Shown here piece after piece: positions 1 through 43,234 of a stretch of 43,234 nt of DNA. Every line of letters begins with the position of its first letter. The stretch's first letter is position 1. The stretch is from Gammaproteobacteria bacterium (GTDB taxonomy: Bacteria; Pseudomonadota; Gammaproteobacteria; Steroidobacterales; Steroidobacteraceae), in NCBI GenBank assembly GCA_028870705.1, contig JAGWPD010000222.1, positions 1 to 43,234 on the forward strand, written 5' to 3'. The position numbers and the translations under genes were made by a program. The notes under the pieces were generated by a model. It was not told the DNA's origin. It saw nothing but the letters and a program-made list of their open reading frames with translations, and did not search any database.

Positions 1-330
1 ACGAAGTGGGCGCATCGGCCCGGTGAATGAGCGAAAATGGCTTCAAGGCCTTCGAGCAGGACTTCCGAGCCCGGGACGCAGTGATGCAAAGCCTCAAGAT
101 CGGCGAGGCCGCGTATCTTGCGCACGGATAACCTCGTTTGCCCCACCGTCGCTCTCCTTGCCGCTGACACGTCCTCGCGGACACGACTACTCTTGTCCGA
201 AAGCGCATAGCTGCGGCAGTAGTCAATGCTTTCTCAACTACCGCCCGTAGATCGGATCCTTTTCGATTGAGCCAGTCGCCCACTGCCGATCCACGCTCCT
301 GGAAGCCCACGACACAGCAGATTCTATTGC

Positions 331-348
331 TAGTGGACTGTAACAACT
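331..348 (+). repeat. IS630 left terminal inverted repeat
   Basis: 17 of 18 positions match the inverted right end at 1412-1429. Confidence 0.85.
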
Positions 349-359
349 AAAAAGGGAGT

Positions 360-1430
360 ATGATCGTGTCCATGAACACGATCACCCTGTCGAAGGCTGA
401 ACGCATGGAACTGGACCAGCGAGTGGCGAGCCGAGCCGGCCGTGCAGACGATGCGCGCCGGGCGCGCTTGGTGCTGCTGCTGGAAGCGGGTCATACGTGG
501 GCCGAGATCCGCGACAAGCTCGATTGTAACGATGCGTTTATCGATCGGTGGAGTAAGCGCTTCGCCGCAGAGCGGCTGGCCGGGCTGTTCTCGCGCCATG
601 CGGGCCAAGTGGCCAGTACGCTGACGCCGAAGCTGGAGGCGCGCATCCTGGAGTGGACCGTCAAGCGCAAGCCGTTGGACGGGGCGACACAGTGGAGCAC
701 CCGCCGACTGGGTGAGCAGCTGGGCATCTCGCACATGATGGTGGCGCGGGTGTGGCGCAAGCATGCGCTGCAACCGCATCGGCTCGAGGGCTACATGGCC
801 TCGGACGACCCGGACTTTGAGAGCAAGGCGGCCGATATCATCGGGCTTTACCTGCACCCGCCACAGCACGCAGCGGTGTTTTGCGTGGATGAGAAGACCG
901 CCATCCAGGCCCTCGACCGGCTCGATCCGGTGCTGCCGCTCTCGGCCGGCCGGGCCGAGCGGCACGGCTTCGAGTACTACCGCCATGGCACGCTCTCGCT
1001 GTACGCGGCCTTCAACACCAAGACCGGGGAGGTGCTGGGCAAGACCGCTGCGCGCCACACCTCGGCCGAGTTCGTCGCCTTCCTCACCGATATCGTGGTC
1101 AACCAGCGCCGCGGCAAGGAGATCCATGTGATCGCCGACAACCTCTCGGCGCACAAGACGGCGCAGGTGGCCAGCTTCCTGGAGGCTCATCCGAGCGTTC
1201 ATCTGCACTTCACCCCAACGTACTCCTCCTGGCTCAACCAGGTGGAGCTTTGGTTCGCCAAGATCGAGCGCGATGTCATCGCCCGCGGCGTGTTCACTTC
1301 CGTTACCGATCTCAAGAGAAAACTCATGCGCTACATCCGCCACTACAACCAGGCGCCCAGAACCGTGAAGTGGAAGTACTTCGACCCGACCAAGCGAATC
1401 ACTTCCACATCAGCTGTTACAGTCCACTAG
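360..1430 (+). CDS. IS630-family transposase
   Basis: N-terminal HTH, then DDE motifs VDEKTAIQALDR, IADNLSAHK and SSWLNQVELWFAKIERD typical of IS630 transposases. Confidence 0.93.
   Translation: MIVSMNTITLSKAERMELDQRVASRAGRADDARRARLVLLLEAGHTWAEIRDKLDCNDAFIDRWSKRFAAERLAGLFSRHAGQVASTLTPKLEARILEWTVKRKPLDGATQWSTRRLGEQLGISHMMVARVWRKHALQPHRLEGYMASDDPDFESKAADIIGLYLHPPQHAAVFCVDEKTAIQALDRLDPVLPLSAGRAERHGFEYYRHGTLSLYAAFNTKTGEVLGKTAARHTSAEFVAFLTDIVVNQRRGKEIHVIADNLSAHKTAQVASFLEAHPSVHLHFTPTYSSWLNQVELWFAKIERDVIARGVFTSVTDLKRKLMRYIRHYNQAPRTVKWKYFDPTKRITSTSAVTVH
1412..1429 (-). repeat. IS630 right terminal inverted repeat
   Basis: 17 of 18 positions match the inverted left end at 331-348; overlaps the transposase 3' end. 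Confidence 0.85.
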
Positions 1431-1615
1431 TTGGGAACTTCAGGTCGAGTTCTATGGTGGGCCCGGCGTCGAAGAGGCCACGCGGCCTCACTGAAGACAG
1501 GCTGATTGTTTAACAACACTTAGCCACTGCCTACTCTCAAAATCCATATCGAGTACCAAAGCCTGCCGCGGCCGCCAGTGGGACTAGCCCGCCGGGAAGA
1601 CGTCCAGCAATCCCC

Positions 1616-2212
1616 TTAGGCCGCTTGGTCATAGACCGGCATCTGGCTGCGCTCGATGGACTGCTTGAGGCGGGAGGCGGGCATGGCGCGCAGCTCTACG
1701 AGATCGACTTCGCGCCCGAGCAGCCGCTCTATAGCCGCCTTGAACCGAAAGTACTGGTCAGCCAGCCCATAGGTCCGCGACCGGCCGAACTCCACCGTCA
1801 GGTCGATATCGCTGCGCTTGGGGTCGAAGTCGTCGCTCAGCACGGATCCAAAGGCTCCCAACCGCCGCACCGCGTAGCGCCGGCAAAGGATGCGAAGCCC
1901 GCGCAGGTGGCTAGCCAGGGGGGCGGGTACGGTCGGGCCTCCCTTCCCACTCTCGGCCGTCAGAGACAGCGAGAGGGGCTCGCCTAGTGCCTCGGCGATG
2001 CCCACCAGCCGCTCGATCGTGAACCGCTCCAGCTGCCCGCCCCGCAGCCGCGAGAAATCCCCTGCCGCCTGCCCTGTCCGCGCCTGCGCCTCGCGCACGG
2101 TCAGCCCGAGTCGATCGAGGGACGCGACGATGCGCGCCGCCAGCTCAGCCTTGAGCGACTGGATGGCCTTGGCGCCCGTCGGACGCTCCTGGATGCGAGC
2201 GGATCTGCTCAT
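1616..2212 (-). CDS. XRE/HTH domain fused to a MNT-type nucleotidyltransferase domain
   Basis: N-terminal HTH (LTVREAQARTGQAAGDFSRLRGGQLERFTIERLVGIAEALG) followed by the nucleotidyltransferase signature FGSVLSDDFDPKRSDIDLTVEF. Confidence 0.8.
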   Translation of the reverse strand: MSRSARIQERPTGAKAIQSLKAELAARIVASLDRLGLTVREAQARTGQAAGDFSRLRGGQLERFTIERLVGIAEALGEPLSLSLTAESGKGGPTVPAPLASHLRGLRILCRRYAVRRLGAFGSVLSDDFDPKRSDIDLTVEFGRSRTYGLADQYFRFKAAIERLLGREVDLVELRAMPASRLKQSIERSQMPVYDQAA

Positions 2213-2218
2213 GGATAT

Positions 2219-2806
2219 ATGTTGTCATATCTGACAACAATAAGCAACTGCGCTATCGGCATGTTTTTGTTCGATACCTCGCCTTCATTTCGAGTGGCAG
2301 TGCGCCAAAACTCCACATTGACCCACTCCCGCCCGAAACGACCGGAACCGCACATGCCGACGCCGCAGCGCATCAAGACTCCCCAGGCAGGCAAGAACGC
2401 CTCCTCGGCTCAATTGGCGTTCGACTTGTCGGCTCCGGCAGTCAAAGCCCGCCCCGCCCGCACGCCACCTGCCCCGCTGACCGCATCGACCCGCTACTTC
2501 ACGCGTCTGGAAGCCGCCGCCTACATCCGCTGCAGTCCGCGCTTCCCTGATGGCCTGTCGCTGCCCTTCATCCGCAAGGGCCGCTGCAAGGTGTACGACC
2601 GCATTGATCTGGACGCCCACATGCAACACGATAGGCAGCGAGGGCGGGCCTGGAAGGAGATTCTTTGGCCCGTGAACGTGGACTCTACCGCCGCAAGGAT
2701 TCGCGGTACTGGTGGATCAATCTCGTTCTCCCGGACGGACGACGACTATGCCAGAGCACTCGGTGTATCCATCGCACCGACGCCGCGGCCTTCGCCGTCC
2801 GCTTGA
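2219..2806 (+). CDS. Excisionase/AlpA-like DNA-binding protein (start uncertain; ATG 2354-2357 region also possible)
   Basis: Segment TRLEAAAYIRCSPRFPDGLSLPFIRKGRCKVYDRIDLDAHM resembles HTH_17/excisionase domains; lies immediately upstream of and overlaps the integrase. Confidence 0.45.
   Translation: MLSYLTTISNCAIGMFLFDTSPSFRVAVRQNSTLTHSRPKRPEPHMPTPQRIKTPQAGKNASSAQLAFDLSAPAVKARPARTPPAPLTASTRYFTRLEAAAYIRCSPRFPDGLSLPFIRKGRCKVYDRIDLDAHMQHDRQRGRAWKEILWPVNVDSTAARIRGTGGSISFSRTDDDYARALGVSIAPTPRPSPSA
2220..2239. promoter_or_regulatory. Candidate operator: perfect 8-bp-arm inverted repeat TGTTGTCA-TATC-TGACAACA
   Basis: Perfect inverted repeat located 7 bp upstream of the minus-strand start codon (2212) of the HTH-nucleotidyltransferase. 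Confidence 0.55.
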
Positions 2807-3756
2807 AGAACGAGCTGCTCGAAGACCAACGACAGGGCTTTCAGCAAGGGCACGCATGGCAGGAAGCTGTCCTGCGTTACCTGCGGGAGTTCCCAGACAA
2901 GAACAGCCTCTCCGATGATCGCGATCACCTGAGAAAGCTGGATCCTTACCTGCGAGGCCGCACGCTGGAGGCGATCGACATGACGGTGTTGCAGCCGTTC
3001 ATCGTCGAGCGTACGACGAAGGACGACGTGGCGAACGCGACGGTCAACCGCGCGCTCGAGGTGGTGCGGCGGATTTTGAACGTCGCCCATCAGGAGTGGC
3101 GCTGGCTGCGCGGGGTTCCGAGGATCCGCATGCTGAAGGAACCGCGCCGCCGGGTGCGGTTCCTGAGGCGCGAGGAGGCCGACCGCTTGATCGAGGTCTT
3201 GCCCAGGCACTTGCAACCCGTGGTGCGCTTCGCGCTCGCGACGGGCTGCCGCGAGGGAGAGATCCTGGGACTGGAATGGTCCCGGGTCGATCTCGAGCGG
3301 GGTGTGGCCTGGCTCGATCACGGCACCACCAAGAACGGCGAAGGTCGCGGCATGCCCTTGAATGCCGATGCCCGCGCCGCGCTGGAGGCCTGCCTCGGTC
3401 AGTATGAACGCTGGGTGTTCACCTACGCGAAACGGCGGATCTTCAAGAGCTCATCGGCCCGGGACACCGCGAAGCGCAAGGCGGGTATCCGCGACTTCCG
3501 CTTTCACGACCTGCGGCACACCTGGGCCAGCTGGCACCGGCAGAACGGCACGAGCCTGCAGAAGCTGATGGAACTGGGCGGATGGAAAACGTTCGAGATG
3601 GTGCTGCGCTACGCTCACCTGGCTCCCGAGAAACTGCTCTCGGTGGTCCGGCGGATCGAGCGACCATCCTCGGCGGTCCCATGTACGCCCGTCGCTGATG
3701 GGGTGGTCCAAAACGTAGCGCCGAACGCTACGTTTTCGCTACGTTCCGTGCATTGA
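2665..3756 (+). CDS. Tyrosine recombinase/integrase (TTG start)
   Basis: Catalytic motifs ATGCREGEILGLEW, FHDLRHTWASW and MVLRYAHLAPE; AGGAGA about 6 nt upstream of the TTG start; adjacent to a tRNA 3' end. Confidence 0.9.
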   Translation: MARERGLYRRKDSRYWWINLVLPDGRRLCQSTRCIHRTDAAAFAVRLKNELLEDQRQGFQQGHAWQEAVLRYLREFPDKNSLSDDRDHLRKLDPYLRGRTLEAIDMTVLQPFIVERTTKDDVANATVNRALEVVRRILNVAHQEWRWLRGVPRIRMLKEPRRRVRFLRREEADRLIEVLPRHLQPVVRFALATGCREGEILGLEWSRVDLERGVAWLDHGTTKNGEGRGMPLNADARAALEACLGQYERWVFTYAKRRIFKSSSARDTAKRKAGIRDFRFHDLRHTWASWHRQNGTSLQKLMELGGWKTFEMVLRYAHLAPEKLLSVVRRIERPSSAVPCTPVADGVVQNVAPNATFSLRSVH

Positions 3757-3790
3757 GCAACGCTCGCGGCGCGCTAAGTTTTTGATTGAT

Positions 3791-3867
3791 TGGCGCGCCC
3801 GGACGGATTCGAACCGCCGACCACCTGGTTCGAAGCCAGGTGCTCTATCCAACTGAGCTACGGGCGC
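3791..3867 (-). tRNA. tRNA-Arg (anticodon TCG), CCA encoded
   Basis: Reverse complement GCGCCCGTAGCTCAGTTGGATAGAGCACCTGGCTTCGAACCAGGTGGTCGGCGGTTCGAATCCGTCCGGGCGCGCCA folds as a cloverleaf; anticodon loop CTTCGAA. Confidence 0.95.
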
Positions 3868-3962
3868 TGACAGGCGGTTATGTTGTCATGATCCGCCGGC
3901 AGGCACCATCAGTCGGCGCTCCGGGGTACTATTCGCGGGTTCATTCACGACGGGCCCGACGC

Positions 3963-5168
3963 GTGCCAGAGCTGGATCCAACTGCGGCCGGACGGCTGAT
4001 CGGCGAGCACCTGGTGTGCCTGCCGATCGAGTCGCTCCCAGTGGCGCAATGCGCTGGCGCGGTGCTGCGCGAGAACGTCTATGCCGAGCGCGACCAGCCG
4101 CCCTTTGATCGCGTAAGTATGGACGGGATCGCGCTGGCATCGGCCGCTGCGGCGGGCAACAGGCGGCGCTTCCGGGTCCAGGCGACCCAGGCCGCAGGCG
4201 AGCCGCCGCTGGCGTTGCGTGACGAGGCGCACTGCATCGAGATCATGACCGGCGCGGTGCTGCCGTCGGGCTGCGATTGCGTAGTGCCGGTGGAACGCGT
4301 ACGCATCGACGTCGGCGTGGCCGAGATCGAGAGCCTCGCGCTCGCCACGCCCTGGAAGAACGTGCACCGGCGCGCCAGCGACCAGCGCCAGGGCGCGCTG
4401 CTGCTCGCGGCCGGCACCGTGCTGCACGCGCCGGAGATCGCCGTGGCCGCATCCGCCGGCATGGCGCGGCTGCGCGTCAGCGGGCAGCCCTCGATCATCG
4501 TGATTTCCACCGGTAGCGAACTGGTCGAACCCGGCGATCCGATCGCGCCGCACCAGATCCGCCGCTCCAACGCCTACGCGGTCGCCGCGGCGCTGCGCGA
4601 GCGCGGCTTCCAGCGCGTCGCGGAAGACCACGTCGACGATGACGCGGCCGCGCTGCACGAGCGGCTCGGCCGGCACCTGCGCACCCACGAGGTGCTGGTG
4701 CTCTCCGGTGGCGTCTCGATGGGCAAGTTCGACCTGGTGCCGAAGGCGCTCGAGGCGCTGGGTGTGCAGTGCCTGCTGCACGGCGTGGCGCAGCGGCCGG
4801 GCAGGCCAATGTGGTTCGGCACCACGCCGGAAGGCCGCGCCGTGTTCGCGCTGCCGGGCAACCCGGTCTCGACGCTGGTGTGCCTGTCGCGCTACGTGCT
4901 GCCGGCCCTGTTCGCGGCGATGGGCGTGCGTGGGGAGACTTCCGAGCGTATCGCGCTGGCCACGGCGCTCGAGTGGACGCCGACGCTCACCGGCTTCATG
5001 CCGGTGAAGGTCAACCACGATGACTGGGGCCGCCCGTGGGCCACGCCCTGCCCCACCAACGGCTCGGGCGACTTCAACGGCCTGGCGCTGACCGACGGCT
5101 TCGTCGAGTTGCCGGCCGGCCCGGCGAGCCTCCCCAAAGGATTCCTCACGCGGCTGTATCGCTGGTAG
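3963..5168 (+). CDS. moeA: Molybdopterin molybdenumtransferase MoeA
   Basis: Motifs QPPFDRVSMDGIAL, MTGAVLPSGCDCVVPVE, VLSGGVSMGKFDLVP and ALPGNPVS. GTG start at 3963 preferred because the longer ORF runs through the tRNA. Confidence 0.9.
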   Translation: MPELDPTAAGRLIGEHLVCLPIESLPVAQCAGAVLRENVYAERDQPPFDRVSMDGIALASAAAAGNRRRFRVQATQAAGEPPLALRDEAHCIEIMTGAVLPSGCDCVVPVERVRIDVGVAEIESLALATPWKNVHRRASDQRQGALLLAAGTVLHAPEIAVAASAGMARLRVSGQPSIIVISTGSELVEPGDPIAPHQIRRSNAYAVAAALRERGFQRVAEDHVDDDAAALHERLGRHLRTHEVLVLSGGVSMGKFDLVPKALEALGVQCLLHGVAQRPGRPMWFGTTPEGRAVFALPGNPVSTLVCLSRYVLPALFAAMGVRGETSERIALATALEWTPTLTGFMPVKVNHDDWGRPWATPCPTNGSGDFNGLALTDGFVELPAGPASLPKGFLTRLYRW

Positions 5169-5178
5169 CCTGCGCCAC

Positions 5179-6231
5179 ATGGGTTCCCGACATACAGCCT
5201 CGCTGGCGCCAGTCCAGCCCCGCCGGCCGCGCGACACGCTCGGCCGGCCGCTGTCGGATCTGCGCATCTCGGTGACCGACCGCTGCAACTTCCGCTGCCC
5301 ATATTGCATGCCGCGCGAGCGCTACCACGAGCATTACCGGTTCCTGAAATCCACTGAGCGCCTGGGCTTCGAGGAGATCGTGCGGCTCGCGCGGCTGTTC
5401 CTGCAGCTCGGCGCGCGCAAGCTGCGCATCACCGGAGGTGAACCTCTCCTGCGCGCCGGCCTCGCCGACCTGATCGGCGACCTGACCACGCTCCCGGGCG
5501 TGGACGATGTGGCGCTGACCACCAACGGCGTGTTGTTGCCGCAGCACGCCGCGGAACTGCGTGCCGCGGGACTGCAACGCGTCACTGTCAGCCTCGACAG
5601 CCTCGACCCGCAGGTATTCGCGCGCATGGCCGGCGACCTGGGCAGCCCGGAGGAGGTGCTGGCCGGCATTGCCGCCGCGCAGCGCGCCGGCCTCGCGCCG
5701 ATCAAGATCAATGCGGTCGTGCAGCGTGGCGTCAACGAGCACACGGTGCTGCCCTTGCTCGAATACTTCCGCGGCACCGGCATCACGGTGCGGCTGATCG
5801 AATACATGGACGTCGGCAACCGCAACGAATGGCAGCGTGCCCAGGTCGTGCCCTCGCGCGAACTGCTGGCCCTCATCGGCGCGCGCTGGCCGCTGCTGCC
5901 GCTCGAGCGCACGCATCCGGCGGAAGTGGCCAAGCGCCATGCCTACGCCGATGGCGCGGGCGAGATCGGGCTGATCTCCTCGGTCTCGCAGCCCTTCTGC
6001 GGCGACTGTTCGCGCGCGCGCCTCTCCTCCGATGGCGTGCTCTACACCTGCCTGTTCGCCACCCACGGGCTCGACCTGCGCGCACCGCTCCGGGCCGGCG
6101 CCAGCGACGAGGAACTGCTCGCGGCGATCCGCGCATGCTGGAGCGCGCGCGCCGACCGCTACAGCGAGCTGCGCGGACAGCCGGGCGCGGCAGCCGCGCC
6201 GCGCGTCGAAATGAATCACGTCGGTGGCTAG
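5179..6231 (+). CDS. moaA: GTP 3',8-cyclase MoaA (radical SAM)
   Basis: DRCNFRCPYCMP radical SAM motif, ITGGEPLLR, C-terminal FCGDCSRARLSSDGVLYTCLF cluster. Confidence 0.95.
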   Translation: MGSRHTASLAPVQPRRPRDTLGRPLSDLRISVTDRCNFRCPYCMPRERYHEHYRFLKSTERLGFEEIVRLARLFLQLGARKLRITGGEPLLRAGLADLIGDLTTLPGVDDVALTTNGVLLPQHAAELRAAGLQRVTVSLDSLDPQVFARMAGDLGSPEEVLAGIAAAQRAGLAPIKINAVVQRGVNEHTVLPLLEYFRGTGITVRLIEYMDVGNRNEWQRAQVVPSRELLALIGARWPLLPLERTHPAEVAKRHAYADGAGEIGLISSVSQPFCGDCSRARLSSDGVLYTCLFATHGLDLRAPLRAGASDEELLAAIRACWSARADRYSELRGQPGAAAAPRVEMNHVGG

Positions 6232-6244
6232 GGGCGCGGCGCGG

Positions 6245-6757
6245 ATGGCTACAAGACGCGGCAAAGCGGGCCTGAGCCACCTCGACGCCCGGCGCACACC
6301 CACGATGGTCGGCGTCGGTGCCAAGCCGGTCACGCACCGGAGCGCTGAAGCCCAAGCGCGCATGCAGCTGCCCGCCGCGGTGGCGCGCGCGCTGCGCGCA
6401 ACCGGCCATCGCACCGCCAAGGGGCCGGTGTTCGACACGGCGATCATCGCCGGCGTCATGGCCGCCAAGCGCACCGCCGGGATCATCCCGTTCTGCCATC
6501 CGCTGCCAATCGAACATTGCACCATCGATATCCGCGCCGTTTCGCGCAACCAGCTGCGGATCCGCTGCCGCGTCGAAACGCACCACAAGACCGGTGTCGA
6601 GATGGAAGCCCTGACCGGCGCGAGCATCGCCGCGCTGACGATCTACGACATGTGCAAGGCGCTGTCGCACGAGATCCGCATCAGCGAGCTGCGGCTGCTG
6701 CGCAAGTCGGGTGGACGGCGCGACGTGGGCCGGCGCGGGGCGGGACGGTCGCGATGA
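6245..6757 (+). CDS. moaC: Cyclic pyranopterin monophosphate synthase MoaC
   Basis: KGPVFDTAIIAGVMAAKRTAGIIPFCHPLPIEHC and TGVEMEALTGASIAALTIYDMCKA motifs. Confidence 0.93.
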   Translation: MATRRGKAGLSHLDARRTPTMVGVGAKPVTHRSAEAQARMQLPAAVARALRATGHRTAKGPVFDTAIIAGVMAAKRTAGIIPFCHPLPIEHCTIDIRAVSRNQLRIRCRVETHHKTGVEMEALTGASIAALTIYDMCKALSHEIRISELRLLRKSGGRRDVGRRGAGRSR

Positions 6758-7647
6758 GCACGCCACTGTACGGCCTGCTGCTGACCGGCGGCCGGAGCCG
6801 GCGCATGCAGCGCGACAAGGCCACGCTCGATTACGCGGGGCAGCCGCAGCTGGCCCGCGCGCTGGCGTTGCTCGAGCCGCTGGTCACGCGCGCCTTCGTC
6901 TCGGTGCGTGCGGATCAGCTCGCCGACCCGCAGCGCGCCGCGCACGCGTGCATCGCCGACATCATGCCCGGCATGGGTCCAATCGCCGGAATCCATGCCG
7001 CGCTCCACGCCTTCCCAGCGGCCGCCTGGCTGGTGCTGGCCTGCGACCTGCCGTTCCTCGATGCCGCGACGCTCCAGCAACTGATCGCGGCGCGCGACCC
7101 GCGACGGTTGGCGACCGCGTTTCGCAGCAGCCATGACGGCAAGCCCGAACCCTTGTGCGCGATCTTTGAGCCCGCCAGCCTTGGGCCAATCGACGCGTGG
7201 ATAGCGGGCGGACAGCTCTGCCCGCGCAGTTTCCTGGCGGCCGCCGATGTCGCGCTGCTGACGCTGCGCTCGCCGCAGGCCCTCGACAACATCAATACCG
7301 GCGACGAGTACCGCGCCGCCCGCGGTCGGCTGGGCGCCGGTGCCGGCGCGTCGGAGGCCGATGCGGGTAGTGGCGATGGGGATAGTGGCGGCGAGCCGGG
7401 GCCGCAGCGCCAGCTGCAGGTCCGCTATTTCGCACTGCTGCGCGAGCAGGCCGGGCGCCACGACGAGATGCTGAACAGCCGTGCGCGCGACGCGCGCGAA
7501 CTGTACGAAGAGCTGCGCGAACGCCATGGCCTGCTGCTTCGGCCCGAACAGCTGCGCGTGGCCGTCAATGCCGAATTCGCAGATTGGTCGCAACCGCTGC
7601 GCGAGGGCGACAGCGTCGCGTTCCTGCCGCCGGTGGCGGGCGGATGA
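6754..7647 (+). CDS. MobA (molybdenum cofactor guanylyltransferase) fused to MoaD (molybdopterin synthase small subunit)
   Basis: N-terminal LLLTGGRSRRMQRDKATLDYAG and VLACDLPFLD (MobA), Gly/Ser/Asp linker, then QVRYFALLREQAGR...FLPPVAGG* (MoaD with terminal GG). ATGA overlap with moaC. Confidence 0.88.
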   Translation: MSTPLYGLLLTGGRSRRMQRDKATLDYAGQPQLARALALLEPLVTRAFVSVRADQLADPQRAAHACIADIMPGMGPIAGIHAALHAFPAAAWLVLACDLPFLDAATLQQLIAARDPRRLATAFRSSHDGKPEPLCAIFEPASLGPIDAWIAGGQLCPRSFLAAADVALLTLRSPQALDNINTGDEYRAARGRLGAGAGASEADAGSGDGDSGGEPGPQRQLQVRYFALLREQAGRHDEMLNSRARDARELYEELRERHGLLLRPEQLRVAVNAEFADWSQPLREGDSVAFLPPVAGG

Positions 7648-8162
7648 GCGCCTTCCGCCTGAGCGGCATGGCGTTCGATACGGCCGCGCTGCGTGCCGAG
7701 CTCGCCGATCCCGGCTGCGGCGGCTACGCCTCGTTCGAAGGCTGGGTGCGCGATCACAACGAGGGCCAGCCGGTCACGCGGCTCGAGTACGAGGCGTTCG
7801 CGCCGCTGGCGCAGCGCGAGGGCGAGCGCATCATCGCCGAGGCGCTCGCGCAGTTCGGGCTGCGCGGCGCGATGTGCGTGCATCGGGTGGGCGCGCTCGC
7901 GCTCGGCGAGATTGCCGTCTGGATCGGCGTCGCGGCGCCGCACCGCGACGAGGCCTTCCGCGGTTGCCGCTACATCATCGATGAAGTGAAGCATCGGCTG
8001 CCGATCTGGAAAAAAGAGCACTACGCCAACGGGGATTCCGGCTGGGTCAACTGCGAACGCTGTGCCGCCGCCCCGCTCCACGCGGACCACCCTGGCGCAA
8101 CGGCTGCGGCCCCGGGCCATGGGCCGCACCATTCGCCGCACGTTCACGGGAAGCCGCGCTAG
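7644..8162 (+). CDS. moaE: Molybdopterin synthase catalytic subunit MoaE with His-rich C-terminal extension
   Basis: GGYASFEGWVRDHNEGQPVTRLEYEAF, PHRDEAFRGCRYIIDEVKHRLPIWKKEHYANGDSGWV; start codon overlaps the moaD stop. Confidence 0.92.
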   Translation: MSAFRLSGMAFDTAALRAELADPGCGGYASFEGWVRDHNEGQPVTRLEYEAFAPLAQREGERIIAEALAQFGLRGAMCVHRVGALALGEIAVWIGVAAPHRDEAFRGCRYIIDEVKHRLPIWKKEHYANGDSGWVNCERCAAAPLHADHPGATAAAPGHGPHHSPHVHGKPR

Positions 8163-8616
8163 CGCGGCGCGAGTGCACCAGCAGCGGCAGCAACAGCGCC
8201 AGGCCAAGGGCCCAGTGCAGCACGGCGAGCGCTGGCTGGAACTCCGCGCTGGTCACGAACAACTGCGCGCAGCCGGCGACGACCAGGACCGCGAGCAGGA
8301 ACGTCAGCAGCCAGCCGCTGGCGATGCGCCGCCCGCTGCCGGCCGCGCCGGCATGTCGTCCAGCGAACCAGCCCAGCAGGAACAGCGCCAGCAGCGCCAT
8401 CACCCCGTGCGCCAACACTACCGGCGCCTCGAGCGGATGCCGGACGATGCCGAATTCGTCGGCTTGCGCGAACAGGTAGTGCAGCGCCAGCCAGAGCGCG
8501 CCGCTCAGCCACAGCGCCGCCAGCGTCGCCAGCAGCGCCGCACTGATGCGGCGCGACAGGCGGGCACCGTACTCGCCGGCAAACTCGGCGGAAATCCTGC
8601 CGACGCGCCGGATCAT
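8047..8616 (-). CDS. Four-TM, His-containing integral membrane protein (possible heme/DUF4405-like)
   Basis: Four hydrophobic segments with His near membrane boundaries (LALHYLF, VVLAHGV, VLHWALG, LLVHSRR); ATGA overlap with the upstream FMN-binding gene. Confidence 0.6.
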   Translation of the reverse strand: MIRRVGRISAEFAGEYGARLSRRISAALLATLAALWLSGALWLALHYLFAQADEFGIVRHPLEAPVVLAHGVMALLALFLLGWFAGRHAGAAGSGRRIASGWLLTFLLAVLVVAGCAQLFVTSAEFQPALAVLHWALGLALLLPLLVHSRRASAASRERAANGAAHGPGPQPLRQGGPRGAGRRHSVRS

Positions 8617-9185
8617 CCGGGCGCACCCGCTCCGTCCCGCAGCAGCAGCTGCCACAGCGCCGCCAGGTAGCGCACGCCGGCGGTCAGGTGCTCGCAGGAG
8701 AGCGTCGCGCCCGCGATGTTGCGGATATCGATCGCCGGACGGAGCGTGGCGCCATTGCTCCGATGGGCGAATTGCGCGCGCCAGGCGGCGTTGCGCACTT
8801 CGCCGCCGTGGCTTTCGCGGTAGCTCATGATCTCGGGTGCGCGCAGGCTGCCATCCGCGTTGATGCCAAGCGCGTAGTCGATGAAATCCTGCCGGCCGAC
8901 CACTTCATCGGTGAAGAAGAATCCCAGTTCACCATCGCGCCCGAACACGCGCCAGGCGGCGAGCCTGCCGCGCGCCGGCTGGACGCCGGCCAACGCGGCG
9001 ATGGCCTTGAGCTGCGCCGCGGTCGGCTGCAGCGCGACGGCGGCGAAGCGCAGCGCGTCCGGGAAGATCGCCCGCTGCGCATCCGCCAGTGAGAGGTAAT
9101 CCGCGGCAATGACGGCAGGCGCAGGCGCAAGCAAAGCGAATGCGCATCCGCTCGCGAGCTGCCAGGAACGCCGATCAGAATGCAT
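8613..9185 (-). CDS. Secreted FMN-binding domain protein
   Basis: Signal peptide; C-terminal RNIAGATLSCEHLTAGVR resembles the flavinylation site of FMN-binding/RnfG-like domains. Confidence 0.75.
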   Translation of the reverse strand: MHSDRRSWQLASGCAFALLAPAPAVIAADYLSLADAQRAIFPDALRFAAVALQPTAAQLKAIAALAGVQPARGRLAAWRVFGRDGELGFFFTDEVVGRQDFIDYALGINADGSLRAPEIMSYRESHGGEVRNAAWRAQFAHRSNGATLRPAIDIRNIAGATLSCEHLTAGVRYLAALWQLLLRDGAGAPG

Positions 9186-10533
9186 AACCCAGGCCCAGGT
9201 CGAAGCGGTCGCCGGCGCTCCCGCCGCTCACATCCACATAGTCGGTCTTGAATACGACGCCGGGCGCGAACTCCAGCTGCACGCCGGCGGTATACGCCGT
9301 CTGGTCCGCGCGCGCCGGCGGCGGCGTGCCGGAACCGGAGGCCGCGTATCCGGAGCCGGTGTTGAAGCGTTCGACACGCGCGAACGGGATGAGCGGCCAC
9401 GAGCGACCCACGCGACCCCGCCAGGCGGCTTCGAGATAGGCGCCGTAGAAATCCTCGGGCACCAGCGTCGCATCGTCCAGCTGCGCGGCAAGTGCCGCAT
9501 TCAGCGCCGCCGTGCCCGAGATATGGCCGCGCGCGTACAGCGCCGCCAGGTCCCAGGCGCCAGGCTGCCAGCGCGCGTGGCCTTCCCAGAGCAGCACGCG
9601 GCTGCCGGGCATGCCCGGCTGGCGCTGCGAGGCGCCGCCGCCGAATACCGAGGCGCCGAGGCGCAGGCCGGGGATGCCGGTGTAGTTAGCCGCGAGATAC
9701 GCGGAGGGTTGCGCGGCGCGCGCCAGCGCCAGTTCCTGGTGGATCGAGCCGAGCGGCGATTGCGTTCCGGCGCTGGAAGCGGGGTCCCACTTCGACAGGT
9801 TGAAGCCCGTGGTCACGCCGGCGTCCCAGCGCAGCCCGCGGGTCGTGTTGCCCTGGAAGCCCACGCCGCCTTCGCGCCACGTACTGGGTATGATCTCGGT
9901 CTCGACGATATTGCGGAACACGCCGTAGTAGCGGGTCGGTTCGTGGTTCTCATTGAGCAGACCGCTCGGGATCAGGAACAGCCCGGCGCGCACGCGGGCC
10001 GCGCCGTTGAGCTCGTGCTCGATGTAGGCCTGCTCGATCGCGACCTCGCCCGGGTCGCCCGCCGATGAGACTGCATGTTCGATCTCGAGCTCGCTCTCGA
10101 GGCGGGTCCGTTCATCGAACCGGTAACCGGTGCCGATGACGAAGCGACCGAGGTCCGCGCGCGCCGCCGAAGGATCCTCGCTCGGGCGCGTGTAGTTGAG
10201 CTCGCCATAGCCGAACCAGGTCAGCGCTGGCCGCGCCTCCGTCGCGCCGGGGGGTAGCGCACTCGAGGCGCCATCTGCGGTTGCCGCGCCGGCTGGATTC
10301 GCCGCAGCGGCTGCGGACGCGGCAGGCTTGGCGGCCGCAGCGTCGCTGGCCCGCATCTGCGCCAGTTGTGCCTTCAGTTCCTGCAGCTCGGACTCCAGAG
10401 TCGCGACCCTGGCCTCTAGCCCGGTGGCAGTCGCCGCATGGACTGGAATAGACGTGTTGATGACGGCGAGCCCGAGGGCCACCACCAATAGACATCTTTG
10501 ACTAATCAGCTGCTTACGCGGGAAATCTGTCAT
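9175..10533 (-). CDS. Outer membrane porin (coiled-coil plus beta-barrel)
   Basis: Signal peptide, coiled coil LEARVATLESELQELKAQLAQM, beta-barrel with FGYGELNYTRP and C-terminal DRFDLGLGYAF ending in aromatic F. Confidence 0.75.
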   Translation of the reverse strand: MTDFPRKQLISQRCLLVVALGLAVINTSIPVHAATATGLEARVATLESELQELKAQLAQMRASDAAAAKPAASAAAAANPAGAATADGASSALPPGATEARPALTWFGYGELNYTRPSEDPSAARADLGRFVIGTGYRFDERTRLESELEIEHAVSSAGDPGEVAIEQAYIEHELNGAARVRAGLFLIPSGLLNENHEPTRYYGVFRNIVETEIIPSTWREGGVGFQGNTTRGLRWDAGVTTGFNLSKWDPASSAGTQSPLGSIHQELALARAAQPSAYLAANYTGIPGLRLGASVFGGGASQRQPGMPGSRVLLWEGHARWQPGAWDLAALYARGHISGTAALNAALAAQLDDATLVPEDFYGAYLEAAWRGRVGRSWPLIPFARVERFNTGSGYAASGSGTPPPARADQTAYTAGVQLEFAPGVVFKTDYVDVSGGSAGDRFDLGLGYAF

Positions 10534-10565
10534 CAGCGTGGACTCCATTCGGGCTCTGTTGCGAA

Positions 10566-10580
10566 TGAGAATGATTCTTA
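10566..10580. promoter_or_regulatory. Candidate Fur box TGAGAATGATTCTTA
   Basis: 7-1-7 inverted repeat close to the TGATAAT-N-ATTATCA consensus, in the short divergent gap between porin and apbE. Confidence 0.6.
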
Positions 10581-10593
10581 CTAAGATTAACCC

Positions 10594-11364
10594 ATGTGTC
10601 AAGAACGGGTGGTCGCTCGGCTACGTCAGGCGATGGGAACGCTCATTGCGCTGGAGGCCCGCGCGCCAGACACCGCTACGGCAGAGCGGGCCGTCGATGC
10701 TGGCTACGCGGCCGTTCAATGCGTCGATCGGCTGCTGCACCCCACGCGTCGCGGCAGCGAGCTGGCCCTGCTGAATGGTTCGCCCCCAGGCACGCGCCGG
10801 CACCTGGACCCGTGGACGGCCTTCCTCCTGCGGCTTTGCCGCGAACTGTGCCTGCAGTCCGACGGGATCTTCGAACCCGCGCTGCCCGGCCAGGGTTCGA
10901 TCCGCGACTGGGAACCGCTCGGGAGCCGCGGCGTTTGGCTGCGCCGCCGAGCGCGCATCGACCTCGGCGGCATCGCCAAGGGCTACGCGATCGACCAGGC
11001 GATTGCGGCCATGCGCAGGGCGGGCGCGCATGCCGGCCTCGCCAACGCCGGCGGCGATCTGCGGGTATACGGAGCGACGTGCTGGCAGGTCATGTGGCGC
11101 AACCCGCGCGGAAACCCGCACGAGTTGTCGCTGCGCAATCTCGCGCTGGCCGCCAGTGGCGACAGTGGCGAAGCGCAGCCGAACGAACATCGCGGCTACT
11201 ACCGGCGCGGTGAACGCGCGCGCCCCGCTCCACCGCGCGCGACCGCGGTCATCGCGCCGAGCGCCGCACTCGCCGACGCCCTGACCAAGGTGCAGATGTT
11301 TGCCGCGCCGGCGCGCGCCGCCGCGCTGCTGGCGCGCTATCGCGCCCGCGCCCTCAGGCCCTGA
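10594..11364 (+). CDS. apbE: FAD:protein FMN transferase (ApbE family)
   Basis: [29 protein letters not shown] and [12 protein letters not shown] motifs. Confidence 0.85.
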
Positions 11365-12622
11365 CCTGCCCCGACCCGCGCACCACGTACTTGTAGCTGG
11401 TGAGCTGCTCGACGCCGACTGGTCCGCGGGCATGGAAACGATCGGTGGAAATGCCGATCTCGGCGCCCATGCCGAACTCGCCGCCATCGGCGAACTGCGT
11501 CGAAGCGTTGTGGAGCACGATCGCACTGTCGACGCGTGCGAGAAAACGCTCGGCGCTCGCGCCATTGGCCGTGACGATCGATTCGGTATGCGACGAGCCG
11601 TAGCGGGCGATGTGCGCGATCGCGCCGTCGACCCCGTCGACGAATGCCGCCGCGATGATCGCATCCAGGTATTCCGTGTACCAATCCTGTTCGCCGGCAG
11701 CGCGGATCCTGGCATCGCCCAGTTGTGCGCGCAGGCCGGCGTCCGCGCGCACCTCGCAGCCGGCCTCCAGCAGCGCTGCGACCAGCAACTGCGTCAGCGC
11801 CGCCGGCGCGCCGCGATCGATCAGCAGCGTCTCGGCCGCCCCGCACACGCCGGTACGACGGAGCTTCGAATTGAGCACGATCGCGCGCGCCATCTGCGGG
11901 TCCGCGTCGCGGTCCACATACACGTGGCAATTGCCCTCGAGGTGACCGATCACCGGCACCCGCGCCTCGGCCTGCACGCGCGCGACCAGACTCCGGCCGC
12001 CGCGCGGCACCAGCACGTCGATGTAGTCGCGCATGCCACCAAGCATCTCGCCGACCGCGGCGCGATCAGCGGTCGGCACGAGCTGGATGCACTCGGCGGC
12101 CAGCCCCGCGGCTGCGAGGCCGGCGCGCAGGCACGCGTGGATGGCCGCGTTCGAGCGGCCGCTCTCCGAGCCGCCGCGCAGGATCGCCGCGTTGCCCGAC
12201 TTGAGGCAGAGCGCGCCGGCATCGGCCGTGACGTTCGGGCGGCTCTCATAAATGATGCCCACTACTCCCAACGGAACCAACACTCGTTGTATGCGCAGCG
12301 CATTCGGCCGCGTCCATTCCGCGGCCACCTTGCCGAGCGGATCTGGCAGCTGCGCCACCTGTTCGAGGCCGAGGGCCATCGCCTCGACACGTGGCTCATC
12401 GAGCTGCAACCGGTCGAGGAGCGCCGCCCCCAGGCCCGCCGCGCGCGCCCCGGCGACGTCAGCTGCATTGGCTGCCAGTATCGCGCCGCGCTGTGCACGC
12501 AGCGCGGCCGCCGCGCCCAGCAGCGCGCGGTTCCTGGTCGCCTCATCCGCCTGTGCGAGCTGAGCCGCCGCCGATACCGCGGCCTGCCCCATCGATTTCA
12601 TCAATGCCGCGATTTCATTCAT
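11354..12622 (-). CDS. proA: Gamma-glutamyl phosphate reductase
   Basis: [60 protein letters not shown] motifs. Confidence 0.95.
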
Positions 12623-13775
12623 GGCGCAGGATCACCAGGTCGTCGCGGTGGATCAGTTCCTCGCGGCCGCGATATCCGAGCAACGCTTCGATCTCGCCGC
12701 TCCGCCGGCCCAGTATCTTGGCAGTGTCGGCGTCCGAATAGCCGGCGATGCCGCGCGCCACCTCGCGCCCCTCGCCGTCCATGACACTGACCGTGTCACC
12801 CGACTCGAAGCGGCCCAGCGTGCCCGTGACTCCGGCCGGCAGCAGGCTCTTGCCCGCGAGCAGCGCGCGCTTGGCGCCGCCGTCGATGTGCACTGCGCCG
12901 GCGGGCCGCAGCGTGCCGGCAATCCATTGCTTGCGCGCCGCGACCGGAGTCGAGGCCGGCATGAACCAGGTGCAGCGCGCACCGGCTTCGATGCGCTTGA
13001 GCGGATGCCGGTGCCGGCCAGCGGCGATGCACATGTGGCAGCCTGCACCGACGGCGATCCGCGCGGCCGCGATCTTGGTGGCCATGCCACCCGAACCCAT
13101 GTTCGAGGCCGAGCCGCCGCCCATGGCCTCGATCTCGGGCGTGATCTGCGCCACCTGCCCGATGAAGCGGGCGGCGCCGTCGCGATTGGGATCGGCGGTG
13201 TAGAGCCCGTCGACGTCCGACAGCAGCACCAGGCAGTCGGCGCTGGTCATCTGCGCAACGCGCGCCGCCAGGCGGTCATTGTCGCCATAGCGGATCTCGG
13301 CGGTCGCCACGGTGTCGTTCTCGTTGATCACCGGAATCGCGCCCAGCGCGAGCAGTGATTCCAGCGTCGCGCGCGCGTTGAGGTAACGCGTGCGCTGCTC
13401 GCTGTCCTCGAGCGTCAACAGCACCTGCGCGACCGTCACCTCGTGCGCCTCCAGCAGTTCCTTGTAGGCATGCGCCAGGCGGATCTGGCCCACCGCGGCG
13501 GCGGCCTGGCTTTCCTCGAGCCGCAACGCCCCGGTGGCCAGGCCCAGGTGGCGGCGCCCCAGTGCGATCGCGCCCGAGGATACCAGCAACACCAGCTGGC
13601 CGCGGCGGCGCAGCCGCAACAGGTCTTCGACCAGCGACTCCAGCCAGGCGCGATTGAGGCGCCCGCTCCGCGGATCGACCAGCAGCGCGGAGCCCACCTT
13701 GACGACCACGCGCCGGGCGTCGGCCAGGGGGCTGCGCGGCCTGGCGCCGCCGGACTTGTCGGAATGCGTGGTCAA
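12615..13775 (-). CDS. proB: Glutamate 5-kinase with C-terminal PUA domain
   Basis: [43 protein letters not shown] motifs; overlaps proA by 8 bp. Confidence 0.95.
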
Positions 13776-13897
13776 TTGCGGTCAGTACGTAGGAATGACA
13801 CGGGAACTTAAGTGTACCTACGGATTCGCGCCGGCACAGCCTTGGCGGAACATTTGCCGGCCCGCGAGCGGCGCCCACTACAGCGGCGGAGAGCACA

Positions 13898-15337
13898 ATG
13901 GCCGAGGGAACCCCAGCTGCGCAGTCCGGAACGAACTACAACGACCGGGTGGTGCGCCAGTTTGCGCTGATGACGATCGTCTGGGGCGTGGTCGGCATGA
14001 CCGTGGGGTTGCTGCTGGCTGCGCAACTCATCTGGCCGGCGCTGAACTTCGACACGCCGTGGCTGACCTACAGCCGGTTGCGCCCGCTCCACACCAACGC
14101 GGTGATCTTCGCCTTCGGCGGTTCGGCGCTGTTCGCGACCTCTTATTACATCGTACAGCGCACCTGTCATGTGCGGCTGGTCTCGGACCGGCTCGCCGCC
14201 TTCACGTTCTGGGGCTGGCAGCTGGTCATCGTGCTCGCAGCAGTCACGCTGCCGCTCGGCATCACCACCAGCAAGGAATATGCAGAACTCGAGTGGCCAA
14301 TCGATATCCTGATCGCCATCGTGTGGGTGGCGTACGCCTTCGTGTTCATCGGCACGCTGGCGATCCGTCGCGTCAGGCACATCTACGTCGCCAACTGGTT
14401 CTTCGCGGCCTTCATCATCACGGTCGCGGTGCTGCACATCGTCAACAGCGCCGAGATCCCGGTGACGCTGACCAAGTCGTATCCGGTCTACGCGGGCACG
14501 GTCGATGCGATGGTGGAGTGGTGGTACGGCCACAATGCGGTGGGCTTCTTCCTGACCGCCGGGTTCCTCGGGATGATGTACTACTTCGTGCCCAAGCAGG
14601 CCGGCCGGCCGGTGTATTCGTACCGGCTGTCGGTGGTGCACTTCTGGTCGCTGATCTCGATATATATGTGGGCTGGCCCGCACCACCTGCACTACACGAC
14701 GCTGCCCGACTGGGCGCAGTCGCTCGGCATGGTGTTCAGCCTGATGCTGCTCGCCCCATCGTGGGGCGGGATGATCAACGGGATCATGACGCTCTCGGGA
14801 GCGTGGCATAAGCTGCGCACCGATCCGATCCTCAAGTTCCTGATCGTCTCGCTGTCCTTCTACGGCATGTCGACCTTCGAAGGGCCGATGATGTCGATCA
14901 AGACCGTCAACGCGCTCTCGCATTACACCGACTGGACCATCGGCCACGTGCATTCCGGCGCGCTCGGCTGGGTGGCGATGGTCACGATCGGCTGCCTGTA
15001 CGCGCTGATCCCGCGGCTGTACGGCCGCACCAGCATGTGGAGCACGCGCCTGATCGACTGGCACTTCTGGACCACCACCATCGGCATCGTGCTTTACATC
15101 GCCGCGATGTGGATCGCCGGCGTTATGCAGGGCCTGATGTGGCGCTCGACCAATCCGGACGGCACGCTGACCTACACCTTCGTCGAGGCGCTGCAGGCGA
15201 CCCACCCGTTCTACATCGTGCGGCTGTGCGGCGGCGCGCTGGTGCTCGCCGGCATGTTCCTGATGATCTACAACGTGCGCCGCACGCTGCAGGAGCGCGG
15301 CGCGCCGATCGACCAGCCCGTCCTGGCGCCGGCCTGA
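13898..15337 (+). CDS. ccoN: Cytochrome cbb3 oxidase subunit I
   Basis: Heme-copper oxidase motifs [55 protein letters not shown]. Confidence 0.96.
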
Positions 15338-15352
15338 GGGAGTGCGCGGCAA

Positions 15353-15961
15353 GTGAAACACGACATCATCGAAAAACGCGTCGGACTGCTCGCGGTGCTG
15401 ATCGCGCTGGTGATCAGCGTCGGCGGCCTGGTGGAGATCGTGCCGCTGTACCTGTCGGGACAGGTCACCAAGCCCGCGCCCGGAATCATGCCGTTGAGCG
15501 CGCTCGCCCTCGAGGGCCGCGACATCTACGTGCGCGAGGGCTGCTACAACTGCCACTCGCAGATGATCCGCCCGCTGCGCGGCGAGACCGAGCGCTATGG
15601 GCACTACTCGGTGGCCGGCGAATCGGTGTACGACCATCCGTTCCAGTTCGGCTCGAAGCGCACCGGGCCCGACCTGGCCCGCGTCGGCGGCCGCTACTCG
15701 GATGACTGGCATCGCATCCATCTGATGAACCCGCGCGACGTGGTGCCCGAATCCAACATGCCGGGCTTCCCCTGGCTGGCGCGCAACAGGATCGACGCCA
15801 GCATCACGCCGCGCAAGATGCGCGCGCTGCGTGCCGTCGGCGTGCCCTACACCGACGCGCAGATAGCCACCGCCAGCGCCGAGGTCGACGGCCAGACCGA
15901 ACTCACCGCCTTGATCACCTACCTGCAGGGCCTCGGCGTGGCCTCGCAGGGCTGGAAATAA
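15353..15961 (+). CDS. ccoO: Cytochrome cbb3 oxidase subunit II (GTG start)
   Basis: [32 protein letters not shown]; follows ccoN. Confidence 0.95.
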
Positions 15962-15973
15962 CGGAGGCGGGTC

Positions 15974-16165
15974 ATGCAGAGCACGCAGGAACTGTTCGGA
16001 GCGCTGAGCGGCATCTTCACCGCCGTGCTGATCGTGCTGCTGACCGCCATCACGGCCTGGGCGTGGAGCGCCAGGCGGCGTGACGCCTTCGACGCCGCGG
16101 CCCGCGTGCCACTCGAGGAGGATCCCGGCATCCGCCGGGACGACGATCAGGAGCGCGTGCCGTGA
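15974..16165 (+). CDS. ccoQ: Cytochrome cbb3 oxidase subunit CcoQ
   Basis: Short single-TM protein between ccoO and ccoP. Confidence 0.8.
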   Translation: MQSTQELFGALSGIFTAVLIVLLTAITAWAWSARRRDAFDAAARVPLEEDPGIRRDDDQERVP

Positions 16166-17076
16166 GTCCCGCATTGAGCGCATTCATCATCGTGCTGACC
16201 AGCCTCAACATCGCCGGCGCCGTGTGGCTCATGCTCTCGATGCGCAAGCGGAGCGATCAGGAACCGGCTGCGGGCATGCAGACGACCGAGCACGTGTGGG
16301 ACGGCGACCTGGCGGAATACAACAACCCGCTGCCACGCTGGTGGCTGTGGCTGTTCTTCATCTCGGTGGCCTTCGCGATCGCCTACCTGTTCCTGTACCC
16401 GGGGCTGGGCAACTATGCCGGGCGACTCGGCTGGAGCTCCACCCGCCAGCACGAGGAACAGCAGCACGCGAGCGAGGCGCAGGCGGAAAAGCTGCTGGCG
16501 CACTTTGCCGGCAAGTCGGTGGTGGAACTGCGCAACGATCCGGCGGCGCTGATCGTGGGCCGCAACCTGTTCGCCAACAACTGCGCGCTGTGCCATGGCT
16601 CCGACGGTCACGGCAACCCGGGCTTCCCGAATCTCAGCGACCAGGACTGGCTCTATGGCGGGTCGCCCGTACAGGTCGAGGCGAGCATCGCCGGGGGACG
16701 CGCCGGCGTGATGATTCCGTGGCAGGCGGCGCTCGGGAGCGACGGCGTGGAGAACGTGCTGGCCTACGTGCTGTCGCTGTCCGGGCGCAGCGTGCCGGCG
16801 GGCGATGTCGCAGCGGGCAAGCAGCTGTTCGCCGCCAATTGCGTCGCGTGCCATGGCGAAGACGGCAAGGGCAACCAGGCGATCGGCGCACCGAACCTGA
16901 CCGACCACATCTGGCTCTACGGTGGTTCGGTCGATGCAGTGCGCACTTCGATCGCCAATGGCCGGCAGGGGCAGATGCCGGCGCAGCTCGAGCGGCTGGG
17001 GCCCCAGCGCGTGAAGCTGCTGGCCGCCTACGTGCTGTCGCTGGGCGCGGGCGGGAGCGATGGCGCCGCCCACTGA
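16162..17076 (+). CDS. ccoP: Cytochrome cbb3 oxidase diheme subunit III
   Basis: HVWDGDLAEYNNPLPRWW N-terminus and two CXXCH sites (CALCH, CVACH). Confidence 0.95.
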   Translation: MSPALSAFIIVLTSLNIAGAVWLMLSMRKRSDQEPAAGMQTTEHVWDGDLAEYNNPLPRWWLWLFFISVAFAIAYLFLYPGLGNYAGRLGWSSTRQHEEQQHASEAQAEKLLAHFAGKSVVELRNDPAALIVGRNLFANNCALCHGSDGHGNPGFPNLSDQDWLYGGSPVQVEASIAGGRAGVMIPWQAALGSDGVENVLAYVLSLSGRSVPAGDVAAGKQLFAANCVACHGEDGKGNQAIGAPNLTDHIWLYGGSVDAVRTSIANGRQGQMPAQLERLGPQRVKLLAAYVLSLGAGGSDGAAH

Positions 17077-17422
17077 TACGCGCAGCGAACCGCGCCGGCG
17101 GACGCTCGCGATCGGCGCGGTGCTGTGGGCTTCGTTCCTCGCGGCCTGCGCCGGGACGATGTTCTTTTTCGCGTTCGTGGCCCCGGAAGACCTGCTCGGC
17201 GCCTATGCGGAAAGCGATCACGTCGATCGCATTGGCGTGTACACGCTCGGGTTCCTTGGACTGTGGTGCCTGAGCGCACTGGCCAGTGCGCTGGCGCTCC
17301 ATGTGCACCGGCAGATCGGCGGCGGCATCTCGGCCAACGCTACGCCTGGCGTCACGCCTCGGGGCAAGCCCGGGGACACACCCGGCGGCCCAGCGGACCG
17401 CGCGCCGGGCGCGCAGCCATGA
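17060..17422 (+). CDS. Small two-TM protein, possible cbb3-associated accessory protein
   Basis: Overlaps ccoP end and ccoG start; hydrophobic segments AVLWASFLAACAGTMFFFAFV and VYTLGFLGLWCLSALASALAL. Confidence 0.65.
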   Translation: MAPPTDTRSEPRRRTLAIGAVLWASFLAACAGTMFFFAFVAPEDLLGAYAESDHVDRIGVYTLGFLGLWCLSALASALALHVHRQIGGGISANATPGVTPRGKPGDTPGGPADRAPGAQP

Positions 17423-18804
17423 AGGCGGACACCGCGCCGGCGCCTGCCGATTCGTACTACCAGGCGCACCGGAAGATCTATCCGCGCGAGATCCATGGGC
17501 GCTACGCACGCCTGCGCGCGCTGGCGGTGTGGGTACTGCTCGGCCTGTATTACCTCCTGCCTTGGCTCGACCTGCACGGGCGGCAGGCGGTGCTGTTCGA
17601 CCTGGCCGAGCGCAAGTTCTACATCTTCGGGTTGGTCATGTGGCCGCAGGATTTCATCTTCCTGACCTGGCTGCTGGTGCTGGCGGCGCTGTCGCTGTTC
17701 TTCTTCACTGCGCTCGCCGGCCGGCTGTGGTGCGCCTACGCCTGCCCGCAGACGGTCTGGACCGAGGCCTTCCTGTGGCTCGAACGGCTCGCCGAGGGCT
17801 CGCGCCAGGCGCGCATCAGGCTCGACGCCGCGCCGTGGGGTCCGCGCAAGTTCCTGCGCAAGGCTTCGAAACAGCTGCTGTGGGTGGGCTTCGCGGCCTG
17901 GACGGGTTTCACCTTCGTCGGCTTCTTCACGCCGATCCGCGCGCTGGCCGCGGACGCGCGCGCGCTTGCGCTCAGCCCCTGGGAACTGTTCTGGATCCTG
18001 TTCTATGGCTTCGCCACCTATGGCAATGCCGGCTACCTGCGCGAGCAGGTGTGCAAGTACATGTGCCCCTATGCGCGCTTCCAGAGCGCGATGTTCGACC
18101 AGGATACGATGATCATCACCTACGACGCCTCGCGCGGCGAGCCGCGTGGCTCGCGCCGGCGCGAGGCGCCGCGCGGCGCCGGAGGCCTTGGAGATTGCAT
18201 CGACTGCACCTGGTGCGCGCAGGTCTGCCCGACGGGGATCGACATCCGCAAGGGCCTGCAGATCGAATGCATCGCCTGCGCTGCCTGCATCGACGCCTGC
18301 GACGGCGTCATGGATCGCATCGGCTATCCGCGCGGCCTGGTGCGCTACACCACGCAGCATGCGCTCGACCACGGCACCACGCACGTGCTCAGGCCGCGGG
18401 TCCTCATCTACGGAGCGATCCTCGCGATCCTCGCGGGCGGCTTCGGCCTGGCGCTGACGCTGCGCACGCCGCTCGGCCTGGACGTGATCCGCGACCGCAC
18501 CAGCCTGTTCCGCACCCTCGATGACGGCCGCATCGAGAACGTGTACACGCTCAAGATCCTCAACAAGTCCGAGCAGGCCCGCAAGTTTGCCGTCACGGTC
18601 AGCGGCCCCGGCAAGCTCACGCTCGATCCGGCGCAGCCGGTGGTCAGCGTCGCGTCCGAAGAAGTGTATCCGGTCGTGGTGCGCGTGCAGCGCGAGGCCT
18701 ACGAACCGAATGGTTCCGAGACCATACAGTTCCACATTGCCGCGCGCGACGATCCGCGCGTGACGGCTTCCCACGCCGCCCGGCTCCTCGCTCCCACCAG
18801 GTAG
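17419..18804 (+). CDS. ccoG: Cytochrome c oxidase accessory protein CcoG (FixG/RdxA)
   Basis: CAYACPQTVWTEAF, CKYMCPYARFQ, 4Fe-4S motifs CIDCTWCAQVCP and CIACAACIDAC. Confidence 0.95.
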   Translation: MKADTAPAPADSYYQAHRKIYPREIHGRYARLRALAVWVLLGLYYLLPWLDLHGRQAVLFDLAERKFYIFGLVMWPQDFIFLTWLLVLAALSLFFFTALAGRLWCAYACPQTVWTEAFLWLERLAEGSRQARIRLDAAPWGPRKFLRKASKQLLWVGFAAWTGFTFVGFFTPIRALAADARALALSPWELFWILFYGFATYGNAGYLREQVCKYMCPYARFQSAMFDQDTMIITYDASRGEPRGSRRREAPRGAGGLGDCIDCTWCAQVCPTGIDIRKGLQIECIACAACIDACDGVMDRIGYPRGLVRYTTQHALDHGTTHVLRPRVLIYGAILAILAGGFGLALTLRTPLGLDVIRDRTSLFRTLDDGRIENVYTLKILNKSEQARKFAVTVSGPGKLTLDPAQPVVSVASEEVYPVVVRVQREAYEPNGSETIQFHIAARDDPRVTASHAARLLAPTR

Positions 18805-18811
18805 GCAGCAA

Positions 18812-19312
18812 ATGCGCAAGCCCAGAAATCCCGTGCTCGTGCTGGTGATCGCGTTGCCGCTGCTCGCGGTGGCCGGCAGCTTCGTGTCGCTGGCGCTCGC
18901 GCTCGCGCGCGGGGACACCGAACTGCCAAAAAATTACCACTGGGAAGGCGGCGCGTTTGATCGCGACCAGGAACTCGAGGCGCGCGCGGCGCGGCTGGGC
19001 ATCGGCGCGACGCTCGCCTTCGATCCCGCCGCCGGGCAGTGCGTGCTGGCGTTGCATGGCGCTGCCGCTGCGGGGCCCGCGACACTGCGGCTCGGGCTCG
19101 TGCACCCGACCGAGGCCGCGCTCGATCGCCAGCTGCTGTTGCGGCTGGAAGGCGGACGCTACCGCGCAGCGTGCAGCGCGCTGCCGCCCGCGCACTGGTG
19201 GCTCGAGCTCGCCGATGAGCAGCGCAACTGGTTGTTGCGCGGCCGGCTGCACGGGGACCTGCACCTGCCGGTACGCATCGGCGCCGCCGCCGCGGCGGCG
19301 GAGGCGCGTTGA
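18812..19312 (+). CDS. ccoH: FixH/CcoH family protein
   Basis: N-terminal TM, NYHWEGGAFDRDQE-like motif, position between ccoG and ccoI. Confidence 0.8.
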   Translation: MRKPRNPVLVLVIALPLLAVAGSFVSLALALARGDTELPKNYHWEGGAFDRDQELEARAARLGIGATLAFDPAAGQCVLALHGAAAAGPATLRLGLVHPTEAALDRQLLLRLEGGRYRAACSALPPAHWWLELADEQRNWLLRGRLHGDLHLPVRIGAAAAAAEAR

Positions 19313-21531
19313 GCCAGGTCGCCGCACACCTGCACTGGCACGGCGCGCGCGGGCTCGAACAGGCCGAGTTCTTCGCCGAGGGCATGCATTGCGCCAATTG
19401 CGCGCGCTCGATCCGCGCGGGCGTGGGCGCGCTGCCGGGCGTACGACAGGTCGACGTCAACCTGACCACCGCGCGTGTCAGCGTCAGCTGGGACCCGGAT
19501 CGCGCCCGCCTCGGCACGGTGCTCGACGCGGTCGAGGACCTCGGCTTCCACGCCGTGCCGCTCAACGGTACGGCCGGCAGCGAAGCCCGGCACGCCGCAC
19601 GGCGCGGGATGCAGAAGCGCATCGGCCTGGCCGGACTGGCGGCCATGCAGATGTCGATGTACACGGTCGGACTCTACGCGGGAGCCTGGAGCGGCATCGA
19701 CCCGTGGATCGAGCAGCTTCTGCGCGTCACGGCGATGCTGATCGCGGTGCCGGTGCTGCTCTACTCGGGCGCGCCGTTCCTGGCCGGCGCCTGGCACGAT
19801 CTGCGCCGCCGCTCGCTCGGGATGGACGTGCCCGTGGCCGCGGCGCTGCTGCTGGCATTCATCGCCAGCGTGCTCGACACCTGGCGCAACAGCGGGCAGG
19901 TCTACTTCGATTCCGTGGCGATGTTCGTCTTCTTCCTGCTGGTGGGCCGCTACGTCGAGATGAACGTGCGCCGCAGCAGCCTGAACGCCGGCGAAGCGCT
20001 GGTACGGAGCCTGCCCGCCACCGTCACGCGGCTGCGTGATGATGGCCGGAGCGAGCGTGTGCCGCTGCAGCAACTCAATGCCGGCGACCGGCTGGTCGTG
20101 CCGCTCGGCGCCGTGATACCGGTCGACAGCACGCTCGAGCGCGGCAGCACGCTGGTCGATGAGTCGCTGGTCACCGGCGAGGCGCTGCCGGTAACGCGCG
20201 CCGCAGGCGCGCGCCTGCCCGGCGGAGCGATCAACATGGGCGCGGCCTGCACGGTACGCGCCAGCGCCGATGCGCGCCATTCGACGCTCGCATCGATGGC
20301 GGCGCTGATCGAGCGCGCGCAGGCTGAGCGCCCGCCGCAGGCGCAAGCGGCCGACCGCGCCGCCGCGCACTTCGTGTTCTGGATCGTGCTGCTGGCTGCG
20401 GCCACCGCAGTGTTCTGGTACTGGTTCGATCCGGCGCGCGCCTTCCCCGCCACGCTCGCGGTGCTGGTGGTCACCTGCCCCTGCGCGCTGTCGCTCGCGA
20501 CGCCGGCGGCGCTGGCCGCAGCGACCACGCGGCTGGCGCGCCGTGGCGTCCTGGTCACCCGCGCCGATGCGCTCGAGCGGCTGGCGGCGATCGACACGGT
20601 GGTGCTGGACAAGACCGGCACGCTCACCAATGCACGCATGCAACTGGCCGACGTCCGCTGCGTCGGCGCGTTGCCGCGGTCCGCAGCGCTGGCGCTGGCC
20701 GCAAGCCTCGAGCAGCGCTCGGCCCATCCGCTGGCCGCGGCGTTCATTGGCGCGACCACCGACAGAGTGGCGATAACCGACTTGCGCGAACACGCGGGCC
20801 ACGGCATCGAAGGCATCGTCGACGGCGCGACCTGGCGCATCGGCAAGTCCGACTGGGTCGCCCAGTTGCGCGCGCGCACCGATCCTGCCGCAGCCAGGCC
20901 TGCGGCCCCGGCTGCGCTGACGAACGCCGACCCGGACGCAGACGATTGCATCTGGCTGGGTTCGGCGGCCGGCCATGCCGCAGCGTTCAGCGTGGCCGAT
21001 ACGCTGCGCCCCGACGCGCGCGCCGCGGTTGCGCGGCTCCGCTCGCTGGGGCTGGAGGTGCGCATCGCCAGCGGCGACCGTCGCGCAACGATCGCCAGGG
21101 TCGCCGCCGAGCTCGGCATTGCGGCAGCCGAAGGACGCATGGATCCGCAGGCCAAACTCGGGCTGATCCGGCGCCTGCAGGCACAGGGACGGCATGTCCT
21201 GATGGTGGGTGACGGCATCAACGACGGCCCCGTGCTCGCCGCTGCGCACGCTTCCTGCGCGATGGGTGGCGGCGCCGCGCTGGCCCACGCCGCGGCCGAT
21301 CTGCTGCTGATGAATGAATCGCTGGTCGGGCTGGCGGGAGCGGTGCAGACCGCGCGCGGTGCAACCGGGCTGGTGCGTGCCAACCTGCGCTGGGCATTGG
21401 GCTACAACCTGTGCGCCGTGCCGCTGGCGGCCGCCGGCCTTGTCTCGCCCTGGCTGGCGGCGCTCGGCATGTCCGCCAGTTCACTGTACGTGGTGGAGCG
21501 GGCCAGGCGCTTTGCGAGGACCGACGCATGA
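19309..21531 (+). CDS. ccoI: Cation (copper)-transporting P-type ATPase CcoI/FixI (TTG start)
   Basis: HMA motif GMHCANCARSI, CPCALS, DKTGTLT, GDGINDGPVLAAAHASCAMGGG. Confidence 0.93.
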   Translation: MSQVAAHLHWHGARGLEQAEFFAEGMHCANCARSIRAGVGALPGVRQVDVNLTTARVSVSWDPDRARLGTVLDAVEDLGFHAVPLNGTAGSEARHAARRGMQKRIGLAGLAAMQMSMYTVGLYAGAWSGIDPWIEQLLRVTAMLIAVPVLLYSGAPFLAGAWHDLRRRSLGMDVPVAAALLLAFIASVLDTWRNSGQVYFDSVAMFVFFLLVGRYVEMNVRRSSLNAGEALVRSLPATVTRLRDDGRSERVPLQQLNAGDRLVVPLGAVIPVDSTLERGSTLVDESLVTGEALPVTRAAGARLPGGAINMGAACTVRASADARHSTLASMAALIERAQAERPPQAQAADRAAAHFVFWIVLLAAATAVFWYWFDPARAFPATLAVLVVTCPCALSLATPAALAAATTRLARRGVLVTRADALERLAAIDTVVLDKTGTLTNARMQLADVRCVGALPRSAALALAASLEQRSAHPLAAAFIGATTDRVAITDLREHAGHGIEGIVDGATWRIGKSDWVAQLRARTDPAAARPAAPAALTNADPDADDCIWLGSAAGHAAAFSVADTLRPDARAAVARLRSLGLEVRIASGDRRATIARVAAELGIAAAEGRMDPQAKLGLIRRLQAQGRHVLMVGDGINDGPVLAAAHASCAMGGGAALAHAAADLLLMNESLVGLAGAVQTARGATGLVRANLRWALGYNLCAVPLAAAGLVSPWLAALGMSASSLYVVERARRFARTDA

Positions 21532-21698
21532 GTATCGCGCTGCTGCTGATCCCGCTGGGGCTGCTGCTGCTGGCGGTGGCCGTGTGGGCGTTCTTCTGGG
21601 CCGTGAACAACGGCCAGTTCGACGACCTCGATCACGTCGCCGAGCACGCCCTGGAGGACGAATCGCCAGCGGCCGCGTTGCCTAAATCGCCACCCTGA
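21528..21698 (+). CDS. ccoS: Cbb3 oxidase assembly protein CcoS
   Basis: Single TM then AFFWAVNNGQFDDLDHVAEHAL; ATGA overlap with ccoI. Confidence 0.88.
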   Translation: MSIALLLIPLGLLLLAVAVWAFFWAVNNGQFDDLDHVAEHALEDESPAAALPKSPP

Positions 21699-21753
21699 CA
21701 CTAATATCCGCTTTGGAGCCGCGCGTCGGCCGGGAGCCAAGGGGATCAGAGCG

Positions 21754-22071
21754 GTGGCAAGGGAATTCGAGCCCGTGGTGGGCCAGTGGTACGAGAACAT
21801 CGACGAGAACGACAGCTTCCGCGTCCTGTCGGTGGACGAGGATGCCGAATTGATCGAGATCGAATATCTCGACGGCGACATCGAGGAGATCGACGTCGAC
21901 ACCTGGGCTGAATTCGATCTCGAGAAAATCGAGCAACCGGAAGGCTGGTCGGGAGCCGACATCGCGGGAACCGACGACGACGATGAGGACGAGGACGAAG
22001 ACTGGGATGACGATGACGACGAAGACGAGGATGACGACGATCTCGACGAGGAGACCGACGAAAACTACTGA
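21754..22071 (+). CDS. Small acidic protein (DUF6763-like) with polyacidic tail
   Basis: Complete ORF with conserved-looking N-terminus (FEPVVGQWYENIDENDSFRVLSVDED) and a C-terminal Asp/Glu run. Confidence 0.7.
   Translation: MAREFEPVVGQWYENIDENDSFRVLSVDEDAELIEIEYLDGDIEEIDVDTWAEFDLEKIEQPEGWSGADIAGTDDDDEDEDEDWDDDDDEDEDDDDLDEETDENY
21973..22062 (+). repeat. GAN-codon low-complexity tract encoding a polyacidic tail
   Basis: Near-continuous gac/gat/gag/gaa codons. Confidence 0.75.
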
Positions 22072-22083
22072 GCGCGCCGCGCG

Positions 22084-23208
22084 GTGAACGGCGAGCTGCA
22101 GGCGCTGCTCGATGCCTGCATCGATGCGGTGGTCATCATCGATCACCGGGGCCGCATCGCGACCTTCAACCGGACCGCCTGCCGCATGTTCGGATACCCG
22201 CTCGAGGAAGTCCTCGGGCGCAATGTCAGCATGCTCATGCCCTCGCCCGACCGCGAGCAGCATGACCAGTACCTCGCCCGCTACCTGCAGACCGGCACGC
22301 CGCGGGTCATCGGCATCGGGCGCGAGGTCATGGGCCGGCGGCGCGACGGCAGCGAATTCCCGGCCTCGCTCGCGATCGGCCGCATCGAGGGCCGTAATCC
22401 CCCGCACTTCGTCGGCTTCCTGCACGATCTGAGCAGCCGCCGCGCGCAGGAAGCACAGCGTCAGGCCGCCGAGGAGGCGGTGCGCGAGGCGCGCGAGCGG
22501 CTCACCCATGTGGCGCGTTTGTCCACCATGGGCGAGATGACCACCGGCCTCGCGCACGAGATCAACCAGCCGCTCACCGCGATCACGCTGTATGCCCAGG
22601 CGGCGGAGCGCCTTGCGAACCAGGCGACGCCCGACCTGGGCGAGATCATCGTGGCGCTGCGCCAGATCAGCGCCCAGGCGCTGCGCGCTGGCGAGATCAT
22701 CAGGCGGCTGCGCGAACTGGTGCGCAACCGCCAGACGCACGAGGAACTGCTGGACCTGAATGCCGTGGTGCGCGAACTCGCGGTGCTGGCCGAATCGGAC
22801 GCGCGGGTCAACGACGTGCGGCTGGTGATGGATCTGGCCGCCAGCCTGCCGCCGGTGCTGGGCGATGCGATCCAGCTGCAGCAGGTGATGCTGAACCTGG
22901 TGCGCAATGCGATCGATGCGGTGCAGGCCGAGGGCTGCGAGCGGCTGGTGACGCTGCGCACCGCGCGCGCCGGCAGCGGTGTCGAGATGAGCGTGAGCGA
23001 CCTGGGACCCGGGCTCGATGCGGCCATCCGCGACCGGCTGTTCGAGGCCTTCGCGACCACCAAGCCGTCCGGCACCGGCCTGGGCCTCGCGATCAGCCGT
23101 TCGATCGTCGAGGCGCACGGCGGCCAGCTCGATTGGCGCCCGAACGGGCCGCGCGGCAGCTGCTTCCATTTCCTGCTGCCGGCCGTCAACAATGGAGAAA
23201 GCACATGA
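22084..23208 (+). CDS. fixL: FixL-like heme-PAS oxygen-sensor histidine kinase (GTG start)
   Basis: PAS segment MPSPDREQHDQYLARY...VIGIGREVMGRRRDGSEFP matches the FixL heme pocket pattern; H box GLAHEINQPLTAI; HATPase motifs. Confidence 0.88.
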   Translation: MNGELQALLDACIDAVVIIDHRGRIATFNRTACRMFGYPLEEVLGRNVSMLMPSPDREQHDQYLARYLQTGTPRVIGIGREVMGRRRDGSEFPASLAIGRIEGRNPPHFVGFLHDLSSRRAQEAQRQAAEEAVREARERLTHVARLSTMGEMTTGLAHEINQPLTAITLYAQAAERLANQATPDLGEIIVALRQISAQALRAGEIIRRLRELVRNRQTHEELLDLNAVVRELAVLAESDARVNDVRLVMDLAASLPPVLGDAIQLQQVMLNLVRNAIDAVQAEGCERLVTLRTARAGSGVEMSVSDLGPGLDAAIRDRLFEAFATTKPSGTGLGLAISRSIVEAHGGQLDWRPNGPRGSCFHFLLPAVNNGEST

Positions 23209-23831
23209 AGATCCCCGCAGCCTGCGTATTCATTGTCGACGACGATGAGGCGGTCCGCAGCTCGGTGCGCTTCCTGATCCGCTCCGTTGGCCTGCAGGCA
23301 CAGGTCTACCCTTCGGCGCAGGAATTCCTGGCGGTTTACGATCCACGGCATCCCGGCTGCCTGCTGCTGGATGTGCGGATGCCGGGCATGAGCGGGCTCG
23401 AGCTGCAGCAGGAACTCAATCGCCGCGGCGCGACCATCCCGGTGGTGTTCATATCGGGGCACGGCGATGTGCCGATGGCCGTCGAGGCGATGCAGCAGGG
23501 TGCCTTCGATTTCCTGCAAAAGCCCTTCCGCGACCAGGACCTGCTCGACCGCGTGCAGCGTGCGCTGGCGCGCGATGCCGAATCGCGCGCCCGGCTGGCC
23601 GCCCGCGCCGAGATCGCGTCCCGCCTGGCGACGCTGACGCCGCGCGAATCCGAGGTGTTGCAGCTGATCACGCGCGGCAAGGCCAACAAGGTCGTGGGCG
23701 CCGAGCTCGGCGTGAGCCAGCGCACCGTCGAGATCCATCGCGCCCATGTCATGGAGAAGATGAACGCCAGTTCGCTGGCGGAACTGGTGCGCATGGTGCT
23801 CGATACCGAGGATCCTACGCACAATCCCTGA
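23205..23831 (+). CDS. fixJ: FixJ-like response regulator (receiver plus LuxR-type HTH)
   Basis: IVDDDEAV, LLLDVRMPGMSG, LQKPF, LTPRESEVLQLITRGKANKVVGAELGVSQRTVEIHRAHVMEKM. Confidence 0.92.
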   Translation: MKIPAACVFIVDDDEAVRSSVRFLIRSVGLQAQVYPSAQEFLAVYDPRHPGCLLLDVRMPGMSGLELQQELNRRGATIPVVFISGHGDVPMAVEAMQQGAFDFLQKPFRDQDLLDRVQRALARDAESRARLAARAEIASRLATLTPRESEVLQLITRGKANKVVGAELGVSQRTVEIHRAHVMEKMNASSLAELVRMVLDTEDPTHNP

Positions 23832-23866
23832 TTTCAGCGGCCCCGTGCCCGGCCCAGACTCGCCCG

Positions 23867-24286
23867 GTGCCAATACCGAACACCGAGGGCGGGCCCGCTG
23901 CCGCGGAGGCCGCCGGCGTGGCGCCGGGCGTCCCCGCGGTGCTGTGCGTGCAGCAGCGCGACAGTGATGAGATCCGCCGCGTGCTGGCGGCGCTGCACGC
24001 GCCGCTCCGTGAATGCGCCGATGGCCGCTCGGCCATAGCGGCGGCCGGCAGTGGCCCGCTGAGCTGCGCGGTCGTGCCACTGCAGATGCCCGACATGAAC
24101 GCCAGCGCGCTGATCGGCGCGCTGCGCGAGGCCGCGCCCGGGCTGGCGGTATTCGTGGTGGTCGACAACCCGGCCGTCAGCGAGGCAGTCGCGGTCATGC
24201 GCTCCGGCGCGCATGCGGTGATCGACAGTCGCATCCTCAGCACCGGCCTGATGGTGCACCTCGCGCCCCTGCTGCGGGCCCGCTGA
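23867..24286 (+). CDS. Degenerate (pseudo-)receiver domain protein (GTG start)
   Basis: Receiver-like layout AVLCVQQRD...CAVVPLQMPDMN...VFVVVDN...VIDSRI, with acidic pair, phospho-Asp and Lys positions substituted. Confidence 0.6.
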   Translation: MPIPNTEGGPAAAEAAGVAPGVPAVLCVQQRDSDEIRRVLAALHAPLRECADGRSAIAAAGSGPLSCAVVPLQMPDMNASALIGALREAAPGLAVFVVVDNPAVSEAVAVMRSGAHAVIDSRILSTGLMVHLAPLLRAR

Positions 24287-24351
24287 GGCGCGAGCGCGCC
24301 GTGGCGTTGTTTGCTAGCCTAGCGACCGATGCCGCCAATCCGCCGGTTCCG

Positions 24352-25380
24352 ATGAGCAATCCGCACGACAGCTGGTACCACGAGCGCGAATCCGCCTGGC
24401 TCTATCGGGTGGTGGCGGAGGCCGATGCCGATCAGCGCCACCAGCAGCTGTTCCGCGCGCTCTCGCAGGCTGCCGAGGAACAGGCAGCGCACTGGGCCAG
24501 GCTCGCGCGGCCCGGCGAATTCCGCCCACGGATGCGCGCGCGCCTGGTCGCCAGGCTGGTGCGCTGGCTGGGCCCGCGCGCGCTCAGGCCGGTGCTCGCC
24601 GCGATGAAACTGCGCGGCCTGTCGGTGTACAGCGGCGCGGCCGCCGTCGATGGCCACCTGATGCCCGTAACCGTACAGGATGTCGGCCAGCGCCATCGCA
24701 GCGTGACGGGCGGCAACAACCTGCGCGCCGCGGTGTTCGGCGTGAACGACGGCCTGGTCTCGAACCTGAGCCTGATACTCGGCGTGGCCGGCGCCGGCGC
24801 CAGCGCTCAGGTGATCCTCACCAGCGGGCTGGCGGGGCTGCTCGCCGGCTCGCTCTCGATGGCCTCGGGTGAATACGTATCGGTGCGTTCGCAACGCGAG
24901 ATGTACGAGTACCAGATCGGCCTCGAGCGCGACGAACTGGCCGAGTACCCGGCCGAGGAAGCAGAGGAACTGGCGCTGATCTACCAGGCCCGCGGCGTGG
25001 AACTGGAGCAGGCGCGTTCGATCGCCGCGCGGCTGATGGCCAATCCCGACCACGCGCTCAACACGCTCGCGCGCGAGGAACTCGGCCTCAATCCGGACGA
25101 CCTGGCCTCGCCCTGGGCGGCGGCGGCATTCTCGTTCTGTGCGTTCGGTTCGGGCGCGCTGCTGCCGCTCGTTCCCTACCTGACGCACATTGCCAGCGGC
25201 TCCGCGCTCTACTGGTCGGCGGGCACGACCATGGCGGCATTGTTCGGCGTGGGGATGGCGCTCAGTCTCTTCAATGGCCGCAACTCGCTCCACGGTGGCG
25301 CGCGCATGCTGCTGATCGGCGCGGCGGCGGCGGGCTGCACCTGGGCAGTCGGCCATTTCCTCGGCGCGGCGCTCGGCTAA
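24352..25380 (+). CDS. VIT1/CCC1-type transporter with N-terminal ferritin-like region
   Basis: NNLRAAVFGVNDGLVSNLSLILGVAGA and LLAGSLSMASGEYVSVRSQREM are typical of VIT1; N-terminus has helical HERESAWLYRVVAEAD...LFRALSQAAEEQAAHW. Confidence 0.85.
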   Translation: MSNPHDSWYHERESAWLYRVVAEADADQRHQQLFRALSQAAEEQAAHWARLARPGEFRPRMRARLVARLVRWLGPRALRPVLAAMKLRGLSVYSGAAAVDGHLMPVTVQDVGQRHRSVTGGNNLRAAVFGVNDGLVSNLSLILGVAGAGASAQVILTSGLAGLLAGSLSMASGEYVSVRSQREMYEYQIGLERDELAEYPAEEAEELALIYQARGVELEQARSIAARLMANPDHALNTLAREELGLNPDDLASPWAAAAFSFCAFGSGALLPLVPYLTHIASGSALYWSAGTTMAALFGVGMALSLFNGRNSLHGGARMLLIGAAAAGCTWAVGHFLGAALG

Positions 25381-25412
25381 GCCCTTGTAACTGCTGGGAA
25401 CCCGGGCGAGCC

Positions 25413-25440
25413 CTTGAACTCCGGCGCTTCGGTATCATCT
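25413..25440 (+). promoter_or_regulatory. Candidate sigma-32 heat-shock promoter upstream of htpX
   Basis: CTTGAA (25413-25418), 14-nt spacer, TATCATCT (25433-25440), resembling CTTGAA-N14-CCCCATNT. Confidence 0.4.
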
Positions 25441-25489
25441 CAGGTTAGAGTCTACGCGTAGCCACACCCCGCAAGCGAAGGTCATACAC

Positions 25490-26368
25490 ATGAAGCGGAT
25501 ATTCCTGTTCCTGGTCACCAACCTCGCCGTGGTCATGGTGCTGTCGATCGTGGCCCGCGTCACCGGGCTCGATCGCTGGGTGGCGCTGCACGGCGGCAGC
25601 TACGAGGGCCTGCTGGCGATGGCCGCGCTGTTCGGCTTCGGCGGCGCGCTGATCTCGCTGGCGATGTCAAAGTGGATGGCCAAGCGCATGATGGGCGTGC
25701 AGGTCATCGAACGCCCGTCGAACGCGAACGAGGAATGGCTGGTCGGCACCGTGCGCCAGCTCGCCACGCAGGCCGGCATAGGCATGCCCGAGGTCGGCGT
25801 GTTCGACTCACCGCAGCCCAACGCCTTCGCCACCGGCGCGCGGCGCGACGCGGCCCTGGTGGCCGTGAGCACGGGGCTGCTGCAGGGCATGAAGCGCAAT
25901 GAAGTGGAGGCGGTACTCGGCCACGAGATCACGCACGTCGCCAATGGCGACATGGTGACCCTCACGTTGATCCAGGGCGTGGTCAATACCTTCGTGATCT
26001 TCCTCGCGCGCGTGATCGGCGGCATCGTCGATCGGGCGATGTCGCGCGATGGCGAAGGACGCGGCGGCATCGGCTATTTTGTCACCGTGATGTTCACCCA
26101 GGTGGTACTGGGGATCCTCGCCAGCATGATCGTCATGTGGTTCTCCCGGCGCCGCGAATTCCGCGCCGATGCGGGCGGCGCACGCCTGTCCGGCCGCAAC
26201 AACATGATCGCGGCGCTCGAGCGGCTCCGCCTGGCGCACGAACCGAGCCTGCCGAACCAGCTGGCTGCGTTCGGCATTGGCGGGGGGCCGGGCACGGGGC
26301 TGCAGCGGCTGTTCCTCAGTCATCCGCCGCTCGGGGAGCGCATCGCCGCGCTCCAGAAACAGGTGTGA
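25490..26368 (+). CDS. htpX: Membrane zinc metalloprotease HtpX
   Basis: VEAVLGHEITHVANGDMVT (HEXXH), REFRADAGGARLSG, MKRIFLFLVTNLAV N-terminus. Confidence 0.96.
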   Translation: MKRIFLFLVTNLAVVMVLSIVARVTGLDRWVALHGGSYEGLLAMAALFGFGGALISLAMSKWMAKRMMGVQVIERPSNANEEWLVGTVRQLATQAGIGMPEVGVFDSPQPNAFATGARRDAALVAVSTGLLQGMKRNEVEAVLGHEITHVANGDMVTLTLIQGVVNTFVIFLARVIGGIVDRAMSRDGEGRGGIGYFVTVMFTQVVLGILASMIVMWFSRRREFRADAGGARLSGRNNMIAALERLRLAHEPSLPNQLAAFGIGGGPGTGLQRLFLSHPPLGERIAALQKQV

Positions 26369-26395
26369 AGTCGTTCACTTAAGTCATTGAATTTA

Positions 26396-26440
26396 CAGAG
26401 AACGATTGCAAGCCTGGGCTTGCTTCGGTACAGTTCTCTG
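26396..26440 (+). promoter_or_regulatory. Nested hairpin upstream of desaturase
   Basis: Outer arms CAGAGAAC/GTTCTCTG and inner arms GCAAGCC/GGCTTGC, both perfect complements. Confidence 0.5.
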
Positions 26441-26458
26441 CTACCTCACATAACCTGA

Positions 26459-26474
26459 GGCCGCAAGCGCGGCC
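26459..26474 (+). promoter_or_regulatory. GGCCGC-AAGC-GCGGCC hairpin immediately upstream of the desaturase RBS
   Basis: Perfect 6-bp stem with 4-nt loop, followed by GAGG and ATG at 26487. Confidence 0.5.
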
Positions 26475-26486
26475 CCGAGGAAAACG

Positions 26487-27458
26487 ATGGCCGCCACCGA
26501 CGATCACAAGTCTTTCCGCCTGACAGCGCGCCTGCGGGATGTCGTGGTCGGCTGCTGGGACACCAGCAAGCTGAAACTCGCGGTGGCCAGCGGGCACATG
26601 CCCGACCGCGTCGACTGGGCGCGCAGTGTGCCCTTCCTGCTGATGCACCTGGCCTGTTTCGCGGCGATCTGGACCGGCGTGAGCCCGGTGGCGGTCGCGG
26701 TCGCGGTCGGCGCCTACGTGGTGCGCATGTTCGCGATCACCGGCTTCTACCATCGCTACTTTTCGCACCGCACCTTCAAGACCTCGCGCGCCGGGCAGTT
26801 CATCTTCGGCCTGCTGGGCGCGTCGGCGGTCCAGCGCGGGCCGGTCTGGTGGGCGGCCCATCACCGGCATCACCACGCGAATTCGGACCGGGCGTCGGAT
26901 GTTCACTCGCCATCGCAGCATGGATTTTGGCGTTCGCATACAGGCTGGTTCCTGACGATCAAGGGCTTCGCGCCCGATTTCCAGCTGGTACGCGACCTGA
27001 TGAGGTTCCCTGAGCTGCGCTGGCTCGACCGCTTCGACATCTTCGTGCCGGTACTGCTGGGCGTGGGCATGTTCCTGCTGGGCGTCGTCCTGCACAAGGT
27101 CGCGCCGGGCCTCGGCACCAACGGCTGGCAGATGCTGGTCTGGGGCTTCGTGATATCGACCGTGTTCTGCTGGCACGCGACCTACACGATCAATTCGCTC
27201 TCGCACGTGTTCGGCCGGCAGCGCTACAAGACCGGCGACACCAGCCGCAACAACTGGCTGCTGGCGATCCTCACGCTCGGCGAAGGCTGGCACAACAACC
27301 ACCATTACTATCCCAACACGGTGCGCCAGGGCTTCTACTGGTGGGAATACGACATCACGTTCTACCTGCTGAAGCTGCTGAGCTGGACCGGCCTGATCTG
27401 GGATCTCAAGCCGATCCCGCTTGCGGTGCGCGAGAATCGCGCCCGACGGCTCAGCTAG
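26487..27458 (+). CDS. Acyl-CoA (delta-9-type) fatty acid desaturase
   Basis: Histidine boxes HRYFSHR, HHRHHH and EGWHNNHHYYP. Confidence 0.93.
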   Translation: MAATDDHKSFRLTARLRDVVVGCWDTSKLKLAVASGHMPDRVDWARSVPFLLMHLACFAAIWTGVSPVAVAVAVGAYVVRMFAITGFYHRYFSHRTFKTSRAGQFIFGLLGASAVQRGPVWWAAHHRHHHANSDRASDVHSPSQHGFWRSHTGWFLTIKGFAPDFQLVRDLMRFPELRWLDRFDIFVPVLLGVGMFLLGVVLHKVAPGLGTNGWQMLVWGFVISTVFCWHATYTINSLSHVFGRQRYKTGDTSRNNWLLAILTLGEGWHNNHHYYPNTVRQGFYWWEYDITFYLLKLLSWTGLIWDLKPIPLAVRENRARRLS

Positions 27459-27551
27459 GTGCACGTGCCTCGCAAAGCCCGCCGGCTGCGCAAGAGCAGT
27501 TAGCCCGCGCCGCGTTGGCCGGCCGCGCCAAGTTCAGGGGGTACTGGCGCC

Positions 27552-28826
27552 GTGAAACCGAGCATCGTTCCTGCCGACCTCGACCTGCCTGAAGCGGCCG
27601 GGCCCGGCCCGCTGGCCGCCCTCGGCCGCCGGCTGCTGCGCGCCCAGTTGGCACGCCTCCGGGATGGCGAGATCCGCATCGTCGATATCGACGGCGAGCG
27701 TTGCTTTGGCGCGCGCACCGAGCGCTGCCCACTGTCGGCAACCCTCGAGGTCCTGCACCCGCGCTTCTACGCCGACGCGGCCTTCGGCGGCACGGTGGGC
27801 GCGGGCGCGGCCTACATCCGCGGGCTGTGGCGCTGCACCGACCTGACCTCCCTGACCCGCATCATGTACGCCAATCGCGCGCTGATGGACCGGATGGACC
27901 GGCGCTGGACCTTCATCAGCCGCCCGCTGCTGCGCGTCTTCCACTGGCTGCATCGCAATGACACGGACGGGAGCGAGCGCAACATCCGCGCGCACTACGA
28001 CCTCGGCAACGAATTCTACCGGCTGATGCTCGATGAGACGATGGCGTACTCCTGCGGCATATTCGCCGATGAATCGACCAGCCTGGCAGAAGCCTCGCGC
28101 GCGAAGTTCGACACTGCCTGCCGCAAGCTCGCGCTGCAGCCCGGCGACCAGCTGCTCGAGATCGGCACCGGCTGGGGCGGCCTGGCACTGCACGCGGCCC
28201 GGCATTACGGCTGCCATGTCACGACCACCACGATCTCGCGCGAGCAGCATGACTACGCGCGCGCGCAGATCCAGCGCGCGGGCCTGGGCGACCGGATCAC
28301 GCTGCTGCTCGAGGATTACCGCGCATTGCGCGGCCGCTACGACAAGCTGGTCTCGGTCGAGATGATCGAGGCGGTTGGCGCACCGTACCTCGACACCTAC
28401 CTGGCCAAGTGTGCCGCGCTGCTGCGCGAGGGCGGCTCGATGCTGCTGCAGGCGATCACGATCCAGGACCAGGACTACCACGCGCAGCTGCGCTCGGTCA
28501 ATTTCATCCAGCGCTACGTGTTCCCGGGCAGCTTCATCCCCTCGGTCAGCGCGATCGCCGAGTCACTGCGGCGCGCCACCGACCTGAAGATATTCCACCT
28601 CGAGGACATCGGCCCGCACTACGCGCGCACGCTGGCACTGTGGCGGCGCAATTTCACCGAACACCTCGGCGCGGTGCGCAGGCTCGGCTTCAGCGAACGC
28701 TTCATCCGGCTGTGGGAGTTCTATCTGTGCAGCTGCGAGGGCGGCTTCGCCGAACGCGCGCTCGGCGACGTGCAGATGCTGCTGACCAAGCCGGGCTGCC
28801 GCCGCGCCGTGATCACCGCGGGCTGA
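27552..28826 (+). CDS. Cyclopropane-fatty-acyl-phospholipid synthase family (GTG start)
   Basis: RAHYDLGNEFYRLMLDETMAYSCGIF, LLEIGTGWGGLALHAA, YVFPGSFIPS motifs. Confidence 0.93.
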   Translation: MKPSIVPADLDLPEAAGPGPLAALGRRLLRAQLARLRDGEIRIVDIDGERCFGARTERCPLSATLEVLHPRFYADAAFGGTVGAGAAYIRGLWRCTDLTSLTRIMYANRALMDRMDRRWTFISRPLLRVFHWLHRNDTDGSERNIRAHYDLGNEFYRLMLDETMAYSCGIFADESTSLAEASRAKFDTACRKLALQPGDQLLEIGTGWGGLALHAARHYGCHVTTTTISREQHDYARAQIQRAGLGDRITLLLEDYRALRGRYDKLVSVEMIEAVGAPYLDTYLAKCAALLREGGSMLLQAITIQDQDYHAQLRSVNFIQRYVFPGSFIPSVSAIAESLRRATDLKIFHLEDIGPHYARTLALWRRNFTEHLGAVRRLGFSERFIRLWEFYLCSCEGGFAERALGDVQMLLTKPGCRRAVITAG

Positions 28827-28856
28827 GCCGTGCCGCGGCGCCCGCTTGACCGGTAG

Positions 28857-30323
28857 ATGTCTGCCTCCGGCGCCCGGGACGGTGCGTCCCTGCTCGAATC
28901 GCTGCGCGCCGCGATGCCCCCTGGCGTCCTGCTCGAGGATGAGGCGGCCGCGGCGCCGCTGCTCGCCGACCATCGTCATCTCTACCAGGGACGAGCCCTG
29001 GCGATCGCGCTGCCACGCAGCACCGCCGAGGTCGCGACGCTCCTTGCCTGGTGCAACGAGCGGCGCATCGGCGTGGTCCCGCAGGGCGGCAATACGGGCT
29101 ATTGCGGCGGCGCGACCCCGGACGAGTCCGGCATGCAACTGCTGGTCGGCCTGCAGCGCATGCGCCAGGTACGCGCGGTCGACGCGGCGAATTTCTCGCT
29201 GACCGTCGAGGCCGGCTGCACCCTGGCCGAAGTGCAACAGGCGGCGGTAGCGGCCGACCGTTTCTTCCCGCTCGAGCTCGGCTCCGCGGGCAGTTGCCAG
29301 ATTGGTGGCAATCTAGCCACCAACGCCGGTGGACTGAACGTGCTGCGCTTCGGCATGGCCCGCGCCCTCACGCTCGGCGTCGAGGCGGTGCTCGCCGACG
29401 GCAGCGTCTGCAGCCACCTGCGCGCGCTGCGCAAGGACAACACCGGCTACGACCTGGTTTCGCTCCTGGTCGGCTCAGAGGGCACGCTGGGCATCATCAC
29501 CGCGGCCACGCTCAGGCTCTGGCCGCGGTTGCGCGCTACGGCCACTGCTTTCGTCGCCGTGCCGGACGTCGCCGCGGCGGTGGCGCTGCTCGCCCGGCTG
29601 CGCGTCGCCGCTGGTGAGCGCGTCAACTCCTTCGAGCTGCTGCCGCGCAGCGCGCTCGAACTCGCGCTGCGGCATATCGAGGGCCTCGCGGATCCGCTCG
29701 CGGCGGCGCACGGCTGGTACGTGCTGTGCGAGCTCAGTTCGTTCACCGAGGAGCCGTTGGCAGACCTGCTCGGGCAGGCGCTCGGCGACGCGCTGGCGGC
29801 CGGATTGGCGACGGATGCCGCGCTGGCCGCGAACGAGCGCCAGCGCGCACAGCTCTGGCGCCTGCGCGAAAACGTGCCGGAGGCGCAGCGGCGCGCAGGC
29901 CCAAGCCTCAAGCACGACATCTCGGTGCCGATCGCCGCCCTGCCCGGCTTCGTCGCCGAGGCTTCGGCCTGGGTCCGCGCCCATGTGCCGGCAGGCATGC
30001 TGGTGGCCTACGGGCACGCGGGCGACGGCAACCTGCATTTCAACATCAGCTTCCCGCAGGAGACCGCAGCCGGCCAGCTGGCGCGCGAAGAACCGGTCAT
30101 CCGCCGCGCGATCCACGACCTGGTGGCGGCGCACGGCGGCAGCTTCAGCGCCGAGCACGGCATCGGACGTCTGAAAGTCGGCGAACTCGAGCGCTACGCC
30201 CCGCCGGGGACATTGGCCATGATGCGCGCCATCAAGAATGCACTCGACCCGCACGGCATCATGAACCCCGGGAAAGTGCTGGCCGCCGGCGGCCAGGGCG
30301 GGGAAACTCCGGGCGGGCACTGA
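28857..30323 (+). CDS. FAD-linked oxidase (GlcD / D-2-hydroxyacid dehydrogenase type)
   Basis: [56 protein letters not shown] motifs. Confidence 0.92.
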
Positions 30324-30339
30324 TCGCCAACGCCGGGTG

Positions 30340-31206
30340 TTAACTGCCTTCGGGCGGCAAGACCCGGATCAGCCCTTCCTGAGTCGTGCTGGCGACCAGC
30401 ACCCCGTAGCGTGAATACAGGCTCCCGCGCGTGAATCCACGCGCGCCCGAGGCGCTCGGGCTGTCGGCAGCGTACAACAACCAGTCGTCCATGCGCACCT
30501 TGCGGTGGAACCACATCGCATGATCGATGCTGGCAAGGACCAGTTTGCCGCGCGCGATGCTGTGCCGGTGCCGTACCAGCGCCGTGCCGAGCAGGTGGAA
30601 ATCGGAGGCGTAGGCCAGCAGGCACTGGTGCAGGCGATCGTCGTCGGGGAGCCGATCGACGGTGCGGATCCACAGGTACTGGCGGTGCGTGCCGGCGATG
30701 GTCGCGGTCACCGCCGCGGGCACCGCGCGGAATTCGATCGGACGCTCATGCATGAACTGGCGCAGGCGCGGCGACAGGCCTTCGAGGAACTCGGAACCGG
30801 GCAGGAGCGATTCGGGCAGCGCCTCGGGAGGCGGCACATCCGGCATGCCGAGCTGGTGCTCGAGACCCGTTTCCGGCACCTGGAACGAGGCCGAGCAGTT
30901 GAAGATCTGCTCGCCGTGCTGGATCGCAGTGACGCGCCGGCTGGTGAAGCTGTGGCCGTCGCGGCTGCGGTCGACGAAGTAGACGATCGGCGCGTTGAAG
31001 TCCCCGCGCCGCAGGAAATAGGCATGCAGCGAGTGGACCACGCGCTCTGCGTCGACAGTCGCGTAAGCGGCCTGCAGCGCCTGGCCCAGCACCTGGCCGC
31101 CGTACACCTGCGGGCTGCCGATGTCGCGGCTCGCGCCGCGGAAGATGTTGACCTCGAGCCGCTCGAGCTCCAGCAGCTGCAGCAGGCCTTCGAGCCGCTG
31201 GTCCAC
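30340..31206 (-). CDS. tesB: Acyl-CoA thioesterase II
   Basis: QVYGGQVLGQALQAAYATV, HSLHAYFLRRGD, SIDHAMWFHR, YSRYGVLVASTTQEGLIR. Confidence 0.93.
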   Translation of the reverse strand: MDQRLEGLLQLLELERLEVNIFRGASRDIGSPQVYGGQVLGQALQAAYATVDAERVVHSLHAYFLRRGDFNAPIVYFVDRSRDGHSFTSRRVTAIQHGEQIFNCSASFQVPETGLEHQLGMPDVPPPEALPESLLPGSEFLEGLSPRLRQFMHERPIEFRAVPAAVTATIAGTHRQYLWIRTVDRLPDDDRLHQCLLAYASDFHLLGTALVRHRHSIARGKLVLASIDHAMWFHRKVRMDDWLLYAADSPSASGARGFTRGSLYSRYGVLVASTTQEGLIRVLPPEGS

Positions 31207-31228
31207 CTACGGTCCGTCCACCACGGTC

Positions 31229-32263
31229 TCAGCCTGCCGCGACGCCCAGGCGTTTCTGCATCGCCGGGCTGGTCGTGGTGTATTGCAGGAACTGCTTCTT
31301 CGCCGGGTACAGGTGGTGTTGCACGGCGAAGGCGGCAAGCGCCGCCTCGTGGAAGCCGGACAGGATCAGCTTCTTCTTGCCGGGATAGGTGTTGATGTCA
31401 CCGATTGCGAACACGCCCGGGATGTTCGACTGGAATTTCTCCGTGTCGACCTTGATCGCGCGCCTGTCGAGCTCGAGGCCCCACTCGGCGATCGGCCCCA
31501 GCTTTGGCGCGAGCCCGAAGAACACCAGCAGCTGCTCGGCTGCGAGCGATTGCAGCGTGGCATCGGCGCGCTTGATCTCGACTCCCGACAGCTGGCCGTT
31601 CGCCGTATGCAGCGCATGCGCGACGCCTTCGATGAACCGCAATTTGCCCGCGTCTTCGAGTTCGCGCATGCGCGCCACCGAAGCGGGTGCGCCGCGGAAT
31701 TGCGCGCGCCGATGCACCACGGTGAGCGCTGCGGCCCGGGGCGCCAGGTCGATCGCCCAGTCGAGCGCCGAATCGCCACCGCCGAACACCACGAGCCTGC
31801 GGCCCTGCAGTTCTGCGGCATTGCGCACCTTGTAGTGGATCTGCCGGCCTTCGTAGGCTTCCGCGCCCTCTACGCCCAGGCGCCGCGGCTGGAACGAACC
31901 GACGCCGGCGGCGATCACGACTGCGCCGGCATCGAACACCGTGCCCGCGCTGGTGACCACGCGGAAACGGCCACCCGGCTGCGGTTCGAGGCCGACGGCC
32001 TCCTCGCCCAGGTGCAGTTCGGCGCCGAATGGCTTGATCTGCTGCATCAGGCGATCGACCAGTTCCTGAGCGCCGCAGACCGGTACGGCCGGGATGTCAT
32101 AGATGGGCTTGTCCGGGTAGAGCTCGGTGCACTGGCCGCCTGGGGCAGCCAGCGAATCAAGCACGTGCGCCTTGATGCCGAGCAGGCCGAGTTCGAACAC
32201 CTGGAAGAGCCCCGCCGGACCGGCGCCAATGATCACCGCTTCGGCCGCTATCGGATCGCTCAA
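31229..32263 (-). CDS. Ferredoxin-NADP+ reductase, thioredoxin-reductase-like type
   Basis: IIGAGPAGLFQVFELGLLG, APGGQCTELYPDKPIYDIP, VFGGGDSALDWAI, GVFAIGDINTYPGKKKLILSGFHEAALAA. Confidence 0.92.
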   Translation of the reverse strand: MSDPIAAEAVIIGAGPAGLFQVFELGLLGIKAHVLDSLAAPGGQCTELYPDKPIYDIPAVPVCGAQELVDRLMQQIKPFGAELHLGEEAVGLEPQPGGRFRVVTSAGTVFDAGAVVIAAGVGSFQPRRLGVEGAEAYEGRQIHYKVRNAAELQGRRLVVFGGGDSALDWAIDLAPRAAALTVVHRRAQFRGAPASVARMRELEDAGKLRFIEGVAHALHTANGQLSGVEIKRADATLQSLAAEQLLVFFGLAPKLGPIAEWGLELDRRAIKVDTEKFQSNIPGVFAIGDINTYPGKKKLILSGFHEAALAAFAVQHHLYPAKKQFLQYTTTSPAMQKRLGVAAG

Positions 32264-32408
32264 TTTGCTGCTGCCTCGAGGGGTCGGGAAGGGCGGGCAA
32301 TTCTAGCCACGCAACCCCTAGCCATCAAACGAAAATACGGGGAAAATCGATTCAAACCTTATGTGCCGCCGGGCATATCGGGGCCATTCCAATGCCGCGA
32401 GGAAGACC

Positions 32409-33710
32409 ATGACCACCAACGCCGAACTGCATCAACGCCGCGTCGCCGCCGTACCGCGTGGCGTCGCCAATTCATTGCCCGTTTACGCAGACCGCGCCAG
32501 CAATGCCGAGCTGTGGGACGTCGAGGGCAAGCGCTACATCGACTTCGCCAGCGGCATCGCGGTACTCAACACCGGCCACCGGCACCCGTCCATCGTCAAG
32601 GCCATCGGCGCGCAGCTCGGGAAACTGATCCACACCTGCTTCCAGGTCACGCCCTATGCGGGCTACATCGAACTGTGCGAACAGCTGAACCGGCTGGCGC
32701 CCGGCCCGACGCCGAAGAAATCGATGCTGTTCTCGACCGGCGCCGAGGCGATCGAGAACGCGCTGAAGATCGCGCGCTTCCATACCCGGCGCCCGGGAGT
32801 CATCGCCTTCAGCGGCAGCTTCCACGGCCGCACGCTTGCGGCCATGACGCTGACCGGCAAGGTGCAACCCTACAAGGCCGGATTCGGACCGATGCTGCCG
32901 TCGGTGTTCCACGCGCCCTTTCCGATGGCCTACCACGGCGTCAGCGTCGCCGACTCGCTGGCAGCGATCGAAGCGCTGTTCAAGTCCGATATCGATCCGG
33001 CCCAGGTCGCCGCGCTCATCATCGAGCCGGTGCAGGGCGAAGGCGGATTCTATGTCGCGCCGCCCGAGTTCCTGCGCGCGCTGCGCACGCTGTGCGACAG
33101 GCACGGCATCGTGCTGATCATCGACGAAATCCAGTCGGGTTTTGGCCGCACCGGCCGGATGTTCGCGATCGAATACGCCGGCGTCGAACCCGACCTGATG
33201 ACGGTAGCCAAGAGCATCGCCGGCGGCGTGCCGCTGTCGGGACTGGTCGGCAAGGCCGAGATCATGGACGCCCCGCCGCCGGGTGGGCTCGGCGGCACCT
33301 ATGCGGGCTCGCCGCTCGGCTGCGCCGCGGCGCTGGCGGTGCTCGAAGTGATGAAGGGCGAGAAACTGCTGGAGCGTTCGCTCCGGCTCGGTGACCGCCT
33401 GCACGCGCACCTGCGCGTGCTGCAGAAACGCTTCCCGGTGATCGGCGAGATCCGGGCGCTGGGCTCGATGGTCGCGATGGAGCTGGTGAAGAACGGCAAG
33501 GCCGATCAGCCCGATGCCGAGCTGACGCGCGCGCTGGTGCAGGCCGCCGCGCGCCACGGGCTGGTGATCCTCTCCTGCGGCGTTTACGGCAACGTGATCC
33601 GGTTCCTCGCGCCGCTGACGATCGCCGAGGCCCTGATGGACGAGGGACTCGACAAGCTCGAGACCGCGCTGGCGGAAGTGACCGCGGCCGCGAGCCAGGC
33701 TGCCGCCTGA
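32409..33710 (+). CDS. gabT: 4-aminobutyrate (class III) aminotransferase
   Basis: IDFASGIAVLNTGHRHP, FSTGAEAIENALKIAR, IIDEIQSGFGRTGRMFAIE, TVAKSIAGGVPLSG. Confidence 0.92.
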   Translation: MTTNAELHQRRVAAVPRGVANSLPVYADRASNAELWDVEGKRYIDFASGIAVLNTGHRHPSIVKAIGAQLGKLIHTCFQVTPYAGYIELCEQLNRLAPGPTPKKSMLFSTGAEAIENALKIARFHTRRPGVIAFSGSFHGRTLAAMTLTGKVQPYKAGFGPMLPSVFHAPFPMAYHGVSVADSLAAIEALFKSDIDPAQVAALIIEPVQGEGGFYVAPPEFLRALRTLCDRHGIVLIIDEIQSGFGRTGRMFAIEYAGVEPDLMTVAKSIAGGVPLSGLVGKAEIMDAPPPGGLGGTYAGSPLGCAAALAVLEVMKGEKLLERSLRLGDRLHAHLRVLQKRFPVIGEIRALGSMVAMELVKNGKADQPDAELTRALVQAAARHGLVILSCGVYGNVIRFLAPLTIAEALMDEGLDKLETALAEVTAAASQAAA

Positions 33711-33762
33711 ATCACCGGCGCGCAATCCACGCGGCCGGCACGGGGTAGCCGACCCCGCGCGC

Positions 33763-34062
33763 TCAAGCCCGGCCGACGTTGGCGTCGGTGGGGGAATGGA
33801 AGTACTCGCTCTCCGCCGCCAGCTGCGTGATCAGGCGCTTGAGCTCGGCCAGCCGCGCATCGGCGGTGTTGACCGCCAGGCAATCTTCGCAACGCGCGTC
33901 ACCGCAGGGCTGACGCGCGTACAGCCAGTACTGCACCGCACCGGCGAGCAGGCCATCGGCGATATCCCACAGGTCCGCTTCCTTGTCCCTGCCGGCGAGG
34001 CGATTGCCGAGGTCGACGGCCTTGGTGAAGGCCGAGTCAAACGTGTCCGCGATTTCTTCCAT
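33763..34062 (-). CDS. Small uncharacterised protein with Cys cluster CGDARCEDC
   Basis: Compact ORF MEEIADTFDSAFTKAVDLGNRLAGRDKEADLWDIADGLLAGAVQYWLYARQPCGDARCEDC...; longer ORF extension is out-of-gene. Confidence 0.65.
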   Translation of the reverse strand: MEEIADTFDSAFTKAVDLGNRLAGRDKEADLWDIADGLLAGAVQYWLYARQPCGDARCEDCLAVNTADARLAELKRLITQLAAESEYFHSPTDANVGRA

Positions 34063-34091
34063 GGCGGCATTGTACCTCATGGGCGCGGGAT

Positions 34092-35945
34092 CTATTGATA
34101 GCCGCGCGCCTGCAGCGCGAACAGCTGGGCGTAATGGCCACCGGCGGCGGTCAGCTCGGCATGCGTGCCGCGCTCGATGATGCAGCCACGTTCGAGCACC
34201 GCGATCTGGTCGGCCATGCGCACGGTCGAGAACCGATGTGAAATGAGGATCGTGATGCGGCCGCGGGCCAGCTGGCGGAAGTGCTCGAAGACCTCGGCCT
34301 CGGCGCGCGCATCCATGGCGGCGGTCGGCTCGTCGAGCACCAGCACATCCGCGCCGGTGCGCATGAAGGCGCGCGACAGCGCAATCTTCTGCCACTGCCC
34401 GCCCGAGAGCTCGCGGCCGTCGCGAAACCACTTGCCGAGCTGGGTCGCGTAACCGAGTGGCAGCTCGGCGATGAAGGCCGCGGCCCGGCCCTTCTCGGCC
34501 GCTTCGCGCCAGCGCGCCTCGTCCTCGAAGTGCGGTTCATCGCCGGCACCGACGTTTTCACCGACCTTGAGCTGGTAGCGCGCGAAATCCTGGAAGATCA
34601 CGCCGACCCGTTCGCGCAGGCTCTCCTCATCCCAGTCGCGGATATCCAGTCCCTCGAACAGGATCCGCCCCGCGGTCGGCTCGTACAGGCGCGTCAGCAG
34701 CTTGACGAGCGTCGTCTTGCCCGAGCCGTTCTCGCCGACCAGCGCCAGCGAACTGCCCGGCGGCAGCGCGAGGTTGATGTCCACCAGCGTCGGCTCGGTG
34801 GCGCCCGGATAGCTGAAGCTCACGTGTTCGAATACGATGCCGGCGGCTGGATCGGGACCGCGCCGTGCGTTGCCGTGCATCGGCGGCACGGGAGTTTCGA
34901 GGTAGTCGTACAACGTGGACAGATACAGGTTGTCCTCGTACATGCCGCCGACCGCGCTCAGCATCGCGGCCACGGCGGCCTGACCCTGCCGGAACAGCAG
35001 CAGGTACATCGTCATCTGCCCGAGCGTAATCGCCCCGTGCACGGCGGCCAGCGCAATCCAGGCATAGGCGGCGTAGAGCGTTGCGGTGGTGAGCAGGCCG
35101 AGGGCGAACCCCCAGCTGTCGCGGCGGATCGAGAGCGCCCGGTCCTGCCCGTAGAGCAGCGTGAAGATGTCGCGATAGCGCTGCAGGAAGCGCTCGCCCA
35201 GCCCGAACAACCGCACTTCCTTGACGTGGTCCTCGCGGGCCAGCACGGTCTCGAGGTACATCTGCATGCGCGTTTCGGGCGAGCGCCAGCGGAACAGGCG
35301 GAACGCGTCGCCGGAGAACTTGGTCTCGGCGATGAAGGCCGGCACGCCCGCGAGCAGCAACACCACCACCGACCAGGGCGACAAGCGCACCAGCAGCACC
35401 GCGAAGCTCAGCAGCGAGACCGCGTTCTGCAACAGCCCGAAGGTGCGCATCACCAGGCTGAGCGGCCGGCTCGAGGCCTCGCGCCGGGCGCGCGTGAGCT
35501 TGTCATAGAACTCCGAATCCTCGAACTGCGCCAGCTGCAGCGTCAGCGCCTTCTCGAGGATCATCACGTTGACGCGCTGGCCGAGCTGCGCGCGCAGCAG
35601 TGCCTGGCACAGCGACAGGCCACGTTGCGCGCCCGACAGCAGCGCCACCAGCGCTCCCTCCAGCAGCACCAGGCGCAGCACGCGCTGCACCTCGTGGCCT
35701 GGCGCATGCATCGCCTGCAGCACCGCGTCGACGATCTGCGCACCCACCCAGGCCACACCTGCGGGCAGCAGGCCGCCGACCAGCGTCAGGGCCGCGGCAG
35801 CGAACAGCAGGCTGCGGTCGGTATCCCAGACCAGCCGGACGGCGTGCCGGCTGTAACGGAACACGCCAAAGAAGCTGCGCAGGGCTTCGTGCGCGCGTTG
35901 CGGCGGCGCGGCAGGCGGCGGTTGGGGCGGACCATGCGAACTCAT
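34092..35945 (-). CDS. ABC transporter, fused permease/ATPase
   Basis: Six-TM region then Walker [17 protein letters not shown], signature [15 protein letters not shown], Walker [13 protein letters not shown]. Confidence 0.93.
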
Positions 35946-36095
35946 TGGTCCCGCTATATAGATAAGCCCCGGCAATTAAGCCAGCCCCGACCGAATAAAC
36001 TAATTGAAGTCAGGCATTTAGACGCCAGGCGCCGGTTCTGGTACCCTGCACGGCCTTTTTTTGCCCTTAGGACCCGCGCCGGTCTCCGAGCAGCC

Positions 36096-37925
36096 ATGCA
36101 ACGCCCGATCCGCAACATTGCCATTATTGCCCACGTCGACCATGGCAAGACCACGCTGGTCGATTGCCTGCTCAAGCAGTCGGGCACCTTTGCTTCCCAC
36201 GAGAAGGTGGGCGAGCGCGTCATGGATTCGAACGACATCGAGCGCGAGCGCGGCATCACCATCCTCGCCAAGAACTGCGCCATCGAGTACGGCGGCACCC
36301 GCATCAACATCGTCGACACGCCAGGCCACGCCGACTTTGGCGGTGAAGTCGAGCGCGTGCTATCGATGGTCGACGGCGTTCTGATCCTGGTCGACGCGGT
36401 CGAGGGCCCGATGCCGCAGACTCGCTTCGTGACACGCAAGGCGCTGGCGCTGGGCCACAAGGCCATCGTCGTCGTCAACAAGGTCGACCGTCCGGGTTCG
36501 CGCCCGGGTTGGGTCGTCGACCAGACCTTCGACCTGTTCGACAAGCTCGGCGCCACCGACGAGCAGCTCGACTTCCCGGTGATCTATGCCTCGGCGCTCC
36601 AGGGCTGGGCCAGCCTCGACCCGACGCGCGTCGAGCAGGATATGTCCGCGTTGTTCGAAGCCGTGTTGCAATACGTGCCGCCGCCCAAGAGCGAGGCCGA
36701 CGGTCCGCTGCAATTGCAGATATCGACTCTGGACTACAACTCGTATGTGGGCCGTATCGGCATAGGCCGCATCCGCCGCGGTACGCTGCGCGCCGGGCGC
36801 CAGGTTGCGCTGCGTTATGGCAATGAAGACCGCGGACTGGCCAGAGTCGCGCAGGTGCTCGCATTCAAGGGGCTGCAGCGCGAGAGCGTAGGCGAGGCTT
36901 GCGCCGGCGATATCGTTGCGATCACCGGCATTGAAGACGTGAACATCGGCCTCACGGTGTGCGACGTGGAAGGCGCCGAGGGCCTGCCGCCCATCCAGGT
37001 CGATGAGCCGACTCTGGCGATGAATTTCCAGGTCAACACCTCGCCGCTCGCCGGCCGCGAGGGCAAGTTCGTGACCAGCCGCCAGATCCGCGAACGGCTG
37101 CTGCGCGAGCTCCAGAGCAACGTGGCCCTGCGCGTCGAGGAGACCGACGAACCGGATGTGTTCTATGTCTCGGGCCGCGGCGAACTGCACCTGACCATCC
37201 TGGTGGAGAACATGCGGCGCGAGGGCTTCGAGCTCGCGGTCGGCAAGCCGCAGGTGCTTAAGAAGATCGTCGACGGGCGCACGCTCGAGCCCTTCGAGGC
37301 GCTCACGGTCGACATCGACACAGACTGCCAGGGCGCCGTTATGGAGGCCCTCGGCACGCGCCGCGCCGAGCTCACCGACATGGTGATCGATGCGCAGGGG
37401 CGCGTGCGCCTCGAATACCGCATCCCGGCGCGCGGCCTGATCGGCTTCCAGGGCGAATTCATGACCATGACACGCGGCACCGGACTGATCAGCCACATCT
37501 TCGACGGGTTCGACGAAGTGAAGGGGGAAATCCCCGACCGGCACAACGGCGTACTGATCAGCAATGAAAACGGCGCGGCGGTGGCCTACTCGATCTTCGC
37601 GCTGCAGGAACGCGGCCGGATGTTCGTCAGCCACGGCGACAAAGTCTACGAAGGCATGGTAATCGGCATCCACAGCCGCGACAACGACCTGGTGGTCAAT
37701 CCGATCAAGACCAAGAAGCTCACCAACATCCGCGCCGCCGGCAAGGACGACGCGCTGCTGCTGACGCCGCCGATCAAACTGACGCTCGAATATGCGGTCG
37801 AGTTCATCGCCGACGACGAACTGGTCGAGGTGACGCCTGAGAGCATCCGCATCCGCAAGCGCAACCTCCGCGAGCAGGACCGGCGGCGGCTGGCGCGCGG
37901 CGATTCGACCGCCGCGGTCGGCTGA
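36096..37925 (+). CDS. typA: Translational GTPase TypA/BipA
   Basis: [69 protein letters not shown]. Confidence 0.96.
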
Positions 37926-38003
37926 TTGACCTTAATCCGCCCGCCTGTCGGCTGCTGGCGACAGGCACTCATGAGGCGCCGCATGGTGGAAAATGGGCGG
38001 GAC

Positions 38004-39257
38004 ATGCGCCTCCCCGCAAGACCCGTTCCGAACCTGGCCGCCGCGCTGGGCGCGCTTGCCGTGCTGGCGGGCTGCGGTGGCGACCTCGGCAGCGGCGGTG
38101 CGACCTCGGTGGCTGGCAGCAACGTCACGGCGATCACCGTCGATGGCGGACCCGCCGGAGCAATCAACGGCGTCAACTCGCCGTATGTGTCGGTTACGGT
38201 CTGCCAGCCGGGTTCGACCAGCAACTGCCAGGTGATCGATCACGTGCTGCTCGATACCGGCTCGACCGGCCTCCGGCTGCTGGCGAGCGTGGCCAACAAG
38301 TCGCTCGCGCTCCCGCAGCAAATGGACACTGCCGGCCAGCCGCTGTTCGAGTGCCTGCAATTCGCTGACCGCAGCTATGCCTGGGGCACGGTGCGGCTGG
38401 CTGACGTGCAGATCGCCGATGGCAAGGCGCTGAACCTGCCCGTGCAGCTGATCGGGGATGCCGCCGCCCCCACTGCGCCAAGCGAGTGCTCGCTGGCACT
38501 GACCGCCAAGCCGCTGCCGGCCGCGGACACGGTCGCGGCGCTCGATGCCAACGGCATCCTCGGCATCGGCGTGTTCCGCGAGGATTGCGGCGCCGGCTGC
38601 ACCCTGCCGCCCGCGGCGGGCCAGATCTACCAGTACTACACCTGCACCACCAACGCCTGCAACGGCGAGACATTGGCTACCTCGTTGCAGGTGCAGAACC
38701 CCGTGTACCACTTCGCGACGAACAACAACGGCGTGGTGATCGAACTGCCGGCCATCGGACCGGCCGGTGCGTTCGGTGCGCGCGGCTCGCTGGTGCTGGG
38801 CATCAATACCCAGAGCAACAATGGGCTCGGCACTGCCAAGGTACTGCCGGTCGATGCGCTGGGCTTCGTGACCACGGTGTACAACGGCCAGACGCTGCTG
38901 CACAGCTACATCGACTCGGCCTCCAAGGGGCTGTATTTCGACGACGCATACCCGGTCTGCAATCCGGCGTCAGTCGCGGGGGGCCTCTATTGTCCGGGCG
39001 CGGCCGCGCCCGTGTCGCGGTCAGCCACCATCCAGGGCACGGATGGCAGCAACAAGCAGGTCGACTTCACGATCGGTGACGGCCTCGCGCTGCTGCAGGC
39101 CCAGCCGACCTACAACGCGTTCGGCAATTTCGGCGGGCCGCTCGGCGATGCGACCGCATTCGACTGGGGGCTGCCGTTCTTCTACGGCCGCAGCGTGTTC
39201 GTGGCCATCGAAGGCCAGTCGACCACCGGCGCCACCGGCCCCTACTTCGCGTTCTAG
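38004..39257 (+). CDS. DUF3443-like lipoprotein with retropepsin-like DTGS motif
   Basis: Lipobox-like LAVLAGCGGD; NSPYVSVTVCQPGSTSNCQVIDHVLLDTGSTGLRLL. Confidence 0.75.
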   Translation: MRLPARPVPNLAAALGALAVLAGCGGDLGSGGATSVAGSNVTAITVDGGPAGAINGVNSPYVSVTVCQPGSTSNCQVIDHVLLDTGSTGLRLLASVANKSLALPQQMDTAGQPLFECLQFADRSYAWGTVRLADVQIADGKALNLPVQLIGDAAAPTAPSECSLALTAKPLPAADTVAALDANGILGIGVFREDCGAGCTLPPAAGQIYQYYTCTTNACNGETLATSLQVQNPVYHFATNNNGVVIELPAIGPAGAFGARGSLVLGINTQSNNGLGTAKVLPVDALGFVTTVYNGQTLLHSYIDSASKGLYFDDAYPVCNPASVAGGLYCPGAAAPVSRSATIQGTDGSNKQVDFTIGDGLALLQAQPTYNAFGNFGGPLGDATAFDWGLPFFYGRSVFVAIEGQSTTGATGPYFAF

Positions 39258-39880
39258 CGTTCCCCGTCCATGAAGCGCACGTAGCGATCGAGTGCGCGGC
39301 GCTGGTCATCCCACAATTCGTAAGTCACCGTGTCCTCGCCGAGCTGGGTCCGCACCGCAAGGCTCCGTGCACCCGCGATGAAGCGCAGCGTGTCCAGGTC
39401 GGTCGGGAACACCAGCGGCTTGACGTCCTGGCCGGGCGGCGCGTGCACCGGCCGCGCGATGCCCAGATCGGTCGGTGATTTGCCGGCCGCATCGAGCCGG
39501 ATGCGCCGGTCGTCGGCAATCAGCACGATCGAGTCGGCGAGCGCCGAAGCCGGCGCGTAGCGCGGATCGAGCGTCGACCAGACATAGGCGACCAGCACGT
39601 ACTCGAGCTTGCCGCCACGATCTACCGAGGCGGCCGACAGGGTGACGTAGTCGCGCAGGTTCGCGGCCCGTTCGCTCCGGTCGCGCGCGAATACCAGCGG
39701 CGCATCGACCAGGTCGACCGTGGCGCCGGTCTGCTCGTCCAGGTACTCCTCGGGCTGCGGCGGCGGCGAACGACCGACAACACCCCCGCTGGCCAGGAGC
39801 GCGGCGAAACACACTGCGCACAGCGCGGCGGTACGTGGCGTCGCCAGCTGCCGATGCCGTAAACGGGCTCGCGGGATCAT
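39254..39880 (-). CDS. Secreted/periplasmic protein of unknown function
   Basis: N-terminal signal-like region; ATGA overlap with the upstream beta-barrel gene; full-length ORF. Confidence 0.65.
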   Translation of the reverse strand: MIPRARLRHRQLATPRTAALCAVCFAALLASGGVVGRSPPPQPEEYLDEQTGATVDLVDAPLVFARDRSERAANLRDYVTLSAASVDRGGKLEYVLVAYVWSTLDPRYAPASALADSIVLIADDRRIRLDAAGKSPTDLGIARPVHAPPGQDVKPLVFPTDLDTLRFIAGARSLAVRTQLGEDTVTYELWDDQRRALDRYVRFMDGER

Positions 39881-42333
39881 CAGAATCCGATGCGGTAAGC
39901 GAGGCTCACATAATAGCGCTTTGTATTCTGCGTCTGCAGCGTGGAGTCGCGCTTGCCGAGCTGCCCACCGGCTTCGAACTGCAGCAGCCGCCGGCCGCGC
40001 TGGTAGTCGAGCAGCACCGAGGGCAGGAACGACAATTCGGTGCTGCCATCGCTGGCGAGTTGCCGGTGATCGATGGTCAGGCGGGGACCGAGCCGCCAGT
40101 CGCCGCCGACCGGCACGCGCGTGGTGGCCGCCACCGAGGCGATCTTGCCGGTCTCGGTATTGGCATAGGCCACGCTCAGCACGTTGAAATCCCCAGTGCG
40201 CCAGATGTTCGAGCCGTAGACCTGCGCCTGGTACGACAGCGTCAGGCCGGTGCCCGGCTGCGCCGGCACGCCGCCCGAAGCGGGCGTGGCGCCGATCCTG
40301 GCGGCATCGACGGTCGCCGAGAACTGGTAGCGCAGGCCCAGCGGCCGCGTCGCGGTCAGGCTGTAGTTGGAGGACACCGCGGTACGATCGCGGGCGAGCT
40401 GCAGTATCTCGTTGTCCGTGAACACCGTCTGCAGGTCGGCGATGCTGGTGGCATTCTGGCCGATCAGCGCATTGCGCAGCGAGATCACCGGCGCGTTGCG
40501 CTTTTCCGCATCGAAGCTCAGGCTCCAGCGCGCCGGCAGCTGCATCGTACCGAGCAGCGCGGCCGCGTTCAGCGAATGGAAGTACACGTCATAGTCGTAC
40601 AGCATCGTCATTGAGGTACGCGGCAGCAGCAGCCGCGCCTCGAAACCGGTGCCGCGGCGGTCGGTCAGCCCGTCGAAGCGCTGCTGCGCAAAGAACACGC
40701 TCGCGTCCCAGTGGGCGCCCGGCGGCGCGTACGGGATCGCTACCGCCCAGAAACTGCGCTGCCGCACGATGCCGCCGTTGGTCCGCTCGACCGGGTAGCC
40801 CGCGGCGACATTGATACCGAGCGAGCGCAGCATCTGCCAGGAGGCGAACGCGCCATCGAACGTGCCCAGCACGCCGCCACTGTTCTGCGACTGCCGGCCA
40901 ACGCGCGCCAGCAGGCCCCACTGGCGGTCGGCGAACTCGAACGAGGCCACGCTGATGCGCTTGGTGGAATCGTTGGCACTGGTCGCGGAGCTGCCGGCGA
41001 AATTCTTGGCATAACCCGCGCTGATGCGCGCGGTCATGTCGAAGCGCTCGCCGCGGCGCTTGGCGAGCACGTCAACGTCGTTGTAGAGCGAGTTCTGCTT
41101 CTGGGTCTGGCTGTTGTTGGGCACGACGGTGCCGCCCGCATTGGCGCTGTTGCTGACCGTCGTGCCGTCATAACGGTACATCTGCGCCACGCCGCCATTC
41201 ACGTGCCAGCCGGTGGCCGCGGCCGTGCCGCCGCCGGTGCCGGTGCGCGCACTGGTCGAGGCTGCCCGCAGCGTCGCCAGGCGCCGCGCAATGCGCTCAG
41301 CGGCCTCGCCGGCCGGATAGCGGCGCAGGTACTCCTCGTATTCCGCCTTGGCCTGCGCCAGCTGCCCGGAACGTTCGCGCGCCAGTCCCAGCAGCTCCTG
41401 CATCGCCGCGCGCTGCGGAAATTCCGGCTGGCGCTGCAGCTTGGTGAGCGTGGCGATCGCGGCCGGGTAGTTGCGCGCGCTCATCTGGCTGCGCGCGCCG
41501 GCCACCAGCTTGGCGAGCGTGGCCGGGTCGAGCGCGGCATCGGCGCCGATGCGCTCGACCGGTGGCAGCACTTCGCCGGTGCCGCCGCCCGCCGCCGACG
41601 TGATCTCGTCACCGATCGCGAGCCAGGCGCGCGGATAATCGGCCAGCGCCGCATTCAGCACGCGCTCGGCGTCCGCGCGTTTGTCGAACGGCCCCGCGCG
41701 CAGGCGATACCAGGTTTCCTCGTCCACCACCGCCTGGCTGACGTAAACCGGTGTCTTCAACCGGCCGCGGGCAAGCTGGAGCGCGGCGGGCGGGAAATCC
41801 TTCGGTTGCGATTCGAGGTTGACCGCGAAGCTGGCCGCCGGGCCTGACGGCTCGTTGATCATGAGCTTGCCGCGCCCGCGGGCCCGGTCGATCAGCCGCA
41901 CGCGCAGCCCGCGCGGATCGACACCCTGCGCCAGCACGTAGCGCTCGCTCTTGCGGAAATCGAATACCAGCGTGACCTGGCCGGGCACGTCGGACTCGAC
42001 CCGCGCGGCGTCGATGATGTGCGCGCCGCCGGATACCGGCGGCAGCTCGCCGAGGATCTGCGTGCCCGGCGCGAGCTGGCAATCGCCCAGCGGCTGCAGC
42101 TGGATGCGCAATTCCTTCGACTCGGACGCCGGCTGGTGGGTGAGGTAGCGGAGCGAGCAGGTGAACTGCACGACCACGTCGGCCTGGTCGTCGTGGTCCT
42201 CGACCTCGATGACGTCGACGAAGCGGCCGGGACCCGCGCCGGTGATCTGCGCCAGCGCCGGGCCCGCACCCAGCACGGCCAGCAACGCGAACCCGGCAGC
42301 GGCGACGGCGCCGCTAGTGCTTGAACGCGGCAT
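39880..42333 (-). CDS. SPOR/TPR protein with C-terminal outer-membrane beta-barrel
   Basis: Signal peptide MPRSSTSGAVAAAGFALLAVLGAGPALA; SPOR-like TWYRLRAGPFDKRADAERVLNAAL; TPR-like repeat; long amphipathic beta region ending YYVSLAYRIGF. Confidence 0.75.
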   Translation of the reverse strand: MPRSSTSGAVAAAGFALLAVLGAGPALAQITGAGPGRFVDVIEVEDHDDQADVVVQFTCSLRYLTHQPASESKELRIQLQPLGDCQLAPGTQILGELPPVSGGAHIIDAARVESDVPGQVTLVFDFRKSERYVLAQGVDPRGLRVRLIDRARGRGKLMINEPSGPAASFAVNLESQPKDFPPAALQLARGRLKTPVYVSQAVVDEETWYRLRAGPFDKRADAERVLNAALADYPRAWLAIGDEITSAAGGGTGEVLPPVERIGADAALDPATLAKLVAGARSQMSARNYPAAIATLTKLQRQPEFPQRAAMQELLGLARERSGQLAQAKAEYEEYLRRYPAGEAAERIARRLATLRAASTSARTGTGGGTAAATGWHVNGGVAQMYRYDGTTVSNSANAGGTVVPNNSQTQKQNSLYNDVDVLAKRRGERFDMTARISAGYAKNFAGSSATSANDSTKRISVASFEFADRQWGLLARVGRQSQNSGGVLGTFDGAFASWQMLRSLGINVAAGYPVERTNGGIVRQRSFWAVAIPYAPPGAHWDASVFFAQQRFDGLTDRRGTGFEARLLLPRTSMTMLYDYDVYFHSLNAAALLGTMQLPARWSLSFDAEKRNAPVISLRNALIGQNATSIADLQTVFTDNEILQLARDRTAVSSNYSLTATRPLGLRYQFSATVDAARIGATPASGGVPAQPGTGLTLSYQAQVYGSNIWRTGDFNVLSVAYANTETGKIASVAATTRVPVGGDWRLGPRLTIDHRQLASDGSTELSFLPSVLLDYQRGRRLLQFEAGGQLGKRDSTLQTQNTKRYYVSLAYRIGF

Positions 42334-43234
42334 CCGCCACCCGGTGGTACGGTCCGGGCATCGGCTTGGCCACCGTGCCCAGCGTCGCGTCGCTGTACAC
42401 GTGACAGGCGCCCGAGCAGTCACGCAGTTCGCTTGCGGTGTACTTCAGGCCACCCTGCGTCTTGGGATGCAGATCCGGCCGGAAGTCCTTCGCGTGGCAG
42501 CCGCCGCAGCTGCCGGCATCGGCTGGCGAGGCCCACGGGATCTGGTCGGTGTTCGTGGTGTGGCAGGCCGTACAGGCAAGCGCCGCGCGATGTTCACCCG
42601 GATAGCTCGCCGAGGTGTGGGCGAAATGCAGCACTGACCAGTCCGGATAGCTGTGGCAGGTGGCGCAGCCGCGAGCAGTCGACATGTGCGTCGGCGTTAC
42701 GCCGATGGCGATGTTGTTGTCGTGGCAGCTGGCGCAGGGCGCAGTCAGCGTGGTGTGGTCGAGCTTCGCGGGCTTCCAGCCGAGCGTACCGTGGCAGGTG
42801 TCGCACTGCGCGCTGGTCACCACGTGATTCGCCGGCAAGCCGGTCGCGTGGATCGAATCATGGCAGCTGATGCAGGTGTGCGGGGCCACGCCGATGTGGT
42901 CGAAGCGCGCCGGCGACCAGGCGTTGGTCGTGTGGCAGGTCTCGCAGCTGTCACTGCCGGCGATGTGGTTGCGGCCCTTGCCGGTGGCGGCCACGCCGTT
43001 GTGGCAGCTGACGCAGCTGCCGCGCACCTGCATGTGATCGACGTGCGTGACCGGCAGCCAGGCGGCGGTCATATGGCAGCTCTCGCAGCGATCGGTGGTG
43101 GCGATGTGGTTCGGGCTCATGCCGATGCCGCTGGCCGGGCCGTGGCAGGTGACACAGGCCGTGCCGGCAACGCGCCGGTGGCTGAAGCCGACCGCCCCGC
43201 CGCCGACCGAGCCGGACGCGCTGAGCGCCGGGGC
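42314..43234 (-). CDS. Multiheme c-type cytochrome, 5'-truncated by the window edge
   Basis: At least ten CXXCH motifs plus one CX3CH (CSGACH); reading frame is open from the ORF-track ATG at 43120 to the window end, including an extra CVTCH at 43142-43156. Confidence 0.9.
   Translation of the reverse strand, partial: APALSASGSVGGGAVGFSHRRVAGTACVTCHGPASGIGMSPNHIATTDRCESCHMTAAWLPVTHVDHMQVRGSCVSCHNGVAATGKGRNHIAGSDSCETCHTTNAWSPARFDHIGVAPHTCISCHDSIHATGLPANHVVTSAQCDTCHGTLGWKPAKLDHTTLTAPCASCHDNNIAIGVTPTHMSTARGCATCHSYPDWSVLHFAHTSASYPGEHRAALACTACHTTNTDQIPWASPADAGSCGGCHAKDFRPDLHPKTQGGLKYTASELRDCSGACHVYSDATLGTVAKPMPGPYHRVADAAFKH

Follow-up and report, generated by a model that had tools for sequence, protein, structure and literature searches.

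A putative PCC3-type porin–cytochrome operon in the Steroidobacteraceae and a possible end-to-end joint between its two multiheme cytochromes

Introduction

An operon found in a gammaproteobacterium of the family Steroidobacteraceae very probably encodes a PCC3-type porin–cytochrome conduit, i.e., an electron wire that spans the cell envelope, and electrons probably pass through it between the interior and the exterior of this soil or groundwater bacterium. The system was described in 2017 as PCC3, a putative porin–cytochrome conduit (He et al. 2017, PMC5566968), and has been little studied; the operon presented here is a further member. Carriers on record in parts of PMC5566968 and PMC10734462 are Gallionellaceae, Leptothrix and tubeworm symbionts, and the main texts of the open-access PMC literature yielded no report of PCC3 in Steroidobacteraceae.

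The DNA analyzed is a stretch of 43,234 nucleotides, referred to as the window, which is contig C174 of the assembly (JAGWPD010000222.1 of GCA_028870705.1) and has a G+C content of 68%. An initial annotation, made from its sequence alone, had singled out three minus-strand genes overlapping end to start, encoding a multiheme cytochrome, an outer-membrane barrel protein and a secreted protein, and had proposed an electron conduit. All three genes are present where they had been placed.

Results

Organization of the operon

The right end of the window falls inside the cytochrome gene. The part within the window encodes 10 CXXCH motifs and one CX3CH (CSGACH), in agreement with the at least 11 heme sites counted in the initial annotation. 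The last 34 nt of the window are the same as bases 3-36 of another contig of the assembly (G000:C164, L005; 6477 bp), with the overlap in frame, and the join is confirmed because this gene is uninterrupted in a close relative (G002, L038/L064; 1391 aa with 42 CXXCH). The extension to the right, which had been recommended, thus supplies the rest of the cytochrome as well as neighboring genes for a 21-heme cytochrome, an inner-membrane protein (IMP) and a CcmI-like protein. In the direction of transcription the joined locus encodes the CcmI/CycH-like protein, the IMP, the 21-heme cytochrome, the 44-heme cytochrome, the barrel protein and the secreted protein (Table 1), where genes either overlap or are separated by at most 16 nt.

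Table 1. Features of the operon and its flank; positions are those of the window unless L005 is given
Feature	Position	Strand	Remark
CcmI/CycH-like gene, incomplete	L005 5731-6477		
Cytochrome-b-like diheme inner-membrane protein (IMP), 282 aa	L005 4879-5727		
21-heme periplasmic cytochrome, 521 aa, 21 CXXCH	L005 3297-4862		
Outer multiheme cytochrome, 1390 aa, 44 candidate heme sites	L005 3288 to window 42314		
Outer cytochrome gene, 3' part (306 codons)	42314..43234	-	Runs off the right end of the window
Compact C-terminal module of outer cytochrome, residues 1111-1390	42317..43156	-	
SPOR-TPR-barrel protein (putative PCC3 porin), 817 aa	39880..42333	-	
Signal peptide of barrel protein, MPRSSTSG...GPALAQ	42247..42333	-	Sequence; aligned starts in relatives
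N-terminal beta domain of barrel protein, residues 36-150	41884..42228	-	
SPOR domain of barrel protein, residues 169-240	41614..41829	-	Pfam PF05036; AlphaFold2 model; 2lfv match
TPR helices of barrel protein, residues 270-359	41257..41526	-	
Predicted 22-strand C-terminal beta-barrel, residues 376-816	39886..41208	-	AlphaFold2 model, Foldseek
Secreted protein, 208 aa	39254..39880	-	
DUF3443 gene, convergent flank	37926..39257	+	

The barrel gene, which most likely starts at ATG 42333, overlaps the cytochrome gene (stop at 42314) by 20 nt, and its stop codon (39882-39880) shares 1 nt with the ATG (39880) of the secreted protein. An upstream GTG at 42423 was dropped as start codon, as ATG 42333 directly precedes the conserved signal peptide. 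The DUF3443 gene on the flank is often kept beside the operon in the genus of the window; it is probably not part of it.

Assignment to PCC3

In passages of He et al. (PMC5566968) the IMP of PCC3 is characterized by a length of ~300 aa, two WX3HX13H motifs, an SGXXG motif and five transmembrane helices, while the median heme numbers are 34 for the outer cytochrome (range to 85) and 21 for the periplasmic one. The IMP encoded here harbors WFKAH...H and WHFAH...H, each with HX13H, and SGLVG; the two WX3HX13H motifs and SGXXG also recur in IMPs of the named-genome loci. The operon further shares with PCC3 the 21-heme periplasmic cytochrome, the larger outer cytochrome, the beta-barrel, i.e., the same gene set, and an outer cytochrome of low complexity that is rich in T/S/A/G (here A 13%, T 12%, G 9%, S 8%). 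Its heme numbers of 21 and 44 lie close to the published medians. It differs in having 44 candidate sites in the outer cytochrome, as compared to the median of 34, and in the looser middle repeats and the 90-residue gap of that protein. Relatives of tubeworm symbionts named in parts of PMC5566968 are found among the barrel matches (L123, L124, L126) and are included in the best 80 matches of the single named-genome scan, among which the founding Sideroxydans/Leptothrix proteins do not appear.

The order of IMP, 21-heme cytochrome and 44-heme cytochrome upstream of the barrel is that of PCC3 and supports the putative electron-conduit function that the initial annotation had inferred. The same annotation had not recognized a barrel with built-in SPOR and TPR segments from MtrAB-type systems. 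Neither Pfam nor NCBIfam assigns the protein to MtrB; its architecture is typical of PCC3, a system that the annotation had not recognized.

MtrA and MtrC are decaheme cytochromes, and MtrB is a 26-stranded barrel that is not known to carry SPOR or TPR. The MtrCAB, MtoAB and PioAB systems resemble the present operon in that a periplasmic multiheme cytochrome, a barrel and, in Mtr, an outer cytochrome are arranged across the outer membrane. Membership of MtrCAB/MtoAB is nevertheless ruled out, because the partners, with 21 and 44 sites, are not decaheme; the barrel also differs in its 22 predicted strands and its SPOR and TPR segments. On the cytochrome, the TIGR03508 model (DmsE/MtrA-type) stays far short of its cut-off; TIGR03509 (MtrB/PioB) gave no match in this genome, nor did it in the control genomes of the same search. 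The hexadecaheme cytochrome HmcA gives a partial profile match to the 21-heme cytochrome, but its 50 bits fall well short of the 400 required for the family, and the repeat number is another. The Methylobacter bioanode conduit (PMC13322032), also considered as a PCC3, was ruled out as being of the MtrAB type.

Conservation of the gene set

Homologues of the barrel were drawn from 98 relatives, the 80 best named-genome loci and 370 class-level genomes, sets that overlap so that some genomes are counted twice; 125 loci were annotated. An adjacent cytochrome with at least 8 hemes was found at 105 of the 107 barrel loci with more than 1 kb upstream, and an IMP at 74 of the 80 with more than 6 kb. 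At one of the two exceptions (L105) the cytochrome lies 1.76 kb upstream of the barrel. The arrangement is found repeatedly throughout Steroidobacteraceae, as well as in further Gamma- and Alphaproteobacteria, and is therefore far beyond chance.

The initial annotation had called for a search for a conserved neighborhood, and had held that its proposal would fail if barrel homologues consistently occurred without cytochromes, for example with polysaccharide export genes. The proposal withstands this check, as the cytochrome adjoins the barrel at nearly every locus with room, as given above, and no homologue was seen with export genes, where the annotation of neighboring genes in the relatives is partial.

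L060 (8758-10602), the other exception, contains a barrel-TPR homologue with neither the N-terminal part nor a cytochrome, after a large, unrelated autotransporter-like gene, and is possibly a misassembly or a degraded or decoupled copy. L127 (7601-12034; Desulfuromonadales) combines a barrel with a 29-heme cytochrome of strict 23-residue pitch in what appears to be a divergent version; neither the periplasmic-type repeat nor the IMP was found at this locus.

The barrel protein

The initial annotation had divided the barrel protein into a beta-rich N-terminus, a SPOR-like domain, TPR-like helices and a barrel of roughly 400 residues. An AlphaFold2 model built with 26 homologues (mean pLDDT 77.6, pTM 0.60; barrel region mostly >80) contains all of these at the residues listed in Table 1, the barrel being slightly longer. 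The SPOR unit has the topology beta-alpha-beta-beta-alpha-beta, a helical insert (residues 619-649) lies within the 22-strand region, and the protein ends in a C-terminal F. In Pfam, SPOR scores above the cut-off (26 bits vs 21; E 1e-5), whereas TPR_16 (E 1e-5) remains below the curated one; TPR helices are nonetheless predicted, and the segment is kept in every homologue. Solved structures matched by sequence are restricted to TPR (CpoB) and, weakly, SPOR (DamX, 2lfv, E 0.056), and none was matched for either cytochrome. The N-terminal beta domain contains conserved Cys59 and Cys85, which probably form a disulfide.

Across the 125 annotated loci, TPR is found in all, the N-terminal domain is fused in 107 and SPOR is found in 102. 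The most conserved stretch of the family is that of the TPR helices, ELLGLARERxGQLAHAKAEYEEYLRRYP. The N-terminal beta domain occurs as a separate gene at 17 of the 125 loci; such small genes lie upstream of the barrel at, e.g., L172, L173, L176 and L191, and in some cases a fused copy is present as well.

Structure prediction of the barrel alone thus returned 22 strands, and the model makes a closed barrel likely, where closure is a prediction in view of the pTM and of the low TM-scores for the Foldseek matches. PCC3 porins were predicted with up to 42 transmembrane strands (parts of PMC5566968); relative to that number, the model would place the strands of the N-terminal beta domain and of SPOR outside the barrel.

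The Foldseek matches (FimD/PapC ushers, AlgE and OprD-like barrels) have good E-values and bear on a different role, in which the barrel is mainly an export pore that secretes the outer cytochrome, and the latter then acts as a free or filamentous extracellular wire with the barrel outside the electron path. The closest of these matches are the usher pores FimD/PapC and AlgE, which exports alginate; exporters of the PgaA/BcsC type likewise combine TPR with a barrel; and the outer cytochrome reaches extreme lengths that vary widely. The low TM-scores for every solved barrel, however, make the usher ranking weak. Genes for glycan synthesis, chaperones or pilins were not seen in the joined locus, and the start of the outer cytochrome is in register with the periplasmic cytochrome (see below), which argues for a standing junction. 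We consider such an export role improbable. A polysaccharide exporter is ruled out by the neighborhood as far as it was annotated, where cytochromes and IMP are adjacent at nearly all loci and Pfam identifies no such genes in the joined locus. The PgaA/BcsC and AlgK/AlgE systems do have in common with this protein a periplasmic TPR that is joined to, or works with, an outer-membrane barrel, but their exporter barrels have 16-18 strands, as opposed to 22 predicted strands, a SPOR domain and cytochromes in place of glycan synthesis genes here.

Repeat architecture of the two cytochromes

The periplasmic cytochrome consists of consecutive triheme units, in which the CXXCH motifs are spaced by 17, 18 and 33. 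Exactly 21 CXXCH were counted in 55 of the 68 distinct periplasmic cytochromes and 18, 24 or 27 in nine; the others have 11, 13, 22 and 23 (one each), where the one with 13 (L124) adjoins an 8-heme frame and resembles a broken 21. Counting in triheme units agrees independently with the 21, 24 and 27 hemes given for Gallionellaceae PCC3 in parts of PMC10734462.

The outer cytochrome, with 42 CXXCH, one CX3CH and one CX4CH, is built differently. Its ends are fixed, with a first spacing of 16 and, in most sequences, last CXXCH spacings of 31-32 and 22, and its pitch is 23/24 residues in most lineages. In the lineages with this pitch the number of CXXCH is odd in 41 of 43 distinct sequences (range 9 to 69), as expected from growth by diheme units plus an extra CX3-4CH site; because the sequences are related, these counts are descriptive rather than independent events. 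In the genus of the window the middle part is looser (27-43 for the most part), and a gap of 90 residues precedes the last ten CXXCH, which belong to the C-terminal module (spacing 23-24, then 31 and 22, plus the CX3CH), an ending common to most of the family. The outer cytochrome is thus a diheme-repeat wire of very variable length, whereas the periplasmic one nearly always has 21 or 24 hemes. An incomplete outer cytochrome at L185 (1-7737), a single frame of 2578 aa, contains 90 candidate heme sites, 83 of them CXXCH, a number comparable to or above the 85 hemes named as the largest number in 2017 (parts of PMC5566968).

Register of the two cytochromes

A profile search with the periplasmic repeat found one copy at the N-terminus of the outer cytochrome, over its first two hemes, in 69 of 71 distinct sequences. 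This match scores 40-52 bits (E about 1e-12 to 1e-16), as compared to <17 bits (~2e-5 or weaker) for other stretches, and a plain protein search of the organism's own genome returned the same single extra match (E 9e-9). In the periplasmic repeat the third CXXCH is followed by 14-15 residues, FDH, 18-19 residues and the next CXXCH. In 55 of 64 cases the periplasmic cytochrome ends 16-17 residues past the point where its last CXXCH begins, i.e., where FDH is due, while the mature outer cytochrome, with cleavage sites set by a simple rule, begins 0-11 residues before an FDH located 18 residues ahead of its first CXXCH. This register implies that the two cytochromes together would continue one repeat and, at the level of sequence, suggests an end-to-end heme joint at the outer membrane.

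The same pattern would be obtained by fission at a repeat boundary, as both cytochromes are repeat arrays, and the N-terminal copy may then be a relic of a single long cytochrome gene that was divided long ago, with no role in docking. This explanation, which is compatible with a conduit, is a serious but less favored one, at roughly one chance in three. Against it, a single N-terminal copy is kept in nearly all outer cytochromes of Alpha- and Gammaproteobacteria, although the rest of the protein is of another repeat type and of varied length; the first heme of the periplasmic cytochrome matches the repeat poorly (8-16 bits vs 40-52); and a fused single-gene form was not found among the loci examined.

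Accessory components

The secreted protein belongs to a family present at 66 loci. It had been described as a secreted unknown, which holds in that it is secreted and has no relative in Pfam, NCBIfam or PDB, while the family is to be corrected to one that mostly bears a lipobox (32 of 55 distinct members by a strict pattern), the Cys of which is missing in the window's protein and in most of its genus. The predicted structure (pLDDT 88.5) is a mixed beta fold; its best Foldseek match, the IalB-like 3dtd, was not accepted as a relative (E 0.05, TM 0.3). At 33 of the 68 loci with room for it, the gene immediately upstream of the IMP is CcmI-like, and a second Ig_CycH copy is found elsewhere in the genome. 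The downstream family, mostly lipoproteins, and the CcmI-like gene are recurrent extra components of PCC3.

The SPOR, TPR and N-terminal domains, the downstream lipoprotein family, the CcmI-like gene and the repeat register are not mentioned in the portions of PMC5566968 and PMC10734462 covered here. Main texts of the open-access PMC literature gave no report of the repeat architecture, the junction, SPOR/TPR or the extra components, parts of which may be published.

Discussion

Proposed mechanism

In the conduit proposed here, the quinone pool would exchange electrons with the diheme cytochrome-b-like IMP, which would pass them to the 21-heme cytochrome, whose seven triheme units, once loaded with heme, would span the periplasm. 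At the outer-membrane barrel, or within it, the C-terminus of this cytochrome would meet the 44-heme cytochrome at the N-terminal repeat of the latter, with a geometry that we infer from the register. The 44-heme wire would lead outward to an extracellular donor or acceptor, and electrons could flow in either direction. With the SPOR and TPR segments in the periplasm, SPOR would probably grip peptidoglycan while TPR holds the cytochrome junction in the assembled complex, and the conduit would thereby be fixed to the wall. The CcmI-like protein may help to mature apocytochromes with so many hemes. The small protein encoded downstream, secreted or a lipoprotein, may be an accessory at the outer membrane.

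A more specific model views PCC3 as one modular heme array distributed over two proteins, i.e., a fixed triheme periplasmic ruler and a diheme outer wire of free length with a same-register joint at the outer membrane, where the SPOR-TPR-barrel protein anchors the joint to peptidoglycan and the N-terminal FDH histidine possibly acts across it. We regard the chances for and against this model as evenly balanced.

Physiology and direction of electron transfer

On Fe(II) both PCC3 clusters of Sideroxydans ES-1 are down, and one of them has its listed outer cytochrome at zero in every proteome column; for these reasons oxidation of Fe(II) by PCC3 is not supported in that organism. The lack of induction by Fe(II), as well as the very many hemes in a single operon and the capacitor role raised in parts of PMC10734462, would also fit a cluster that is an electron store, i.e., a periplasmic or cell-surface buffer (capacitor) or a detoxification sink, instead of a respiratory conduit. 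The conserved diheme b-type IMP and the outer-membrane barrel would then be superfluous, and we consider such a store very unlikely.

As regards the conduit, a family search of this genome (93% complete) gave no match for RuBisCO, which makes RuBisCO-based autotrophic iron oxidation unlikely. The genome contains three COX1-type oxidase genes, one of them in the window. These observations are compatible with oxygen respiration together with optional uptake or release of electrons, both being possible.

The COX1-family (heme-copper oxidase) gene of the window (13898-15337, + strand) lies within 25 kb of the operon and a heavy-metal P-type ATPase with an HMA domain is encoded at 19309-21531; a terminal oxidase and copper-supply cluster in the window is likely. 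The window also encodes a VIT-family membrane protein (iron/manganese transporter type; 455 aa, 24013-25377, + strand), the long N-terminus of which has no Pfam match, and an IS630-like transposase with DDE_3 and helix-turn-helix domains (360-1430, + strand).

Implications

PCC3 is widespread in Proteobacteria, where its function and architecture are putative, and the locus described here places it in Steroidobacteraceae. The analysis adds evidence from which an end-to-end joining of heme proteins and a barrel tethered to the cell wall may be deduced. If true, the junction explains by what means two such large cytochromes connect at their ends and defines their polarity, with the periplasmic N-terminus at the inner membrane and the outer N-terminus at the barrel. 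A periplasmic wire in multiples of three hemes combined with an unconstrained outer wire is what would be expected of an element measured against the periplasm, and a SPOR domain that anchors an electron conduit to the wall would, if true, have no known counterpart in MtrCAB.
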